Shown: positions 1 to 64,000 of the stretch, piece by piece | Position numbering within the stretch: the first letter of the stretch is position 1 | How the letters are laid out: every line of letters begins with the position of its first letter | Source of the DNA: Rufibacter radiotolerans | Lineage (GTDB): Bacteria; Bacteroidota; Bacteroidia; Cytophagales; Hymenobacteraceae | NCBI RefSeq assembly: GCF_001078055.1 | Contig: NZ_CP010777.1 | Location: 4,121,001 to 4,185,000 of the forward strand | Reading direction: 5' to 3' | Length of the DNA: 64,000 nucleotides | Notes under the pieces: generated by a model | Seen by the model: only the letters and a program-made list of their open reading frames with translations | Told to the model about the DNA's origin: nothing | The model's database searches: none | Position numbers and translations under genes: made by a program

Positions 1-1153
1 ACGTGAAGCACTTAGACCCGTAGTAGCAGTAAGAGAAAAGGGAGGTGAACGCGAAGATGAACACGCAGATCACCAGCAGGTATTTGCCCATGACGGGCAT
101 GGCGGCGTCAAAGGCCTGGGCGGTCATGCTCACGCCGTTGTCGCTGTGGGTTTCCCAGACGCCCGTCACCAGAATGGCCAGACCGGTCATGGTGCAGACA
201 ATGATGGTGTCAATGAAGGGCTCCAGCATGGCTACCAGGCCCTCGCGAACGGGTTCGTTGGTCTGGCTCTCGCCGTGCATCATGGCGGCCGTACCTATGC
301 CCGCCTCATTGGAGAACGAGGCCCGGCGGGCGCCCATGATAATCACCTGCATCACGGCACCGCCCATCATGGCATTACCGGTAAAAGCATCTTCAAAGAT
401 CAAAGCAAACATATGCGGCACCGCAGACACATTCACGCCAATAATATAAAGCACCGAACCCGTGTAAAGGATAACCATTAACGGCACCAGTTTGGTGGCT
501 ACGTTGGCAATGCGCTTCAGGCCGCCAAACATGATAATGGCCACCGGAAACGCCAGGGCAATGCCCATGAAAAGATTGGGCAAAAACACGTCATCACCTA
601 CCAGTCCGCTGGGCCGAAGTACCACGTCCCGCACAATCTGGGTTAATTGGTTAGACTGGAAAAGGGGCAGCGTACCAATAAGGCCGGCTGCCGCAAACAG
701 GATAGACAAAGGCTTCCATTTCTGGCCCAGTCCTTCGGTGACCATATACATAGGGCCGCCCTCCACTTCGCCGCGCTCGTTGCGGCCGCGGTACATCACA
801 GAAAGGGTGCAGGTAAAGAACTTGGTGGCCATGCCCACAATGGCGCTCATCCACATCCAGAACAGCACGCCGGGTCCGCCCATGGCAATACCCACGGCCA
901 CCCCACTGATGTTACCCATGCCAATGGTAGAGGCCAGCGCGCTGGACATGGCCTGGAACGGGCTTATCTGTCCGGGGGCGTTGGGGTCCACGTATTTTCC
1001 GCTCAGGATCTCTATGGAGTGGCTCAAATGCCGGAAGGGAACAAAACGGCAATACAACATCAGGAACAGGCCACCGCCCATCAGTAAAATCAATAAAGGC
1101 ATGCCCCAAGCCAGGCTGCTGGCCTCAGCAAGAAACGATTCTAATCTTTCCAC
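1..1153 (-). CDS. Alanine/glycine:cation symporter (AGCS family), 3' end outside the window
   Basis: Inner-membrane carrier that takes up alanine or glycine with Na+ or H+. The frame runs from a GTG at 1153 off the left edge; about 384 residues are visible and the C-terminal end is missing. The translation starts MERLESFLAEASSLAWGMP and carries the family hallmark ALASTIGMGNISGVAVGIA around residues 72-90, then FWMWMSAIVGMATK, and later RRASFSNEAGIGTAAM, all typical of AGCS carriers. GTG is taken as start because an in-frame TAG lies at 1171-1169 with no ATG between, and a TAAGTTTG promoter box lies just upstream. Family assignment is firm; the substrate is inferred from the family. Confidence 0.9.
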   Translation of the reverse strand, partial: MERLESFLAEASSLAWGMPLLILLMGGGLFLMLYCRFVPFRHLSHSIEILSGKYVDPNAPGQISPFQAMSSALASTIGMGNISGVAVGIAMGGPGVLFWMWMSAIVGMATKFFTCTLSVMYRGRNERGEVEGGPMYMVTEGLGQKWKPLSILFAAAGLIGTLPLFQSNQLTQIVRDVVLRPSGLVGDDVFLPNLFMGIALAFPVAIIMFGGLKRIANVATKLVPLMVILYTGSVLYIIGVNVSAVPHMFALIFEDAFTGNAMMGGAVMQVIIMGARRASFSNEAGIGTAAMMHGESQTNEPVREGLVAMLEPFIDTIIVCTMTGLAILVTGVWETHSDNGVSMTAQAFDAAMPVMGKYLLVICVFIFAFTSLFSYCYYGSKCFT

Positions 1154-1178
1154 AGAGAAATAGTTAAGCTACAAGAGA

Positions 1179-1186
1179 CAAACTTA
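1179..1186 (-). promoter_or_regulatory. -7 promoter box of the AGCS gene
   Basis: TAAGTTTG on the minus strand matches the Bacteroidetes -7 consensus TAnnTTTG and ends 25 nt before the GTG start at 1153. Confidence 0.5.
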
Positions 1187-1211
1187 CGGCAGGAAAGTGG
1201 GAAAAGGAACG

Positions 1212-1251
1212 GCGGTTTGGGGGAGTTTCAGCAAAAACGGCCTTAAAACGC
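1212..1251. repeat. PalA palindrome, decayed copy
   Basis: The right half (AAAACGGCCTTAAAACG-like) fits the family; the left arm has several mismatches. It lies between two minus-strand genes, 25 nt upstream of the AGCS -7 box. Confidence 0.5.
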
Positions 1252-1322
1252 ATATACTCTATAGGATAACAGGAAAATTGCTTGAAAAAGTAAACAAGAG
1301 GATAGCGCTTACCCTGGAGCAA

Positions 1323-1724
1323 CTACAGAAAACGCGCTTTCAGGTCTGGGGTGGGAAGCATACAGCTTTCGCGCTGGCCAAACCACCGGTAACGGTTCCT
1401 AGACACAAAGTCATAGGCAGGGTCGCGCAGGAACCGGGGCACCAGCGTAAAACCGTACAGCAAGGACCACGCGCCGCTAAGATGCCGTACTACCCGCAAG
1501 GCCGCGGTGGAGCGGGAGTACAGTTGCCCGTTCTCCAGCAACAGCACGCTTTGGAAGTGAGTAGTGGGCAGACCATACGCTTTTAATACCTCCTGCCCTA
1601 CCTCAGACTGCAGAGACGCGAATTTGAAGTGCCCCTTGGGGTCATGGGTGATGACGAACTGCACAAACCCATTGCACAGGTTGCAGACGCCGTCAAATAG
1701 AATAGTAGCGGAAGAGGGAAGCAT
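1323..1724 (-). CDS. DCC-family thiol-disulfide oxidoreductase-like protein (DUF393)
   Basis: Small (133 aa) cytoplasmic protein of the DCC/DUF393 family, thought to be thiol-disulfide oxidoreductases. The N-terminal motif FDGVCNLCNGFVQFVI contains the CxxC pair (about residues 14-17) preceded by the conserved Asp, and the length is normal for the family. The family often occurs beside or fused to HTTM/DoxX-like membrane proteins, and an HTTM gene lies about 0.7 kb away (2394-3899) on the other strand. Its true substrate is unknown. Confidence 0.85.
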   Translation of the reverse strand: MLPSSATILFDGVCNLCNGFVQFVITHDPKGHFKFASLQSEVGQEVLKAYGLPTTHFQSVLLLENGQLYSRSTAALRVVRHLSGAWSLLYGFTLVPRFLRDPAYDFVSRNRYRWFGQRESCMLPTPDLKARFL

Positions 1725-1927
1725 AGTCTTTAATATTTGGCAAAGATTGCCATTTTACCTAACAATAAAATGACAGTATTTCTACGGATAACCCATGCCT
1801 AAAGACCGAAGCAATACGGGTATTGAATAATTTCTATGAAATTTTTAGCACCTTTCTAAGAACAACACCGTAAAAGAGGAACCTGAAATGAAACCCCATT
1901 TCTATCATTCATTAACTTGTCAAAACT

Positions 1928-2299
1928 ATGAAAAAGACTTTTGTAAACATTTTCGCGATTGCCGCCCTGGTAGCAACTTCGGCTTTGACTTCTTGCTCTG
2001 GCAGCACTGAAACCACCACAGACACTACTAATACTGACAGAACCACTGAGTCAGAAACCAGCACTACATACGGTACCACCGGTACTACTACTGGCACCAC
2101 TACCGGAACCACTACGGGCACTACCACGGGTACCACAGGCACTACTACCGGTACAACCACCGGAACTACTGGTACCACAACCGGAACTACCACAGGAACC
2201 ACAACTGGTACAACTACTGGCACCACCGGTACTACTACAGGAACAACAACCGGAACAACAACAGGCACTACCACCGGTACCACTACTACTGGCAACTAG
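1928..2299 (+). CDS. Small lipoprotein with Thr-Gly tandem repeat
   Basis: A 123-residue secreted lipoprotein of unknown function. The signal peptide MKKTFVNIFAIAALVATSA ends in the lipobox LTSC (Cys near residue 23), followed by a Ser/Thr-rich linker and then, from about residue 48 to the end, repeats of TTGT/TGTT built on a 12-bp DNA period with much synonymous variation (ACC/ACT/ACA, GGT/GGC/GGA). The product is probably an extended, surface-exposed tail. The opposite strand gives an equally long Pro-Val ORF, which is only the shadow of the repeat. A terminator follows at 2331. The start is supported by the signal peptide. Confidence 0.75.
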   Translation: MKKTFVNIFAIAALVATSALTSCSGSTETTTDTTNTDRTTESETSTTYGTTGTTTGTTTGTTTGTTTGTTGTTTGTTTGTTGTTTGTTTGTTTGTTTGTTGTTTGTTTGTTTGTTTGTTTTGN

Positions 2300-2330
2300 T
2301 CTCTGCGTTCCGTAGAATAAGTAATATAGG

Positions 2331-2369
2331 CAGAAAGGCAAAGCCCCTGGGTTTTGCCTTTTCTGTTTT
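2331..2369 (+). terminator. Rho-independent terminator after the Thr-Gly lipoprotein
   Basis: Stem CAGAAAGGCAAA / TTTTGCCTTTTCTG with loop around GCCCCTGGG, followed by GTTTTC. It lies 30 nt after the lipoprotein stop and 25 nt before the HTTM gene. Confidence 0.8.
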
Positions 2370-2393
2370 CCTTTCTAGCCGCCAACCCAGACC

Positions 2394-3899
2394 ATGCATC
2401 TACTTAGGCAGTACCTGCATTCTGTCTTCTACGCAGATACCCGGGCCCTTTCCCTCATGCGGATATGGGTGGCCAGTGTCTTGCTGCTGGATATTGGCAT
2501 ACGGGCCTCAGACCTGGAGGCACATTACTCCAACATGGGCGTTTTGCCGCTGCATGTGTTGCATGCCAATGCCTGGAACCCCTATTTCTTTTCTTTCCAT
2601 GCGCTAAGCGGATTGTGGCAGTTTGAGGTGATTCTCTTTGCCATTGCCGGCATAGCCGCTATTTGCCTGCTGCTGGGTTACCAGACCCGCTGGGCTACCT
2701 TTGTGTCCTGGATTCTGCTGCTCTCCCTGCATAACCGCAATCCGCTCATTACGCAGTCCGGCGACAGCCTGCTCCGGATGCTGCTGTTCTGGGGCATGTT
2801 TCTGCCCTGGCACCGGCATTATTCCCTGGATGCCCGCCGCACCCCTTCCTCTGCCCTTTCTGCCCGCTACTTCAGCGCGGCCACGGTGGCTTATATTCTG
2901 CAGGTAGCCTGGGTGTATGTGTTCACCGCGCTGCTCAAAAGCGGCGCCGAATGGACCACCGATGGCACCGCCCTGTATTACGCCCTCAGCCTGGACCAGA
3001 TCCTGATGCCCGGCGGCCGCATCTTGTACCAGTACCCTGAACTCATGAAGTTCCTGACCCACGCCACATATTATGTGGAGCTGTGGCTACCTTTTGTATT
3101 GCTTATTCCCTGGCGGAACGCCTGGTTCAGGATGCTGTTTTTCATTGCTATTGTAGGGCTGCACATTGGCATCAGTCTTTCTCTGTTTGTGGGTTTGTTC
3201 TACCTTATCAGCATCTCGGCGGTCATAGGTTTATTGCCTACCCCGGTCATGGACACTATAAATCACCACCTGCACTCTGGCTACCACCAGGTACATAAAA
3301 CTTGGATTCGGCATGCCCGCACCTGGCGCTCTCCGGTAGACCTGCAGGTACGCCTTACCTGGAACAAGCCCGCCTGGGCCGGAGACCTTCCCTTAAAATA
3401 CCTGCGTGAAACGGTGGTGTTGGTGGCCCTGGCCCTGGCCCTTTGGTGGAACCTGAGTACCTTGGGCAAGCCTTATTTTCAGATTCCGGGTAGCGTGCAA
3501 TGGGCGGCGCTGGTACCGCGGCTGGACCAGAACTGGAGCATGTTTGCCCCCAACGTCTTTAAAGACGATGGCTGGTACGTGCTGGAAGGCATCAATAACC
3601 AGAACAAAAAGGTAGACCTGAACCAGCAGGGCAAAGAGCCAGACACCATTAAACCGGCCTCGGTGGTAAGCCTGTTCAAGAATGACCGCTGGCGGAAATA
3701 CTCAGAGAACTACCTGTTTGTTCCTAACGCCTACATGCGGCCCTACTACTGCTTTTACCTGCTTCGCCGTTGGAACGAAGCCCACCCCCGCCCGCAGCAG
3801 ATCAAGGAACTCACCGTCATCTACATGAAGGAGTTCACCTTGCCCAACTATAAAACTGCGCCCATTAAGCGGGAGTTGCTCTGCCACTGCAAACCATAA
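2394..3899 (+). CDS. HTTM domain membrane protein
   Basis: A 501-residue integral membrane protein of the HTTM (horizontally transferred transmembrane) domain family, named for similarity to vitamin-K-dependent gamma-carboxylase. About residues 1-290 hold many hydrophobic helices with conserved polar spots such as SLMRIWVASVLLLDIG, HNRNPLITQSGDSLLR and FFGMFLPWHRHYSLD-like residues near 125-150. The C-terminal third is soluble and contains the Trp-rich FAPNVFKDDGWYVLEG segment typical of bacterial members. Whether it modifies proteins is not known. A DCC-family gene lies nearby at 1323-1724. Confidence 0.8.
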   Translation: MHLLRQYLHSVFYADTRALSLMRIWVASVLLLDIGIRASDLEAHYSNMGVLPLHVLHANAWNPYFFSFHALSGLWQFEVILFAIAGIAAICLLLGYQTRWATFVSWILLLSLHNRNPLITQSGDSLLRMLLFWGMFLPWHRHYSLDARRTPSSALSARYFSAATVAYILQVAWVYVFTALLKSGAEWTTDGTALYYALSLDQILMPGGRILYQYPELMKFLTHATYYVELWLPFVLLIPWRNAWFRMLFFIAIVGLHIGISLSLFVGLFYLISISAVIGLLPTPVMDTINHHLHSGYHQVHKTWIRHARTWRSPVDLQVRLTWNKPAWAGDLPLKYLRETVVLVALALALWWNLSTLGKPYFQIPGSVQWAALVPRLDQNWSMFAPNVFKDDGWYVLEGINNQNKKVDLNQQGKEPDTIKPASVVSLFKNDRWRKYSENYLFVPNAYMRPYYCFYLLRRWNEAHPRPQQIKELTVIYMKEFTLPNYKTAPIKRELLCHCKP

Positions 3900-4066
3900 T
3901 GAATTACAGGAAACAAGCCAGTTTATGGAAAGCTTAGAAGCAACAGGCCTCACTCATTTGTTAAGGTTTTTGGTAGTCCATGAGTTTCCTTCTTAGGTGC
4001 AATTCCTTCTGGTTCAGCCTCGTATAAAAGAAGTAGAATTTCACTTAAACCTGAAAGGAGGATAGT

Positions 4067-4243
4067 ATGCCACAAGGAGATAAATCTGCCTACACAGACA
4101 AACAGAAACGGCAGGCCGAACACATAGAAGACAGCTACGAGAAGAAAGGCGTAGGCCATGAAGAAGCCGAAAAACGCGCCTGGGCCACCGTAAACAAACA
4201 TGACGGCGGCGGCAAGAAAAGCGGCTCTGGCAAAAAAAGCTAA
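4067..4243 (+). CDS. Small conserved basic protein (58 aa, so-called plasmid stabilization family)
   Basis: A short real gene: ATG at 4067 with a strong purine-rich AAAGGAGGA just upstream, unusual in this window. The product starts MPQGDKSAYTDKQKRQAEHI, continues with an EDSYEKKGVGHEEAEKRAW block and ends in a Gly/Lys/Ser tail (GGGKKSGSGKKS). This pattern matches a widespread small family often labelled 'plasmid stabilization protein' in databases without functional proof. It is charged, helical and soluble, with no signal peptide. A perfect 26-bp-stem palindrome 21 nt after the stop can act as its terminator. Confidence 0.75.
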   Translation: MPQGDKSAYTDKQKRQAEHIEDSYEKKGVGHEEAEKRAWATVNKHDGGGKKSGSGKKS

Positions 4244-4264
4244 CCACCCAATACCTTTGAAATG

Positions 4265-4320
4265 GCCGAAGTCCGTTTTGGGGCTGTTTTTCTGAAAACA
4301 GCCCCAAAACGGACTTCGGC
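4265..4320. repeat. PalA palindrome, long form (56 bp), also bidirectional terminator
   Basis: Reference copy of the family. Core GTTTTGGGGCTGTTTTT / AAAACAGCCCCAAAAC with loop TCT, extended outward by a copy-specific arm GCCGAAGTCC / GGACTTCGGC, giving an essentially perfect stem of 26 bp. It lies between the convergent genes at 4067-4243 and 4337-4885. Confidence 0.9.
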
Positions 4321-4336
4321 TGTAAAGGCCTTTTCC

Positions 4337-4885
4337 TTACACCTTCACACTCCGCAGCCATTTGGCCACGCCGCCGGCTACTAACCCGCCCAGGAGATAA
4401 TACCCCACGGTGAGGGCTTGGGTCTGGCGGGTACGGTTGCTGGGGGCTGCGCCAAGGCCCATGGGTCCGGGCAATACCACGCCGCCAATACCGGCGGCCG
4501 TGCCCAGAATAGAGCCGCGCCACCAGGCTTTTTTGCCGCCGCCGGTGAGGCTATAGTACAGGCCATTAGAAATAATATCGCCTACCAAGGACCAGGTATG
4601 TAATTTGTCATCATTGGGCGGGGTTTGACCAGCATAGCGCAAGCCTTTGGTAATGGCGCGCATGCCCAGAATATCCATACGCGGGGCATCTGGGTAAAAA
4701 CGCCGTACGGTCTCATGCACCGCCGTTACAGCCAGGGCGCCCGCCAAGCCGCTGATGCCGGACCGCAGCCATTTGTTCAGGCGTTTTTTGCCTGCTTTTC
4801 TGGTGGTTCTTTTGCGCTTATTTTTCTGTTGGCCAGGCGCTGTTGTTTCTGCCTGAACGCTTCTTAAAGTCAATTTCTTTGCCAT
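4337..4885 (-). CDS. Uncharacterised membrane protein
   Basis: A 182-residue protein that I cannot assign. Residues 1-40 are strongly basic (KNKRKRTTRKAGKKRLNKW). Three weakly hydrophobic Gly/Ala-rich segments follow: SGISGLAGALAVTAVHE near 43-59, ILGTAAGIGGVVLPGPMGLG near 126-145 and VGYYLLGGLVAGGVAKWL near 160-177. A small membrane-associated protein is likely. It is divergent from rhlE; the gap holds a PalA copy. Confidence 0.6.
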   Translation of the reverse strand: MAKKLTLRSVQAETTAPGQQKNKRKRTTRKAGKKRLNKWLRSGISGLAGALAVTAVHETVRRFYPDAPRMDILGMRAITKGLRYAGQTPPNDDKLHTWSLVGDIISNGLYYSLTGGGKKAWWRGSILGTAAGIGGVVLPGPMGLGAAPSNRTRQTQALTVGYYLLGGLVAGGVAKWLRSVKV

Positions 4886-4963
4886 AACATATTGGTTTTA
4901 TCTTCTCTCCTTTTAACCTGTTTTATGGGCGAAGGTTGCCTGAGAAGAGAGGAAAGGGAATTA

Positions 4964-5001
4964 CGTTTTAAGCCTGTTTTCCTGAAAACGGGCCCAAAAC
5001 G
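4964..5001. repeat. PalA palindrome
   Basis: CGTTTTAAGCCTGTTTT / AAAACGGGCCCAAAACG, with two mismatched stem positions. It sits between divergent genes and its right end is 19 nt before the rhlE -7 box, so it covers the expected -33 region. Confidence 0.85.
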
Positions 5002-5020
5002 CACACTGAATCTTTTTACC

Positions 5021-5028
5021 TATCTTTG
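5021..5028 (+). promoter_or_regulatory. -7 promoter box of rhlE
   Basis: TATCTTTG fits TAnnTTTG exactly. It leaves a leader of about 70 nt before the ATG at 5105, long enough for regulation of the kind seen for cold-shock helicases. Confidence 0.65.
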
Positions 5029-5104
5029 TGTCTTATATCCAGCGGGGCTGATGCACTCGCCTTTTCTTGCATGGCCAAATCACTGACGGCCTTTATCAAT
5101 CAAC

Positions 5105-6457
5105 ATGACATTTTCAGAACTAAATTTAATTGAACCTCTTCTGCAGGCCCTGCAGGAAGAAGGATACACCACTCCCACTCCCATCCAGGAACAAGCTATT
5201 CCGCCGGTGTTAAACGGCGATGACATGCTGGGTTGCGCCCAGACCGGAACCGGCAAAACAGCCGCGTTCAGCTTACCGCTTTTACAGCGCCTGCATGAAG
5301 CAGGTCCGGCACACCCGGCCAAAGCCATCAGGGCGTTGATCTTAACCCCTACCCGTGAACTGGCCCTGCAGATTGGGGACAGCATCAAGTCGTATGGCCG
5401 TCATACCAACATCAAGCATAGCGTTATTTTTGGCGGCGTGGGTCAGGTACCCCAGGTACAGCAGATAAGAAACGGCGTTGACATTCTGGTGGCTACCCCC
5501 GGTAGACTGCTGGATTTGATGAACCAAGGCCTGTTGTCCTTGAAACACATTGAGACCTTTATCCTGGATGAGGCAGACCGCATGCTAGACATGGGCTTTA
5601 TTCATGATGTACGCAAGGTGATTGCTCAGATTCCGGCCAAACGCCAGACGCTGTTATTCTCCGCCACCATGCCCCAGGAGATTCAGAAGCTGTCTGCCAG
5701 CATCTTGAGAGACCCGGTGTATGTAGAGGTAACGCCCGTTTCCAGCACCGTTGAGAAAATTTCCCAGAAAGTATACTTTGTGGAAAAACTGGAGAAACGT
5801 GCTTTGCTGAGACACCTGTTTCAGGAGGAAGGCATTACCCGCGCACTGGTTTTCTCCCGCACCAAACACGGCGCAGACCGCATTGCTAAGGAGCTTTCCA
5901 AGGCGGGCATCACGGCGCAGTCCATTCACGGCGACAAAGCCCAGAGCAGCCGCGTAAAAGCCCTTACCCAGTTCAAGAACAATGAGCTGCAGGCTCTGGT
6001 GGCTACTGACATCGCCGCCCGCGGTATTGACGTGGATGACCTTACGCACGTGATCAACATTGACCTGCCCAACGAGCCAGAAACCTACGTGCACCGCATT
6101 GGCCGTACGGGCCGCGCCGGCGCCGACGGCATGGCCCTTTCTTTCTGCGATGACACGGAGCTTCCGTACCTGCGCGACATTGAGAGACTGACCAAGCAGG
6201 AGATACCGGTAGAAGAAGGCCAACCGTTCCACGCCAACTATTCCAAACTTCCGTTGGCCGGCGGAAGAACCACTGACAAAGCCCGCTCCGCCTCCAGCGG
6301 TGGCGGAAGCAGCAACCGCAGCGGCGAAGCTGGCCGCAGCAGAAGAGGCCAGGGTGGCGGAAACAGAAGACCTAACTCTACCCAGGGCGCCAGCCAGGGT
6401 AGCAGCAGCGGCGGAAGCAGACGTCCTTCCGGCGGTAGCCGGGGCGGCAACCGCTAA
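5105..6457 (+). CDS. rhlE: DEAD-box ATP-dependent RNA helicase RhlE
   Basis: Cytoplasmic RNA helicase (450 aa) that remodels RNA, usually in ribosome assembly or RNA decay. Motifs appear in order: Q motif ([11 protein letters not shown] near residue 22), Walker A AQTGTGKT near 46, PTRELALQ near 85, DEAD replaced by the normal DEAD-box form [12 protein letters not shown] near 157, SAT near 189, and motif [12 protein letters not shown] near 325. The last about 70 residues are a low-complexity Gly/Ser/Arg tail, as in Bacteroidetes RhlE-type proteins, probably binding RNA. ATG start is supported by the promoter box at 5021. Confidence 0.95.
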
Positions 6458-6480
6458 CCGCTAACCGCTAGTTTATATAA

Positions 6481-6523
6481 ACAGAAAAGCCGAACACATA
6501 ACGCGTTCGGCTTTTCTGTTTTA
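6481..6523 (+). terminator. Terminator of rhlE
   Basis: Stem ACAGAAAAGCCGAAC / GTTCGGCTTTTCTGT with a 9-nt loop followed by TTTTA, 23 nt after the rhlE stop. Confidence 0.85.
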
Positions 6524-6699
6524 GGTGCTACTCAAGTATCAGGCTTTGCGTATTCTGACCGCTGTTTCTGGTGGTTGCTTCCGGGGCAATGAGGTTTTCC
6601 GTTTCTAGGGGAGACCTGCCCTTTCTGGCAGTACCTTACTCTAGCCATCACCTCTGCAAATACTGCGTTTCAAATAGCTTCTAAACTCTTCTATTGTCC

Positions 6700-7149
6700 T
6701 TATGAATGCTGGGTTCCGCGGGTAGAGGATTTTGATTTTCTACCTGTTTTGCCCTGGCCTATCCAGCCTTGTGAAGAAGCGGCCCAGTAAGAGGCGCCCA
6801 AGGCAATGGCAGCACCACCAATTACTTTCTGGGTAGTGGTTAAGCTGTTGAAAGAACGGGCTACGTTAGAACCCATGTCTTTCACGGCCTGTGGCACTTG
6901 CACGTTGCTTAAGCTGCTGGTGAAGTTATTCAACATACTTTGCGCTGAACCCTGCGGCTGTTGCTGTGAAGAGCCTTGTGGCTGCTGCTGGCGGCTGGAA
7001 GACTGGTCTTGCTGTCTGCTGGAAGCATTCACTGAAGACTGGCTCTGGTTAGTTGAACGTTGGTTTCTGGCTGAATCTTGTTCGTAAGAAGTTGCATCCT
7101 GGGCAGAAGCGTTTGGCTGACGGCCCGGCTGATTGGTTTTGTTTTCCAT
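6700..7149 (-). CDS. Gln/Ser-rich protein with C-terminal hydrophobic segment, unknown function
   Basis: A 149-residue protein with no recognised domain. Residues 1-70 are disordered and rich in Gln, Ser and Asn (runs such as SSRQQQPQGSSQQQPQG). Residues 70-105 look amphipathic (MLNNFTSSLSNVQVPQAVKD), followed by a short hydrophobic stretch VIGGAAIALGASYWAAS near 110-126 and a basic tail. It has no signal peptide; peripheral membrane association is possible. A CAAATATA (minus TATATTTG) box at 7337-7344 could be a distant promoter. Confidence 0.55.
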   Translation of the reverse strand: MENKTNQPGRQPNASAQDATSYEQDSARNQRSTNQSQSSVNASSRQQDQSSSRQQQPQGSSQQQPQGSAQSMLNNFTSSLSNVQVPQAVKDMGSNVARSFNSLTTTQKVIGGAAIALGASYWAASSQGWIGQGKTGRKSKSSTRGTQHS

Positions 7150-7422
7150 AGTTGTAAAATTTAAGATGTATAGATGCCTATAAATTCCAGGGAAAAATCT
7201 CTGGGTCTATCTACTTGTGCTCATAAGCAGACGAATCCATTTTATCGAAAACGGGCGCAAATGGTTGCGCCAATTTCTATCTTTTCTACTATTTTTTACA
7301 GATCAAGGTTGCGATTACTTCCAAATTAGCGCCTTCCAAATATACAGAGTGCAATATATAGCGTTTTGTTGCTTATTTACGTAAAAGGCTGTAGAAACCG
7401 TTTTTACTCCTGATCTGCGCTT

Positions 7423-8562
7423 ATGCCTGTTCCCATCAAGTCTGGCCCGCACACCCCGGGCCCCTCGCAGCACTTTATCAGAAAAGTTTTAATAGTGGCT
7501 TTTGTGTTTGTTGTGCTGTTTCTGCTGTATACAGTCATCAAAATGGCCTTTGTTACGCTGCTGGTGTTCTTTGCCGCCGTTCTGTTTGGCGTTCTGCTGC
7601 ACGGGCTCAGCAACTTTCTGCACCGGCACCTGAGATTGCCACACAAATGGGCCCTGGCCCTGGTCTGCCTGCTGTTGGCAGGCGTGATTACGGGGGCATT
7701 CATGTATCTGGGGCCCAGCCTTTCCCGGCAGACGGAGGAGCTACGGGAAGACCTGCCCACTGTGCTGGAGAAACTGCGGGCCCAGGTGGCCTCCCTTCCC
7801 TACGGAGACCAGTTGCTCAAGCAGATCCCCACCCCAGAGGAGCTTCTCAAGGGGGAGAGCTTCATCATGAAAAACGCTTTCTCGCTTTTCTCCTCCACCT
7901 TTGGGGTGCTGGCCAATATCCTGATCATTGTGGTAGTGGGTATCTATCTGGCCATCTCGCCCCAGGAAACCGCCAGCGGGCTGGTGCGGCTGGTGCCCAA
8001 GAAACACCGGCCCCGGGCCCGCGAAGTGATCCATGTGCTCCGGTTCACGCTCTGGGGCTGGCTCAAGGGCACCGTGCTGGCCATGGCCATCATAGGCTCG
8101 CTCACTACCTTGGGCCTCTATATTATTGGCGTGCCTATTCCGTTGCTGCTGGGGGTTTTTGCCGGTCTCCTGGAATTCATTCCTAACATTGGGCCGTTCA
8201 TTGCCGGTTTTCCGGCGGCGGTGCTGGCGCTGGTGCAGGACCCCAGCAAGGCCCTGACCGTGGTGCTGTTCTTCATTGGGCTTCAGAGCCTGGAAGGGTA
8301 TATTCTCACCCCGCTGGTGCAGAAACGCATCATTGACTTACCGCCGGTGCTTACCATTATGGGCCAGTTGGTCTTAGGCCTGCTGGCCGGCGCCTGGGGG
8401 CTATTTCTGGCGGTGCCGCTGGTGGCCGTGATCATGGTGCTGGTAAAGATGCTGTACATTGAAGACTACCTGGGCGACTACGCCGTGGAGGTGAAAGGCG
8501 AGGAAGAAGCCATTGCCCAGGAAGAAAACTCGCCTACACCCCAGGAAGAAGAGACTCCGTAA
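7423..8562 (+). CDS. AI-2E family transporter
   Basis: Inner-membrane protein (379 aa) of the AI-2E transporter/PurR-permease-like family (PF01594). An N-terminal pair of helices (VLIVAFVFVVLFLLYTVI near 25) leads to a soluble helical insertion around residues 90-150, then a C-terminal bundle including ILIIVVVGIYLAIS, the family-typical LGVFAGLLEFIPNIGPFI near 240-257 and SLEGYILTPLVQKR near 285-300. Some members export autoinducer-2, others are Na+/H+ antiporters, so the substrate is undetermined. The tail is acidic (Glu-rich). Confidence 0.9.
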   Translation: MPVPIKSGPHTPGPSQHFIRKVLIVAFVFVVLFLLYTVIKMAFVTLLVFFAAVLFGVLLHGLSNFLHRHLRLPHKWALALVCLLLAGVITGAFMYLGPSLSRQTEELREDLPTVLEKLRAQVASLPYGDQLLKQIPTPEELLKGESFIMKNAFSLFSSTFGVLANILIIVVVGIYLAISPQETASGLVRLVPKKHRPRAREVIHVLRFTLWGWLKGTVLAMAIIGSLTTLGLYIIGVPIPLLLGVFAGLLEFIPNIGPFIAGFPAAVLALVQDPSKALTVVLFFIGLQSLEGYILTPLVQKRIIDLPPVLTIMGQLVLGLLAGAWGLFLAVPLVAVIMVLVKMLYIEDYLGDYAVEVKGEEEAIAQEENSPTPQEEETP

Positions 8563-8624
8563 CGTTGTGGCCCAAGTTGCCAGGTAAAGACATCGGCGGG
8601 AGCCGGATGCCTTGGATTCTGCTA

Positions 8625-8662
8625 TGTTTTAGGGCTGTTTTATGAAAATCAGGCTTAAAACA
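8625..8662. repeat. PalA palindrome, imperfect
   Basis: TGTTTTAGGGCTGTTTT / GAAAATCAGGCTTAAAACA, with a few unpaired positions, between two plus-strand genes. Confidence 0.7.
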
Positions 8663-8772
8663 GATATCTTCATCCGGTAAAGCCGTAAGAAACCTTTCAT
8701 TTAAGTGACTAATACGTACCAGGCCACCCCACCCGTACGCCACTTGTCTCACGCAACTCATTTAAAACACCT

Positions 8773-10065
8773 ATGACGTTCAGAAAAACCCTTGCCCTTG
8801 GCCTAGCGCTTTTGCCGCTGTCCGGTGCCTTCGCGCAGAAAGACATCAAGCAAAAAGATGTTGCCCGCATTATAAACACCCTTGCCGCCGATGAGATGAT
8901 GGGCCGCAAAACCTTTACCCCGGGCATTGACAAAGCCGCCAATTTCATTTCTGATGAATTCAAGAAAGCCGGGCTGCAACCCCTGGCCGGCGACACAGAC
9001 TTCAAGCAGGAGTTTAAGATGTACAGCCTTACTTCAGACAAAGCCGATATTGAGATCAATGGCAAACGGGTAAAGCCCGAAGAGTTCTTTTACAGCACCG
9101 TGCACCGCAAGGTGGAGTGGGAAGACAAAGCGCCCAAGCCCGTTTTCATTGGCGAGAACGATGATTTCAGACAGGGCATAAACAAGGCCCGCCAGCAGAA
9201 GAAAGATTTACTGGTAATGGTGCACCCTAAACACCAGGAGATGTTCAGCCGCTACGCGGAATACTTTAAGCAGTCTAGCCCGGTCACCGAACTTGGCAAA
9301 GGCTCTACGCTCATCTATGTGCTGTCGCCGCTCACTGAGGTGACTTCTTTTGACGTGGAGATCAAGAACGAGGTAAAGGAAATGGACCTGGCCAACGTGG
9401 CGGGCATGATCCCGGGCAAGCGCGCCAATGAGTACATTGTCTTCTCGGGTCACTATGACCACATTGGTTTCCAGAAAGCGGTAGATGGTGACTCCATAGC
9501 CAACGGCGCCGACGATGACGCCTCTGGTATTACCGCCGTCATTACGCTGGCCAACCACTTCAAGAAACAGCCTAAACCAGAGCGCACGCTTCTCTTTGTG
9601 GCCTTTACGGCCGAGGAGATTGGCGGCTACGGCTCCCAGCATTTCTCCAAACAGCTGAACCCCGATGAGATTGTGGCCATGTTCAACATTGAGATGATAG
9701 GCAAAGGCTCTAAGTTCGGTCCTAACAGTGCCTACATTACCGGCTTTGATAAATCAGACTTCGGGTTGCTGTTGCAGCAGGCCGTAAAAGGCACGCCCTA
9801 CAGTTTCCACCCAGACCCGTACCCCGGCCAGAACCTGTTCTACCGTTCAGACAACGCCACCCTGGCCCGCCTGGGCGTTCCGGCCCATACCATCTCCTCC
9901 GTGCAGATTGACAAAGACAAGCTCTACCACTCCGTGGATGACGAAGTAAGCAGCCTGGACATGGCCCACATGACCAACATGATTAAAGCCGTGGCCCTGG
10001 GCGCCAAGGATTTCGTGCAGGGTAAAAAGACCCCTAAACGCGTGGATAAGACACAGGTGCAGTAA
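8773..10065 (+). CDS. Secreted M28 family zinc aminopeptidase
   Basis: Exported peptidase (430 aa). A signal peptide (MTFRKTLALGLALLPLSGAFAQ) is followed by an M28 catalytic domain interrupted by a PA-like segment around residues 110-190. Visible metal and catalytic positions are SGHYDHIG near 226, GADDDASG near 246, AFTAEEIGGYGS near 279, NIEMIGK near 303 (Glu where many relatives have Asp) and PAHTISS near 373. Likely role: degradation of extracellular or periplasmic peptides. Clear family, unknown specificity. Confidence 0.9.
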   Translation: MTFRKTLALGLALLPLSGAFAQKDIKQKDVARIINTLAADEMMGRKTFTPGIDKAANFISDEFKKAGLQPLAGDTDFKQEFKMYSLTSDKADIEINGKRVKPEEFFYSTVHRKVEWEDKAPKPVFIGENDDFRQGINKARQQKKDLLVMVHPKHQEMFSRYAEYFKQSSPVTELGKGSTLIYVLSPLTEVTSFDVEIKNEVKEMDLANVAGMIPGKRANEYIVFSGHYDHIGFQKAVDGDSIANGADDDASGITAVITLANHFKKQPKPERTLLFVAFTAEEIGGYGSQHFSKQLNPDEIVAMFNIEMIGKGSKFGPNSAYITGFDKSDFGLLLQQAVKGTPYSFHPDPYPGQNLFYRSDNATLARLGVPAHTISSVQIDKDKLYHSVDDEVSSLDMAHMTNMIKAVALGAKDFVQGKKTPKRVDKTQVQ

Positions 10066-10069
10066 GCTT

Positions 10070-10111
10070 TTCGTGATTAGTTGTTCGTGATTAGTTGTTC
10101 GTGATTAGTTG
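10070..10111. repeat. Tandem repeat, 3 x 14 bp
   Basis: Three identical units of TTCGTGATTAGTTG directly after the M28 peptidase stop. Confidence 0.95.
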
Positions 10112-10154
10112 TTAGACTTTAGATCCGAAGTCACATCTCATTCTCATATTTCTC

Positions 10155-10206
10155 AAGCTTCCGCTTTGGGTCTATTTTCCTGAAAACAGGCCCAAAGCGG
10201 AAGCTT
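10155..10206. repeat. PalA palindrome, long form (52 bp)
   Basis: Outer arms AAGCTTCCGC / GCGGAAGCTT are perfect and specific to this copy; the core TTTGGGTCTATTTT / AAAACAGGCCCAAA has a small mismatch patch. Confidence 0.85.
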
Positions 10207-10264
10207 CTTCTTTTCAAAATTGCCTACCTACATTAAGCTAAGCAGTCTGCTGCCTTCCCTCTTT

Positions 10265-10354
10265 TGTCATCCTGAAAGGACCTTGTGGGCGAACTTGAAA
10301 GGCAATTGATTAGCGTTACTACTCATTGTTCACAAGAGCTTTCCAAGAAGGCAG
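10265..10354 (+). repeat. PalB repeat, degenerate 3' half
   Basis: The 5' half (TGTCATCCTGAAAGGACC, CTTGTGGGCGAAC) matches the family; the 3' half has drifted. It faces the intact copy at 10399-10488 head to head. Confidence 0.7.
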
Positions 10355-10398
10355 GGGAGAAGAGCATCTTTCTTTTCCAGTTTGCACCTCTCCCCTTC

Positions 10399-10488
10399 TG
10401 TCATCCTGGAAGAATCTTGGTAGCGAACGGTAATGACGCCAGAGTAAACGCTTTTCTAGTTCGCCTACAAGGTCCTTTCAGGATGACA
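10399..10488 (-). repeat. PalB repeat, intact 90-bp copy, reverse orientation
   Basis: Runs from TGTCATCCTGGAAGAATCTT to GGTCCTTTCAGGATGACA with the family's internal GCGAACGGTAATGACG and AAACGCTTTTCTAGTTCG blocks. The terminal inverted repeats give it a MITE-like form. Confidence 0.9.
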
Positions 10489-10606
10489 GCAGGAAAAGAT
10501 GACATAATGGAAGAGAAGCTGAACAAAGAGGAAACCAGAAAGAGAAGCAGACATCTATGACCTCGTAGTGTGCGAAGCTCCTACGAGTGTCTCACTAAAA
10601 ACAAAA

Positions 10607-10639
10607 AGCCCTCATAGATTTCCAGAACCTGTGAGGGCT
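10607..10639 (-). terminator. Terminator of the TonB-dependent receptor gene
   Basis: Stem AGCCCTCA / TGAGGGCT. Read on the minus strand it is followed by GCTTTTTGTTTTT, a good U-tract. Confidence 0.65.
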
Positions 10640-10644
10640 AATAT

Positions 10645-10700
10645 ATCGGCTCCCGTTTCGGGCCTGTTTTCTTAAAAACAGGCCCGAAACGGGAGCCGAT
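10645..10700. repeat. PalA palindrome, long form (56 bp)
   Basis: Core GTTTCGGGCCTGTTTT / AAAACAGGCCCGAAAC plus copy-specific outer arms ATCGGCTCCC / GGGAGCCGAT, all paired. It lies 40 nt downstream of the receptor stop. Confidence 0.9.
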
Positions 10701-10740
10701 GTTGTTTCAGAATCTATGCGCTTTCTACACGCAGATTCCC

Positions 10741-13143
10741 TTAAAAATTCCCCCTAACCGTCAACACTAAATTGCGGCCGGGAGCGCTCACCCCGGAGGC
10801 GTATACGCGGTAGAATTGGTCCAGGATATTCTCCAGGGCCGCCTGCACCTGTACCCTTGGGTGGAACTGGTAGGCGGTGCGCAGGTTGAGGGTATACCAG
10901 GCCGGCTCGCCCTGCGGGGTGGCATATTGCAGGTTATCCTCGCCTACGGGGTTGTAATCTTCCAGGCGTTTCCAGCCGTTGTACTGCACAAAAAACTCAG
11001 ACCGGAATTTAGGCAGCGTGAGAAACAGACTGGTTTTCCCGAACACGGGCGCAATATGGTCCAGCGGAATATCTTGTGGCTCTGCCTTGATACGGCCGTA
11101 GGTGTAGGTAAGCGTGGAGGCCAACCGGAAGGCCTGGGTAATGTCCGCGCTCAGAGAGCCGCTGGCACCGTAGATGTAGGCTTTGTTGGCGTTCACGTTC
11201 GCGGTGACGCGGCTGGGCTGGCCGTTGTAGTCCACCACCGACTGCCCCTGGAACTGGAACGGCTGGGTGGTGATGGCGTCACGGTACCAGGTGTAGAAAC
11301 CGGTGCCCTCTACCCGCACGTTCTGCAGAATGGTTTTGCCAACAGACAGTTCGGCGTTGTAGGTGTACTCGGGCTTTAAACTGGGGTTAGGCACAATCAA
11401 CTGCCCGGCCACCGACTCAAACACCTTGCCTAGGTCATCTACGTTGGGCGCCCGGAACCCCGAGGAAGCCACGGCCGCCAGCCGCCAGTCATGGCCGGGT
11501 TGGAAGACCAGACCCAGGTTACCGTTCACGGCGGTGTTCTTCTGGCTTACTTCATCAAAAGGAAAATTAAAGAAGCGCTTGTCTGTGAAATCGGCGTTCA
11601 GTTCTACCCGGCTCACGCGCAGTCCGTCAGAGAGAATCCAGTGGGGCGTGATTTCCCAGGTGTGGGTGAAATAGGCGGCGGCAGTGCGCATGTCTGACCC
11701 ACCGCTGGGGTAGCGGGTGTCCAGGGCGGAGCGGGCGCCGGTGTCTATGTTTTCGCCGTAGGCTCTGGACTGCACGTCATTGTAGCTTGCTTCCAGGCCG
11801 TAGCGCAGTTCATGGTCGCCTAGCAGGCGGCTGGCGTCTGCGTTGAGCGTGAAGATGTCTACGTGCTCTTTGCGATGCTGAAGCAGGGTTTTGCCAAAGC
11901 TTCGGTTGTTGCGGCTCTCGGCTACGCTTTGGTAGGCGGCCGTCAGCCGAAGGTTCTCCAGCCAGCCCTTGCCTTGCGTAGCAAATGTGTAGGCGGCCAG
12001 CAAACGCTCCTGCGGACCGTAGTACCATTGCGCACTCTTGAGCACGCCTTTGCTGTCTACCTCGGTCAACCTATCATAGCGCGGAATATCTGAAGAGGTG
12101 GAGTACTGCAGGTTAAGCACGTGCGAGGTGGTAGGACTGGCCTGGAACAGCACTTTCTGCAGCACGTCATACTGCTGGTAGCCGCTTTGTTTCTGCACGT
12201 TCACGTTCTCATTGGGCACCATCACGTCTTTCCCATTCACGCGGTCAGCGTAGAAGGGGCGCAGGCCCCAGTTGCCGTAGAACGGGTTGCGTCTTTTGCC
12301 TTGCCGCAGGTCATCAAAATCTGAATAGGTAAGGCTAGTGAAGCTCCCCCAGCGTTTTCCGCCCACCGACACATCTACGTGGCCGGTTTTCTCCTGGTTG
12401 GCGGTGGCGTAGCGGGTAAAGGCGCTGCCTGTCACGTGGGTACCGGCGCTATCACCTAACACAGGGTTCTTGGTGTAGAAATGCACTACCCCGCCCAGCG
12501 CGTCTGACCCATAGACCACTGAGCCCGGCCCAAACACTACTTCTACCTTCTGCAGCGCGGTGTTGTCTACCGTGATCACGTTCTGCAGGTGGCCGCCCCG
12601 GTAAATGGCGTTGTTCAGGCGCACGCCGTCCAGCACCATCAAAACCTTGTTGGCCTCAAAACCCCGTAAGATGGGGCTTCCGCCGCCGGCCTGGCTTTTC
12701 TGCACCAGCACCTGGCCGCTTTGCTGCAGCACATCGGCGGTGGTTTGGTTATTCTGGAAGGCCAGGTCCTTCGCTTTGAGCACCTGAATCTGTTGCGGCA
12801 CATCGGCGCGCTTCTCTTCAAACTTGCTGGCAGAGACCACCACTTCCTCCAGAGAATAACTGCGCTCAGAAAGCAACACGCGGTAATGCAGGGTCCTGAG
12901 CTGGCTCACGGCCACGGTGCGGGCCTGGTAATCTGGCCGCTCAAACCGCAGGCTGTCGGTGTCCCTGAACTCTTGGGTGCTGAACCTTCCTTTGGCATCT
13001 GTTAAGACCGCGCCGCCCCCCTGCACGGGAGTTACCCGCACTCCCGCCAACGGCTGAAGGTTGGCCCGGTCCTGTACGGTGGCACTCTGCGCCCAGGTCA
13101 CCACGGGCAACGCAAACAGCAACAGAGACAAATAAACTTTCAT
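10741..13143 (-). CDS. TonB-dependent outer-membrane receptor
   Basis: Outer-membrane receptor (800 aa) that imports a ligand using TonB energy. Start set at 13143 because MKVYLSLLLFALPVVTWAQ is a clean signal peptide; the frame extends 51 residues further upstream without such features. Order: CarboxypepD_reg-like domain (about 25-105), plug (about 115-225, with SPILRGFEANKVLMVLDGVR), then the beta-barrel, ending in LVLTVRGNF with terminal Phe. The extracellular FRAP (GFRAPNVDDL) and NPNL-like (VPNPSLKPE) boxes resemble those of heme/haemoglobin receptors, although the His usual between them is absent, so the ligand is uncertain. Confidence 0.9.
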   Translation of the reverse strand: MKVYLSLLLFALPVVTWAQSATVQDRANLQPLAGVRVTPVQGGGAVLTDAKGRFSTQEFRDTDSLRFERPDYQARTVAVSQLRTLHYRVLLSERSYSLEEVVVSASKFEEKRADVPQQIQVLKAKDLAFQNNQTTADVLQQSGQVLVQKSQAGGGSPILRGFEANKVLMVLDGVRLNNAIYRGGHLQNVITVDNTALQKVEVVFGPGSVVYGSDALGGVVHFYTKNPVLGDSAGTHVTGSAFTRYATANQEKTGHVDVSVGGKRWGSFTSLTYSDFDDLRQGKRRNPFYGNWGLRPFYADRVNGKDVMVPNENVNVQKQSGYQQYDVLQKVLFQASPTTSHVLNLQYSTSSDIPRYDRLTEVDSKGVLKSAQWYYGPQERLLAAYTFATQGKGWLENLRLTAAYQSVAESRNNRSFGKTLLQHRKEHVDIFTLNADASRLLGDHELRYGLEASYNDVQSRAYGENIDTGARSALDTRYPSGGSDMRTAAAYFTHTWEITPHWILSDGLRVSRVELNADFTDKRFFNFPFDEVSQKNTAVNGNLGLVFQPGHDWRLAAVASSGFRAPNVDDLGKVFESVAGQLIVPNPSLKPEYTYNAELSVGKTILQNVRVEGTGFYTWYRDAITTQPFQFQGQSVVDYNGQPSRVTANVNANKAYIYGASGSLSADITQAFRLASTLTYTYGRIKAEPQDIPLDHIAPVFGKTSLFLTLPKFRSEFFVQYNGWKRLEDYNPVGEDNLQYATPQGEPAWYTLNLRTAYQFHPRVQVQAALENILDQFYRVYASGVSAPGRNLVLTVRGNF

Positions 13144-13243
13144 AGAAAAATGTAAAAGGTGATGGAATTCAGTTTTTAGAGGTAAGCGCACCAGACGCCT
13201 ACCTGGGGTAAATCTTACAAAAAACGGGGCAGCTTGATTCTTG

Positions 13244-13717
13244 CTAGAGCGAGAGCTCCATCTTGATATCGGCGCGCTTGTACTCCTTGAAATCATCTGG
13301 CACCTCTATAAAGCCCAGCTTGCGGTACAGGTGAATGGCTGTTTCCAGTTTGCGGTTAGAGAGCAGGAACAAGCTGGTGCAGCCCAATTCCCGGGCTTTC
13401 TGGATGGCGGCCTCGCCCAGGCGCTTGCCTATCTTGAGGCCCTGCGCCTTATCAGTCACAGCCATTTTGGCCAATTCATAGGTCTGGTCGTCTACTTTAA
13501 TGAGGGCGCAGGTGCCTACTATCTCGCCATTGTGCTCGGCCATTAGAATATGACCGCCCTTGGCAATGATGTAGCCGTCTGGATTGCCCAGAGATTTATG
13601 GTCCAGTTCCTCCATTTCAAAATAGCGCTCAATCCAGGCCTGGTTCAGCTCCCGGAAGAGGATGGCGTGGGCAGGCGTGTAGTCTATAATGGAAACCGAT
13701 GCAACAGATGAATTCAT
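13244..13717 (-). CDS. GNAT family N-acetyltransferase
   Basis: A 157-residue acyl-CoA acetyltransferase of the GNAT fold. The acetyl-CoA-binding motif A is visible as LAKMAVTDKAQGLKIGKRLG near residues 83-102, preceded by strand GEIVGTCALIKV and followed by LGCTSLFLLSNRKLETAIHL and YRKLGFIEVP. The substrate is unknown. A TATCTTTG promoter box lies 25 nt upstream of the ATG, and a PalA copy directly upstream of that. Confidence 0.85.
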   Translation of the reverse strand: MNSSVASVSIIDYTPAHAILFRELNQAWIERYFEMEELDHKSLGNPDGYIIAKGGHILMAEHNGEIVGTCALIKVDDQTYELAKMAVTDKAQGLKIGKRLGEAAIQKARELGCTSLFLLSNRKLETAIHLYRKLGFIEVPDDFKEYKRADIKMELSL

Positions 13718-13742
13718 TCTTAAACGTTACTTGTGTGGTTTA

Positions 13743-13750
13743 CAAAGATA
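13743..13750 (-). promoter_or_regulatory. -7 promoter box of the GNAT gene
   Basis: TATCTTTG on the minus strand, 25 nt before the ATG at 13717. The PalA copy at 13765 begins 14 nt upstream, over the expected -33 position. Confidence 0.6.
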
Positions 13751-13764
13751 CGGAATGGCAAAAG

Positions 13765-13802
13765 CGTTTTGGGCCTGTTTTTCAGAAAACAGGCCCAAAA
13801 CA
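13765..13802. repeat. PalA palindrome, near-perfect 38 bp
   Basis: GTTTTGGGCCTGTTTT / AAAACAGGCCCAAAAC with loop TCAG: the consensus copy of the family. Confidence 0.95.
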
Positions 13803-13810
13803 GCCCGTGG

Positions 13811-14656
13811 TTAATAGCGCACCGGTTCACAGATTTCCTCGTCGCAGACCAGATGCTTAAACAGCGGGTGGGCCAGCAGTTGCTGCAGGGTGTAGACCGA
13901 GCCGGCCACCTCAAACCGGTCCAGCACCAGCCTAATACCCTGGCTGTAATCTGTATAAGTGTCTATGTGGCCCAGGTACAGCGGCTGAATGGGGCTTCCG
14001 TCCAATTGGTGCCAGCCATAAATGGCCACCCGGTTAGCCCTTGGCTGGCGCCGAAGCCGGGGCGTTAGCACCACGTCTTTTTTGTGGCCGGCCGTGAGCA
14101 GACCCAGTTTATATCTTTTGCGCTGGTTCTCTATGAGTTGGTTGTGCTGCAGAAACGTGCGTACGCTGTCTCGGTCTTTGGTAAGCGGAATGGGTTCCAG
14201 TTTTATTTTAGCGGCGGCGTAGATGGCGTCTACAATCTTGCGGGTAGGCAGGGTGCAGCCCAGGGCTTCGGCTACCTTCTGGGCGGTTTTGGGCTGCAGA
14301 GGCATGCGCACAAAATCTTTGTCAGAGCCCACGGCCAGGTAGTCTGGCATAACAAAGCACATGCCCTGTAGCAGTTGGCCGTTAGGAGCGGTGGCGGTCA
14401 ACGTAACAGGCCTGAAGGTGCGCAGGAAGGTGGGCAGACTGTCTTTGGCCAGCCTAGACGACAGATACTTCTCGCGCTCTGCTGGGGAAAGCCGCGCAGC
14501 CGCCTGCACTACCTGTGTACCAGATAACCGGGTAGACTTCTGGGGCGGACGGCCGCACTGCCAAAACAGGAAAGCCAGGCAAAAAAAGATTAACCCGTTT
14601 TGGAGCTGTTTTCTGGGAAATGGCCTTAAAACGCGGGGGGCAAAAGAACAATGCAT
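13811..14656 (-). CDS. Uncharacterised lipoprotein-like protein
   Basis: A 281-residue protein of unrecognised family. The N-terminus from ATG 14656 is RVLRPFPRKQLQNG (basic) then LIFFCLAFLFWQC, a hydrophobic run ending in a Cys near residue 34, suggesting a lipoprotein or anchored periplasmic protein. No ATG/GTG/TTG occurs between 14656 and that hydrophobic run. The basic segment is encoded by a decayed PalA palindrome (14594-14637), so the start may have been captured from repeat DNA. Later segments such as YGWHQLDGSPIQPLYLGHI and DYSQGIRLVLD look well folded. Divergent from the NlpC/P60 gene. Confidence 0.6.
   Translation of the reverse strand: MHCSFAPRVLRPFPRKQLQNGLIFFCLAFLFWQCGRPPQKSTRLSGTQVVQAAARLSPAEREKYLSSRLAKDSLPTFLRTFRPVTLTATAPNGQLLQGMCFVMPDYLAVGSDKDFVRMPLQPKTAQKVAEALGCTLPTRKIVDAIYAAAKIKLEPIPLTKDRDSVRTFLQHNQLIENQRKRYKLGLLTAGHKKDVVLTPRLRRQPRANRVAIYGWHQLDGSPIQPLYLGHIDTYTDYSQGIRLVLDRFEVAGSVYTLQQLLAHPLFKHLVCDEEICEPVRY
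14594..14637. repeat. PalA palindrome, decayed, inside an ORF 5' end
   Basis: CCCGTTTTGGAGCTGTTTT / AAATGGCCTTAAAACGCGGG with several mismatches. It overlaps codons of the gene starting at 14656. Confidence 0.65.
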
Positions 14657-14749
14657 GGCCTAAATTAAGCAACAGGAACGAGTTACCCGCCCTTCCTGTT
14701 CAGGATGAAGCACAAAAGCCTTATATTTCGCCTACCAGACCTCGCAATT

Positions 14750-15946
14750 ATGAAAAACACTGCCCCCTTTCTCCTGCTAATCGCCTTTTTGGCTTCCTGC
14801 ACCAGCACCAAACCGGCGCCAGACACAGCCGCTACCGTTCCTTCGGCCGCGCCTGTTTCTGCGTTGACTGCGCACGTAGACGCTACCCGCCAGCAGTTTG
14901 CCCCAGACAAGCGGGTGGTGCTTTTTGACGTGAAAGCCAACGGCAACGTACTCACCGGCGAAACCAATGTACCCGCTGCCAAGGCCGCACTGGTGGAACG
15001 GCTGCAGAAGGCCGGGCTCTCTTTCCAGGATAGCATACAAGTACTACCCGGCGCCGACCTGGAAGGCAACCACCAAGCAGTGGTCACGCTTTCAGTAGCC
15101 AACCTCCGGTCAGAGCCCAAACACCCGGCAGAGCTCGCCACGCAGGCCACCATGGGAACGCCGCTCAAGGTGTTCAAGCACAAAGGCGGCTGGTTTCTGG
15201 TGCAGACCCCAGACCAGTATTTAGCGTGGGTAGACGCCAGCGCCATCAAGCTCATGAATGAATCCGCGTTTGCGGCCTGGCAGAAGGGTGAGAAATTATT
15301 GTACCTGAACCCGTATGGCTTCGCCTTTGCCCAACCCAACAAGCAGGGCGCCACGGTCTCAGATTTGGTGTATGGTGATGTGATGGTGCTAAAGAACAAG
15401 ACCAAAGATTTCTATGAAGTAGAGTTCCCGGATGGTCGCCTCGCGTTTGTGCCTACCGCTGAAACCGAGAAATACAGCACCTGGGCCGCTACCCGCAAGC
15501 CTTCTGAGCAGAACCTGGTAGAGACCTCTAAAAAGCTGCTGGGCCTGCCGTACCTATGGGGCGGCACCTCTTTCAAAGGAGTAGACTGCAGCGGCTTTAC
15601 CAAAACCGTGTATTTCATGAACGGTCTAATCTTACCCCGTGATGCCTCGCAGCAAGTGACCATTGGTGAGTTGATTGATACCCAAAGCGGGTTCCAGAAC
15701 CTCAAGCCCGGCGATCTGCTGTTTTTCGGTTCACCTGCCAAAGACGGCAGGCCCGAGCGCGTGGTGCACGTGGGCATGTGGATTGGCAACAATGAGTTCA
15801 TCCACTCGGCGGGTCGGGTGCGCATTAACAGCATGGACCCCGCCGCCGCCAACCATGACGCCAACGAGCTCAAGCGTTTCCTGCGGGCCAAACGTGTCTC
15901 GCCGCAGGCGTCCTTAATGGATTTACGCACCGCCGCCCTCTACTAA
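14750..15946 (+). CDS. NlpC/P60 family lipoprotein, peptidoglycan endopeptidase
   Basis: Envelope lipoprotein (398 aa) that probably cleaves peptide stems of peptidoglycan (gamma-D-Glu-diaminopimelate type). Start chosen at 14750 because MKNTAPFLLLIAFLASC forms a lipoprotein signal with Cys near residue 17. SH3-like segments follow around 125-245, then the NlpC/P60 domain: YLWGGTSFKGVDCSGFTKTV holds the catalytic Cys near residue 284, and VVHVGMWIGNNEFIHSAG the catalytic His. The ending RVSPQASLMDLRTAALY is short. It begins a run of cell-wall hydrolase genes. Confidence 0.9.
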   Translation: MKNTAPFLLLIAFLASCTSTKPAPDTAATVPSAAPVSALTAHVDATRQQFAPDKRVVLFDVKANGNVLTGETNVPAAKAALVERLQKAGLSFQDSIQVLPGADLEGNHQAVVTLSVANLRSEPKHPAELATQATMGTPLKVFKHKGGWFLVQTPDQYLAWVDASAIKLMNESAFAAWQKGEKLLYLNPYGFAFAQPNKQGATVSDLVYGDVMVLKNKTKDFYEVEFPDGRLAFVPTAETEKYSTWAATRKPSEQNLVETSKKLLGLPYLWGGTSFKGVDCSGFTKTVYFMNGLILPRDASQQVTIGELIDTQSGFQNLKPGDLLFFGSPAKDGRPERVVHVGMWIGNNEFIHSAGRVRINSMDPAAANHDANELKRFLRAKRVSPQASLMDLRTAALY

Positions 15947-15966
15947 GTTTTTTAAGAATTGACCCT

Positions 15967-16018
15967 AAGAGCTACTGCTTGTTAAATTATTTGATTAATT
16001 TAACAAGCAGTAGCTCTT
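15967..16018. terminator. Perfect 23-bp stem-loop between the NlpC/P60 and GH18 genes
   Basis: Arms 15967-15989 and 15996-16018 are exact complements (core GAGCTACTGCTTGTTAAAT), loop of 6 nt. It follows the NlpC/P60 stop by about 20 nt and precedes the GH18 ATG by 24 nt, so it probably separates the two transcripts. Confidence 0.75.
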
Positions 16019-16042
16019 TACGTTAACCCTGCCCCCTTCTCC

Positions 16043-17548
16043 ATGAAACAACTCTACGTACTCCTTTTTTCTCTTCTACTCTTTGCCAGCCCCTTGGCAA
16101 AGGCCCAAAGCCAGTCCATTCATGCCGAAGAAATGACCCGTTACCACAAATATAATTTCAAGACCGATGCTGAGTACGACCGCGCCTTAGGCCGCGACAC
16201 CGAAGCATTACGGGCTACCCGCAGGACTGGCACCAAGGCAAGTACCCAGCGTACCGGCGAACGCCTGGGCAAAAAGGTTTTCGGCTGGCACCCGTACTGG
16301 CAGGGCGAAACCTGGAACACCTATGACTTCAGCAACCTCAGCACCGTGGCCTACTTCTCTTATGAGGTGAACCCCAGCACCGGCGGCTACAGCAACCTCC
16401 GGAGTTGGGAAACAACCGGCCTGATTGAGGCCGCGCACGCCGCGGGCACCAAGGTAGTCCTGACCGTCACTAACTTCGGGAGCGCCAATAACGCGTCTAT
16501 CTTAAACGACGCCACCCGCCGCGAAACCCTGATCTCTACCCTTATTTCGGTAGTAAAAGCCCGCAACGGCGATGGCGTGAACATTGACTTTGAAACCGTG
16601 GGTTCGGCGGAGAGAGCGGCTCTCACCAGTTTCATGAACACCCTGTCTGACCGGTTCCACACTGAGATTCCGGGTTCCCGGGTTTCTATTGCGCTGCCTG
16701 GCCTGTACAGTGCCACCAACGCCTTTGATGTGGCCGCCATGACCCAGGTAGACGATTTCCTGATCATGGGCTATGACTATTGGTACGCCGGCTCTTCTAC
16801 CGCCGGCCCGGTAGCGCCTTTGGCCCCCAGCAGCTGGTCATACTGGGGCCCTACCCTCAACCTCACCAAGTCGGTAGACGGGTATTTAACAGCACTTCCG
16901 GCTTCCAAACTATTGTTGGCACTGCCCTATTACGGCCGGCGCTGGGCCACCTCTACCGATGCCATTGGATCTACGGCTACCACTCAAAACAGCAAAGTAG
17001 CTTCTGTTTCCCGCACCTACGCCGCCGCCAAAGCCGAGATAGCGGCCAATGGCTACACCCGCCAATGGAACAGCCAGGGCTCGGTGCCTTACTATGTGTA
17101 CCAGGAGAACGGGCAGTGGTTCCAGACCTTTTATGATGACGCCGAAAGCCTGGGCCTGAAGTATGACCTGGTGAATACCAAAGGACTGGCCGGAATTGGC
17201 ATCTGGGCGCTGGGCTATGATAACCCCGCCGTGAACCCAGAACTCAACAACCTGCTGCGCACCAAATTTCCGCCTAACGTACTTTCTGCCGGTGAGGAAA
17301 TCTCTACTAAAGACAAAAACCTGGCCTACCCCAACCCCGTAGCCCGTGGCCAGAAGGTATTTGTGAAAGCTTCGGCCCCGGGTACGGCCGTCTCTGTTTC
17401 TTTGCAGGATGCGGTAGGCAGAACTAATAAAGTGGCCCTGGCGGCCGATGGTTCTTTTGACACGTCTGCCTTAGCCCCCGGCCTTTATTTCCTGACCGTA
17501 AGTAGTCCTAAAGCCAGCGCCACCTACCGCATAGTGGTGGCAGACTAG
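16043..17548 (+). CDS. Secreted GH18 (chitinase-like) protein with type IX sorting domain
   Basis: Exported glycoside hydrolase (501 aa). A signal peptide (LLFSLLLFASPLAKAQ) precedes the GH18 barrel (about residues 75-410). The catalytic motif DGVNIDFE (DxxDxDxE family pattern, catalytic Glu last) lies near residues 174-181, and DDFLIMGYDYWY near 238-249. After a linker, AYPNPVARGQKVFVKA to TYRIVVAD (about 425-501) is a C-terminal sorting domain of the type IX secretion system, so the enzyme is released or surface-attached. The substrate could be chitin, peptidoglycan or another GlcNAc polymer. Confidence 0.92.
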   Translation: MKQLYVLLFSLLLFASPLAKAQSQSIHAEEMTRYHKYNFKTDAEYDRALGRDTEALRATRRTGTKASTQRTGERLGKKVFGWHPYWQGETWNTYDFSNLSTVAYFSYEVNPSTGGYSNLRSWETTGLIEAAHAAGTKVVLTVTNFGSANNASILNDATRRETLISTLISVVKARNGDGVNIDFETVGSAERAALTSFMNTLSDRFHTEIPGSRVSIALPGLYSATNAFDVAAMTQVDDFLIMGYDYWYAGSSTAGPVAPLAPSSWSYWGPTLNLTKSVDGYLTALPASKLLLALPYYGRRWATSTDAIGSTATTQNSKVASVSRTYAAAKAEIAANGYTRQWNSQGSVPYYVYQENGQWFQTFYDDAESLGLKYDLVNTKGLAGIGIWALGYDNPAVNPELNNLLRTKFPPNVLSAGEEISTKDKNLAYPNPVARGQKVFVKASAPGTAVSVSLQDAVGRTNKVALAADGSFDTSALAPGLYFLTVSSPKASATYRIVVAD

Positions 17549-17570
17549 ACAGTTTTTGTGTAAAAGCAAT

Positions 17571-17616
17571 CGGCCCTTCGTTTCCATTTTCAGTGGAGAC
17601 GAAGGGCCGGTTTTTT
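17571..17616 (+). terminator. Terminator of the GH18 gene
   Basis: Stem CGGCCCTTCGT / ACGAAGGGCCG with an imperfect inner extension, followed by GTTTTTTG. Confidence 0.85.
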
Positions 17617-17630
17617 GTGGGGTATTGTTT

Positions 17631-17671
17631 CCCGTTTTGAGGCTGTTTTCCGGAAAGTAGGCTTAAAATGG
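17631..17671. repeat. PalA palindrome, imperfect
   Basis: CCGTTTTGAGGCTGTTTTC / GAAAGTAGGCTTAAAATGG between convergent genes, 15 nt after the GH18 terminator. Confidence 0.7.
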
Positions 17672-17693
17672 AAGTCATTTACCCTTCCTCTTT

Positions 17694-17783
17694 TGTCCTC
17701 CTGAAAGGACCTTGTGGGCGAACTAGTGGAGCGTTGTAGTAAACGTTATTACCGTTCGCTACCAAGATCCTTCCAGGATGACA
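17694..17783 (+). repeat. PalB repeat, 90-bp copy
   Basis: Ends TGTCCTCCTGAAAGGACC and TCCTTCCAGGATGACA, with inner GTGGGCGAACTAG and ACCGTTCGCTACCAAGA blocks shared with the other copies. Confidence 0.9.
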
Positions 17784-17879
17784 GAGAGGTGGTGGAAAAA
17801 TGACAGAACATACAGGTGCTGACAGATGATGGTGTAAGCAGCTGGAAAGATAATTCAAGAAAGAGAACCTTTCACCTTG

Positions 17880-19247
17880 CTAATACTTCTCATGCACCTC
17901 GGTCATAATGCGCACCATCTCGTTGCGGATCTCACTGGAGGACGTTTTGAAGTTGTTGTTCATGAAGCTGAAGAGCAGCAGTTTTCCGCTTTTGGTTTTG
18001 ATGTAGCCGCTTTGGTTGTGTACGTGCGCCAGGGTCCCGGATTTCCCGAAGACGTAGGGTACCTCGGCTTTATAGATACTCCGGAAGGTGCCGGGCTGGC
18101 CACCCGCCGCCATGAGGGGCAGCAGTCGTTCCTCGGGGCGCTCCTGCTGGATTTTCTGTAGCAACGCAATGATGCTGCGGGGCGTGAACAGGTTCATGGA
18201 AGAAAGGCCTGAACCGTCTACCCACACCGGGGCATCAGGCAGGTCGGCCAGGTAGGTTTTCATCACGTGCTTGATGGCGCGCTCCACACTCAGGGTATCT
18301 GACAGGGTACCGGAACAGAGGGCCATCAACTGCTCGGCAAACAGGTTGTCGCTCACCTGCAGCATGCGCTTATTTACAGTATCGGTCGGAAGGCCGTAGA
18401 AGGTCTGCGCGCCCTGGGGCAGCGGTCGGTTCTTGAGCAGCGTCACTTTCCGTTTAAGGGTATCCGTGAGCAGGCGCACGGTCATGTCCGGCGACGGGAT
18501 AAAGGGCACCTCCACAGAGAAATCAGCGGAAGCGTGCTTTGGGAAATAGGTCAGGTCATTGGTGCGCCAGGCTCTTACAAAAGCATCGCCGTGGGCGTAC
18601 CGGGCGGTGTCTGTTTTAATGGTGGGCTTGAAAATGGCGGGGGTAGTGGTGTACTTCTGGGTGGGGCCTCCCTTGCGGGTGAACTTCACAATGTTGCCAT
18701 GGATGGGGAAAACGCTGCGTTCAGGCTGGTAGTAATAGTTGTAGTCATCCCAGCCCCAGTTAACGGCGAAGGGTGTGCTGGTGAAGGGTGCCTCCAGGTA
18801 ATAAAGTTTCTCTTTGCGGTTCTTCAGAAAATCATAGGCCACGGAGTTTTTCACGTCCATGTGCGTGAAGGTGGGGTCACCGGTGCCCCAGAAGATAAGG
18901 GAATCGCCGCGCACCACGTACTTGAGCGCCGGAATAGAATCGCCCAGCATTTTAAGGCTGGCGTAGAAGGTGAACAGCTTGGTGTTGGAAGCGGGCACGA
19001 AGTATTTATCGGCGTTATGCTCCACCACCATCTTACCCAGCGCGGGGTCATACAGCGCGAAGCCCACAAACCGGTTCTTGCCTATTTCAGAGGAGAGAAT
19101 CTGTTGTTTGATCACTTCGGGACCATAGGGCGGCGGGGCCGGTACGGTGGCCACCGGCGCTTCTTTGGCGGTTTTACAGCCTAATAAAAAAAGAAGGAAA
19201 AGGCAGGGGAGCGAAAGCCAGCGGCCGCCCAAAAGACTGGTTTGCAT
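17880..19247 (-). CDS. dacB: D-alanyl-D-alanine carboxypeptidase/endopeptidase, PBP4 (DacB) family
   Basis: Class C penicillin-binding protein (peptidase family S13, 455 aa) that trims or cleaves peptidoglycan cross-links in the periplasm. The signal with lipobox LFLLGC (Cys24) makes it a lipoprotein. Catalytic motifs: SxxK as SNTK (Ser87, Lys90), SDN near residue 303, and KSG in FGKSGTLAHV near 410 (KTG equivalent). The long insertion between SxxK and SDN is as in PBP4. Length is normal. Divergent from the LD-carboxypeptidase gene. Confidence 0.92.
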   Translation of the reverse strand: MQTSLLGGRWLSLPCLFLLFLLGCKTAKEAPVATVPAPPPYGPEVIKQQILSSEIGKNRFVGFALYDPALGKMVVEHNADKYFVPASNTKLFTFYASLKMLGDSIPALKYVVRGDSLIFWGTGDPTFTHMDVKNSVAYDFLKNRKEKLYYLEAPFTSTPFAVNWGWDDYNYYYQPERSVFPIHGNIVKFTRKGGPTQKYTTTPAIFKPTIKTDTARYAHGDAFVRAWRTNDLTYFPKHASADFSVEVPFIPSPDMTVRLLTDTLKRKVTLLKNRPLPQGAQTFYGLPTDTVNKRMLQVSDNLFAEQLMALCSGTLSDTLSVERAIKHVMKTYLADLPDAPVWVDGSGLSSMNLFTPRSIIALLQKIQQERPEERLLPLMAAGGQPGTFRSIYKAEVPYVFGKSGTLAHVHNQSGYIKTKSGKLLLFSFMNNNFKTSSSEIRNEMVRIMTEVHEKY

Positions 19248-19395
19248 AGAGTACAGGTTTACAACCCGTAATTAGCCTAAGATTCTGACAGCATCAAAAA
19301 TTTCGTTAGAAAATCACTGTTTCTCTTAAAGTTTAGCCAGTCATTTAGGGTAACCAAACCGCATGTTGTCAGGATGATGCCGCGGGCTGCGAAAA

Positions 19396-19433
19396 CGTTT
19401 TGAGCCTGTTTTCACGAAAACGGCAGAAAAACG
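19396..19433. repeat. PalA palindrome, imperfect
   Basis: CGTTTTGAGCCTGTTTTC / GAAAACGGCAGAAAAACG between the divergent dacB and LD-carboxypeptidase genes. Confidence 0.75.
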
Positions 19434-19502
19434 CGCGAAACTACTTCAATCTCTTTATTTTAACGGACCCAAAGCCTAACGTATCTTTTAATCCCCAGAC
19501 AA

Positions 19503-20561
19503 ATGACACTTCGTTCCCGCCGTGAGGTGCTGGCCTCGCTTTCTGTGGCCGCCGCAGCTCTTCCCTTGCTGGGTTTCACGCCCTCCACTGCCTTGGCAGA
19601 AAAAGCACCCAAAACTATTCTGCCGCCCCGCCTAAAGGCTGGTGATACCGTAGGGCTAATCTGTCCAGCTGGGGCTGCGTTCAGCAAGGAGACGGTGCAG
19701 ATTACCATTGAATCTCTGGAGGCGCTGGGCCTCAAAGTGAAACTGGGGAAACACGTGTATGACCGCTTCGGGTATCTGGCCGGCACCGACCAGGCCCGGG
19801 CCGAGGACGTGAACACGATGTTCGCGGATAAAAGCGTGCAAGGCATTCTGGCTATTCACGGGGGTTGGGGCTGCGCCCGATTGCTACCTCTGCTGGACTA
19901 CAAGACCATCCAGAAAAACCCTAAGCCACTGATTGGCTACTCAGACATCACGGCGCTGCTGCTGGCCATCAATGCCAAGACCGGGCTGGTGACGTTCCAT
20001 GGCCCGGTAGGCTCCGCCACCTGGAACAAGTTTTCCGTGGACTCTTTCAGGCAGGTCCTTTTTGACGGTGCGCCCACTTTGTTTGAGAACCCCAAAGAGA
20101 TAGGCGATAACCTTACCGTCACCAAAGACCGCATCACCACCATCACGCCCGGCACGGCCCGCGGCAAACTGATAGGCGGTAACCTGACCGTACTCACCGC
20201 CATTGTTGGCTCAGACTATTTACCCCACTGGAAAGACGCCATCCTGTTCTTAGAAGACACCAATGAGGCCGTGTACCGCATAGACCGCATGCTTACCCAA
20301 CTAAAGCTGGCAGGTGTACTGGACCAGGTGAAAGGTGTGGTGTTTGGCAAGTGCTCAGACTGTGAGCCGGGCAAAGGCAGTTACGGCTCCCTTACCCTGG
20401 AGGAAGTGCTGGAGCAACACCTACAACCCCTTAAAATACCGGTCTACTCGGGCGCCATGATTGGGCACATTACGCACAAGTTCACGGTGCCCGTAGGGGC
20501 CGAGGCCGAGATTGATGCCACCGCTGGTACTATAAAGCTATTAAACAGTGCTGTGGCCTGA
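19503..20561 (+). CDS. ldcA: LD-carboxypeptidase (muramoyltetrapeptide carboxypeptidase, S66)
   Basis: Removes the terminal D-Ala from murein tetrapeptides in peptidoglycan recycling (352 aa). The N-terminus MTLRSRREVLASLSVAAAALPLLGFTPSTALA looks like a twin-arginine signal (SRREVLASL), suggesting folded export, whereas classical LdcA is cytoplasmic. S66 motifs: GGWGCARLLPLLD near 120, nucleophile Ser in GYSDIT near 146, Glu in LFLEDTNEAVYRIDRML near 249 and His in MIGHITHKF near 321. It precedes the GH3 fusion gene closely, so co-transcription is likely. Confidence 0.9.
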   Translation: MTLRSRREVLASLSVAAAALPLLGFTPSTALAEKAPKTILPPRLKAGDTVGLICPAGAAFSKETVQITIESLEALGLKVKLGKHVYDRFGYLAGTDQARAEDVNTMFADKSVQGILAIHGGWGCARLLPLLDYKTIQKNPKPLIGYSDITALLLAINAKTGLVTFHGPVGSATWNKFSVDSFRQVLFDGAPTLFENPKEIGDNLTVTKDRITTITPGTARGKLIGGNLTVLTAIVGSDYLPHWKDAILFLEDTNEAVYRIDRMLTQLKLAGVLDQVKGVVFGKCSDCEPGKGSYGSLTLEEVLEQHLQPLKIPVYSGAMIGHITHKFTVPVGAEAEIDATAGTIKLLNSAVA

Positions 20562-20657
20562 TTTGGAACTTTGCCCCTCTCTGGCCCTGTTTTTGATATA
20601 ATTACTGTAATTTGCAGGCGTTTACCCTACTCCGTACCCGTTTTATTTGCCTTTGCC

Positions 20658-23600
20658 TTGAAAAAACATCGTCTTCTCTCCCTCTTCGTTATTTTGCTCT
20701 TTTTTGTAGGAGCCGTTGCCCTGCATGGCCAGACCCGTGGCTCTAAATCAGGCAAATCTTCCCCTAAAAAGACGGTAGCCGCTAAAAAAGCGTCTTCCAG
20801 AAAAACCTCGGCTAAGAAGCCGGTAGCCAAGAAACCGGTGGTGCCAGCGTTCAACGCCAAAACCGATCCGCCTTTCTATGGCGCTAACCAGAAATGGGTA
20901 GATTCGGTGTTTATGTCGCTCACGCCTGAGGAGCGCATTGCCCAGCTCATCATGATTCCGGTGTACTCCAACAAAAACCAGGCACACGTAGACTCTATTA
21001 GTCGGTTAATCACCACTTACAAGATTGGCGGCTTGATATTTTTCCAGGGGGGACCGGTACGTCAGGCGCACATGACTAACCGGTACCAGCGCGAAAGCAA
21101 GGTGCCCCTTATGATTTCTATTGACGGCGAGTGGGGCCTGGCCATGCGCCTGGACAGCACCACGCGGTTCCCGTACCAAATGGCCCTGGGCGGTATAGAG
21201 AACGAGAAACTGATTTATGACATGGGCGCCGAGATTGCTCGCCAGTGCCAGCGCCTGGGCATTCACGTGAACTTCGCGCCAGTGGTAGACGTGAACAACA
21301 ACGCCAGCAACCCGGTAATCGGTTTCCGCTCTTTTGGCGAAGACAAACTGAACGTGACCCGCAAGGCCCTGGCCTATGTGAAGGGCATGCAGGACAACAA
21401 GATCCTGGCCAACGCCAAGCACTTCCCCGGCCACGGCGACACCAACGTAGACTCCCACTACGGGCTGCCGGTCATCCACTTCTCCAAACTTCGCCTGGAC
21501 TCCACGGAACTGTATCCGTTCCGGGAACTGATGAAAAACGGCCTGGGTAGTTTGATGGTCGCCCACATGAACATTCCCGTGCTGGACAATACCAAAGACC
21601 TGGCCTCTACCCTTTCCAAGAACATTGTACAGGACCTGTTAAAGGATGAAATGAAGTTCAGAGGCCTGGTGTTTACCGATGCCTTGAACATGCAGGGTGT
21701 GGCTAAGTTCTACGCCCCCGGCATTGTAGACGTGAAAGCGCTGCTGGCCGGCAATGACGTGCTTTTGAACACCATGGACGTGAAAACCACCATTGAGGAG
21801 GTAAAGAAAGCCATCGCCAATAAGGAGATCACACAAGCCGAGATTGATGAGCGCTGCAAGAAAGTGCTGGCCGCTAAGCAGTGGGCCGGCCTGGACAAGT
21901 GGCAGCCCATTGAAACCAAGAACCTGATCAAAGACCTCAACAACCCTACCGCCGACTACATTAACCGTCAGTTGACCGAGGCTTCTTTGACGCTGTTGCG
22001 CAACAAGAACAATGTCTTACCTATCAAAACCCTGGACACGCTCAAGATTGCCGCCTTAGCTCTGGGAACCAGCGTAGAGACCGATTTCCAGCGTAACCTG
22101 GCCAAGTACACCAAGGTAGACAACTTCTTCCTGGCGCCAACCAGCTCCATTGCCGAGCTGCAGGCCCTCAAAGAGCAACTCAAAGGTTACAACACCATTC
22201 TAGTGGGCGTGCACAAACTGCAGTTGAAGGCCTCGGGAAACAACACGTTTGGCATCACCGCCGAGATGAACCTGTTCCTGAAAGACCTTATCCGTTCCAA
22301 GCCTACCATTGTGAGCGTGTTTGGCAACGTGTACAGCATGAACCGCTTTGAGGACATTGAGAAAGCAGCCGGCGTGATTGCCACGTACCAGGAAAACGAA
22401 CTGACCCAGGATGCCGCCGCCCAACTCATTTTTGGCGGGATTGGCGCCAAAGGCAAACTGCCGGTAAACGTGTCCAACTATTTCAGGATCAATGACGGCC
22501 TTAAGACCGATGGCGGTTTGCGTTTGGCCTACACCGTGCCCGAAGCGGTAGGTTTGAAATCTCAGGACCTGGCGCAGATTGACACTTTGGTAAACCAGGC
22601 TATCAAGGCCAAGGCCACCCCGGGTGCCCAGGTGCTGGTCGCTAAAAACGGCAAGGTGATTTACTACAAGTCTTTCGGGGCACATACCTATGACAACAAG
22701 GTGCCGGTGCAGAACACTGACTTGTATGACCTGGCCTCCGTGACCAAAATCACTACCTCGCTGGCGGCTTACATGAAGTTGAACGGCGAAGGCAGGTTTG
22801 ATGTGGACAAGACGCTGGGCGATTATCTGCCTATGATGAAGGGCTCCAACAAAGAAAACCTCAAGTACCGCGACATTCTTACCCACCAGGCCCGCCTGAA
22901 ATCCTGGATTCCGTTCTGGAAAGAGACCGTGAAGGACAACGGCAAGTTCAAGCACAAAACCTTCGAGACCGATTCTTCCGCTAAGTACCCTTACAAAGTG
23001 GCGCAGAACCTGTATATGCACAAAGACTACGCTGAGGAAATCTATGAGCAGATCAAGGAATCTCCGTTGAACGAAAAGCCAGGATACGTGTACAGTGACC
23101 TGTCCTTCATTCTGGCGCCGCTGGTAGTAAAGAATATTACCGGCCAGGACTTTGAGACCTACCTGAAGAAGAACATCTATGAGCCGCTGGGCGCCACTAC
23201 CCTTACGTTCAACCCCTACAAGTACTACCCGCTGTCCCGCATTGTGCCTACAGAGGTAGACACGCTGTTCCGGAAGCAACTGCTGCACGGCACCGTGCAT
23301 GATGAAGGCGCTGCCATGCTGGGCGGGGTAAGTGGCCACGCTGGCTTGTTTGGCACCGCCAATGACTTGGCCAAGGTGATGCAGCTATACCTCAACAACG
23401 GTATCTATGCCGGCAAGCGCTACATTGCTCCTAATGTGGTGAGCACGTTCAGCAAATGCCAGTTCTGCCCAGACAACTACCGCGCCCTCGGCTTTGACCG
23501 TCCATCTAAACCAGGCACCGTGAACGGGAATGCCCCGGAGAGCGCCCCGGCGGAGAGCTTCGGGCACACTGGCTTCACCGGCATCTACAGCTGGGTAGAT

Positions 23601-23780
23601 CCCGTGAACCAACTGGTTTACGTGTTCCTCTCTAACCGTGTGCACCCTACCCGTGAGAGCTCTACCTTGAGCAAACTTAACACCCGCACCAAAGTAATGC
23701 AGGTGGTATATGACGCCATGGCGAAGTCTAAAAACGGTTCAAAAACCACGGACACTACTTCTGCCAGCTCAGTTAGATAA
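20658..23780 (+). CDS. GH3 beta-N-acetylglucosaminidase fused to a class C beta-lactamase-like serine hydrolase
   Basis: Two-enzyme exported protein of about 1040 residues. Start set at TTG 20658 because it gives a clean signal peptide (KKHRLLSLFVILLFFVGAVALHGQ); an earlier TTG at 20571 adds 29 residues. After a Lys/Ser-rich linker comes a GH3 domain with the NagZ motif KHFPGHGDTNVDSH near residue 254 and the nucleophile in TDALNMQGV near 340, then a GH3 C-terminal domain. The last about 390 residues are a beta-lactamase/PBP-type domain with SVTK near 694, YSD near 815 and a late HTGFTG. The fusion is known in Bacteroidetes; it would release GlcNAc and act on peptide stems or D-amino acid bonds. 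Confidence 0.9.
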   Translation: MKKHRLLSLFVILLFFVGAVALHGQTRGSKSGKSSPKKTVAAKKASSRKTSAKKPVAKKPVVPAFNAKTDPPFYGANQKWVDSVFMSLTPEERIAQLIMIPVYSNKNQAHVDSISRLITTYKIGGLIFFQGGPVRQAHMTNRYQRESKVPLMISIDGEWGLAMRLDSTTRFPYQMALGGIENEKLIYDMGAEIARQCQRLGIHVNFAPVVDVNNNASNPVIGFRSFGEDKLNVTRKALAYVKGMQDNKILANAKHFPGHGDTNVDSHYGLPVIHFSKLRLDSTELYPFRELMKNGLGSLMVAHMNIPVLDNTKDLASTLSKNIVQDLLKDEMKFRGLVFTDALNMQGVAKFYAPGIVDVKALLAGNDVLLNTMDVKTTIEEVKKAIANKEITQAEIDERCKKVLAAKQWAGLDKWQPIETKNLIKDLNNPTADYINRQLTEASLTLLRNKNNVLPIKTLDTLKIAALALGTSVETDFQRNLAKYTKVDNFFLAPTSSIAELQALKEQLKGYNTILVGVHKLQLKASGNNTFGITAEMNLFLKDLIRSKPTIVSVFGNVYSMNRFEDIEKAAGVIATYQENELTQDAAAQLIFGGIGAKGKLPVNVSNYFRINDGLKTDGGLRLAYTVPEAVGLKSQDLAQIDTLVNQAIKAKATPGAQVLVAKNGKVIYYKSFGAHTYDNKVPVQNTDLYDLASVTKITTSLAAYMKLNGEGRFDVDKTLGDYLPMMKGSNKENLKYRDILTHQARLKSWIPFWKETVKDNGKFKHKTFETDSSAKYPYKVAQNLYMHKDYAEEIYEQIKESPLNEKPGYVYSDLSFILAPLVVKNITGQDFETYLKKNIYEPLGATTLTFNPYKYYPLSRIVPTEVDTLFRKQLLHGTVHDEGAAMLGGVSGHAGLFGTANDLAKVMQLYLNNGIYAGKRYIAPNVVSTFSKCQFCPDNYRALGFDRPSKPGTVNGNAPESAPAESFGHTGFTGIYSWVDPVNQLVYVFLSNRVHPTRESSTLSKLNTRTKVMQVVYDAMAKSKNGSKTTDTTSASSVR

Positions 23781-23797
23781 TACTCACAGAAGGTTAT

Positions 23798-23849
23798 AAA
23801 ACAGGAAGGCCCGCCTCATTCAGTTGATGCGGGCCTTCCTGTTTTAGGA
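23798..23849 (+). terminator. Terminator of the GH3 fusion gene
   Basis: Stem AAAACAGGAAGGCCCGC / GCGGGCCTTCCTGTTTT (17 bp), loop 14 nt. Its final CTGTTTT is shared with the left arm of the PalA copy that follows. Confidence 0.88.
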
Positions 23850-23877
23850 CTGTTTTCCTGAAAACGGCCCTAAAATA
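23840..23877. repeat. PalA palindrome overlapping a terminator
   Basis: TGTTTTAGGACTGTTTTC / GAAAACGGCCCTAAAATA. The first TGTTTT is also the tail of the upstream terminator stem. Confidence 0.8.
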
Positions 23878-23888
23878 GCAGTCTTGAA

Positions 23889-24779
23889 TTAGTTGCTTAA
23901 GGTCAGTTGGAAATGGGGCGTGGCAAAAGAAATGGCGTCGCCTTCGCGCTGGCTGGTGCTTACCCATTGGCCTTGGTGGTAAATCCAGCTGCTGTGTCCG
24001 GTGCTGTTGGGAGCGTAGGTCCTGATGCTGGGTTCATAGGAGATTCGGGCGGGGCCCAGCCTTTCACCGGTCTCGGGGTCTGTGGGCTCATAGCGGTTCT
24101 GCTTTATGATAAGCCATTCAAAGGCAATGAACAGTCCCTGCGCAGGCATCTGAAGGTCATACTGGCTCAGGTCTAGCCTCACCGTTTTTATGCCCTGGGG
24201 AGCCTGCACCAGCAGCGGTGTTTGCAGCAGAGGGGTGGTGGGTTCGCCTTTTTCGCCTACCCGCAGCAGGTGAATTCTAAAAGCGGCTTTCTTGAGGTTG
24301 TTCATGGTCACCAGCGCCACCTCATCCAGGAACGGCGTGGCGGCAAAGCTGGCGATGTAAGGGATGTGCTGGGCCACAATCCAGGGGGTGCCGTTACTGC
24401 CAAAGCTGTATTGGGTATTGTTGTCTATGGCGTTTAAGACCCGCTTGGTGCGTTTGGCGCTTTTTCTCACGGTCACCTCAGACAAGGCTACCGCCGAAGG
24501 CACCAGCACGACCGGCAGGGTTGGCCCGGTCACCGGCACGCGGGTTCTTTCATAGCCCAGGCAACTGATCACGAGCGTCTTTCCTTCCAGACTCGTTTGC
24601 CCCAACTTGAATTCGCCCTGCTCATTAGAAGTAGTGCCCAGGTTCTCATTCTCTACCCAGATATTGGCGAACGCCACCGGCCTGCCCGTGGCTTTGTCGG
24701 TTACGGTGCCTTTGGTCTGGCTAAACGCTGAAAAAGAAAGAAGCAGGCAGAAGCCCCACAGGAAGAAGACGTGTTTCAT
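23889..24779 (-). CDS. Secreted CarboxypepD_reg-like domain protein, unknown function
   Basis: A 296-residue exported protein. Start placed at 24779, where MKHVFFLWGFCLLLSFSAFSQ is a signal peptide; a start 7 codons earlier is possible. Residues 22-105 form the CarboxypepD_reg-like domain (GTVTDKATGRPVAFANIWVE, then TTSNEQGEFKL and ISCLGYERTRV). The rest, with VTVRKSAKRTKRVLNAIDNN and several Trp/Tyr-rich strands, is conserved in Bacteroidetes but has no assigned role. No TonB plug is present, so it is not a receptor. Confidence 0.75.
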   Translation of the reverse strand: MKHVFFLWGFCLLLSFSAFSQTKGTVTDKATGRPVAFANIWVENENLGTTSNEQGEFKLGQTSLEGKTLVISCLGYERTRVPVTGPTLPVVLVPSAVALSEVTVRKSAKRTKRVLNAIDNNTQYSFGSNGTPWIVAQHIPYIASFAATPFLDEVALVTMNNLKKAAFRIHLLRVGEKGEPTTPLLQTPLLVQAPQGIKTVRLDLSQYDLQMPAQGLFIAFEWLIIKQNRYEPTDPETGERLGPARISYEPSIRTYAPNSTGHSSWIYHQGQWVSTSQREGDAISFATPHFQLTLSN

Positions 24780-24814
24780 GAGATACGGCCAATTTACCAC
24801 TTTGCCCCCACAAG

Positions 24815-24858
24815 TTCCGTTTTAAGCCTGGTTTCTTGAAAACGGCCCCAAAACGGAA
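24815..24858. repeat. PalA palindrome
   Basis: TTCCGTTTTAAGCCTGGTTTC / GAAAACGGCCCCAAAACGGAA, outer TTCCG/CGGAA paired, some inner mismatches. Lies upstream of the gene starting at 24779. Confidence 0.8.
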
Positions 24859-24977
24859 TATAGGGAAAAGCTTTGGTACAACGCCGAAAGAGAGGCATCC
24901 ATTGCCGATCCAGGAAGAAAGAACCGGCAAATTCCAGGACGCAAACTTTTGGTCTTGGATTTCAGATTAAACTTATC

Positions 24978-25015
24978 AAAACGGCCGTGCTCCTTAAAGG
25001 GGAGCACGGCCGTTT
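24978..25015 (-). terminator. Terminator of the DUF3616 gene
   Basis: Stem AAACGGCCGTGCTCC / GGAGCACGGCCGTTT with a short loop, 50 nt downstream of the minus-strand gene ending at 25065. Confidence 0.75.
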
Positions 25016-25064
25016 CATCTTGAATCATTATAAGGGCTTCGCCCGATTTGCTTTTAAGATTAGA

Positions 25065-26171
25065 CTATTTTTCCATGGGGTAGACATCTGCCACCACTAC
25101 ATCGTCTTTGGGTTTACGGTCATCGGTGGGGCTGTCAAAGACTACCAGCAGGTGGCCTTCATCATAGATGGCCAGGCCTTCGGCTTTGTCTTTGCCGGAG
25201 GTGTCGCCGCTGCCGTGGGGCACGTCAAACAGGCGCTCCAGGTCTTTGCGGTGCACCATCTGCTCCTCTTCTAGGGTTTGGTACATGGCGTTGGGCCAGC
25301 GGTAGACCGCAATGATGCCGTCCAGGTCCATGGTGGGGCCCGCCAGAATGTAGAGGTCCTTGCCTTTGATTCTGAGTTCCCTGATCCCTTTCCCGTTCAT
25401 GTGCAGGAAATGCTTTTTGTAGAGTGCCCCATCGGCGCCAGCCTTCAGTTGCAGGGTTCCTTCCTCCTCACCATTCTCTACCTGAAGCTCCAGAATAATG
25501 GCCCAGCCCCGCAATACCGGCCCGCGCAGGCCCACAAAAATGCGGTCTTCATGCATAGCCAGGCCTTCAATGTCAAAGCCATTGTCTTTGCCCGGTATGC
25601 GCAGGAAATCTTCCAGGTGCGGGTCTTTGGCAATGGCGTCCATTAGCTGGTTGCTTTTTTCTGAGCCCATCAGCTGGCCGGCCCTCAGGGTTTTGGAGGC
25701 GTCTTCAGAGTTGGTGCATTCCTTGCAGAGTGTGTACTCGCCGGTGGCGGCGTCCTGCACTAACGGAATGCGGGCCAGCAGGTACCGGTTGGCGTCTGAG
25801 GTGACCTTGGTGAGGCGTTTGATCTGCTTCTGGAGGGAGTCTTCCTTGCGGGGTTTCTTGCGCTTAAGGCCATGTGACCCCACCAGCCATAGATAGCCCC
25901 CAGACTCGCCCATGCCCTCAATGTCAATCTCAGACTTTTTGCCGTCCGGTAAATCAAGAAACTGGCTCAGGTCAAAACGGGTGTGTTCCGCGAAGGTATT
26001 GTCCCCCACTTTCCTGAGTCTCTCCAGTGAGATCTGCTCATCACAGCTCAGCCAGAGGTAGTCGCCGGTCCGCAAAACGGTAGACAGACCGTCCCGCACG
26101 TGCTTGCCCGTGGTGGTGAAACTTTTCTTGGGGTCAAAATGGAGCTCAACGTGGGTAGGCTGGTTTTTCAT
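25065..26171 (-). CDS. DUF3616 domain protein
   Basis: A 368-residue protein of the DUF3616 family, predicted to form a beta-propeller-like fold; function unknown. Repeated strand motifs such as SEIDIEGMGESGGYLWLVGS (about 80-100), NGFDIEGLAMHEDRIFVGLR (about 200) and DKAEGLAIYDEGHLLVVFDS (about 335) show the internal repetition. No signal peptide. The start at 26171 is preferred over 26186 because a TACCTTTG box at 26191-26184 would place transcription start after the earlier ATG. Confidence 0.8.
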   Translation of the reverse strand: MKNQPTHVELHFDPKKSFTTTGKHVRDGLSTVLRTGDYLWLSCDEQISLERLRKVGDNTFAEHTRFDLSQFLDLPDGKKSEIDIEGMGESGGYLWLVGSHGLKRKKPRKEDSLQKQIKRLTKVTSDANRYLLARIPLVQDAATGEYTLCKECTNSEDASKTLRAGQLMGSEKSNQLMDAIAKDPHLEDFLRIPGKDNGFDIEGLAMHEDRIFVGLRGPVLRGWAIILELQVENGEEEGTLQLKAGADGALYKKHFLHMNGKGIRELRIKGKDLYILAGPTMDLDGIIAVYRWPNAMYQTLEEEQMVHRKDLERLFDVPHGSGDTSGKDKAEGLAIYDEGHLLVVFDSPTDDRKPKDDVVVADVYPMEK

Positions 26172-26183
26172 AGGTGGGTCTGG

Positions 26184-26191
26184 CAAAGGTA
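26184..26191 (-). promoter_or_regulatory. -7 promoter box of the DUF3616 gene
   Basis: TACCTTTG on the minus strand, 12 nt before the chosen ATG at 26171. Confidence 0.55.
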
Positions 26192-26254
26192 TAACAAGCG
26201 GACAATGGTCTTAAACGGGTATCCTGACTGGCTGTTTCCTTAGTAAGGGCTGTA

Positions 26255-26304
26255 AAACCAGAACGCGGCAACCCGCTCTGGAGTTGCCGCGTTCTGGTTT
26301 CTTC
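26255..26304 (-). terminator. Terminator of the ABC ATPase gene
   Basis: Stem AAACCAGAACGCGGCAAC / GTTGCCGCGTTCTGGTTT (18 bp), loop 10 nt; T-rich on both sides. Confidence 0.75.
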
Positions 26305-26414
26305 TTTATGCGCTATGCAGAAGGGCTGGATTTAATCTTTTCAGCAACGGCTGGCCCAGAGCAACCTCCCTTTGGCAGAGTCATCGGCTTGAACGAAAAT
26401 ACTAACCAAGAGAA

Positions 26415-27134
26415 TCAGGCTTTAGTAAAGGTAACGGGTGTCAGGAAATCTTCAGCCACGTTTCCCAGGCCATCGTCCAGAATGCGGCCGTCTTTGAGCC
26501 GGATCACGCGGTTGGTTTGCTCCGCGATATGAGTTTCCTGGGTCACCATCACCACGGTCATGCCTTGGCGGTTTACTTCCTTGAAAATCTCCATCACCTC
26601 GCTGCCGGCTTGGGCCTCTAGGCCACGCGTGGGTTCATCTGCCAGGATCAGTTTTGGTTTGCTGATAAGGGCACGGGCAATGGCTACCCGTTGGCGCTGC
26701 CCCGCAGACAATTCATCAGGTGTATGGTGGGCATACTCTTTCAGGCCCATGCGGTCCAGGCACTCCAGGGCCAGTTTGTCAAGCTCTTTGTGGCCTACCT
26801 GCTGGTGGATCAGCGGCATAGTCACATTCTCAAGCACGTTCTGGAAGCTGAGCAGGTCAAAGCTCTGGAAAACAAACCCCAGAAACTTCTCTCTAAAATA
26901 AGCAGCCTGGGCTTGGGACAGGTGTTTGATAGACGTACCGGCTAGGGTATACTCACCCTGATCATAGTCATCTAAAATACCCAGAATGTTGAGCAGCGTG
27001 GATTTGCCGGAGCCAGTGTCCCCCATGATGGAAACCATTTCTCCTTCCTGAATCTGCAGGTCTATGCCTTTTAATACGTGCAGCTTTTTTTGCGCCACGG
27101 CATAGTATTTATGAACGTCCCGGAGATGTATCAT
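26415..27134 (-). CDS. ABC transporter ATP-binding protein (MacB/LolD-like)
   Basis: ATPase subunit (239 aa) of the MacB/FtsE/LolD type. Walker A is GDTGSGKST near residue 38 (Asp-Thr where Pro-Ser is common), signature LSAGQRQRVAIARAL near 143, Walker B LILADEPTRGLEAQ near 163, H-loop near 200. It stands alone: no permease gene is adjacent, so its partner must be encoded elsewhere. Its likely role is lipoprotein release or peptide/macrolide export, inferred only from the subfamily. Confidence 0.88.
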   Translation of the reverse strand: MIHLRDVHKYYAVAQKKLHVLKGIDLQIQEGEMVSIMGDTGSGKSTLLNILGILDDYDQGEYTLAGTSIKHLSQAQAAYFREKFLGFVFQSFDLLSFQNVLENVTMPLIHQQVGHKELDKLALECLDRMGLKEYAHHTPDELSAGQRQRVAIARALISKPKLILADEPTRGLEAQAGSEVMEIFKEVNRQGMTVVMVTQETHIAEQTNRVIRLKDGRILDDGLGNVAEDFLTPVTFTKA

Positions 27135-27250
27135 GGCTCTTCAATTTCAAGGCAGGCAGACTTACTGGCGGTATCAGCCCTTATTTTATATTAGATCCCG
27201 CAAGGGGTGAAATGGTTGCTTTCCCTGGACAAAAGAAAGCAGCGTATATA

Positions 27251-27282
27251 GGCCGTTTTTCTTAAAACAGGCCCAAAACAGA
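27251..27282. repeat. PalA palindrome, left outer arm lost
   Basis: GGCCGTTTTTC / AAAACAGGCCCAAAACAG: the inner stem and full right arm remain, the left TTTTGG is missing. Confidence 0.6.
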
Positions 27283-27442
27283 GTTCTATTGGTTTTGTCC
27301 TCTATTGGTAGCCTGTGCTCCCTTTTTATTACAACTCCTTTAAGACAAATTTTAGCCACGCATACCTATATAACTTTCCATAAATATTCTAGAAAACCTA
27401 TACTAATCAAATACTTAAAACTTAGTAAAGGCATGGACACAA

Positions 27443-27474
27443 AAAAAGCCACCCCGCACGGGATGGCTTTCTTT
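27443..27474 (-). terminator. Terminator of the lipoprotein gene at 27492
   Basis: Minus-strand stem AAAGCCATCCCG / CGGGGTGGCTTT followed by TTTTTGTG, 20 nt after the stop. Confidence 0.8.
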
Positions 27475-27491
27475 TTATAAAACCCTTATGC

Positions 27492-28364
27492 TTACGAAGC
27501 TTTGAGGGTGATTTTGCGTTCTACGGTGTTGTAGGGGCCTGGTACTACTTTCCCCTGGCTGTCTATCAGTTCCAGCTTGAAGGTGTTTTCGCCCATAGGC
27601 AAGCCCTCCACCAGGTACGGCAGCCATTGGTCCAGGATAAACTCATTCCCGTTGATAGTGGCCCGCACCTTGTTGCCGTCTTTGGCCAGGGTAGTGTTCA
27701 CCAGGTAGAAGTCCAGCATCACTTTCTTGGCGTCAGCGCCTTTGTACTCGCCTTTAGGGCGGCTGTAGAACAAATGCTGGCCGTTCTCATCAAACTTATT
27801 GGCGCTGGCGGTGGCGTTGCCCACATTGATCATTCTAAGGTCATAGGCACCTTTGTGCTTGATACTCTCATGGTAAGACCGTGACAGGAACGACAGCACC
27901 ACGTGCTGGCTCGGCTTGATAGCCTTGTTGAACATAGGCTTGTAGTGCGCGGTGTAAGGCTCATTGTCCACAATGTTATGGATGTGCTGCCCTTCTTTGG
28001 AGTTGGCGTGTTCATGCTTGGCGGCGTCCGGCGTCTGCTGGCTCAGCTGGAAGTTCTCCACGGCATACTCAAACCGCACGGAGTCACCGGTCACCTTGGC
28101 GTTGTTCTCCGGTTTGTTCAGCGTAAGCTTGGCATCTGGGAAATCAACGGAGTTGCTGTAGGAGTAGACCTTGAGGCCTCCTTTTTCCATGGGCGTGCCC
28201 ATGGTGCCGTTGTGCTGCACCCCGGCCGTGTCATGGTCCATCTCATGCTCGGTGGCGGTAGAGGTGCTGGTTTCTGTGGTGGTAGTGGTGGAACGGTTTC
28301 CATCACAGGCAGATGCAACCAGAAGGGCCGCAATTGCCATAAAAGACAAGTGTTTCTTTTTCAT
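27492..28364 (-). CDS. Uncharacterised lipoprotein
   Basis: A 290-residue exported lipoprotein I cannot assign. Start at 28364 gives MKKKHLSFMAIAALLVASAC with the lipid-anchored Cys near residue 20; a TAACTTTG box at 28408-28401 would exclude the ATG at 28403. A Thr-rich linker follows, then two Ig-like-looking parts: LTLNKPENNAKVTGDSVRFE (about 80) and a C-terminal LPMGENTFKLELID segment typical of proteins describing extracellular beta-sandwiches. His-rich patches (EHEMDHD, KHEHANSKEGQHIHN) could bind metal, but that is speculation. Confidence 0.65.
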   Translation of the reverse strand: MKKKHLSFMAIAALLVASACDGNRSTTTTTETSTSTATEHEMDHDTAGVQHNGTMGTPMEKGGLKVYSYSNSVDFPDAKLTLNKPENNAKVTGDSVRFEYAVENFQLSQQTPDAAKHEHANSKEGQHIHNIVDNEPYTAHYKPMFNKAIKPSQHVVLSFLSRSYHESIKHKGAYDLRMINVGNATASANKFDENGQHLFYSRPKGEYKGADAKKVMLDFYLVNTTLAKDGNKVRATINGNEFILDQWLPYLVEGLPMGENTFKLELIDSQGKVVPGPYNTVERKITLKAS

Positions 28365-28400
28365 AGTAATTAGGTATTGTGGATAGTAAGGCGAATGTTT

Positions 28401-28408
28401 CAAAGTTA
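28401..28408 (-). promoter_or_regulatory. -7 promoter box of the lipoprotein gene
   Basis: TAACTTTG on the minus strand, 36 nt before the chosen ATG at 28364; it decides against the ATG at 28403. Confidence 0.55.
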
Positions 28409-28470
28409 GAAATTTTGTAACTTGCGTCTCATTTCTAAACTCTTTTTTAAGAATACGTCAATTCAGGTTT

Positions 28471-29442
28471 ATGAACGATAAATTATTAGAAGAAATCCCT
28501 TCTTTAGACCTAGCCGACTTCATGTCTGGTGACCCGCAGCGCAAAGCTGCCTTCGTGCAGGCAATGGGTGACGCCCACCAGAACATTGGGTTTGTGGCCC
28601 TGAAAAACCACGGCCTGAGCGATGACCTAACCGAGCGCCTGTATGCCGCCATCAAGAAGTTTTTCGCGTTGCCAGATGACGTGAAACAAAAATACGAGGT
28701 TCCTGAACTGGCCGGCCAGCGCGGATACGTGGGCAAAGGAAAAGAGCACGCCAAAGGCCGTAATACCGGTGACCTGAAGGAGTTCTACCACGTGGGCCAG
28801 GAAGTAACCGACAATGACCCCATCAAAGCAGAATACCCAGACAATATCTGGCCTGAAGAAGTACCTGAGTTCCAGGAAGTGGCTTTAGAAGCCTACCGCC
28901 GCCTTGAGTCTGCCGGCAAGCAGGTGCTGAAAGCCCTGGCCATCTACCTGGGTCTTTCCGAGGATTACTTTGACGCCAAGGTGCACAACGGCAACAGCAT
29001 TCTGCGCCCTATCCACTACTTCCCTATTGAGAACCCAGACGCCGTACCCGCCGATGCCGTACGCGCCGCCGAGCACGGTGACATCAACCTCATCACCCTC
29101 CTGATGGGCGCCTCCGCCGACGGCCTGCAGGTGCTTCGCCGCGATGGTAAGTGGATCCCGATCACCGCCCTGCCGGAGCAGGTGATTGTGAACGTGGGCG
29201 ACATGCTCTCCCGCCACACCAACAACAAATTGAAGTCTACCATCCACCGCGTAGTGAACCCGCCGCGCGAGTTGATGAACACATCCCGCTTCTCTATTCC
29301 GTTCTTCATGCACCCAAGGTCAGAAATGGACCTTACCTGCCTGGAAAGCTGCATTGATGCCCAAAACCCCAAGCAGTTCCCAGACATTACCGCCGGCGAC
29401 TTCCTCAATGAGCGTCTGGTAGAGCTGGGGTTAAAAAAATAA
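28471..29442 (+). CDS. Isopenicillin N synthase-family 2-oxoglutarate/Fe(II) oxygenase
   Basis: Cytoplasmic non-haem iron oxygenase (323 aa). An N-terminal DIOX_N domain (PSLDLADFMSGDPQRK to VGKGKEHAKG) precedes the 2OG-Fe(II) domain, whose iron ligands appear as HGDIN (His and Asp near 193-195) and TIHRVVNPP (His near 250), followed by the RFS (RxS) cosubstrate motif near 266. Family members act in many oxidative reactions and the substrate here is unknown. A terminator follows directly. Single-gene unit. Confidence 0.88.
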   Translation: MNDKLLEEIPSLDLADFMSGDPQRKAAFVQAMGDAHQNIGFVALKNHGLSDDLTERLYAAIKKFFALPDDVKQKYEVPELAGQRGYVGKGKEHAKGRNTGDLKEFYHVGQEVTDNDPIKAEYPDNIWPEEVPEFQEVALEAYRRLESAGKQVLKALAIYLGLSEDYFDAKVHNGNSILRPIHYFPIENPDAVPADAVRAAEHGDINLITLLMGASADGLQVLRRDGKWIPITALPEQVIVNVGDMLSRHTNNKLKSTIHRVVNPPRELMNTSRFSIPFFMHPRSEMDLTCLESCIDAQNPKQFPDITAGDFLNERLVELGLKK

Positions 29443-29460
29443 TATGATTTATATCATTTA

Positions 29461-29490
29461 GAAAGGAGCCTTTACGGCTCCTTTCGTTTT
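29461..29490 (+). terminator. Terminator of the oxygenase gene
   Basis: Stem GAAAGGAGCC / GGCTCCTTTC, loop TTTAC, followed by GTTTTT. That T-tract is also the left end of the next PalA copy. Confidence 0.85.
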
Positions 29491-29522
29491 TATGCCTATT
29501 TTTAGAAAATGGCATAAAAACG
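29485..29522. repeat. PalA palindrome, divergent but paired variant
   Basis: CGTTTTTATGCCTATTTTT / AGAAAATGGCATAAAAACG: the usual GGCC centre is replaced by ATGCC/GGCAT on both sides. Confidence 0.8.
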
Positions 29523-29540
29523 AAACTCAAATTCAGACAT

Positions 29541-30716
29541 TTGCGCCCTCGTAACATTATTTTCCTGAAGGATGTTGCCTCGCTCTCGCTAACGGCGTTT
29601 GGCGGGCCGCAGGCGCATATTGCCATGATGCTGCGCCTGATGGTGGAGAAGCGGAACTACATCAGTGAGAAGGAACTGATGGAATTGAACGCCCTTTGCC
29701 AGATTCTGCCCGGCCCTTCTTCCACGCAAACTATCACTGCCATTGGCTTTAAGGTGGGCGGACCTAACCTGGCCTATCTTACACTTCTGGTCTGGATTGC
29801 GCCGGCCGCCATCATCATGATTGCCGCCGGGCTCATCATGTCTTTCCTGGAAGGAAAGGGCGCCCCACTGGGCTTTACCCGCTTCATCCAACCCATGGCA
29901 GTGGGCTTTGTGGCTTTCGCCGCCTGGCGGATCAGCTCTAAGGTAGTCTATACCAAAGGCGGCATTGTCATCATGGTGGTGTCGGCTATTCTGGCTTTCT
30001 TCTTCCGGTCGCCGTGGGTGTTCCCACTGCTGCTGCTGGCCGGTGGAAGCCTCACCGCCCTCCGGTTCCAGAAACAGCCGGTGCTTGAGAAGAAACCCAT
30101 GAAAGTTGAGTGGGCGAATTTCCTGCTGTTTCTGGGGGTCTTGATTGCGGCGGCTTTGCTGGGTAGGTACACCCAGTTACGGGCGGTTCTGTTGTTTGAG
30201 AACTTCTACCGGAACGGTAGCCTTATCTTTGGCGGCGGCCAGGTACTGGTGCCCGTGATGTACACCGAGTTTGTGGAGTTTAAGAAATACCTTAACTTCA
30301 AAGAGTTCATGTCCGGCTTTGCCTTGGTGCAGGCCTTGCCTGGTCCGGTTTTCTCTTTCTGCTCTTATATTGGCACCCTGGCCATGCGCCCCTACGGTTG
30401 GGGCGGCCAGATTCTGGGAGGCGTGGTTTCTACCATCGCTATCTTCCTGCCGGGCACTTTCCTTATCTTCTTTGTAATCCGGTTTTGGGAAGAGCTGCGT
30501 AAGTATCGGGTTATCCAGGCCTCTCTAGAAGGAATCAACGCGGTAGGCTCCGGTATGGTCTGCGCGGCCGCTATCATGCTGTACCACCCTATAGAGAACA
30601 CACCCTATAATTTCGGGCTGGTGGTGCTCACCTTCTCTCTATTGCTATGGACCAAGATACCCGCCCCGGCACTCATTCTCACCGGTCTGGCAGCTGGACT
30701 CCTGTTCCCGGGCTAG
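29541..30716 (+). CDS. chrA: Chromate transporter ChrA family
   Basis: Integral membrane protein (391 aa) of the CHR family, long-chain form with two homologous halves. N-terminal half: SLTAFGGPQAHIAMM near residue 14 and QILPGPSSTQTITAIGFKVG near 54; C-terminal half: FGGGQVLVPVMYTEFV near 230 and ALVQALPGPVFSFCSYIG near 255. Members export chromate, although many genomic copies have no tested role. The start is a TTG; no ATG lies upstream in frame before the PalA copy. It begins 18 nt after that PalA. Confidence 0.88.
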   Translation: MRPRNIIFLKDVASLSLTAFGGPQAHIAMMLRLMVEKRNYISEKELMELNALCQILPGPSSTQTITAIGFKVGGPNLAYLTLLVWIAPAAIIMIAAGLIMSFLEGKGAPLGFTRFIQPMAVGFVAFAAWRISSKVVYTKGGIVIMVVSAILAFFFRSPWVFPLLLLAGGSLTALRFQKQPVLEKKPMKVEWANFLLFLGVLIAAALLGRYTQLRAVLLFENFYRNGSLIFGGGQVLVPVMYTEFVEFKKYLNFKEFMSGFALVQALPGPVFSFCSYIGTLAMRPYGWGGQILGGVVSTIAIFLPGTFLIFFVIRFWEELRKYRVIQASLEGINAVGSGMVCAAAIMLYHPIENTPYNFGLVVLTFSLLLWTKIPAPALILTGLAAGLLFPG

Positions 30717-30717
30717 T

Positions 30718-30761
30718 TTCCATTTTGGGGGTGTTTTCATAAAAATAGCCGGAAAACAGGA
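30718..30761. repeat. PalA palindrome, decayed
   Basis: CCATTTTGGGGGTGTTTTC / AAAATAGCCGGAAAACAGG between convergent genes; its right arm lies within the hairpin listed next. Confidence 0.55.
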
Positions 30762-30790
30762 TCTGCTCCTGCCTCCCGGCTATTCTGTTT
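30744..30790. terminator. Hairpin between convergent chrA and rfbA
   Basis: Stem AATAGCCGG / CCGGCTATT with an inner ACAGGA/TCCTG pairing, then CTGTTT on the plus strand. Confidence 0.6.
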
Positions 30791-30804
30791 ATGTTAAAGA
30801 ATGC

Positions 30805-31665
30805 TTATTTCAGCAAGCCCAGTAAATAATCACCGTACCCGCTTTTGCGTAAGGGTTCGGCAATGCGTTGTAGTTGCTCGGCATTGATAAAACCCATCCG
30901 GTAGGCCACCTCTTCAATAGAACCAATCTTCAGGCCTTGGCGGTCTTCAATCACTTGTACGAACGTAGCAGCCTGCATCAACGATTGAATAGTGCCCGTG
31001 TCCAGCCAGGCCGTGCCTCTATCCAAGATGCCCACTTTAAGCTTGCCTTGGCGCAGGTATTCTTTGTTTACATCGGTGATTTCATACTCACCGCGTGGGC
31101 TTGGCGCCAGGTTTTTAGCGATGTCAATCACTTGGTTGTCATAGAAGTAAAGACCTGGTACCGCATAGTGCGATTTTGGCTGCTTGGGTTTTTCTTCAAT
31201 GGAGATGGCTTTCATGTTCTCATCAAACTCCACTACGCCGTAACGCTCTGGGTCCTGCACATGGTACGCATACACCACCCCGCCGTCTGGGTCACTGTTA
31301 GACTGTAGCAATTGCCCCATGCCAGAACCATAGAAGATGTTATCTCCCAGGATCAAAGCAGCCTTGTCTCTACCCACAAAATCGGCGCCTAAGACGAATG
31401 CCTGGGCAAGGCCGTTGGGCACTTCCTGCACCTGGTAACTGAAGTTACAGCCTATCTGGCTACCGTCACCCAGTAACCGCTCAAAGTTGGGCAGGTCGTG
31501 TGGCGTGGAGATGATCAGGATATCTCTGATACCCGCCAACATCAACGTAGACAGCGGGTAATAAATCATAGGCTTATCATACACCGGCATTAACTGCTTA
31601 CTTACTGCTAAAGTAAGGGGGTGTAATCTGGTACCTGAACCTCCGGCTAAAACGATTCCTTTCAT
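30805..31665 (-). CDS. rfbA: Glucose-1-phosphate thymidylyltransferase RmlA/RfbA
   Basis: Cytoplasmic enzyme (286 aa) forming dTDP-glucose from dTTP and glucose-1-phosphate. The nucleotide-binding N-terminus [20 protein letters not shown] and the sugar-binding [20 protein letters not shown] near 160 are those of RmlA. Last gene of the nucleotide-sugar operon, 5 nt after the epimerase gene. Its product feeds RfbB in the same operon; RmlC and RmlD are not in the window. Confidence 0.95.
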
Positions 31666-31670
31666 GGGGG

Positions 31671-32678
31671 TTATTTTTGGTTGTAGATAAAGTCCTGGTT
31701 TTCCTTAAACCAAGCAAGGGTTTTCTGCAAGCCTTCCTGGATCCTGATCTGCGGATTGTAGCCCAGCAAGGTCCGCGCCTTGGTGATATCGGCTAAACTG
31801 TCTCTGATGTCTCCGGCCCGTTCTGGTCCGTACTCCGGGGTGATGTCCACTCCGGCCTCTTCTTTCAGGATGTTGAACAGATCGTTTAAGGAAGTTCTGT
31901 CGCCTACCGCAATGTTATACACCTGGTTGATGGCATCAGGGTTCGTCACCATTGCCGCCCGGATGTTCGCTTCCACGCAGTTTTCCACAAAAGTAAAGTC
32001 ACGGGTTTGGCCGCCGTCTCCGTTCATTCTAGGAGACTTTCCATTCAGAACCGCATCAATAAACAATGGAATTACAGCCGCGTACGCCCCGTTAGGATCC
32101 TGTCGGGGCCCGAAGATATTGAAGTACCGCAGCCCGATGATCTCCATGCCATAGGTTTTCCCGAACACATCGGCATACAACTCATTGGCATATTTGGTCA
32201 CCGCATAAGGAGACAGCGGCTTACCAATCTTATCTTCCACCTTAGGAAGGGATTTACTATCGCCGTAGGTAGACGAAGAAGCAGCGTACACAAAACGCTT
32301 CACCTTCTGCTCCTTAGTGGCCATGAGCATGTTCACGAAACCACCCACGTTGACCTCATTGGAAGTAACCGGGTCTTTCACGCTTCTGGGTACTGAACCT
32401 AAAGCTGCCTGATGCAACACCACATCCATGCCTTCGCAGGCCTTCATGCACGCCTCCATATCCCGGATATCGCCATCCATAACTTCCAGCCTGTCATTGC
32501 CCTGGAAGGCTTTCAGGTTCTTGTGGAATCCGTTGGAAAAGTTATCCAGCACTCTGACTTTCTTGGCGTTGTACTTAAGCAGATATTCTACCAGGTTAGA
32601 GCCAATAAAGCCAGCGCCGCCTGTCACCAAAAATGAGGTATTTTCTAAGGAACCGGTATGGAAGGGTGATGAATACAT
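31671..32678 (-). CDS. UDP-N-acetylglucosamine C4-epimerase, WbpP/TviC-like
   Basis: Short-chain dehydrogenase/reductase-type epimerase (335 aa) converting UDP-GlcNAc to UDP-GalNAc. Rossmann motif GGAGFIGSN near residue 20; catalytic Ser/Tyr/Lys as [10 protein letters not shown] and [32 protein letters not shown] and [15 protein letters not shown] closely resemble WbpP. Start at 32678 rather than 32738, because the longer form would translate the PalA palindrome at 32705-32742. Acts with the dehydrogenase at 34861. Confidence 0.88.
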
Positions 32679-32704
32679 AGAAATGAAATAAGGTTCATAA
32701 AAAA

Positions 32705-32742
32705 GGTTTTGAGGCTGTTTTTGGGAAAACAGCCTCAAAACC
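32705..32742. repeat. PalA palindrome, near-perfect
   Basis: GGTTTTGAGGCTGTTTT / AAAACAGCCTCAAAACC, fully paired. It is the only copy inside the nucleotide-sugar gene cluster, in its only gap longer than 20 bp. Confidence 0.95.
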
Positions 32743-32762
32743 GCATTGCTTTTAAATTATCA

Positions 32763-33809
32763 CTAGCGCGTGTATTGCCCTTTGTAATATTCCTGGTAAC
32801 TACCAGAGGTAACATTGTTGAGCCACTCCTCATTGTCAAGGTACCACTCCACCGTCTTCTCCAAGCCTTCCTCAAAAGTAACAGACGGGGCCCAGCCCAG
32901 TTCCTTCATGATTTTGGAAGAGTCAATGGCGTAACGCAGGTCATGCCCGGCTCTATCAGTTACAAAGGTGATCAGCTTTCTGGAGGTTCCTTGCTCCCGG
33001 CCTAGCTTCTCATCCATGATGTCACACAGCAAATGGATCAGGTCAATATTGCGCCATTCGTTGACACCGCCAATATTATAGGTTTCCCCTACTTTGCCTT
33101 TGTGGAATACGTCATCAATCGCGCGGGCATGGTCAATCACATATAACCAATCCCGGATATTCTCGCCTTTGCCATATACCGGCACCGACTTGTTGTTCTT
33201 GATATTGTTGAGCGCCAGCGGAATGAGCTTCTCCGGAAAATGGTTAGGTCCATAGTTATTGGAGCAGTTTGACACTTTTACCGGCAAGCCATAGGTATGG
33301 TAATAAGCCCGCACAAAGTGATCTGAACTAGCCTTGGAAGCAGAATACGGTGACCGGGGATCATAAGCCGTCTCTTCCGTGAACAAGCCGGTTTCACCTA
33401 AGGAGCCATACACCTCATCCGTGGAGATATGGTAGAAGGTTTTACCTGTGAAATCAGATTTCCAGAGTTCTTTGGCCGCATGCAGCAGGTTGCAGGTTCC
33501 GTTCACATTGGTCCTAACAAAAGCCATAGGATCGGTGATGGAACGGTCCACGTGCGACTCTGCCGCCAGATGCATTACGGCGTCAAACTGATGCTCTTGA
33601 AAGAGGTTGTTGATAAACTCCTGGTCGGTGATATCGCCTTTCAGGAACGTGTAGTTGGGGGCATCTTCTACATCTTTCAGGTTCTGCAGGTTGCCGGCAT
33701 AGGTAAGTTTGTCCAGGTTGAAGATCTGGTAATGCGGGTACTTATTGACAAACAACCGCACCACATGTGATCCTATAAAACCGGCGCCTCCTGTTAACAG
33801 TATTTTCAT
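32763..33809 (-). CDS. rfbB: dTDP-glucose 4,6-dehydratase RmlB/RfbB
   Basis: NAD-dependent dehydratase (348 aa) making dTDP-4-keto-6-deoxyglucose. [12 protein letters not shown] at the N-terminus binds NAD; HLAAESHVDRSITDP near 82, STDEVYGSLGE near 132 (Thr/Asp/Glu catalytic set) and YSASKASSDHFVRAY near 158 (Tyr/Lys) are typical. 18 nt from galE upstream. The 84-nt gap to the next gene holds a PalA copy that could reduce downstream transcription. Confidence 0.95.
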   Translation of the reverse strand: MKILLTGGAGFIGSHVVRLFVNKYPHYQIFNLDKLTYAGNLQNLKDVEDAPNYTFLKGDITDQEFINNLFQEHQFDAVMHLAAESHVDRSITDPMAFVRTNVNGTCNLLHAAKELWKSDFTGKTFYHISTDEVYGSLGETGLFTEETAYDPRSPYSASKASSDHFVRAYYHTYGLPVKVSNCSNNYGPNHFPEKLIPLALNNIKNNKSVPVYGKGENIRDWLYVIDHARAIDDVFHKGKVGETYNIGGVNEWRNIDLIHLLCDIMDEKLGREQGTSRKLITFVTDRAGHDLRYAIDSSKIMKELGWAPSVTFEEGLEKTVEWYLDNEEWLNNVTSGSYQEYYKGQYTR

Positions 33810-33827
33810 TCTATTAAATATTAACTT

Positions 33828-34850
33828 CTATTTCTTCATCAATTGCTTTTGCCAGGCCCAGGAGCTTCCTAAGCTGTCTTCTAAAGACAGAGAAGTTTGA
33901 AACCCTAGTTCTTGGGTGGCTTTGGTCACATCAGCATAGATGGCAGGCACGTCACCCGCACGGCGCGGCCCAATTTTATAGTTGAACTTCTGGCCGGTGG
34001 CGTTTTCAAAAGCTTTGATTACCTCCAGCACGCTGCTGCCTTTCCCGGTCCCAATGTTGAATACCTCATACGGCACGGCTTCTGCTTTCTCCAAGCGTTT
34101 AATGGCGGCCACGTGGGCTTTCGCTAAATCTACCACATGCACGTAATCCCGGATATTACTTCCATCCGGAGTATCATAATCGGTACCAAAGACGGTGAGA
34201 CTCTCCCGGATTCCAGCAGCAGTTTGGGTAATGAAAGGAACCAGGTTACTTGGAACTCCCAACGGCAATTCTCCAATGAGGGCAGATTCATGGGCCCCTA
34301 CTGGGTTGAAGTACCGGAGGGCAATGGATTTTACTGAATAGCTTCCGCTGTTGGCCACATCCTGCAAAATTTCCTCGTCAATCTTCTTGGTATTGCCGTA
34401 TGGCGAGTTTGCTTTTTGGGTAGGCGTTTCCTCCGTAACAGGCAGCTTCTCCGGAATACCATAAACCGTACAGGAAGAAGAGAATACCAGTTGGGTCAGG
34501 TTATTCTTTTCCATAGCCTGCAGTAGGGTCACTAAACCCGTCACATTGTTATGGTAATACTTCAAAGGCTCCTTTACAGACTCACCTACCGCCTTAAAGG
34601 CAGCGAAATGAATCACGCCTGTGATATCACCTTCTTTTGAGAAAACCTCTTGTAACGCAGAGGCGTCAGTGCAGTCTACTTTATAGCAGACTACCTCTTT
34701 ACCCAATATTTGCGCAAGCCCCTCCAGCACACTTTCCTCAGAATTGCTGAAATTATCAACTATGATTGGTGTATAACCAGCCTGCGCCAGTTCCACTACG
34801 GTATGCGACCCAATATAGCCCGCTCCGCCTGTTACAAGAATCTTACTCAT
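33828..34850 (-). CDS. galE: UDP-glucose 4-epimerase GalE
   Basis: Interconverts UDP-glucose and UDP-galactose (340 aa, normal length). NAD-binding GGAGYIGSHTVVELAQAG starts the protein; SSSCTVYGIPEKLP near 124 and SPYGNTKKIDEEIL near 147 carry the catalytic Ser, Tyr and Lys; PVGAHESALIGELP near 182 is the standard substrate loop. 10 nt after the dehydrogenase gene, so co-transcribed. Confidence 0.94.
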   Translation of the reverse strand: MSKILVTGGAGYIGSHTVVELAQAGYTPIIVDNFSNSEESVLEGLAQILGKEVVCYKVDCTDASALQEVFSKEGDITGVIHFAAFKAVGESVKEPLKYYHNNVTGLVTLLQAMEKNNLTQLVFSSSCTVYGIPEKLPVTEETPTQKANSPYGNTKKIDEEILQDVANSGSYSVKSIALRYFNPVGAHESALIGELPLGVPSNLVPFITQTAAGIRESLTVFGTDYDTPDGSNIRDYVHVVDLAKAHVAAIKRLEKAEAVPYEVFNIGTGKGSSVLEVIKAFENATGQKFNYKIGPRRAGDVPAIYADVTKATQELGFQTSLSLEDSLGSSWAWQKQLMKK

Positions 34851-34860
34851 TGTATGCTGT

Positions 34861-36150
34861 TTATAAACTCCAGTAAGGGAGGGTATTGATTTTGCCTCTG
34901 TAAATACCTTTCAGGTCAATCACAATAGGGCTGTCGCTGGATATGGTCCTGAAATATTCTTCGTCAAAGCCCAGGTAGTCTTTGTGGTTCACCGCTACCA
35001 CCACGGCGTCATAATCATTGGTAGGGTTTTCCACTAAACCAAAACCGTACTCATGCTTCAACTCTTCTGAAGAGGCATATGGATCTACCACGTCTACCTG
35101 CACCCCAAAGCTTTTCAGCTCATTGATGACATCAGCTACCTTAGAATTACGGATATCTTCCACGTTCTCTTTGAAGGTGGCACCCATTACCAAGACTTTG
35201 GCTTTGGAGATGGCCTTTCCTTCCTTGATCATCATCTTGATAGCTTTGCTGGCCACGTAAGCGCCCATGCCGTCATTGATAGTACGGCCGCTCAAGATGA
35301 TTTTAGAGTCATACCCTAGCGCTTTGGCTTTATAGGTCAAATAGTAAGGATCCACGCCAATACAGTGGCCGCCTACCAGACCCGGGAAGAATTTCAGGAA
35401 GTTCCACTTGGTACCGGAAGCCTCCAACACCTCATAGGTATTGATGTTCATCCGGTCAAAGATGATGGAAAGCTCGTTCATAAGCGCAATGTTTACATCA
35501 CGCTGGGTGTTTTCAATGATTTTGGCCGCTTCGGCTACCTTGATAGAAGACGCACGGTGCACGCCCGCCTCAATCACCAGTTCATATACCTTTGCCACTA
35601 CGTCCAGAGACTCTGCATCACAGCCGGAAACCACTTTCACGATTTTGGTAAGGGTGTGCTCTTTGTCACCTGGGTTGATACGCTCTGGGGAGTAACCTAC
35701 TTTAAAGTCAGTAGGGAATTTCAGGCCAGACTCGCGCTCCAGCACTGGAATACAGTCTTCTTCGGTACAGCCAGGGTATACAGTGGACTCAAATACCACA
35801 TAGTCGCCTTTCTTCAGAACTTTACCTACGGTGGCAGAGGCGCCTAACAGGGGTTTCAGGTCGGGTAAGGCATACGCATCAATTGGGGTAGGAACAGCTA
35901 CAATAAAAAACCGGGCTTCGCGCAGCACCTCCAGGTCATGGGTAAAGGTAATATCACAGCCTTCAAACGCTGATGCCTCCAACTCGCCGCTAGGGTCAAC
36001 GTTGTTCTTCATCAGATCAACCCGCTTTTCATTGATATCAAAGCCAATCACACTTATCTTCTTCGCGAACTCCAGGGCAATGGGGAGTCCTACATATCCT
36101 AGGCCGATGACTGCCAGTTTGGCTTCTTTATTGAGGAGTTGCTGGTACAC
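34861..36150 (-). CDS. UDP-N-acetyl-D-galactosamine 6-dehydrogenase, WbpO/TviB-like
   Basis: NAD-dependent nucleotide-sugar dehydrogenase (429 aa) oxidising UDP-GalNAc (or UDP-GlcNAc) to the uronic acid. Rossmann VIGLGYVGLPIALEF near 13; ESTVYPGCTEEDCIPVLE near 120; SSIKVAEAAKIIENTQRD near 200; catalytic Cys in GLVGGHCIGVDPYYLTYKA near 258. The close match of these blocks to TviB/WbpO rather than to Ugd, with a WbpP-like epimerase in the operon, supports UDP-GalNAcA as product. Confidence 0.88.
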   Translation of the reverse strand: MYQQLLNKEAKLAVIGLGYVGLPIALEFAKKISVIGFDINEKRVDLMKNNVDPSGELEASAFEGCDITFTHDLEVLREARFFIVAVPTPIDAYALPDLKPLLGASATVGKVLKKGDYVVFESTVYPGCTEEDCIPVLERESGLKFPTDFKVGYSPERINPGDKEHTLTKIVKVVSGCDAESLDVVAKVYELVIEAGVHRASSIKVAEAAKIIENTQRDVNIALMNELSIIFDRMNINTYEVLEASGTKWNFLKFFPGLVGGHCIGVDPYYLTYKAKALGYDSKIILSGRTINDGMGAYVASKAIKMMIKEGKAISKAKVLVMGATFKENVEDIRNSKVADVINELKSFGVQVDVVDPYASSEELKHEYGFGLVENPTNDYDAVVVAVNHKDYLGFDEEYFRTISSDSPIVIDLKGIYRGKINTLPYWSL

Positions 36151-36161
36151 AGTTAATCTAT

Positions 36162-36758
36162 TTAAATGGATGATTTAGTTACTGAATTATTACTCAAAAT
36201 ATACTTCTCGCCTGTTTCAGGGCAAATGGCTTCCTGTTGGGCATCAAAGCTTAGCTTATGCCCGGCTTCGCTTACCCAGCCATGTTGTTGCGAGGGATTC
36301 CCATACACCAAGGCGTAGGGAGCTACATCTTTGGTCACCACAGCACCAGCCCCAACCAAGGCATAGGCCCCGATGGTATGGCCGCAAACAATAGTGGCAT
36401 TAGCCCCAATGCTGGACCCTTTCTGCACTAAGGTCTGCTTGTATTCGCCCTGCCGATTGATGGCACTCCTTGGATTGAGCACATTGGTAAAGACCATGGA
36501 AGGCCCCAAAAAAACATCATCTTCACAAATCACGCCCGTGTAAACAGAGACGTTGTTCTGGATCTTGACGTTTTCGCCTAAAACCACGCCCGGAGAGATG
36601 ACCACGTTCTGCCCGATGTTGCAGCGCTTGCCTATCTGGCAGCCGGGCATAATATGTGAGAAATGCCATATTTTAGTCCCCTCCCCAATCTGGCAACCTT
36701 CGTCTATGACAGCGGTTTCATGGGCAGAATACGAGGGGGCAGGTTGGCTCATGGACAA
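36162..36758 (-). CDS. Left-handed beta-helix sugar N-acetyltransferase, WbpD-like
   Basis: A 198-residue hexapeptide-repeat acetyltransferase resembling WbpD/WlbB, which acetylate the 3-amino group of UDP-2-acetamido-3-amino-glucuronate. Repeats run from about residue 15 to 150 ([60 protein letters not shown]). The C-terminal [21 protein letters not shown] is typical. The dehydrogenase/aminotransferase partners WbpB/WbpE are not in the window. First gene of the operon, behind a TACCTTTG promoter box. Confidence 0.85.
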
Positions 36759-36821
36759 AGTGAAGCAAAAGAATCAGACTCCTTACGAAGAAACAGGTAC
36801 TTTAGATATTATTTTTCAGGG

Positions 36822-36829
36822 CAAAGGTA
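36822..36829 (-). promoter_or_regulatory. -7 promoter box of the nucleotide-sugar operon
   Basis: TACCTTTG on the minus strand, 63 nt before the first ATG of the six-gene operon (36758 down to 30805). Confidence 0.6.
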
Positions 36830-36872
36830 CGAGTTTTTCATTATTTAGGGTAACCCATTTGTTATCATATCC

Positions 36873-37748
36873 CTATCCCAATTTTCCGGGCCATAAAGCC
36901 TCTGCCATGCGGTCCTTGCCACGGAGGTCCTGGTAGAGGCGAATTCCCTGGTAACCCAGCTCTTGCAGCAAGCTTTCTGTCTGTCCGGCGTACCGTTCAT
37001 TAATCTCAAAGAAGAGCCGCCCGCCCGGCTTCAGTAACGTCTGCGCCACCTGGGCGATGCGCCTATAAAAAAGCAGTGGGTCTTCATTGGGCACGAACAG
37101 AGCCAGGTGCGGCTCAAAGGCCAGCACGTTTTCCCGCATCAGGTTTTTCTCTTCCTCCAAGACATACGGAGGATTGCTGATCACGGCGTCTAAGCTATTT
37201 GCCTCAAGCGCTGGCACTTCTTGCAGAATGTCCTGGTGGAGCCAGGTTACTTGCTGGTTAATCGCCTCTGCGTTGGAGCGCGCTACCGCCAAAGCTTCTT
37301 CAGACACATCCAGGCCCCAGACTTGGGCCGTGGGCAATTCAGCTGCCAAGGTAATGGGAATGCAGCCGCTCCCGGTGCCAATGTCCAGCAACCGGACCTG
37401 GTGCTGGTGCTGGTGCTGGTAGGTTTTGATAATCCGTTGCACCAGTTCCTCGGTCTCTGGACGCGGAATCAGAACTGCCGGGGTCACCTTGAAGTCACGA
37501 CCGTAAAAAGAGGCCTCTCCTAATACATATTGCAACGGCTCATGCTGCAACAGGCGCTCCAGGCACTGCTGCACCTGGTCGCCCAGACCAGTGGGTACCG
37601 GTTCCTGCCGGCGTTGAAGTAGGCCCATCCTTCCCGTTTCCAGAAGGTACTGCAACACCCACTCGGCCATGGTACGGGCCTCGGGTTCTTCATACAGCGT
37701 TTGTAGCTGTTGGGTCAGGTGCTTTAAAGTCTCCTCAATGGTAGGCAT
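36873..37748 (-). CDS. prmC: Peptide chain release factor N5-glutamine methyltransferase PrmC/HemK
   Basis: Methylates the GGQ glutamine of release factors RF1/RF2 using S-adenosylmethionine (291 aa). Start at 37748 (MPTIEETLKHLTQQ); the frame runs further upstream but through DNA shared with the ribD promoter region. SAM motif LLDIGTGSGCIPITLA near 118 and the diagnostic NPPY (AVISNPPYVLEEE) near 190 are present; FYGRDFKVTPAVLIPRPETE near 82 is typical PrmC. Divergent from ribD with a 79-nt gap. Confidence 0.94.
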   Translation of the reverse strand: MPTIEETLKHLTQQLQTLYEEPEARTMAEWVLQYLLETGRMGLLQRRQEPVPTGLGDQVQQCLERLLQHEPLQYVLGEASFYGRDFKVTPAVLIPRPETEELVQRIIKTYQHQHQHQVRLLDIGTGSGCIPITLAAELPTAQVWGLDVSEEALAVARSNAEAINQQVTWLHQDILQEVPALEANSLDAVISNPPYVLEEEKNLMRENVLAFEPHLALFVPNEDPLLFYRRIAQVAQTLLKPGGRLFFEINERYAGQTESLLQELGYQGIRLYQDLRGKDRMAEALWPGKLG

Positions 37749-37754
37749 AGACAC

Positions 37755-37787
37755 AGTTTTGGGCAATTTCTGAAAAAACACCCGATA
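37755..37787. repeat. Possible strongly decayed PalA
   Basis: GTTTTGGGCAATTTCTG / AAAAAACACCC keeps the spacing and part of the arms, between prmC and ribD. Confidence 0.3.
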
Positions 37788-37827
37788 TTCGGGCATGGAA
37801 ATCAAGAGGGCCGCGTAAATACACATC

Positions 37828-38859
37828 ATGAAGACCGACAAGAAATACATGCGGCGCGCGCTGGACCTGGCGGAATTGGGGACCGGAACGGCCCGGCCTA
37901 ACCCGCTGGTGGGGTGCGTGGTGGTGCACGAAGACAAGATCATTGGTGAAGGCTGGCATCAGCAATACGGCGGTCCGCACGCCGAGGTAAATGCCATTAA
38001 CAGCGTGCAGGACAAAAGCCTGCTGCCCGAAAGCCGGCTCTACGTCACCCTGGAACCCTGCTCCCACTTCGGCAAAACCCCACCCTGCGCCGATTTCCTA
38101 CTACAGCACGGCGTGCGTGACGTGGTCATCTGCAACACCGACCCTAACCCCTTGGTGGCGGGCCAGGGCATCCAGAAATTGATGGACGGTGGCTGCCAGG
38201 TGCATATTGGCGTATTGGAGGAGGCAGGGCTGGAAGTAAATAGACGTTTCTTTACTAACCAGACCCAAAAACGGCCTTACCTGGTGCTCAAATGGGCGGA
38301 GTCATCTGATGGGTTCATAGGTCTGCCAGACTGCCAGCCTTGTCAGATCTCGGGGCCCCTTTCAAAACTGCTGGTCCACCAATGGCGCACCCAGGAACAG
38401 GCCATCTTAGTGGGCACCCGCACTGCCCTCAATGACAACCCCCATCTGAACGTGCGCCACTGGCCCGGACCAGCCCCTGTAAGAATAGCCATAGACAAAC
38501 AGCTGCAGATCCCTCAAACGCACCATCTCTTAGACAACTCCCAACCCACACTCATTTATTCCCTTAAAGAAAAGGAGGCTACCACCCAAACAACGTTCGT
38601 GACCCTTACACAAGAGACTGGGTTTCTGGAACAGATGCTGCAAGACCTGTACCAGAGAAATGTGCAGTCCGTGCTGGTGGAAGGCGGAGCGGTTCTGCTG
38701 GAGGCGTTGATTAAGGGTAATCTATGGGATGAAATACGGGTTTTTAAAAGCCCCAACCCATTAACCCAAGGCGTAAAAGCTCCCCTGCTGCCTTCTTCCC
38801 TATTTGCTTCCCGGCGGCAAATTGGCCCAGATGAACTGACTATCTACAGGAATTCCTAG
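37828..38859 (+). CDS. ribD: Bifunctional riboflavin biosynthesis deaminase/reductase RibD
   Basis: Carries out the second and third steps of riboflavin synthesis (343 aa). The deaminase domain (1-145) has the zinc motif HAEVNAI near residue 51 and PCSHFGKTPPCADFL near 75. The reductase domain (150-343) contains RPYLVLKWAESSDGFIG, ILVGTRTALNDNPHLNVR near 190 and the NADPH-binding VLVEGGAVLLEALI near 287. No FMN riboswitch was recognised upstream; the leader is short. Confidence 0.95.
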   Translation: MKTDKKYMRRALDLAELGTGTARPNPLVGCVVVHEDKIIGEGWHQQYGGPHAEVNAINSVQDKSLLPESRLYVTLEPCSHFGKTPPCADFLLQHGVRDVVICNTDPNPLVAGQGIQKLMDGGCQVHIGVLEEAGLEVNRRFFTNQTQKRPYLVLKWAESSDGFIGLPDCQPCQISGPLSKLLVHQWRTQEQAILVGTRTALNDNPHLNVRHWPGPAPVRIAIDKQLQIPQTHHLLDNSQPTLIYSLKEKEATTQTTFVTLTQETGFLEQMLQDLYQRNVQSVLVEGGAVLLEALIKGNLWDEIRVFKSPNPLTQGVKAPLLPSSLFASRRQIGPDELTIYRNS

Positions 38860-38873
38860 CGGGAACACCTTTA

Positions 38874-38915
38874 CCTGTTTTAAGCCTGATTTCTCTAAAA
38901 CAGGCCCAAAACAGG
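38874..38915. repeat. PalA palindrome
   Basis: CCTGTTTTAAGCCTGATTTC / TAAAACAGGCCCAAAACAGG, 15 nt after the ribD stop; it may also end ribD transcription. Confidence 0.8.
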
Positions 38916-38980
38916 CATTTCTAAAGACGTCCTTTCCCGCAGCATACCAGCAACAAGTTGCACCCGGAAGCTCCCGGGGT

Positions 38981-38988
38981 TACCTTTG
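38981..38988 (+). promoter_or_regulatory. -7 promoter box of the fRMsr gene
   Basis: TACCTTTG with a TTG at 38957-38959, 21 nt upstream, as expected for the -33 element. It supports the start at 39060. Confidence 0.65.
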
Positions 38989-39021
38989 CCTTTCAAAGAA
39001 AAGCTGTGCTCTATAGATCAC

Positions 39022-39055
39022 TAGCACATCAGCACATTAAAAAATTAGCACATTA
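39022..39055. repeat. 34-bp dispersed repeat, copy 1
   Basis: Begins TAGCACATCAGCACATTAAA and ends ATTAGCACATTA; its exact reverse complement occurs at 58383-58416. Here it lies in the 5' leader of the fRMsr gene. Confidence 0.9.
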
Positions 39056-39059
39056 CCTT

Positions 39060-39542
39060 ATGGCTGAGAATTTATTTATTGACGATACCCTCTCCAAAGA
39101 AGAGAAATATAAGGCCCTGCTGCCGCAGATTGAGGCGTTAGTTGCCCCGGAGACCGACCTCATCGCGAACCTATCCAATGTGATGGCTGCCCTGAAACAA
39201 GGATTCGGGTTTTTCTGGGTGGGCGCGTACCTGGTGAAGGAAGGCGAACTGGTGCTGGGACCGTTCCAGGGGCCGGTGGCCTGCACCCGCATCCCATTCC
39301 ATAGGGGCGTGTGCGGCGCCTGCTACACCCGCCGCGAGACCATTCTGGTACCCGACGTAGAAGCCTTCCCCGGCCACATTGCCTGCAGCAGCGACTCCAA
39401 GTCTGAGATAGTGGTGCCGGTGATCAAAAACGGCGAGGTGAAAATGGTCCTGGACGTGGACAGCGACCGCCTCAACGACTTTGATGAGGTAGACCAGAAA
39501 TACCTGGAGCAACTCATGAAACTGGCCGAGAACTGGTTTTAA
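39060..39542 (+). CDS. GAF-domain free methionine-R-sulfoxide reductase
   Basis: Cytoplasmic enzyme (160 aa) reducing free Met-R-sulfoxide. Start at 39060 because an earlier ATG (38958) precedes the promoter box at 38981. The GAF fold is complete: GFGFFWVGAYLV near 41, and the catalytic Cys pattern ACTRIPFHRGVCGACYTR near 69-86 with GHIACSSDSKSEIVVPV near 103-119 matches fRMsr (YebR-type) Cys positions. The additional Cys after VCGA is unusual. Confidence 0.9.
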   Translation: MAENLFIDDTLSKEEKYKALLPQIEALVAPETDLIANLSNVMAALKQGFGFFWVGAYLVKEGELVLGPFQGPVACTRIPFHRGVCGACYTRRETILVPDVEAFPGHIACSSDSKSEIVVPVIKNGEVKMVLDVDSDRLNDFDEVDQKYLEQLMKLAENWF

Positions 39543-39590
39543 GTTGGTATCACGTAGTGAGTATCAAGTATCACGATTTTCTGGGAATGC

Positions 39591-39628
39591 CGTTTTAAAG
39601 CCATTTTCCTGAAAACAGCTCTAAAACG
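39591..39628. repeat. PalA palindrome
   Basis: CGTTTTAAAGCCATTTTC / GAAAACAGCTCTAAAACG with inner mismatches. Its right end AAAACG is the left end of the next terminator. Confidence 0.75.
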
Positions 39629-39670
39629 AAGAAGCCTCATCTTTCACAGATGAGGCTTCTTCGTTTTATA
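39623..39670. terminator. Bidirectional terminator between fRMsr and psd
   Basis: Stem AAAACGAAGAAGCCTCATC / GATGAGGCTTCTTCGTTTT, loop TTTCACA; A and T tracts on both sides. Confidence 0.9.
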
Positions 39671-39732
39671 TCAATCCTGGAATTCCAGAAAAAAGTCTTG
39701 CTACGTGGTACGCGCTACGTGATACCAAAAGA

Positions 39733-40419
39733 TCAACCAAAGAAAGACGCGGAAGCCGGGGTTTTCAGCTGGGCAATCACGGTTTGACCGCCTTTGGTCA
39801 CCTGACCCAACTGTACCTTCACCTCGGTATCCACAGGCACGAAGATATCCACTCTGGACCCGAACTTGATGAAACCGAACTCCTCGCCCTGGTTCACTTC
39901 GTCGCCCTCGGTCACGTACCACACAATGCGGCGGGCCATGGCGCCGGCAATCTGCCGAAACAGCACCTCTGGACCGGCTAGCGATTCTACTACCACCGTG
40001 GTGCGCTCGTTCTTGGTACTGGATTTTGGGTGCCAGGCCACAAAGTAATTACCCGGGTGGTATTTGAAGTATTTCACTACGCCAGACACCGGGTTACGGG
40101 TAATGTGCACGTTGATAGGTGACATAAAGATGGAAATCTGCTTGCGCACATCGTTGAAATACTCGGGCTCCTCCACGTTCTCAATCACCACCACCTTGCC
40201 GTCGGCGGGGGCCACGATTAGGTCCTCGTGTAGGAGCAGGTTGCGGTACGGGCTTCTGAAGAACTGAAGGATGAGCAGGAAAACGATGAGGGAAACGGCA
40301 GAGAAGATCCGGTTGAAGGTGAGGTGGGTACTGTTGAAGTAGTAAAGCGCCATGTTCACCACCAACATACCTAACAGGGTAAAAAACAGAATCTTTCGTC
40401 CTTCTTTATGAATTTTCAT
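39733..40419 (-). CDS. psd: Phosphatidylserine decarboxylase family protein
   Basis: Makes phosphatidylethanolamine from phosphatidylserine at the inner membrane (228 aa, short type). Start at 40419 (MKIHKEGRKILFFTLL) because the promoter box at 40451-40444 lies inside the longer frame. Two N-terminal hydrophobic helices, then LIVAPADGKVVVIENVEEPE, INVHITRNPVSGVVKYFKYH near 115 and the self-cleavage site FGSRVDIF near 190, where FGSR stands for the LGST of classical enzymes. The mature enzyme would be two chains with a pyruvoyl group. Confidence 0.9.
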   Translation of the reverse strand: MKIHKEGRKILFFTLLGMLVVNMALYYFNSTHLTFNRIFSAVSLIVFLLILQFFRSPYRNLLLHEDLIVAPADGKVVVIENVEEPEYFNDVRKQISIFMSPINVHITRNPVSGVVKYFKYHPGNYFVAWHPKSSTKNERTTVVVESLAGPEVLFRQIAGAMARRIVWYVTEGDEVNQGEEFGFIKFGSRVDIFVPVDTEVKVQLGQVTKGGQTVIAQLKTPASASFFG

Positions 40420-40443
40420 TAGATACTTCTTGGGCTTATGAAG

Positions 40444-40451
40444 CAAAAATA
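40444..40451 (-). promoter_or_regulatory. -7 promoter box of psd
   Basis: TATTTTTG on the minus strand, 24 nt before the ATG at 40419; it also lies in the A/T tract of the neighbouring gdh terminator, so confidence is moderate. Confidence 0.45.
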
Positions 40452-40460
40452 TAAAAAAAA

Positions 40461-40494
40461 CCGCCCCCTGTCTAAAAAAAAGACAAGGAGGCGG
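40461..40494 (-). terminator. Terminator of the glutamate dehydrogenase gene
   Basis: Minus-strand stem CCGCCTCCTTGTCT / AGACAGGGGGCGG with one bulge, followed by TTTTTTTTATATTTTT. Confidence 0.85.
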
Positions 40495-40533
40495 CAAATT
40501 TGTGTACTTCTTTAGGTTTTGACCCGGCAGGGC

Positions 40534-41829
40534 TTAGAAACCACCCCGGAACTTATAGGTCTGCGCCACCTTGTCAATGGCCACAATATAAGCGGCAATA
40601 CGCATAGGCACGTTGTATTTCTGAGAGGTGGCGTACACCTTGTTGAACGCCTCAGACATAATCCGGTCAGAGCGCTCGGTCACCATTTCCAGGCTCCATT
40701 TGTAGCCCAGGCGGTTCTGTACCCACTCAAAGTAAGACACGGTTACCCCGCCAGAATTGGCCAGAATGTCTGGCACTACCATAATGCCTTTCTCATTGAT
40801 GATTTTATCGGCGTTGGCCGAGGTGGGGCCGTTGGCGCCTTCCACAATCAGGCGGGCCTGAATCTGGTCTGCGTTGCGGGCGGTAATCACGTCTTCCACG
40901 GCGGCAGGCACCAGCACATCTACTTTAGAAGTCAGGAGGTCATCATTGCTGATGGTCTCTGCCCCAGCAAAGCCTTCCAGACGGCCATGGTGCGCGTTTT
41001 TGTAGGCAATGGCGGCTTCAATGTCAATGCCGTTCTCGTTCCAATAGGCACCGCTCACGTCACTCACGCCCAGGATCTTCACGCCGCGTTCCGCCAGCAG
41101 CTTAGCCGCCCAGGAACCCACGTTCCCGAAGCCCTGCACCGCAGCAGTAGACTGGGTGGGGTCCATGCCCAGTTTCTCCATGGCGGCCATGGCCGATACC
41201 ATTACCCCGCGTCCGGTGGCCTCTACGCGGCCCAGGGAGCCACCCAATACCAGGGGCTTTCCGGTTACCACCGAGTTCACGGTCATGCCTTTGGTTTTGG
41301 AGTACTCATCCATCAACCAGGCCATCTCACGCGGGCCGGTACCCATGTCGGGGGCCGGAATATCCTGGTCTGGGCCGAAGGTATCAATCAAGGCCACGGT
41401 ATAGGCGCGGGTAAGGCGCTCCAACTCACCGGCAGACATGGTGGTAGGGTCGCAGATGATACCGCCTTTGGCACCACCGTAGGGGATATCCACCACGGCG
41501 CATTTCCAGGTCATCCAGGCGGCCAGGGCCTTCACCTCATCCAGGAATACGCCTTTGTCATACCGGATACCGCCTTTAGACGGACCTAATATGTTAGAGT
41601 GAATCACCCGGAAACCTTCAAACACGCGCACGCTGCCGTCATCCATGGTCACGGGCAGGTTCACAATCACCTGGCGGGTAGGCGACTTCAAGACTTCATA
41701 GGTATCATCATCTAAGCCCAACACCTCTGCCGCAATGTTAAACCTTGACATCATGGACTCAAACGGGTTCTCCTTGTCCTTGATAGGAGCAGGTTCCTTA
41801 TAGGCCATCTTACTGTTGTATGCTGCCAT
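40534..41829 (-). CDS. gdhA: Glutamate dehydrogenase (Glu/Leu/Phe/Val dehydrogenase family)
   Basis: NAD(P)-dependent enzyme interconverting glutamate and 2-oxoglutarate (431 aa). The dimerisation domain holds GPSKGGIRYDKGV near 75 and MTWKCAVVDIPYGGAKGGI near 101 with substrate and catalytic Lys residues; the dinucleotide fold has VQGFGNVGSWAAKLL near 228. Length and blocks match hexameric bacterial GDH-2-type enzymes. Preceded by a TAATTTTG box at 41875-41868. It separates cdsA from psd, which are related in function. Confidence 0.92.
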   Translation of the reverse strand: MAAYNSKMAYKEPAPIKDKENPFESMMSRFNIAAEVLGLDDDTYEVLKSPTRQVIVNLPVTMDDGSVRVFEGFRVIHSNILGPSKGGIRYDKGVFLDEVKALAAWMTWKCAVVDIPYGGAKGGIICDPTTMSAGELERLTRAYTVALIDTFGPDQDIPAPDMGTGPREMAWLMDEYSKTKGMTVNSVVTGKPLVLGGSLGRVEATGRGVMVSAMAAMEKLGMDPTQSTAAVQGFGNVGSWAAKLLAERGVKILGVSDVSGAYWNENGIDIEAAIAYKNAHHGRLEGFAGAETISNDDLLTSKVDVLVPAAVEDVITARNADQIQARLIVEGANGPTSANADKIINEKGIMVVPDILANSGGVTVSYFEWVQNRLGYKWSLEMVTERSDRIMSEAFNKVYATSQKYNVPMRIAAYIVAIDKVAQTYKFRGGF

Positions 41830-41867
41830 AATTATTAAATTAACAATATCGGGGTAAATTCAGGCCG

Positions 41868-41875
41868 CAAAATTA
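41868..41875 (-). promoter_or_regulatory. -7 promoter box of gdhA
   Basis: TAATTTTG on the minus strand, 38 nt before the ATG at 41829. Confidence 0.5.
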
Positions 41876-41926
41876 TCAAATTCCAAAAACAAAACTAGCC
41901 TTACCTGCTTTATTCGTAGGTATTCT

Positions 41927-42757
41927 TTACCAAACCAGTTCCAGAAAAGCCACCACAAAGGGCACTACCAGAATAAGACTATCAAACCTATCCAGAATGC
42001 CACCGTGGCCCGGAATCAAGGTTCCGGAGTCTTTCACGCCCAGGCTTCGCTTGAGCATAGACTCCACCAGATCACCTAGCACGCCAAACACAGAGACCAG
42101 TACGGCTACCCCCAGCCAATGTTCCAGGGCCAAATCAGGAAAGTATCGGGCCAGCAGCCACGCTACACCTATAGAAAGAAGCATCCCTCCTACCCAGCCC
42201 TCCCAGGTTTTGCCGGGCGAAATACGCGGAAATAATTTATTTTTCCCAAAGGATTTGCCCGCTGCATAGGCCCCGGTATCAGAGGCCCAGATGAGGAACA
42301 TGATGCCCAGAATAATCTGCCAGCTGTATCTGCCTGGCAGAAAAGCCAGTACGTGCAGCAGCGTAAATGGGGCCGCAATGTAGAAAACGCCTACCAGCGT
42401 AAGGGCCGCATTGGTGAAGGGCTGCTCTTTTTTGCGATACAGCTCGGCCACCAGAGCCAGGAGCATGACCGGCGGCAAGAGAAAGAGCCAGTCAGAGGCA
42501 ATGGCGCCTTCTTCCACGGCAAAGCCCAGCAGGTACAGCTCTACGCCCAAGCCTACCCCAATCACGCGGTTGGGCTGAAAGCCTTTGGTGGAGAGCAGGC
42601 GGTAGAACTCCAGCAGTCCCAGCACGGTCAAGGCCAGAAACAGCATAAAAAAGGTCCATTCGTTCCAATAGATGGCGCCAATAAACAGGGCCCCTCCCAG
42701 CACTCCGGCCAGAAGCCTCAGCTGCAGATTGTTAAGTGCTTTTTTTGGTTTCTCCAT
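41927..42757 (-). CDS. cdsA: Phosphatidate cytidylyltransferase CdsA
   Basis: Inner-membrane enzyme (276 aa) that makes CDP-diacylglycerol, precursor of all phospholipids. Several membrane helices, then WASDTGAYAAGKSFGKNK near 158 and the full family signature from SMLKRSLGVKDSGTLIPG to HGGILDRFDSL near 228-258. Psd, which acts later in the same pathway, is only one gene away. Confidence 0.94.
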   Translation of the reverse strand: MEKPKKALNNLQLRLLAGVLGGALFIGAIYWNEWTFFMLFLALTVLGLLEFYRLLSTKGFQPNRVIGVGLGVELYLLGFAVEEGAIASDWLFLLPPVMLLALVAELYRKKEQPFTNAALTLVGVFYIAAPFTLLHVLAFLPGRYSWQIILGIMFLIWASDTGAYAAGKSFGKNKLFPRISPGKTWEGWVGGMLLSIGVAWLLARYFPDLALEHWLGVAVLVSVFGVLGDLVESMLKRSLGVKDSGTLIPGHGGILDRFDSLILVVPFVVAFLELVW

Positions 42758-42808
42758 ATAAAGGATGCTATACGCCGCATCTGGGCGGGAAGGGGGATTT
42801 TCTTAGAT

Positions 42809-42848
42809 CTGTTTTAAGGCTGTTTTCCGGAAAAGGGGGCTAAAACAG
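42809..42848. repeat. PalA palindrome, imperfect
   Basis: CTGTTTTAAGGCTGTTTTC / GAAAAGGGGGCTAAAACAG, upstream of cdsA and 3 nt from the stop of the CPBP gene. Confidence 0.75.
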
Positions 42849-42850
42849 GT

Positions 42851-43789
42851 TTATTCATCGGCGTGAGCCGGAAAAGGCAGGCGCCGGAAGCCGTTATAAA
42901 GCACATACAGGAGCCCCAGGCTAAGGGCCAGGGAGAGCAGGGAAACATGCCAAGGCGAAGCCTCCGTAGACTCCACGTTCAGGTCTACCTGGCCGCGCTG
43001 CTGCAGGTACATCATGAGCACCATAAAGCCATTGTTCATGAAATGCCCTATGATGGGCACCCAGATGTTACCCGACCACCAGTACAGGTAGCCAAAGACC
43101 ACGCCCAGGAAGATGCGCGGCACCACGCCATAGAACTGCATGTGAATGATGCCAAACACAATGGCGGCCACCCAAATGGCCAGGTGTGGGTTTCGCCACC
43201 AGCGCTGCAGCTCGTTCTGCACCACGCCCCTGAATACCAGCTCCTCGCCAATGGCCGGCAGCACCGCAAAGACCATGAGGCCCAGCAGCAGCTGCGGCAC
43301 GGTGTTGATTTTGGTCATCTCCAAGGTAAGTTGCCGCAGGTATTCCTCTTTGGCCTTGGCCCACTGTTCAAACCCGTCCATAAACGCCGGAAAATCCACG
43401 TTGGCGTTCCAGTATACCAGCCACGAGGCGGCCGGCAGGATCACCAGCATGAGCACGGCACTGCCCAGCAGAAGGTAGCCCGGGATAGAAGGCCGGGGCG
43501 ACAGGAAAGCGGCGGGTTTGTGCGCGTATACTTTCAGGAAGGCCAGGGACGCTAATGTAAAGCCAATCAGGTGCACCACCCCCTGAAAAAAGACCATCGC
43601 GCTGCGGCTGTCGGGGTAGGCGCTGGGGTTGGCCAGCATCTCGCTTATCTGCGTGAGGCCATAGCCCCATATGAGTTTGATGAGCAGCATGGCCAGAAAG
43701 TTGCCAATGAACAGGCCCGGCACCACAAACAGACAGAAGAGCAAAAGCGACTTAAAAGGGTGGAGCGCGGGCGAGATGAAACCTTTCAT
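42851..43789 (-). CDS. CPBP family intramembrane metalloprotease
   Basis: Membrane-embedded protease of the CAAX/CPBP (ABI) family (312 aa). All three motifs are present: EExxxR as GEELVFRG near 184, FxxxH as FGIIHMQF near 216, and HxxxN as GHFMNNGFM near 252; about seven membrane helices. Bacterial members process or protect membrane proteins; no substrate is known here. Stop lies 3 nt from a PalA copy. Confidence 0.9.
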   Translation of the reverse strand: MKGFISPALHPFKSLLLFCLFVVPGLFIGNFLAMLLIKLIWGYGLTQISEMLANPSAYPDSRSAMVFFQGVVHLIGFTLASLAFLKVYAHKPAAFLSPRPSIPGYLLLGSAVLMLVILPAASWLVYWNANVDFPAFMDGFEQWAKAKEEYLRQLTLEMTKINTVPQLLLGLMVFAVLPAIGEELVFRGVVQNELQRWWRNPHLAIWVAAIVFGIIHMQFYGVVPRIFLGVVFGYLYWWSGNIWVPIIGHFMNNGFMVLMMYLQQRGQVDLNVESTEASPWHVSLLSLALSLGLLYVLYNGFRRLPFPAHADE

Positions 43790-43845
43790 ATAGGCGGTGT
43801 GGTTTTAATGAGGTAAATTTACGCGAATTATTTAAACTCAATCAC

Positions 43846-44844
43846 GTGGTAAAAATCGGCAATATAGAGCTTCCGGACTTCCCGCTGCTATTAGCACCCA
43901 TGGAAGACGTAAGCGACCCGCCGTTCAGGGCAGTGTGCAAGGCCAACGGCGCCGACTTAATGTATACAGAGTTCATTTCCTCTGAGGGCCTCATACGCGA
44001 TGCCGCCAAGAGCCGCCAGAAGCTGGATATCTTTGACTATGAGAGCCCCATCGGGATCCAGATCTTTGGGTCTGACATAGAGTCTATGCGCGAAAGTGCG
44101 GTGATCTCGGCGCAGGTGGGCCCAGATTTGATTGACATCAACTACGGCTGCCCCGTGAAGAACGTAGCCTGCAAAGGCGCCGGCGCGGCCCTATTGCGTG
44201 ATATCCCCAAGATGGTGGCCATGACCTCGGCCATTGTGCAGGCGGTAGAACCCTTCGGCTTGCCGGTAACCGTGAAGACCCGCCTAGGCTGGGACGACAG
44301 CACCAGAAATGTGGAGGAAGTGGCCGAGCGCCTGCAGGACATAGGTATCAAAGCCCTTACCGTGCACGGCCGTACCCGCGTGCAGATGTACAAAGGCGAA
44401 GCTGACTGGACCCTCATCCGGAAAATCAAGGAGAACCCCCGCATTCAGATCCCCATCTTCGGGAACGGTGACATTGACACCCCGCAGAAAGCGCTGGAAT
44501 ACAAGGAGCTGTATGGCGTAGACGGCATCATGATTGGCCGGGCCTCCATCGGTTACCCCTGGATTTTCAGGGAGATCAAGCATTTCCGGGAGACCGGCGA
44601 GTTATTGGCCCCGCCTACCCTGCAGGAGCGCATTGACATGTGCAAGATGCACTTTGACAAGAGCCTGGAGTGGAAAGGTCCGCGCCTGGGTATCTTTGAG
44701 ATGCGCCGCCACTACGCCAACTACTTCCGGGGCCTGCCCAACGTGAAGACCTACCGTACCCGCCTGGTGCAGACCGAGGACCCCGAGGAGATCTACGCCA
44801 TTCTGGATGAGATTGCCAACTCCATGGAGTACGCTGAGATTTAG
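43846..44844 (+). CDS. dusB: tRNA-dihydrouridine synthase DusB
   Basis: FMN-dependent reduction of specific uridines in tRNA (332 aa). GTG start: VVKIGNIELPDFPLLLAPME follows directly and no ATG lies nearby. Motifs: APMEDVSDPPFR near residue 17, INYGCPVKNVACKGAGAAL near 98 with the catalytic Cys, VKTRLGWDD near 143, VHGRTRVQMYKG near 170 and DGIMIGRASIGYPWIF near 226. The final EIANSMEYAEI is typical of Bacteroidetes DusB. Confidence 0.94.
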   Translation: MVKIGNIELPDFPLLLAPMEDVSDPPFRAVCKANGADLMYTEFISSEGLIRDAAKSRQKLDIFDYESPIGIQIFGSDIESMRESAVISAQVGPDLIDINYGCPVKNVACKGAGAALLRDIPKMVAMTSAIVQAVEPFGLPVTVKTRLGWDDSTRNVEEVAERLQDIGIKALTVHGRTRVQMYKGEADWTLIRKIKENPRIQIPIFGNGDIDTPQKALEYKELYGVDGIMIGRASIGYPWIFREIKHFRETGELLAPPTLQERIDMCKMHFDKSLEWKGPRLGIFEMRRHYANYFRGLPNVKTYRTRLVQTEDPEEIYAILDEIANSMEYAEI

Positions 44845-44862
44845 CCTGTTTCAAAAGTTGAC

Positions 44863-44906
44863 ATGCGTTTTCGGCTTGTTTTACCAAAAACAGGCCGAAA
44901 ACGCAT
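44863..44906. repeat. PalA palindrome, extended
   Basis: ATGCGTTTTCGGCTTGTTTT / AAAACAGGCCGAAAACGCAT, one internal mismatch, outer ATGC/GCAT paired, T-rich tail. It probably terminates dusB. Confidence 0.88.
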
Positions 44907-44989
44907 TTTTTATTGCGGGCGTTTGAAAGGCGGCGGTGACTCTTGGGCTTAGGCTTTGCTAGCTTGAAACGCTTTCCCCCTCATCCTAG

Positions 44990-45010
44990 CCTTCTCCCTG
45001 AGGGAGAAGG
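44990..45010. repeat. Short hairpin repeat
   Basis: CCTTCTCCCT / AGGGAGAAGG perfect stem within a C/T-rich run CCCCTCATCCTAG that resembles another dispersed intergenic repeat. Confidence 0.5.
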
Positions 45011-45022
45011 AACTGCCCTTTT

Positions 45023-45061
45023 CTGTTTTGGGCCTGTTTTCCGGAAAACACCGCTAAAACG
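45023..45061. repeat. PalA palindrome next to a promoter
   Basis: CTGTTTTGGGCCTGTTTTC / GAAAACACCGCTAAAACG; its right end is 13 nt before the -7 box of the DMT transporter. Confidence 0.75.
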
Positions 45062-45074
45062 CGCCAACATCCAT

Positions 45075-45082
45075 TATCTTTG
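45075..45082 (+). promoter_or_regulatory. -7 promoter box of the DMT transporter
   Basis: TATCTTTG, exact consensus. It rules out start codons before it and supports TTG 45108. Confidence 0.65.
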
Positions 45083-45107
45083 CGCTTCCATTTTTCACGC
45101 CACCGCT

Positions 45108-46022
45108 TTGTCTATTAAAACTACCTCCCCTGCTGTTGCTGCCCCCTCTACCTCTACGCCGGCATTAGCGTGGATTATTCTGGGTGGCCTGTCCCTGATC
45201 TGGGGCACTTCTTTTATCCTGATCAAGAAAGGGCTGGCGGTTTTCTCCTCAGATGAACTGGGCGCCATCAGGATTACCATTGCCATGCTGGCTTTGCTGC
45301 CCTTCGCCCTGAGAGGGTTAAAGGCCCCAAAGGCCGGGCAATGGAAGTTTCTGGTGATCAGCGGTTTGATAGGAAACCTGATTCCGGCGTTTCTCTTCGC
45401 TTACGCCGAGACCCAGTTGGCGAGCGGCCTGGCAGGCGTACTAAACTCGTTGACGGCCCTTTTCACGCTAATCATTGGCGCGGTTTTCTTCCAACAGCGT
45501 ATTACGCTGCTGCGGGTGCTGGGTATTTTGATAGGGATTGGAGGAACGGCGGTATTGATCTTTTCGGGCAGCGCCCAGGAAACCTCTTCCAACTCTTTTT
45601 ATGGCCTGTATGTGGTGTTAGCTACGCTGCTGTACGGCGGCAGCCTGAACATTATCAAGCATTGCCTGGCCGGTATCAAGCCCCTGACCATGGCCAGCCT
45701 GTCTTTACTCACAGTGGGTCCGCTGGCCTTTGGGTATCTGCTTACTACGCCTGCTTTTGAAAAGCTGGCCACGCAACCGCAGGCCTGGGAAGCGCTGGGG
45801 TATATCACGTTATTGGCGGTTTTCAGTACGGCCATTGGGTTGGTTTTTTACAACAAGCTCATTCACATGACCAACACGCTATTTGCCAGCACCTCTACCT
45901 ATTTAATGCCGATTGTGGCGCTAGGATGGGGCTTAGCCGATGGCGAGAGCATTTACCTGATGCACTATATGGGAATGGCTGTGATTCTGGCGGGGGTGTT
46001 GTTGGTGAACAGGGCCAAGTAA
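45108..46022 (+). CDS. DMT superfamily (EamA) transporter
   Basis: Inner-membrane metabolite transporter (304 aa) with ten helices in two EamA halves: IILGGLSLIWGTSFILIKKG near 22-41 and the second half from about 165. TTG at 45108 (LSIKTTSPAVAAP) is chosen because the open frame extends upstream only through a PalA palindrome and the promoter box, giving an implausible N-terminus. The final GMAVILAGVLLVNRAK is typical. The substrate is unknown; relatives export amino acids or other metabolites. Confidence 0.87.
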   Translation: MSIKTTSPAVAAPSTSTPALAWIILGGLSLIWGTSFILIKKGLAVFSSDELGAIRITIAMLALLPFALRGLKAPKAGQWKFLVISGLIGNLIPAFLFAYAETQLASGLAGVLNSLTALFTLIIGAVFFQQRITLLRVLGILIGIGGTAVLIFSGSAQETSSNSFYGLYVVLATLLYGGSLNIIKHCLAGIKPLTMASLSLLTVGPLAFGYLLTTPAFEKLATQPQAWEALGYITLLAVFSTAIGLVFYNKLIHMTNTLFASTSTYLMPIVALGWGLADGESIYLMHYMGMAVILAGVLLVNRAK

Positions 46023-46029
46023 GGCCAGG

Positions 46030-46482
46030 TTACCGGTCGGCGCGGCTTTTCAGGAGCCAGGCCACGGCCTCTTGCTCTGAGGTGAACACGGCCAACTGCG
46101 TGAGTTTGCCCAGGTTGATCAGATACTCAAACCCGAAGCTATCTTCAATATAATTGTAATGCGAAGGCATCACCAGGTTGGCGAAGTAGTTTTGCTGGCC
46201 CAGCCGCTCTTCCACCATCGGGAAGTACTCTTCCAGCAGCCAGGTCTCGTCTTGTTCAGAGACTTTTCCGCGGCTTCTCAAGTCAAACATCCAGTAGCTT
46301 CCACCAACCTCTTCGGCCAGTTCCAGGGCCTTCATATAACCCTGCCGCAGACCCTCAGAATCGGGGACTTTAAACCAGCGCAGAAACAGGACGTCCAGGT
46401 CTTTGCGGTAGGTTAGCTGCAGTTGGCTTTCTAGTAAATCTCTCTCTATCACTGGGTATACACGTATTGCGGCAAGACCCAA
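46030..46482 (-). CDS. Conserved hypothetical protein, possibly STAS/SpoIIAA-like
   Basis: A 150-residue soluble protein. Alternating strands and helices (LDVLFLRWFKVPDSEGLRQG near 28, YWMFDLRSRGKVSEQDETWL near 63, LTQLAVFTSEQEAVAWLL near 127) resemble the SpoIIAA/STAS-like fold of unknown Bacteroidetes proteins, but I cannot prove it. It ends 7 nt from the convergent DMT gene, so transcription from both sides overlaps. Confidence 0.6.
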   Translation of the reverse strand: MGLAAIRVYPVIERDLLESQLQLTYRKDLDVLFLRWFKVPDSEGLRQGYMKALELAEEVGGSYWMFDLRSRGKVSEQDETWLLEEYFPMVEERLGQQNYFANLVMPSHYNYIEDSFGFEYLINLGKLTQLAVFTSEQEAVAWLLKSRADR

Positions 46483-46608
46483 CAGAGCTTAAATAGAAGC
46501 CCCACTGAATCTTGCCGCAAGTTACGCCCGGAAATTGACTAAATTAAAGATATTGCAACCTTTTTAATTGGCCTCCGTAGCCGCACAGCTTCGTAAGCCT
46601 ATAAATGA

Positions 46609-48354
46609 CTAAGCAACTGCCTTCCTGATGGCTAACTTACTGTGTTTGTAGCTGTACCCAAAGTAAATAGCCAGACCAATTAACAGCCAGGCGGTGAAAA
46701 GCAACCAGTTGTTTACGCCCAACTGGGTCATCAGATACAGGTTGGTCAACAAGCCTAATACTGGCAATAAAGAAAGATTTTTCCTAAACGAGACCCAGGC
46801 CAGCAGCACGCAGGAAATAAGGAACACCAGCATAGGAATCTGGTGCCTGAACTCTTCATAGCCTCCGTTACCAGCCACTGAGCTCCAGAACTCATCAATG
46901 GCAGGGCGGTTATAAACCATCACCATACCACCAGCTACCGCCAGCAGAAGAGGCACCAGGAACTTACCGTTCAGGTAAGGCACCTTGAAGCGGGCATCTG
47001 AGGTGCCCTGCGGGTCAATCATCAAGATTCCGCCGCACACCAGCGCGAAAGCGAACAGCGTACCAATACTGGTCAGGTCAATCACCAAGTCCATGTTCAG
47101 CAGCAAGGCCGGCACACCTACAAAGAAACCGGTCACCAACGTAGAGAACGAAGGCGTTCTGAAGCGCGGGTGCACTTTGGCGAATACCGGTGGCAACAGC
47201 CCGTCTCTAGACATAGCCATCCAGATGCGGGGCTGCCCGATCTGGAACACCAGCAGCACAGACGCCATGGCGAAAATGGCACTCACGGCCACTACTCCGG
47301 CCAACCAGTCTACACCTACCTTCGTGAACACATACGCCAAGGGGTCACCCACGGCCAGCTCTTTATAAGGCACCATACCGGTCAAAACCAGGGTAATAAT
47401 CACGTACAGGACGGTACAGATAATGAGGGCGTAGATCATGGCCCGGGGCAAATCCCGCTGGGGGTTCTTACATTCCTCGGCGGTGGTACTAATGGCATCA
47501 AACCCGATGTAGGCAAAGAATACGGCAGACACGCCTTTCAACACCCCTCCTATACCGTTGGGTGCAAACGGACTCCAGTTGGCCGGGTTCACGTAAAAAA
47601 CGCCCACGGCGATCACTACCAGCACCACAATCATCTTCAGGATCACCAACAGGTTAGAGGCGTTCTTTGACTCTTTGATACCTATATACACCAGCGTGGT
47701 AATGAGCGCATTGATCACGAAGGCAGGCAAATCTATCACCAGTTTCCCGCCCAGAAAATCTGGGGCGGCCAGCCAGGTGTTGTAGGCCAGCAATTGCGAC
47801 GGATCTGCCGCCGTAAGCGGTTTACCCGCCTGCAGCAGGGCCAACACCTCATAGTAGCCTTTGTGCGCGCTCTGGGTGCCCATGGTCAGCCAGGCCGGAA
47901 TATCCAACCCTACCCCACTCAGGAGCCCGGTAAAATAATCGCTCCAGGAGATGGCTACCACAATGTTCCCCACGGTGTATTCCATGATCAGGGCCCAGCC
48001 AATGATCCAGGCAGCCAACTCGCCAAAAGAGGCATAGGCATAGGTATAGGCCGAGCCGCTCACCGGAATAGTGGCCGCGAACTGCGCGTAACACAGCGCG
48101 GAGAAGGCGCAGGCAATGGCGGTAAAGACAAACAGCAGAGAAACGGCCGGACCGCCCTCATAGCTGGCGTTACCAATGGTACTGAAGATACCGGCCCCAA
48201 TAATGGCGGCAATCCCCAGGGAGGTCAAATCCCTGACAGTCAGGTTCCGCTCCAACCCTTCTTCCACGGCGCCCGGGTGGGCAGCCACATCGGTGGGCGG
48301 TGTGTGTAAAACAGCATTTAAACTCTTGCGACGGAAAAGACTTTTTAGGCTCAC
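46609..48354 (-). CDS. APC superfamily amino acid permease (CAT-like)
   Basis: Inner-membrane amino-acid permease (581 aa) of the cationic amino acid transporter type. [20 protein letters not shown] near 38-57 is the APC helix-1 motif; [20 protein letters not shown] near 88, [20 protein letters not shown] near 275, and a conserved long C-terminal membrane part with 12-14 helices. The direct substrate is not determined. Monocistronic; it is divergent from the regulatory-domain gene at 48435. Confidence 0.9.
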
Positions 48355-48434
48355 TTGTTCGGCTTAATATAAAATTCAGGGGTAAAAGTTAAGGAAAATA
48401 TTCTGAATGCCTATATTTAGACAAACGCCTGCCC

Positions 48435-49184
48435 TTGACCACCCGCCGCCTCACCGTCTCCGTGCCCCAACCTTGCCACGAAAAATGGGCAGAAATGACG
48501 CCTCAGTTTCAGGGTCGTTTTTGCCAAAACTGCCAGAAAACGGTGGTGGACTTTACCCAAATGTCTGATGCGGAGGTGGTAGAGTGGCTAGGAAAAGAAA
48601 CCGGAAACACCTGTGGCAGGTTCAGCCATACCCAAATAGAAAAGCCCCTAATCTTAATTTCTGGGTATAGACAAAGTCACATTTGGAAAACAGCTTCTCT
48701 GGTGCTTGCCGCCTGGCTTAGCGCTAAACCTGTGAAGGCAGATATTTCACCACAAGTAACTGCCACCTTCCAAACATCAACCACTGGCCTTAAAGTGGAA
48801 CCTAAGAAAGAGCCAGCAGACAGCACCATCATTATTAAGGGAAAAGTAGTGGATGGAGCTACTCAGGAAACGATGCCGGGAGTAACCGTGCAGTTGAAAG
48901 GGACAACGATTGCCGCACCTACTAGTGTTGATGGAGTCTTTACGATTTCCTTACCTACTGGATTAGACTTGGAAAACTCATTTTTGGTATTCTCTTTTAT
49001 TGGCTACGATTCCCAGGAAAAACCAGTAAAACACTTTCTTAAGAACCCCAAAGCTGAAATGGTTCTTTCTATGAGTACAAGTATAATGGGCGAAGTTGTT
49101 GTGATACGGCAGTTTACACCACGCGGCTTATATTATTCAGTGCGCAGTTTCTTTGGATACACTATTCCTAACCTCTTCCGCTAA
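48435..49184 (+). CDS. CarboxypepD_reg-like membrane protein with N-terminal Cys-rich cytosolic domain
   Basis: A 249-residue protein with TTG start (TTRRLTVSVPQPCHEKW). The first 65 residues carry Cys14, Cys30, Cys33 and Cys59 in PCHEKW, GRFCQNCQKTVVDFTQM and NTCGRF, a pattern common at the start of Bacteroidetes proteins and perhaps metal-binding. A membrane segment (IWKTASLVLAAWLSAKPVKA near 82-101) precedes a CarboxypepD_reg-like domain (IIKGKVVDGATQETMPGVTV near 131). The end is a conserved short tail. Function unknown. Confidence 0.75.
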   Translation: MTTRRLTVSVPQPCHEKWAEMTPQFQGRFCQNCQKTVVDFTQMSDAEVVEWLGKETGNTCGRFSHTQIEKPLILISGYRQSHIWKTASLVLAAWLSAKPVKADISPQVTATFQTSTTGLKVEPKKEPADSTIIIKGKVVDGATQETMPGVTVQLKGTTIAAPTSVDGVFTISLPTGLDLENSFLVFSFIGYDSQEKPVKHFLKNPKAEMVLSMSTSIMGEVVVIRQFTPRGLYYSVRSFFGYTIPNLFR

Positions 49185-49186
49185 AC

Positions 49187-49226
49187 CCGTTTTGGGCCTC
49201 TTTTCTGAAAAACGGCTCTAAAACGG
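49187..49226. repeat. PalA palindrome directly after a stop codon
   Basis: CCGTTTTGGGCCTCTTTTC / GAAAAACGGCTCTAAAACGG, starting 3 nt after the stop of the gene ending at 49184. Confidence 0.78.
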
Positions 49227-49262
49227 AAAGCAGAAACCTCCTTGTATTGGTTCAGCAGACCC

Positions 49263-49336
49263 TAGGGGCGTATCGCATACGTCCTATCACACAAGGGTGA
49301 TCGGCAAAAGAATAGGGCGTATATGAAACGCCCCTA
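49263..49336. repeat. Inverted repeat with 25-bp arms
   Basis: Arms at 49263-49287 (TAGGGGCGTATCGCATACGT...) and 49312-49336 pair imperfectly (about four mismatches), in the gap between convergent genes. Looks like one more REP-type family. Confidence 0.65.
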
Positions 49337-49369
49337 CCAATATGCATGGATCGTCTTACACGAAACACC

Positions 49370-50557
49370 CTACCGGCTCAAAATCAACCGGATCGTAGTG
49401 CCTTTACCTACCTCAGAAGTTTTCACGAACAGCCGGCCTTGGTGGTAGTTCTCAATAATGCGTTTGGCCAGCGCCAGGCCCAGTCCCCAACCGCGTTTCT
49501 TGGTGGTGTAGCCGGGCACAAACACTTCCTGCTGCTTGGTTTTGGGTATGCCCTTGCCGGTGTCTTGAATATCCAGGGCCAGGGCGTCTTTGGCGCCCGT
49601 TTTCACAATGCGCAGGGTAATGCTGCCTTTGCCGTCCATGGCGTCTACCGCGTTTTTGCAGATGTTCTCAATCACCCACTCAAAGAGCGGGATATTGACT
49701 TTGGCGGTGGTCTCCTCCGGGAATTCGGTCTCTATATGAAAAGCCACTTTCTGCGACACGCGGTTGCGCAGGTACCCAAGGGCGTTTTCCACCACCCGCA
49801 GGATGGGCTCATCCTTCAAGACCGGCACCGACCCGATGTTGGAGAAACGTTCGGTGATGATCTCCAGGCGGCGCACGTCCTTGCCCAGTTCATCCACAAT
49901 AGGTTCATCCGCAAAGCGGGGGCTAGCTTTCAGGTACTCATACCAGGCCATTAAAGACGAGAGGGGCGTGCCCAGCTGGTGGGCGGTTTCTTTGGCCAGC
50001 CCCACCCACACGCGGTTCTGCTCGGCTTTGCGCGAGTAACTGAAGGCGTAATAGGCAATCACAGAAAGGCAGGCAATGACCGTGAGCTGCACATAGGGGT
50101 AATAGCGCAGCTGGGTGAGTAGCTCAGAGTCCTTGTAAAAGATGTAGTTCTTGAAGTCTTCCTGGTAAGAAACCACAATGGGTTTGTGCTGGGCCTTCAT
50201 CTTGGCCACCTCCCGTTTCAGAAGCGCTTTTTTACGGCTTTCTGAAATCTTTTCGGGGATATCCAGGTTCTTATAGGCGAGGGTGTTTTCTTTTTCGTCC
50301 GTCAGGATAACCGGCACTGAGCGGTTGGCGTCAATGATTTCCTCCTGCACAAAGACCAGGTTCTCGCTGTCAATCTCGGGAGAGCCCATGTACCGCAGGC
50401 CTTTGGCGTACAAGTCAATGAGTTGCTGCTCGCGCTCAGAGAGTTTGGCCACCAGCAGGTTGGTATAGATCACGGTGGCGGCCCCAATAACCAGGGCCAC
50501 GGTCATGATAAGCAGCTTAAGGCGTGATTTCTTAGAATAAATGGAGGTTGGAATCAT
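49370..50557 (-). CDS. Orphan sensor histidine kinase
   Basis: Membrane sensor kinase (395 aa). A first helix (LLIMTVALVIGAATVIYTNL near 14-33), a periplasmic part of about 120 residues, a second helix near 162-180, then the H box AKETAHQLGTPLSSLMAWYE near 190 with the phosphorylated His, and HATPase boxes NICKNAVDAMDGKG near 297, DTGKGIP near 336, and GWGLGLALAKRI near 360. No response regulator is adjacent. Placed back to back with hemA, an arrangement I recall from other Bacteroidetes. Confidence 0.9.
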   Translation of the reverse strand: MIPTSIYSKKSRLKLLIMTVALVIGAATVIYTNLLVAKLSEREQQLIDLYAKGLRYMGSPEIDSENLVFVQEEIIDANRSVPVILTDEKENTLAYKNLDIPEKISESRKKALLKREVAKMKAQHKPIVVSYQEDFKNYIFYKDSELLTQLRYYPYVQLTVIACLSVIAYYAFSYSRKAEQNRVWVGLAKETAHQLGTPLSSLMAWYEYLKASPRFADEPIVDELGKDVRRLEIITERFSNIGSVPVLKDEPILRVVENALGYLRNRVSQKVAFHIETEFPEETTAKVNIPLFEWVIENICKNAVDAMDGKGSITLRIVKTGAKDALALDIQDTGKGIPKTKQQEVFVPGYTTKKRGWGLGLALAKRIIENYHQGRLFVKTSEVGKGTTIRLILSR

Positions 50558-50709
50558 GGATAAAGCAACGCTTGAACCAATACGCCCGTCAGGGGTGTAG
50601 AGTTCTTTCTAAACGAAGATAGCAGAAGAAGCGTCTGTTGCCCTCAATTTGGAATGAGTATAAATAAAAGAAAGAATGAAAAGTAATTCCTTTTTAATAG
50701 ATACTGAAG

Positions 50710-50717
50710 TAATTTTG
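50710..50717 (+). promoter_or_regulatory. -7 promoter box of hemA
   Basis: TAATTTTG, 22 nt before the ATG at 50740. Confidence 0.6.
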
Positions 50718-50739
50718 CACACTATTTCAAAACTGCCGT

Positions 50740-52014
50740 ATGCTTCAGAATTTTAGAGCCGTCAGTCTTTCTTATAAAAAGGCTCCCTTAGACATAAGGG
50801 AACTAATCGCATTGGATGAGGGGTCGTGCCGCCAGTTTCTGCAAACGCTCAAGGACTTCATTCAGGCGACTGACATTTTAGTTCTTTCCACGTGCAACCG
50901 CACCGAGGTTTATTATACCTCTGATGATGACTACAGCCACGAGATCGTGAAGCTGCTAGGCATTAGCAAGGGTATTGCCAATATTTCTCAGTACTTAGAT
51001 TACTTCACCATTGTAAACGAGCACCGTGACGCCGTGCAACACCTGTTCAACGTGGCCATGGGCCTAGACGCGCAGGTGGTAGGCGACATGCAGATCTCTA
51101 ACCAGGTGAAGCAGGCCTACCAGTGGAGCGTAGACAGTGACGCCGCCGGTCCGTTCCTGCATCGTTTACTGCACACCATCTTCTTTACCAACAAGCGCGT
51201 GGTGCAGGAAACGTCTTTCAGAGACGGGGCCGCCTCTACCTCTTACGCCGCCCTGGAGCTGGTGGAAAGCCTTACCTCAGAAATCCTCAACCCTTCTATC
51301 TTAGTGGTAGGCCTGGGCGAGATTGGTGCCGATGTATGCCGCCACCTCAAGGACTCTGATTTCCAGAACGTAAAAATCTCTAACCGCACCCAGGCCAAAG
51401 CCCTGCTTCTGGCCGAGGAGTGTAACATGGAAGTGGTTCCGTTTGAGGAACTGGTAGAGGCTATGAAAGCCGCCGATGTCATTATCTCCTCGGTAGCCCG
51501 CGACGAGCCTTTCTTTACCAAAGAAATGGTGAGCCGCCTGAACGTGCTTACCTACAAGTTCTTTATTGACCTGAGCGTACCGCGCAGCGTAGAGCCAGAG
51601 ATAGAGCAGATACCTGGGGTATTGGTGTACAACATTGACGCCATCCAGAACAAAGCCTCTGCCGCCCTGCAGCGCCGCATAGAGTCTATCCCGCACGTAA
51701 AGCAGATCATTTCTGAGTCTATTGATTCGTTTGAAGACTGGACCAAGGAGATGAACGTCTCCCCTACCATCCAGAAACTGAAGAATGCGCTGGAGAGCAT
51801 CCGGCAGGAGGAAATGGCCCGCTATATGAAAAAGCTTTCCACCAGTGAGGCCAAGCATATAGACGAGATCACCAAGTCTATGATGCAGAAGATCATCAAG
51901 CTTCCGGTACTGCAACTGAAGGCCGCCTGCAAACGCGGCGAGGCCGAAACCCTCATTGACGTCCTCACTGACCTTTTCGACTTGGAGAAACAATCATCTG
52001 AGGCGCAGCATTAA
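50740..52014 (+). CDS. hemA: Glutamyl-tRNA reductase HemA
   Basis: First committed step of tetrapyrrole (heme) synthesis from glutamyl-tRNA (424 aa). LSTCNRTEVYY near residue 49 contains the catalytic Cys; NADPH-binding SILVVGLGEIGADVCRHL near 186; VISSVARDEPFFT near 247; a C-terminal helical dimerisation domain follows. Length is normal. A strong terminator follows 27 nt after the stop. The HK next to it on the other strand could sense a condition linked to heme supply, but nothing in the sequence proves this. Confidence 0.95.
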   Translation: MLQNFRAVSLSYKKAPLDIRELIALDEGSCRQFLQTLKDFIQATDILVLSTCNRTEVYYTSDDDYSHEIVKLLGISKGIANISQYLDYFTIVNEHRDAVQHLFNVAMGLDAQVVGDMQISNQVKQAYQWSVDSDAAGPFLHRLLHTIFFTNKRVVQETSFRDGAASTSYAALELVESLTSEILNPSILVVGLGEIGADVCRHLKDSDFQNVKISNRTQAKALLLAEECNMEVVPFEELVEAMKAADVIISSVARDEPFFTKEMVSRLNVLTYKFFIDLSVPRSVEPEIEQIPGVLVYNIDAIQNKASAALQRRIESIPHVKQIISESIDSFEDWTKEMNVSPTIQKLKNALESIRQEEMARYMKKLSTSEAKHIDEITKSMMQKIIKLPVLQLKAACKRGEAETLIDVLTDLFDLEKQSSEAQH

Positions 52015-52041
52015 ACAGGATCTTGTTAGATCAACTATAGC

Positions 52042-52079
52042 AACAGGACACTCTTTCAGTAGGGTGTCCTGTTTTTTTT
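52042..52079 (+). terminator. Terminator of hemA
   Basis: Stem AACAGGACACTC / GGGTGTCCTGTT with one mismatch, then TTTTTT. Confidence 0.9.
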
Positions 52080-52083
52080 GTTG

Positions 52084-52185
52084 GGGCAATACCTTGTGGT
52101 TGCCCTTGCGTGGCAGACTGTAATTAGCTGGCTCTTTGGCTACTGCTGACGCAACCGCCTTTTGGGCAACCACAAGGGATTGCCC
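52084..52185. repeat. Inverted repeat with 22-bp arms
   Basis: GGGCAATACCTTGTGGTTGC (52084 onward) pairs with 52164-52185 at 21 of 22 positions, spacer 58 bp. Confidence 0.9.
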
Positions 52186-52188
52186 TAC

Positions 52189-52234
52189 TTGGCGTTTTAG
52201 GCCTGTTTTCCTGAAAACAGGCTCAAAACGCCAA
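52189..52234. repeat. PalA palindrome, extended
   Basis: TTGGCGTTTTAGGCCTGTTTT / AAAACAGGCTCAAAACGCCAA; outer TTGGC/GCCAA paired, one inner mismatch. Confidence 0.9.
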
Positions 52235-52257
52235 CGCATTCCTGTTTGAAGCATCTG

Positions 52258-52347
52258 TGTCATCCTGAAAGGACCTTGTGAGCGAACTAGAAAAGCGTTT
52301 ACTCTAGTGCCATTACCGTTGGCTACCTAGATCCTTTCAGGAAGACA
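52258..52347 (+). repeat. PalB repeat, 90-bp copy
   Basis: TGTCATCCTGAAAGGACC to TCCTTTCAGGAAGACA; it shares GCGAACTAGAAAAGCGTTTA with the copies at 10399-10488 and 58583-58671. Confidence 0.9.
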
Positions 52348-52388
52348 AAAAAGTGGGAGGAAATTGGGAGAGGAAAGGTCCCTTATCC

Positions 52389-52460
52389 CTATGGCGCGGA
52401 TTTACTTCCGTGTCTTGCGCTTACTAAATAGAAAGTCACGGAAGTAAATCCGCGCCATAG
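52389..52460. repeat. Perfect inverted repeat with 24-bp arms
   Basis: Arms 52389-52412 and 52437-52460 (core ATGGCGCGGATTTACTTCCG) are exact complements, loop 24 bp. Confidence 0.95.
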
Positions 52461-52527
52461 TGTGATAAAGCAGTCAGCTAAGAGCATCTATTGAGAAAGA
52501 GAAGCACCGGTTGCTTATATTGGCAAC

Positions 52528-53481
52528 ATGAAAAAGCTGCTCCTCCTCGTTACCATTGTCTTTGTTTCTTTTACCGGCTTCGCGCAGGTGAATTGGGTGC
52601 CAAGCCCTGAACACGAGCAAGGCCTACCCACCTCCGTAAAGGTCTTCACTACGTCAGATTCCTTGGACGGCAAACCGTTCAGGGCCTTTTACCTGGAAGC
52701 GGATCTAAAGGACCCCAAACTGGAGATTCTCACCCGGGTGGGCAATGGCAAACGCTTTACGCCTAAGCAATACTATGAGCAGGAACCCGGTAACGTGCTA
52801 GCGGTGGTCAACACCACATTTTTCTCCTTCGCAGACAACAGCAACCTGAACCTAGTCATCAATGACGGCAAAGTGCTGGCCCCGCAGGCCGCCGTACGCC
52901 GCAAGAACCCCAAAGGCGCAGACACGCTCACCTTCTACCCCACCACCGGCGCCATTGGCTTCTTTAGGAATCGCAGCATAGATGTGGCCTGGGCCTACAA
53001 CGTGGGCAAGAAAAAGAAAACCATGGAACTGGCCGCGCCTTATGCTGTCAACCAAGATGGCCAGGCGGCCCCGGCGCCGTCTAAGAAAACCGTGAAAGGG
53101 ATGAAACGCTGGAAACCCCGCGTAGCCGTAGGCGGTGGACCAGTGCTGGTGCAGAATGGAAAGGCGCACGTGACCGCCGAGGAAGAGATGCGCGGCGGGG
53201 CCAGCTTCACCGGGCCCAACCCGCGTACCGTCATGGGCTACACGCCAGACCAGAAACTTATTATCTTAATGGTAGAAGGCCGAAACAAAGGCATCGCTGA
53301 AGGTGCCAGCCTGGACCAACTGGCCCAACTCATGGTCAGCCTGGATTGCCAGGAAGCCCTGAACCTGGACGGGGGCGGCTCCAGCGCCTTGTATGTAAAA
53401 GGGAAAGACACCATTAAACCCTCAGACAAAGAAGGGCAACGGCCGGTGCCGGCGGTGTTGGTGCTGAAGTATAAAGAGTAG
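52528..53481 (+). CDS. Secreted phosphodiester glycosidase family protein (NAGPA-like)
   Basis: Exported protein (317 aa) with signal peptide MKKLLLLVTIVFVSFTGFAQ and one NAGPA/phosphodiester-glycosidase domain. Hallmarks: NVLAVVNTTFFSF near 90, AVGGGPVLVQNGK near 200, NPRTVMGYTPDQKLIILMVE near 231 and CQEALNLDGGGSSALYVKG near 274. The family hydrolyses GlcNAc-1-phosphodiesters in animals; bacterial members may act on cell-wall polymers or exopolysaccharide. Function by homology only. Confidence 0.9.
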   Translation: MKKLLLLVTIVFVSFTGFAQVNWVPSPEHEQGLPTSVKVFTTSDSLDGKPFRAFYLEADLKDPKLEILTRVGNGKRFTPKQYYEQEPGNVLAVVNTTFFSFADNSNLNLVINDGKVLAPQAAVRRKNPKGADTLTFYPTTGAIGFFRNRSIDVAWAYNVGKKKKTMELAAPYAVNQDGQAAPAPSKKTVKGMKRWKPRVAVGGGPVLVQNGKAHVTAEEEMRGGASFTGPNPRTVMGYTPDQKLIILMVEGRNKGIAEGASLDQLAQLMVSLDCQEALNLDGGGSSALYVKGKDTIKPSDKEGQRPVPAVLVLKYKE

Positions 53482-53545
53482 GTTCTACGGTAAATCTTCC
53501 TTCTGAACTCCCAAACGCTGTTTTAAAAATACCTTAAAAAATAAA

Positions 53546-53589
53546 AACCGTTTCTGGCCTACTTTTTTCAAAACAGGCTGGAAACGGTT
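53546..53589. repeat. PalA palindrome, variant
   Basis: AACCGTTTCTGGCCTACTTTT / AAAACAGGCTGGAAACGGTT, with outer AACCG/CGGTT paired, between convergent genes. Confidence 0.8.
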
Positions 53590-53638
53590 CCGGGAAGTAC
53601 TTACTTGACGTGGGGGGGAGACTAGGCAAACAGGAAGG

Positions 53639-53956
53639 TTACAGATCGCCGCAACATTCCTCCAGGCAGTCAATCACATCAATCAGCTTGGGAATGGAAA
53701 GGGAATAATAGATTTTGGTGCCTACCTTGAAAGACGAGAGCACGCCCTTGTCCTTCAATGTGATCAAATGCTGTGACGCAATGGCCTGCGGCAGATCCAG
53801 GTAATTATAGATCTCCGTCACCGTCATTTTATCTTCTTTACCCAGAAGATCCACAATGGCCAGCCTTTTAGGGTGCGCCAATACTTTTAGCATAGACGCC
53901 GCCTTATCTATCTTCTTAGACTCTACTCTGGATAATAAACTTTTCATAAATGACAC
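53639..53956 (-). CDS. ArsR-family winged-helix transcriptional regulator
   Basis: A 105-residue DNA-binding regulator. The winged helix spans about residues 18-90: MLKVLAHPKRLAIVDLLG, TVTEIYNYLDLPQAIASQHL (recognition helix) and LSSFKVGTKIYYSLS (wing). The tail DCLEECCGDL holds three Cys (97, 101, 102), which could sense metal, sulfide or redox state; ArsR proteins use varied Cys sites. The start could be the ATG at 53947 three codons later. No obvious target gene is adjacent: the next gene upstream is 1.5 kb away. Confidence 0.85.
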   Translation of the reverse strand: MSFMKSLLSRVESKKIDKAASMLKVLAHPKRLAIVDLLGKEDKMTVTEIYNYLDLPQAIASQHLITLKDKGVLSSFKVGTKIYYSLSIPKLIDVIDCLEECCGDL

Positions 53957-54285
53957 ATACTAAAACCAGTACTACAATAGACGCGCCCTCCGCGCCTTTA
54001 AACCCGCCCTACAACCCGTCCTGCTGAATAGCTCAACATTCTGTTACTTTAACGTCTGGCAACTTACCATAGTATAGGCAACAGGGCTGGCACATCAGTA
54101 GCCGGAGTTAACTTGGCTTATTGCAGATTTACGTATAAAGAAGATAATTGGATATATAAAATACTTAATACTGAAACAGTTCCATATTTAAATATATAAG
54201 AACAGCGTCTGGCGGGCGTCACAGAGGTAAGCGTCATGGAGCTAATTGCCACTGACAGGCTCTACAAGCGCTATTTAGCCAATGG

Positions 54286-54320
54286 GAGAAAAATTTTGTG
54301 CAGCGCGAAAAATTTTTCTC
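54286..54320. repeat. Perfect 12-bp-arm hairpin, A/T-rich
   Basis: GAGAAAAATTTT (54286-54297) and AAAATTTTTCTC (54309-54320), loop 11 nt, inside a longer imperfect pairing GCCAATGGGA ... TCCCTTGGC. Could be part of a small RNA or a REP relic. Confidence 0.6.
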
Positions 54321-54417
54321 TGACTCTATTTCCTCCCTTGGCACACACAAATTTTACCAACCACAGAAACGTAACTGACGTGACCATATTGGCTGGGTGG
54401 AAAGTATACCGTAATTA

Positions 54418-54457
54418 GCATTTTGGGAATGTTTTGCGGAAAAAGTGCCGGAAACGG
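54418..54457. repeat. PalA palindrome, decayed
   Basis: GCATTTTGGGAATGTTTTG / GAAAAAGTGCCGGAAACGG. Confidence 0.45.
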
Positions 54458-54483
54458 AGTTGATTGGCCGGAGTTGATCGGCC
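54456..54483. repeat. Tandem repeat, 2 x 14 bp
   Basis: GGAGTTGATTGGCC followed by GGAGTTGATCGGCC (one difference) and a third partial GGAGT. Confidence 0.85.
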
Positions 54484-54620
54484 GGAGTAGTTATCTCCCT
54501 ACCCCCTTCCAAGGGGACGAGGAAGAGGGCAGAAGTGTTTGGTGGCAGTTCTGGTCGTTGGCGAGAATACCAACAACGGCGGACAGTATTAGGGATAGAA
54601 GCACAAAGAACCTTAGAACG

Positions 54621-55010
54621 CTCTTCCGGATTTGCAATCCGGAAGTATCGAAAGGGGGATTTGTAATCCCCTTAATGGTCCCTTTCGAGTTTTAGTTTAC
54701 CCCTGCAGATGTACCCTCCTGTGTAAACACCCCTCTTCAGAGCTACGTTCGCTGCCTCAAACTCCCGTTTGGGCAATCCTCAAGGGGAGAGTCTGCGGTG
54801 AAGAGGTAGTATTACGTTTTGAGGCTGTTTTCAGGAAAACGTCCTTAAAACGCAAATCTTAAAACACGCATCTCCCGTGCTGTTCGGGATTTGCAATCCC
54901 GAACTTCTGAAAAGCGGATTTGCAATCCGCCAAGAACCAAGAACAAAATCGCTACCGCCGGGGATTACAAATCCCCCTTTCGGAACTTCCGGATTGCAAA
55001 TCCGGAAGAG
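54621..55010. repeat. Nested REP-like palindrome array (about 390 bp)
   Basis: Six short palindromes with the motif GGATTTGCAATCC or GGATTTGTAATCC: 54622-54645, 54655-54671, 54888-54905, 54914-54930, 54960-54976 and 54985-55008. The first two and last two form a long-range inverted repeat: arms 54621-54671 and 54960-55010 match at 49 of 51 positions. A PalA copy lies inside. Such palindromes resemble REP sequences mobilised by RAYT transposases; none is encoded here. Confidence 0.85.
54815..54852. repeat. PalA palindrome inside the REP-like array
   Basis: CGTTTTGAGGCTGTTTTC / GAAAACGTCCTTAAAACG. Confidence 0.8.
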
Positions 55011-55406
55011 CTAATGACCCATAGCGTCCATTCCTTCAATTACAGTCTTTACTTCGAGCGCCTCGCTTGTGGCCCTGCAACAGCTTTACCTAAGAGTAGA
55101 AGGAAATAGTAGGCCGCAAGGGCAGTGCGAGGGAGAAAGACGGGGCCCCGCGGCCGTGAGCGCTCGGAGGGAGCAGATGAAATAATACAGCATAAGGACT
55201 CAGGCTACAACGGCCACTACGCCAGCCAAAAACAGAAAAAGGATTTCTGAAGTATTCAATTGCTACGTCAGCTAAAGCAGAAAAACCACAGAACTCAAAC
55301 ATCTTCTGTCAATCAAATCCAAAAGCAAAAACCATCCTTAAAAGGAAAAGAGCTTCTACTCAGCTCTTTTCCACCCACCACTACCAACAAACGCCCGTTA
55401 TCTTTT

Positions 55407-55414
55407 TACCTTTG
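55407..55414 (+). promoter_or_regulatory. -7 promoter box of the second ELFV dehydrogenase
   Basis: TACCTTTG, 29 nt before the ATG at 55444. Confidence 0.6.
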
Positions 55415-55443
55415 CCTATAACCCCAGAAAACCTCCTCCTATT

Positions 55444-56670
55444 ATGAAAGACCTACTGTCCAAATTTGAGAATAAACGTCCCGAGATTGTGTTTGAGTGG
55501 AAAGACGCTGAAACCGAAGCCGAGGGATGGGTAGTCATCAATTCCTTGCGCGGCGGAGCGGCCGGCGGCGGTACACGCATGCGCAAAGGACTGGACAAAC
55601 GCGAAGTAGAGTCGCTGGCGAAGACCATGGAAGTGAAGTTCACCGTTTCGGGCCCGGCCATTGGAGGAGCTAAATCTGGCATTAACTTTGACCCCGCCGA
55701 CCCGCGCAAGCAGGGTGTGCTGGAGCGCTGGTACCGGGTAGTGTTCCCGTTGCTGAAAAACTACTACGGCACCGGCGGCGACCTGAACGTGGATGAAATA
55801 CATGAAGTGATTCCCATCACCGAAGAATACGGCCTCTGGCACCCGCAAGAAGGCATTGTAAACGGCCACTTCAAAGCCACCGAACCCCAGAAGATCAACA
55901 AACTGGGCCAACTGCGCCAGGGTGTGAGCAAGGTGCTGGAAGACGTGCATTACTCCCCTTCCCTGGCCCGCAAATACACCGTGGCCGACATGATTACCGG
56001 ATTCGGCGTAGCCAAGGCCGTGAGTCACTATTATGAACTCTGGGGTGGCGAGCTGCAAGGTAAGCGGGCGGTGATCCAGGGCTGGGGCAACGTGGGCGCT
56101 GCAGCGGCTTATTACCTGGCGGCTGAAGGCGTAAAGATTGTAGGCATTATTGACCGCGCCGGCGGCTTGATCAACCCCGACGGCTTCTCGTTTGAGGACA
56201 TTTCCAATCTGTTCCTGAATCGCCACGGCAACGCCTTAACGGCAGACAATCTGCTTTCTTTTGAGGAGGTGAACGCCCGCGTGTGGGACCTGGGCTTTGA
56301 GGTGTTCATTCCGGCGGCGGCGTCCAGGCTGGTGTCTCAGGAGCAGGTGGCGCGCATGCAGCAACACGGCTTGGAGGTTATTTCCTGCGGCGCCAACGTG
56401 CCCTTTAAAGACCCTGAGATTTTCTTTGGCGCCACTGGCGAGTTCGCCGACCAGCAGGTATCCGTGATCCCGGACTTCGTGGCCAACTGCGGCATGGCCC
56501 GCGTGTTTGCTTACCTCATGGAGCAGGACGTGGAGATCACCGACGAGGCCATTTTTTCTGATATTTCCCGCACCATCAGAACGGCGCTGGAGAATGCGCA
56601 TGCCCGGCATCCGCAGAAAACCGAAATCGCCAAAACCTGCTTTGAGATAGCCTTGAGCCAGTTATTATAA
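55444..56670 (+). CDS. Glu/Leu/Phe/Val family dehydrogenase, second type
   Basis: Amino-acid dehydrogenase (408 aa) of a Bacteroidetes-type ELFV subfamily distinct from gdhA at 40534. GGAAGGGTRMRKGLDKREVE near 37 and VKFTVSGPAIGGAKSGINFD near 62 carry the substrate and catalytic Lys positions; NAD fold GWGNVGAAAAYYLAAEGV near 217. The blocks are closer to leucine/valine dehydrogenases than to GDH, so branched-chain amino acid use is possible. Long intergenic region upstream with a clear promoter box. Confidence 0.88.
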   Translation: MKDLLSKFENKRPEIVFEWKDAETEAEGWVVINSLRGGAAGGGTRMRKGLDKREVESLAKTMEVKFTVSGPAIGGAKSGINFDPADPRKQGVLERWYRVVFPLLKNYYGTGGDLNVDEIHEVIPITEEYGLWHPQEGIVNGHFKATEPQKINKLGQLRQGVSKVLEDVHYSPSLARKYTVADMITGFGVAKAVSHYYELWGGELQGKRAVIQGWGNVGAAAAYYLAAEGVKIVGIIDRAGGLINPDGFSFEDISNLFLNRHGNALTADNLLSFEEVNARVWDLGFEVFIPAAASRLVSQEQVARMQQHGLEVISCGANVPFKDPEIFFGATGEFADQQVSVIPDFVANCGMARVFAYLMEQDVEITDEAIFSDISRTIRTALENAHARHPQKTEIAKTCFEIALSQLL

Positions 56671-56701
56671 CCCAGCCTCAGGCCAAAGAACAAAAGAACA
56701 G

Positions 56702-56746
56702 ACCTGTTTTTGCCTTCGTTTTTAAAAAAACAGGGCAAAAACAGGT
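56702..56746. repeat. PalA palindrome, variant
   Basis: ACCTGTTTTTGCCTTCGTTTT / AAAAACAGGGCAAAAACAGGT, outer ACCTG/CAGGT paired, between convergent genes. Confidence 0.8.
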
Positions 56747-56816
56747 TTTCGCTTTAAGGCTGATTTGGAAATGGCTATGAAAAAAAGGCTGCTTCAGGAG
56801 ATAAAGTTTTTTAGGC

Positions 56817-57173
56817 CTACTGCTTCTTAAACCCCACCGCCAGCAACTTAGAAACGTCTGTTTCACTTACCTTCACTTTCACCACCTGGCCGCTCAAACA
56901 AGTGCACGCTAAACAGGAGGCGCCGTCGTTCTCTCTGGTAACGGAAATTTTGAGTACCGTGAATCCTTGTTGCTTGATGTACTCACCGGCGCAGGCTTTG
57001 GCGTCTTGCGAGGTACAGGGCTCCCAGGGGTCGGCACATTGGGTTTGCTGGTAGGTAAGCCATTGGCCCATGACTAGCTTCTCTTCTTCCGGAGAGTCGC
57101 TCAGGAAGTCGCAGCCCGGCAGGGGAAACACAATTAGCAGGGCAAAAAGCTGGGATAGAACTTTTCGTTTCAT
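56817..57173 (-). CDS. Small Cys-rich lipoprotein, unknown
   Basis: A 118-residue exported protein. Signal MKRKVLSQLFALLIVFPLPGC gives a lipid-anchored Cys near residue 21. The mature part has Cys residues in TQCADPWEPCTSQDAKACAG and SCLACTCLSGQVVKV, likely paired as disulfides or binding metal. No family recognised. Divergent from mscS. Confidence 0.65.
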   Translation of the reverse strand: MKRKVLSQLFALLIVFPLPGCDFLSDSPEEEKLVMGQWLTYQQTQCADPWEPCTSQDAKACAGEYIKQQGFTVLKISVTRENDGASCLACTCLSGQVVKVKVSETDVSKLLAVGFKKQ

Positions 57174-57245
57174 AGATTTAACCTTCCATTTACCTCATGA
57201 CCCTTGTGCCACCGCATTGGTTGCAAGAGGGAAATACTTTAACAA

Positions 57246-58361
57246 ATGCAGAATCAGATTTCAGACATTCTCAGATTTGTTTTTCTAGGCAACACCGTGC
57301 AGCAATACCTGGTTTTTCTGGGCATTATGCTGTTTGGCTTCCTGTTTAAGACCTTGGTTTCCAAGCTTCTATCAGAGATTCTGTTTGGGGTGGTGATCAA
57401 GCGGTTCAACAAAGAGGTAACCAAAGACGAGTTCAAGCGCCTGCTGGTCACACCCCTGGAGTTTCTCACGTTTCTGGTGTTCCTGTACATGGCGTTTGAC
57501 TACCTCACGTACCCCCCGGAACTGGGCCTACCCAAGGAAGACGAGCTGGGCCTGAAACGGGTGCTGCAGCGCATCTACGGCATTTTCCTGATTGTCTCCA
57601 TCACATGGGTGACCATGCGGATAGTAGACTTCTTTGGCATGTTCTTCTCCAAGCGGGCCGCCAAAACGCTCTCCAAGCTAGATGACCAACTGGTGCCGTT
57701 CTTCGTAGACTTCACCAAGGTGATCATTGTTATCATTGGGTTCTTTGTGGTGCTGGGCACGGTATTCAAAGTAAACGTGGCGGGTCTGGTGGCTGGTCTG
57801 GGGGTGGGTGGTTTGGCCATCGCGTTTGCGGCCAAGGAAAGCCTGGAGAACCTGCTGGCCTCGTTCACCATCTTCCTGGACCACCCTTTTGTGGTAGGCG
57901 ACCTGGTGCAGGTGGGCGAGATCACGGGTACGGTAGAGAAGATCGGTTTTAGAAGTACCCGCATCAGGACCATGGAGAAAAGCTACGTCACGCTCCCCAA
58001 CAAGAGCATGATTGACAAACCCCTGGACAACCTCACGCTACGTACTTTCCGGCGGGTCAAGTTTGACATAACGCTCACCTATGACACCACCTCTGAGCAG
58101 ATCAAAGCCATTGTCTCAGATATCCAGCACCTCATTGACGAGTACCCCCGCACGAACCAGGACGGCCGAGTAAGGTTTTTTAACCTGGGCCCACACTCAA
58201 AAGACATTATGGTGCTCTATTTCATTGACACCCTGGACTGGGACCAATACATTGACGTGAAGGAGGAAATCAACTACCGCATTGTGGACATCGTGGAAAA
58301 ACACGGCGCAGAGTTCGCCTTCCCAACGCAGACAGTGTACATGAAGCGGGAAGAGGGTTGA
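57246..58361 (+). CDS. MscS family mechanosensitive ion channel
   Basis: Inner-membrane channel opened by membrane tension (371 aa). Four hydrophobic segments at about 10-35, 75-95, 110-130 and 155-180, then the pore/beta domain: AGLVAGLGVGGLAIAFAAKE near 178-197 and LASFTIFLDHPFVVGDLVQV near 204-223, GTVEKIGFRSTRIRTMEKSY near 230; alpha/beta C-terminal part. N-terminal extension is longer than in E. coli MscS, as is common. Confidence 0.92.
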   Translation: MQNQISDILRFVFLGNTVQQYLVFLGIMLFGFLFKTLVSKLLSEILFGVVIKRFNKEVTKDEFKRLLVTPLEFLTFLVFLYMAFDYLTYPPELGLPKEDELGLKRVLQRIYGIFLIVSITWVTMRIVDFFGMFFSKRAAKTLSKLDDQLVPFFVDFTKVIIVIIGFFVVLGTVFKVNVAGLVAGLGVGGLAIAFAAKESLENLLASFTIFLDHPFVVGDLVQVGEITGTVEKIGFRSTRIRTMEKSYVTLPNKSMIDKPLDNLTLRTFRRVKFDITLTYDTTSEQIKAIVSDIQHLIDEYPRTNQDGRVRFFNLGPHSKDIMVLYFIDTLDWDQYIDVKEEINYRIVDIVEKHGAEFAFPTQTVYMKREEG

Positions 58362-58382
58362 TTTGGAGATTTGGAGAGGAAG

Positions 58383-58416
58383 TAATGTGCTAATTTTTTA
58401 ATGTGCTGATGTGCTA
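58383..58416. repeat. 34-bp dispersed repeat, copy 2
   Basis: Starts TAATGTGCTAATTTTTTAAT and is the exact reverse complement of 39022-39055. Confidence 0.95.
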
Positions 58417-58582
58417 TCTCCCTTCATGAGGCGATGACCTTGATAGGTTGAAGGAAAGCAATAGCCCCCGCCCTTGCTGCGTGTTCTCACCAGCAAGCGG
58501 AAAACCGGGAATTCCAATAGCAGTGGGCAGATTTAGTGCAAGAGGCAATAAAATAAGCTTCCACTTATTTTACCCCCCGTTT

Positions 58583-58671
58583 TGTCATCCTGAAAGGACC
58601 TTGTGGGCGAGCTAGAAAAGCGTTTAACCAACGTCATTACCGTTCGCTACCAAGATCCTTCCAGAAGGACA
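58583..58671 (+). repeat. PalB repeat, 89-bp copy
   Basis: TGTCATCCTGAAAGGACC to TCCTTCCAGAAGGACA, with the internal GCTAGAAAAGCGTTTA and ACCGTTCGCTACCAAGA blocks. Confidence 0.9.
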
Positions 58672-58762
58672 ACAAAAAACAATAGGACAATTATTGCCTT
58701 CCTTGTTACTTCCTTTTAAGTTAACTCTCCCACTTAGCGGATTCTCCCTGGAGTAAATAAAA

Positions 58763-58810
58763 ATTCCCATTTCGGGGCTGTTTTGGTGAAAACAGCCCCG
58801 AAACGGGAAT
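58763..58810. repeat. PalA palindrome, long form (48 bp)
   Basis: ATTCCCATTTCGGGGCTGTTTT / AAAACAGCCCCGAAACGGGAAT; copy-specific outer arms paired except one position. 19 nt from the stop of the gene at 58830. Confidence 0.9.
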
Positions 58811-58829
58811 AAGAAATATAAGGCAAATT

Positions 58830-59684
58830 TTACCAGCCGGTACCGCCGCCTCTTCGGCCACCACCCAGAAGGCCACCTAGCAGTCCGCCAAGGCCACCGC
58901 CGCCCAGTCCGCCGCCATAGCCGCGCCGGCCGCCAAGACCGCCTAAAATTGAGGCCATAGAGCCCAGGCCGCCCGACCGTCCGTTCCCGAACAGGCCGCC
59001 CCTGCCGCCCATCATGCCTCCGCCCATGGCGCCGCCTAACAGACCGCCCAGAAGGCCACCCATTCCGCCGCCCATGGAACCCATGCCACCGCCCATCATG
59101 CCGCCACCCATGCCTGAGCTTCTGCGGCGGTTCATCATGCCGCTAATCACCATGGGCGCTAGAACGCCCAGCATACCGGCTACCATGCCCGGCGAGATGC
59201 CGGCTTTCTTGAACATATCGCCAAAGCCGCTTTTGTTGAGGAACGATTGGGAAGTAGGGTCTTCGCCTTTCTCCTGGGCCTGGTTAGCCGTGTCTACAAA
59301 CTGGTCCAGGATACTAAACTGATTTTGATCAATGCCCAGGTAGTTTCCTACTTCGGCTATGCGTTTTTGCTCTTCCTGCGAGTATTCGCCGTCTGATTTG
59401 GCGAAGCTGATGATATCTGTAATAAAGGAAAACCGGAGCGGACTGCCCTTGAGCACGTCAAGGCAACGCTGCAGGCTAATCTGCGAGGGGTTCTTGGCAA
59501 TAGAGACAACTTCTTCCTGTAGGTTCTGGGAAAGCTCGGCGGCTTCGCCTAAAAGGCCCAGAAAGGAGATCTCTTCCTCAGACACATTTCCGTCTGCTGA
59601 GGCAATGGTGGCCAGGGCGCCCAGGTACGCGCCTTTTTCCTGATCTGTATAGTCTTTTAGCAAGGTGGTGGTTTCTTCAGCCAT
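58830..59684 (-). CDS. TerB-like protein with Gly/Met-rich C-terminal domain
   Basis: A 284-residue protein in two parts. Residues 1-140 look like a TerB-type helical domain: EKGAYLGALATIASADGNVSEEE near 16-38 and ITDIISFAKSDGEYSQEEQK near 88, the two acidic motifs of that fold. After a hydrophobic stretch (GMVAGMLGVLAPMVISGMM near 166-184), residues 190-284 are nearly all Gly with Met, Leu, Arg (GLLGGLLGG, GGMMGG repeats). TerB domains are linked to tellurite and stress responses; the tail's role is unknown. No ter operon is present. Confidence 0.65.
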   Translation of the reverse strand: MAEETTTLLKDYTDQEKGAYLGALATIASADGNVSEEEISFLGLLGEAAELSQNLQEEVVSIAKNPSQISLQRCLDVLKGSPLRFSFITDIISFAKSDGEYSQEEQKRIAEVGNYLGIDQNQFSILDQFVDTANQAQEKGEDPTSQSFLNKSGFGDMFKKAGISPGMVAGMLGVLAPMVISGMMNRRRSSGMGGGMMGGGMGSMGGGMGGLLGGLLGGAMGGGMMGGRGGLFGNGRSGGLGSMASILGGLGGRRGYGGGLGGGGLGGLLGGLLGGGRRGGGTGW

Positions 59685-59734
59685 AGTTTCATTGTGTTAG
59701 TGTAGAATACCACAAACGAGTCGGCTAAAAACGG

Positions 59735-59782
59735 GTTGGCGTTTCGGGGCTGTTTTTACAAAAACAGCCCCGAAACGCCAAC
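59735..59782. repeat. PalA palindrome, long form (48 bp)
   Basis: GTTGGCGTTTCGGGGCTGTTTT / AAAACAGCCCCGAAACGCCAAC, fully paired including copy-specific outer arms, between divergent genes. Confidence 0.95.
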
Positions 59783-59867
59783 GTTATAATAATTTCTCCG
59801 CACCTGCTCTCCAGGCTACACGCTTCCCGGTTTTTTGGTAAGTTTAACAAGCCAACGCCCCTAGATT

Positions 59868-60851
59868 ATGGACAGTGAATCTCTCAACCGTTTTGACCGC
59901 ATTGTAGCCATGCTGCACCATCTGCAGTCGGGCCGTACGGTCAAAGCCCAGGAACTCGCCGACCGTTTTCAGGTGAGCCTGCGCACAGTATACCGAGACA
60001 TCCGGTCGTTGGAGGCCTCGGGCGTGCCCGTCACCGGCGAGGCGGGCGTAGGTTACTCTTTGCTGGAAGGCTACCGCTTGCCGCCGGTCATGTTCACGCA
60101 TGAAGAAGCCGGCAGTTTTGTGGCCGCAGAGAAGTTGATGCAGAAGTTCAGCGACAAAGCCTTGGGCGCACATTTTGAGTCTGCCATGTACAAGGTGAAG
60201 TCTGTATTGCGGGGCAGTGCCAAAGAGCGCGTAGCTACTTTAGAGGCCCAGATCTGGGTAGACGCCTCTACCCAGCTGTTCAACCAGCACACGCCCCACG
60301 CCCTGGACGTGCTCCTGGACAGCATGGCCGAGAAGAAGCAGGTAGCCATGCAGTACCAGGCCTTCAGTTCTGAAGAACCCACCGAGCGCCTCATAGAGCC
60401 CGTGGGCCTGTTCCACGAAAACAATTTCTGGTACATCATGGGCTATTGTCACCTGCGTGCAGATTACCGCCAGTTCAGGACGGACCGCATGCTCCAGATA
60501 AAACTAACGGACCGCCCCTTCAGCAGAGAGCACGGTCCGTTATCTGATTATAGAAAGCCCAAAGCCCCCTCTGAGAAAGTAAAAGTAGTCTTGCGGGTAG
60601 AAAAGCAGTTTGCCAAGTACATTCAGACCAGCCGCACCTATTACGGCTTTACCTCTGAAAAACCAGACGGCGATTCCATTGAGATGACCTTTATGACCGA
60701 GTCCCAGTGCGAGGGCTTTGCCAGGTGGTACCTCATGTTTGGGGACTGCGCCCAGATACTGGAGCCTGAAAGTTTGAAGGAGCAGGTAAGCGGCATCATT
60801 GCCAAGGTGCAGACCACTTTACAAGCAACACCTGAACACGCTTTGGCTTAG
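59868..60851 (+). CDS. YafY-type transcriptional regulator with WYL domain
   Basis: Regulator of 327 residues: N-terminal HTH_11 winged helix (RFDRIVAMLHHLQSGRTVKA, then ELADRFQVSLRTVYRDIRSL with the recognition helix near 35-48), GVGYSLLEGYRLPP, then the ligand-sensing WYL domain (about 140-220, with ENNFWYIMGYCHLRADYRQF) and a WCX C-terminal part. The ligand is unknown; WYL domains bind nucleic acids or small ligands. Its stop overlaps the convergent gene's stop by 3 nt. A neighbouring DinB gene is a plausible target. Confidence 0.9.
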   Translation: MDSESLNRFDRIVAMLHHLQSGRTVKAQELADRFQVSLRTVYRDIRSLEASGVPVTGEAGVGYSLLEGYRLPPVMFTHEEAGSFVAAEKLMQKFSDKALGAHFESAMYKVKSVLRGSAKERVATLEAQIWVDASTQLFNQHTPHALDVLLDSMAEKKQVAMQYQAFSSEEPTERLIEPVGLFHENNFWYIMGYCHLRADYRQFRTDRMLQIKLTDRPFSREHGPLSDYRKPKAPSEKVKVVLRVEKQFAKYIQTSRTYYGFTSEKPDGDSIEMTFMTESQCEGFARWYLMFGDCAQILEPESLKEQVSGIIAKVQTTLQATPEHALA

Positions 60852-61069
60852 TCCTCCAGTTCGGCACACAGAAAACCCGCCTGTTGCAGCCTGTCAATAA
60901 TAACCGAGGGCGTTACGGCCTGGGCCTCCACCCGAAGAATGTGGTCGCAATCCTCCAGGTCAAAGTTCCAGCGGTCTGCAGGCGTCAACAATTGGTTTAG
61001 CAGAGGCGCAACTTGGTTGACGCCATAGTCCGTCCGCACCGAGGTCTTAAACACCAGTACATTTCTCAT
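60848..61069 (-). CDS. Small conserved protein (73 aa), unknown
   Basis: MRNVLVFKTSVRTDYGVNQV then LLNQLLTPADRWNFDLED, HILRVEAQ, VTPSVIIDRLQQAGFLCAEL: a beta-alpha-beta-beta-alpha-beta pattern like the ferredoxin/HMA fold, without the metal-binding CxxC. Located 15 nt after the DinB gene and so probably co-transcribed with it. Its stop codon TAA overlaps the regulator's TAG on the other strand. Confidence 0.65.
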   Translation of the reverse strand: MRNVLVFKTSVRTDYGVNQVAPLLNQLLTPADRWNFDLEDCDHILRVEAQAVTPSVIIDRLQQAGFLCAELED

Positions 61070-61084
61070 AGCAGCTAGGCTGGC

Positions 61085-61570
61085 TTATCTTTCATAGAAA
61101 TCAGGTGGTGTAACCCCCAGCGCCCGCAGGTACACGTAGCCCTGTCCGCGGTGGTGAATCTCATTGTCTATGTAATAGAGTACGGTTGAGATCACGGTTC
61201 CCTCATATGCGCCAAAAGCCATGATCTTCTCCTGGAATCTTTCGTCTGGAATCATTGACCAATACTGATTGATGGCCGTGGTGGCTTCGTCCCACAGGGC
61301 CAGAATCATTTCTTTGTTGATGGCTTCGGCGATCTCCAGGTCTAGTTGCGGCACGGTGCCATCTGCTATTTGCTTTACACCCGGCGCCGCTAAGGCCAAT
61401 AGTTCCTTCACTATCTGGGCGAACGGCCGCATGCCGCCAATTGAAAACTCAACCAGCTCTTTCTCTGGGAACGCTTCAATGACTCTGCGTGTAAGGGCAC
61501 GGTGTCCTTGCCAGTGTGCCAGCAAGTCTTGGGAGGAAATAACGGAAGTGGTGGATGTCATAGTTTCCAT
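61085..61570 (-). CDS. DinB family protein
   Basis: A 161-residue four-helix-bundle protein of the DinB/YfiT-like superfamily. The metal-binding triad can be seen as His in LLAHWQGHRALTRR near 17-22, a middle His or Asp that is less clear, and EIHHRGQGYVYLRALGVTPP near 137-156. Members include thiol-dependent S-transferases (bacillithiol, mycothiol). The start may be the ATG at 61561. In operon with the 73-aa gene; a WYL regulator converges on it. Confidence 0.85.
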   Translation of the reverse strand: METMTSTTSVISSQDLLAHWQGHRALTRRVIEAFPEKELVEFSIGGMRPFAQIVKELLALAAPGVKQIADGTVPQLDLEIAEAINKEMILALWDEATTAINQYWSMIPDERFQEKIMAFGAYEGTVISTVLYYIDNEIHHRGQGYVYLRALGVTPPDFYER

Positions 61571-61709
61571 AGGTCTTTGGGTTAATTGTTTAACGATGGA
61601 CCAAAACTACCCGCCCCCGGTGACAACAGTCTGTCAGTAGCCTGCAGAAAAATTAAAGAGATTGGATGAGGTGGATTGCCTGTAGCTTTTGTGAATAGAG
61701 CACACACTC

Positions 61710-61747
61710 CGTTTCTAGCCTGTTTTTCAGAAAACAGGCTAGAAACG
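61710..61747. repeat. PalA palindrome, perfect
   Basis: CGTTTCTAGCCTGTTTT / AAAACAGGCTAGAAACG, every base paired, loop TCAG. The GG of the consensus is TA here with matching TA on the other arm. Confidence 0.95.
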
Positions 61748-61845
61748 CTGGCTAATATGGAGACTTATCTTTTTTAGTAAATAGCGCAATTGCCTGCTTG
61801 GCCCATCCTAAATACTCACACTACAACGGTTAGATGAATCAATAC

Positions 61846-63015
61846 CTACTTAACCGCCGCCAGAATACGCTTAAAGAACTCATCGCCGTTGGTCTGGTGC
61901 CAGCGCCACACTACTACCAGGTCATGTTCGGGGTCTACCCAAATGGTGTTGGAGCCGGCGCCCAATGCGGCATAACTGGTGGCCGGGGCGCTGGGCCATT
62001 GTTTTTTCTGGGTGTTCAGCCACCAGAGGTAGCCGTAGTCGGGGCCGATGGGGCCGGGCGTGGTGGCCTGTTTCACCCATTTCTCAGAGACCAGCTGCTT
62101 ATCTTTCCAGCGGCCGTTGCGCAGGAACAGGTAGCCAAAGCGGGCCTCGTCGCGGGTATTGATCCAGAGGCCGCCGCCCCAGCGGGTACCGCCGCTCACG
62201 CTGGGCATCTGCTTGCCGTCTACGTCTACATAAGAGTTTTTGTAGGGCAGGTATTTCCAGGTGTTGGAAGCGCCAATGGGGTTCATGATCTGCTCACGCA
62301 GCACCTCGGGCAGGGGCTTCTTCCAGAGCCGAAGTAACGAAAGCGACAGCCGGTTAATGCGCACGTCATTGTATTCATAGAAGGTGCCCGGTTCTTTCAG
62401 TTCGCGCGGTTTGCGCTCGCCGCTGCCAAATTCCTCTTTGTCCACAAAGGTGTGGCTCTTGCCGAACAGCTCTCCCTCCCACTCGCTGGTTTGCTGGGCG
62501 TGGTGGTGCCAGGTAATTTTCCTGTTGTGCTCAGCGTCATAGCCGCCGTCTTTAATGTAGTTAGCCACCGGGTCATGCACATCTTTAATCATGCCCTTGT
62601 CTATGGTGATGCCCAGAATGGTAGACAGAAAACTCTTCGCGATACTGTAGGTAGGGTCTACGGCCTTGGTGTCGCCCCACTCAGCTACAATGTAGCCGTT
62701 CTTTAAGATGATGCCGTTGGTACTGGCGCGGTCCTTCGGGATAGCCCCCAGCAGCTTCCCGAAGATCTGCTCCTGGTCAGAGAAGTCTTTGGGCCGCTTG
62801 GTTTCCTGGGTCTGGGCGTAGGCCACCGCCTGGGCCAGCAGTTCGGCATCCATGCCCACTTGCTCAGGCTTGCGGGTTTCCCAGTAATCGCCGGAGCCCG
62901 GGTAGTAGACTTTGGCATTGGAAGTGGCGGTTTGGGAAGTAGTACCGGAATTGGTTTGGCAGGCTAGTAATCCTGCTAGCAGGAAAGGCAGGAAGCGGTG
63001 GAGGGTTCTTTTCAT
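61846..63015 (-). CDS. Serine hydrolase lipoprotein (class C beta-lactamase family)
   Basis: Exported enzyme (389 aa) of the beta-lactamase/esterase superfamily S12. The signal KRTLHRFLPFLLAGLLAC gives a lipid-anchored Cys near 19. Motifs: SxxK as SIAK in PTYSIAKSFLSTILG near 124-138, YxN as YND in TFYEYNDVRINRLS near 216, and a late HTNG-like HQTNGDEFF near 376 replacing the KTG box. Likely an esterase or D-aminopeptidase rather than a resistance enzyme. Lies next to the A+T-rich gene at the right edge. Confidence 0.87.
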   Translation of the reverse strand: MKRTLHRFLPFLLAGLLACQTNSGTTSQTATSNAKVYYPGSGDYWETRKPEQVGMDAELLAQAVAYAQTQETKRPKDFSDQEQIFGKLLGAIPKDRASTNGIILKNGYIVAEWGDTKAVDPTYSIAKSFLSTILGITIDKGMIKDVHDPVANYIKDGGYDAEHNRKITWHHHAQQTSEWEGELFGKSHTFVDKEEFGSGERKPRELKEPGTFYEYNDVRINRLSLSLLRLWKKPLPEVLREQIMNPIGASNTWKYLPYKNSYVDVDGKQMPSVSGGTRWGGGLWINTRDEARFGYLFLRNGRWKDKQLVSEKWVKQATTPGPIGPDYGYLWWLNTQKKQWPSAPATSYAALGAGSNTIWVDPEHDLVVVWRWHQTNGDEFFKRILAAVK

Positions 63016-63094
63016 TGGGTTTTTATAGTAAAACCGGTAGTAGAAAAAGAGAGGAGAAGTTGAGGAATTGTATGAAGTTAACCGTTGGTATATA

Positions 63095-64000
63095 CTAACC
63101 GGTAGGTTCTGTATTATTTTTCAAATCAAGCATTTTATTAAATAGTGGCATATGCAGTTCAGAGTTATGCATGACTTCTAGAATCACATCTATACATTGT
63201 TCTGAGAATACGATTCTTTTTCTAGAATCAAGCGTTTCAATCCATATATAGTTGCTAAAGCTCTCAATAACTGTTCCTTCAGGTGGGTTCTCAACTTTAA
63301 AAGTAGCAGAATTAACCCACCCTAAATGACAAATAGCAGCTTTTAGTTGTTGATTCGTAAACTTATATATGCTTTTTTCTTTAGCTTGTTTTTCTAATGT
63401 TATAAGGTAAATGAAATCACGAGGAGCAAGGCTTTTTACTTCACCCACAATTTTATACAAGGGCTTACCCTCGTCATCAGATATTTTACCAATTTCCCCC
63501 GCTGAAATAGCATTTAAGATAATATTAAAAACTCCACTTTCAGACTTGTCGATTTCAATATCACTGCTTGATAAAACATTATCTTTCCCATTAAATCCAT
63601 AAACCTTATTATGCTTTGGATTTATAATTAAAACTTCTCTAGGATTTATATCAAACATTTCAGGCAATAGTTTTGACCAAATCTCCATAAATTCCTTATT
63701 TTTCTCATTAGCTTTAATCTGGAGGAATCGATTAAACTCTTGAGCTGAATGATTTGCCGTCTCATTTTTCCCTGAGGCCCGATATGTAATATCTCCTTTT
63801 TTCAATTTATAATCTGGGAAATCATTGACAGGAATAAGAACATTATTTTGCTTTTCTATCAAAAGTGAATAAAACTTTCGAGTTCCTAACTGAAATACCT
63901 GTAAATCTAAGTCCAATCCAACCTTGCAAATCTTTTCAAATTTTTGTGACACATAACTTAAATCAATTTTACTAAGTAGGTCACAATTATTTATATCTAG
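63095..64000 (-). CDS. A+T-rich accessory gene, 5' end outside the window; similar to the C-terminal part of AlbA_2/Schlafen-type proteins
   Basis: The frame is open from the stop at 63095 to the right edge (about 301 residues visible). A GTG at 63952 is the first possible internal start, but the frame continues upstream without stop (LDINNCDLLSKIDLSY), so the gene is probably cut. The order KFYSLLIEKQNNVLIPVND, KKGDITYRASGKNE, FNRFLQIKANEKNKEFMEIW, ISAGEIGKISDDEGKPLYKI and VGEVKSL recalls the region after the AlbA_2 domain in putative ATP-binding/DNA-binding proteins of genomic islands. Base and codon use differ sharply from all other genes here, suggesting recent transfer. Identification is tentative. 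Confidence 0.5.
   Translation of the reverse strand, partial: LDINNCDLLSKIDLSYVSQKFEKICKVGLDLDLQVFQLGTRKFYSLLIEKQNNVLIPVNDFPDYKLKKGDITYRASGKNETANHSAQEFNRFLQIKANEKNKEFMEIWSKLLPEMFDINPREVLIINPKHNKVYGFNGKDNVLSSSDIEIDKSESGVFNIILNAISAGEIGKISDDEGKPLYKIVGEVKSLAPRDFIYLITLEKQAKEKSIYKFTNQQLKAAICHLGWVNSATFKVENPPEGTVIESFSNYIWIETLDSRKRIVFSEQCIDVILEVMHNSELHMPLFNKMLDLKNNTEPTG

Follow-up and report, generated by a model that had tools for sequence, protein, structure and literature searches.

The window analysed here, 64,000 nt in length, is the stretch G000:C1:4121001-4185000 of the 4.82 Mb, single-contig genome of Rufibacter radiotolerans. Its rightmost gene, which encodes a protein with an AlbA_2 domain, lies on the minus strand at 63095-64000, and its reading frame is open to the edge. 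In the right-hand continuation of the window (L009; a window coordinate equals the L009 coordinate plus 60000) the start codon, an ATG, is found at L009:4252, the would-be window position 64252, 252 bases past 64000. The full-length product, P0001, has 385 aa, of which residues 85-385 are encoded within the window, and its orthologs share the same start methionine and have a similar length. The gene stands out by composition: the 906 bases at 63095-64000 have a G+C content of 0.316, versus 0.525 +/- 0.035 in 900-bp windows elsewhere in the window (z = -6.0), and the GC3 of the whole gene is 0.24, compared with 0.74, 0.71 and 0.59 for the hydrolase, AsmA and DinB genes, respectively. A sequence-only reading of the window had already picked out, from 63095 onwards, an A+T-rich gene with unusual codon use that runs off the edge, which these values confirm. 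Going upstream from the start codon, G+C recovers to about 0.48 in no more than 200 bases, and the next gene has 0.54. Since G+C recovers on both sides, the A+T-rich patch corresponds to a single gene of about 1.3 kb rather than to the start of a long region.

The left neighbour is a serine hydrolase of the beta-lactamase family (61846-63015, minus strand), which had been taken for a typical gene; its PF00144 match and its GC3 bear this out, and it is kept in 13 of the 16 genomes of our genus sample, our own included. The junction between hydrolase and insert (63016-63094) carries no attC-like site, cassette-type complementary end or clear repeat, and a search for repeats at the insert ends yielded no more than AACCGGTAG-type matches and one imperfect palindrome of 22 nt without clear meaning. 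On the other side lies an AsmA-family gene (L009:4458-6980), followed by a tRNA-Val (L009:7154-7229), a CxxCxxCC-type protein and then more ordinary genes. The order hydrolase - spot - AsmA - tRNA-Val is found in our genome and eight congeners, which is every genome in which both protein genes were found together. The spot itself (L009:3016-4457 and the equivalent interval in L060-L067) holds differing, often A+T-rich single genes from one congener to the next. It is nearly empty (131 bp) in one of them (L061), contains a decayed GNAT remnant in another and an ABC-type gene with an IS110-like transposase in a third, while the unrelated cargo of the others includes a GNAT gene, a SIMPL-like protein, a pair of lipoprotein-like genes and a small TPR-like ORF (all cargo names were assigned by eye). 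The spot thus takes up additions, and our genome gained one gene there.

Two minor features of the region may be recorded here. Five congeners (L068-L071 and L073), in which no AsmA gene was found at the locus, have two tandem tRNA-Val(tac) genes instead of one. A palindromic repeat of about 38 nt, of the GCCTGTTTTC...GAAAACAGGC type, occurs at window positions 61709-61750 and at L009:4415-4455; there are dozens of copies in the genome, 85-92% identical and often directly 3' of a gene, which makes it look like a REP- or terminator-like family.

The abrupt composition shift at 63095, together with the frequency of AlbA_2 proteins in islands, had led the sequence-only reading to propose that a genomic or defence island might begin at this gene and run rightward, with an accessory system past 64000; it suggested extending the sequence to the right and comparing the insertion point in relatives, and named typical genes in a shared order as an outcome that would refute it. 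This is the outcome that we obtained. Normal G+C and ordinary genes return within 200-450 bases, the positions of AsmA and tRNA-Val are conserved in the congeners, the place of the supposed accessory system is taken by these and other ordinary genes, and the next 15 kb contain nothing island-like. A genomic island would be a long foreign region with several accessory or mobility genes, whereas here we find one gene of about 1.3 kb flanked by core genes. An island or prophage border is thus ruled out by the sequence to the right and by the congener loci, and we regard that explanation as refuted. The gene is a single, horizontally acquired one that sits alone in an intergenic spot of variable content, with conserved genes to either side; its acquisition follows from its outlying composition, from its absence from the 203 other genomes of the family that were searched and from the nearly empty spot in the congener.

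The assignment of the protein to the AlbA_2/Schlafen group, proposed earlier from the order of its motifs, stood up when the full-length product was compared with PF04326 (Schlafen, AlbA_2) as had been suggested: residues 26-166 match with 33.1 bits, above the gathering score of 25.3 (E 8.9e-8; Pfam), and the fold comparisons described below agree. The part encoded within the window gives no PF04326 match by itself, and the earlier view of it as the C-terminal half of such a protein needs correcting, as it comprises the last half of the AlbA_2 domain (63754-64000, minus strand), a middle region and the C-terminus. The candidate catalytic residues E26, D31 and E73 are encoded beyond the window edge. 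The middle region (residues ~167-280; 63413-63754, minus strand) has no library match and is poorly modelled, and it is the most conserved part of the family, with 47 of 114 residues invariant. The C-terminal domain (residues ~281-385; 63098-63412, minus strand) is confidently modelled and winged-helix-like, with weak matches to MarR-type and other winged-helix proteins; a fold search with the C-terminal 221 residues gave several weak winged-helix matches, none of them significant.

The AlphaFold model of P0001 has a mean pLDDT of 65 and a pTM of 0.38, being good for most of residues 1-135 and 281-380 and poor mid-protein. With this moderate-quality model, the best Foldseek match is the RecG-related AlbA_2 domain 2kyy (E 1.5e-4), followed by SLFN13, SLFN5 and the SAMD9 tRNase domain (E 0.003-0.15). 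Across 15 orthologs, E26, N27, D31, K33 and E73 are invariant, and the resulting E-x4-D-x-K ... E arrangement parallels E205/E210/D248 of SLFN13, a correspondence drawn from motif spacing rather than from a residue-level structural alignment. Only the area around E73 was aligned by a tool, to SLFN12, in a search of the PDB with the family profile, where it was the top match at E 0.56 and is not significant alone. Mutation of the three SLFN13 residues abolishes or reduces tRNA cleavage (PMC5862951). NCBIfam and PHROGs offer no name for P0001, PADLOC-DB contains no family matching it up to E 1, and a search of the viral fold library gave no match below E 0.001. We attribute to chance a Neurobeachin match in Pfam (E 0.05-0.09, below the cut-off), an aminotransferase match in NCBIfam and the calcium uptake protein matches returned when the PDB was searched with the single protein sequence.

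The family is sporadic. In addition to the searched genomes of the host's own family, the gene is missing from the 394 other genomes of a phylum sample and, by family-profile search, from the 394 other genomes of a class sample. When about 85,000 species genomes were scanned with a peptide pattern, 14 orthologs (a lower bound) with 52-77% identity were recovered, in Sphingobacteriaceae, Flavobacteriaceae, Cytophagales, Chitinophagales, Bacteroidales and a MAG that carries the label Gracilibacteria. One further ortholog came from IMG/VR (L075, 47% identity) and one from a phage collection (L076, MT837725.1, 48%), giving 16 orthologs besides our own copy, 47-77% identical and mainly in Bacteroidota. 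No relatives were found on plasmids, and further viral scans made for deeper alignments added no viral contig beyond the one already found. MT837725.1 is labelled 'Bacteriophage sp.' and UNVERIFIED; it encodes an EcoRII-type restriction-modification pair, and since its content looks bacterial, as of a chromosomal scaffold, it is not counted as phage. The ortholog genes have 25-32% G+C in surroundings of 28-48%, and nucleotide similarity between loci is mostly confined to the gene: even in the closest pair (L013 and L025, 93% identical) it extends just 58 bases upstream and about 78 downstream. The gene spreads as a single unit and is distributed patchily across distant hosts. The Cellulophaga baltica ortholog (L025:6001-7157) is split into two overlapping frames by a frameshift or a sequencing error; copies elsewhere are intact.

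In the other genomes the gene does keep the company that had been expected of it, namely defence islands and mobile elements, in the form of defence neighbours, phage regions and gene cassettes. Seven of the 16 orthologs have restriction, Abi, CHAT or Schlafen-helicase genes within 6 kb: AbiH (L016), an AbiC-like/AbiP protein (L017), a CHAT protein and a DpdF-like helicase (L015), type III mod/res (L018), an SLFN-g3 helicase protein (L021), an MmeI-type enzyme (L024) and EcoRII with its methylase (L076). We take this neighbourhood as suggestive rather than as a test of association. Six orthologs and the window copy have no recognised defence or phage neighbour, and one ortholog (L019) lies directly 3' of an apparent tRNA gene, identified by eye. 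Two orthologs are in phage structural regions, that of the IMG/VR contig between terminase and portal genes and that of L024 near terminase and recombinase genes in addition to the MmeI-type enzyme. From these two one might conclude that the gene is a phage-borne accessory, serving superinfection exclusion or counter-defence, which was left here by a decayed prophage or by transduction and has no present role in the host. We find this improbable, as no phage gene or remnant lies beside the window copy, its frame is intact and full length with every family-invariant residue retained, and the orthologs are mostly chromosomal.

The domain content leaves room for another function. AlbA_2 domains were originally described as putative DNA-binding domains, and with a winged-helix-like C-terminus to provide sequence specificity the protein could be a regulator that binds DNA or RNA without cutting it. 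This too we think rather unlikely, given the invariant acidic residues and lysine at catalytic spacing, the proven RNases among the nearest fold matches, the recurrent defence neighbours and the lack of a constant adjoining gene that could be its target.

We therefore lean towards a solitary, horizontally acquired Schlafen-type gene that encodes a putative anti-phage effector, with AlbA_2 as a metal-dependent RNase. Its occurrence elsewhere in phages, beside defence genes and as a cassette gives it the look of an anti-phage gene that travels freely, not of an island edge. The RNase assignment draws on the PF04326 score, the Foldseek matches, the invariant E26, D31, K33 and E73 and the SLFN13 mutants, and the putative role in defence on the neighbours of the seven orthologs and on reports that some bacterial Schlafens act against phages (preprint 10.1101/2025.07.24.666596, as cited in PMC12839542). 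Most likely, the protein would be a solitary RNase-type effector that cuts tRNA or rRNA after infection; the domain and its conserved carboxylates are established here, while activity, target, trigger and defence role are ones that we infer. In such a scheme, the AlbA_2 domain would be kept inactive until infection elicits a response of the middle region and the winged-helix-like C-terminus; it would then act as a metal-dependent ribonuclease through the invariant carboxylates E26, D31 and E73, with tRNA or rRNA as likely targets, and the cutting of RNA would stop translation and limit the spread of the phage. We count against this reading that conservation in the family peaks in the unexplained middle region and not in the catalytic domain, as well as the lack of a PADLOC match, the low pTM and the ortholog and window loci that are free of defence or phage neighbours.

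With the bacterial Schlafen/AlbA_2 anti-phage proteins (PF04326; as cited in PMC12839542), P0001 shares the AlbA_2 domain, the candidate catalytic carboxylates, the winged-helix-like C-terminus and the occurrence in defence neighbourhoods, but the gene here is solitary. BREX-linked Schlafens have a histidine-kinase-type ATPase between the AlbA_2 and winged-helix parts, whereas here none is recognisable and the nearly invariant region stands in its place. With SLFN13, SLFN12 and the SAMD9 tRNase domain it shares the fold of one AlbA_2 lobe and a similar E-x4-(E/D)-x-K ... (D/E) pattern, sequence similarity being restricted to a short GG-G-ED motif. SLFN13 has two lobes that form a pseudo-dimer, while the protein here, a predicted RNase, has one. 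A compact single-gene family without a database name, composed of AlbA_2, a nearly invariant middle and a winged-helix-like end, is thereby added to the bacterial Schlafens. It offers a catalytic hypothesis that is accessible to point mutants, and it is an example of a probable defence gene that stands alone and would be missed by methods relying on co-localisation in defence islands.

Two flavobacterial genomes, Cellulophaga baltica (G931) and Flavobacteriaceae Hp32 (G930), carry the gene within a series of cassettes, for the most part single-gene and same-strand, with attC-like palindromes of either 127-130 or about 190 nt between them. Complementary ends are the hallmark of integron cassettes, and in these cassettes the opening GTTnnnnnnn is the reverse complement of the closing nnnnnnnAAC. 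The pairing observed across the flavobacterial cassette ends was reached by 0 of 10,000 permutations, with several automatically called sites in the list being spurious and acting against the signal. At the gene itself, the ends in L025 and L023 pair over 14 nt with few mismatches at most, which 0 of 300 shuffles reached in either case; those of L013 pair imperfectly, without significance when taken alone (p 0.09), the locus being 93% identical to L025 with an attC-like sequence adjoining. The gene is thus clearly an integron-type cassette in L025 and L023, and probably one in L013. As in integron gene cassettes, a single gene lies between complementary GTT... and ...AAC ends in L025, L023 and, less clearly, L013, and attC-like palindromes adjoin it in L025 and L013; unlike them, the window copy has no such ends, and the integrases of the arrays lack the IntI-specific insert. 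For the window copy, the best end pairing has p ~0.6, and there is no attC-like hairpin in L009:2900-4600; together with the other cargo of the spot, it shows no convincing cassette ends or attC-like sites (best p 0.05 among five). A mechanical cassette-end match in L012 (GTTTTTGGGTGATA) lies inside the next gene and was discarded.

The C. baltica and Hp32 arrays (L101-L105, L107, L108, L121-L123 and L127), whose attC-like sites have two fixed lengths and whose ends pair over up to 10-14 nt, also carry GmrSD, a DRT2-type reverse transcriptase, GNAT, amino-acid racemase and thioredoxin-like cassettes, with a related integrase nearby. In Hp32, there is also a 427-aa tyrosine recombinase of another subfamily upstream of attC-like sites (L106:1392-2675); its match to the XerA type is weak.

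Similar arrays occur in the host genus. In our genome, about 16 small, same-strand ORFs come after a 490-aa tyrosine recombinase (C1:1016090-1017563) and reach down to ~1006162 (L124 and L128), with attC-like sites mostly of 63-65 nt. The starts and ends of the first six cassettes, which were delimited by hand after the sequence was seen, pair at 6-7 of 7 positions, a total reached by 1 of 720 permutations, the observed one. When cassettes were called automatically and consecutive ones with at least 6/7 pairing were compared with shuffles, the counts were 4/9 for our own array (shuffle mean 0.6, maximum 4), 15/21 for L130 (1.3 and 6), 7/13 for L129 (0.8 and 5), 6/13 for L135 (0.6 and 5) and 1/4 for L134 (0.5 and 2). 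By these counts the arrays are clear in three congeners (L129, L130 and L135) and not in L134, and the case for our own array comes mainly from the hand-delimited test. The integrase is present in all 16 genomes of the genus. Our own and four flavobacterial integrases score 175-201 bits against TIGR02249 (IntI), below its cut-off of 265; the match splits in two, with the stretch at about profile positions 180-240, the IntI-specific insert, missing. Rfam returned no attC-type family match on the arrays, and a literature search, which left preprints and most subscription papers outside its scope, found no description of them. According to a large survey with IntegronFinder, complete integrons are almost absent from this phylum (PMC9024848).

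We tentatively suggest that solitary anti-phage genes may circulate in Bacteroidota partly as cassettes of integron-like platforms whose XerA/IntI-like integrase has no IntI-specific insert, with the window copy having escaped from such a pool or inserted off-site, although we would not call this probable. Such platforms would have attC-like sites of ~64 nt in the genus, or of ~128 and 192 nt in flavobacteria, would carry GmrSD, DRT2 and AlbA_2 among their cassettes, and may be missed by a standard integron search. In both the host genus and flavobacteria, the arrays with a non-IntI integrase at their head may matter more than the AlbA_2 gene itself and merit a study of their own. Beside the integrase, in distant Bacteroidota, there is also a small, divergently oriented zinc-ribbon-like ORF (L124:5673-6065, L122:9902-10249 and L123:3248-3607), and a similar ORF occurs at L012:10905-11267.
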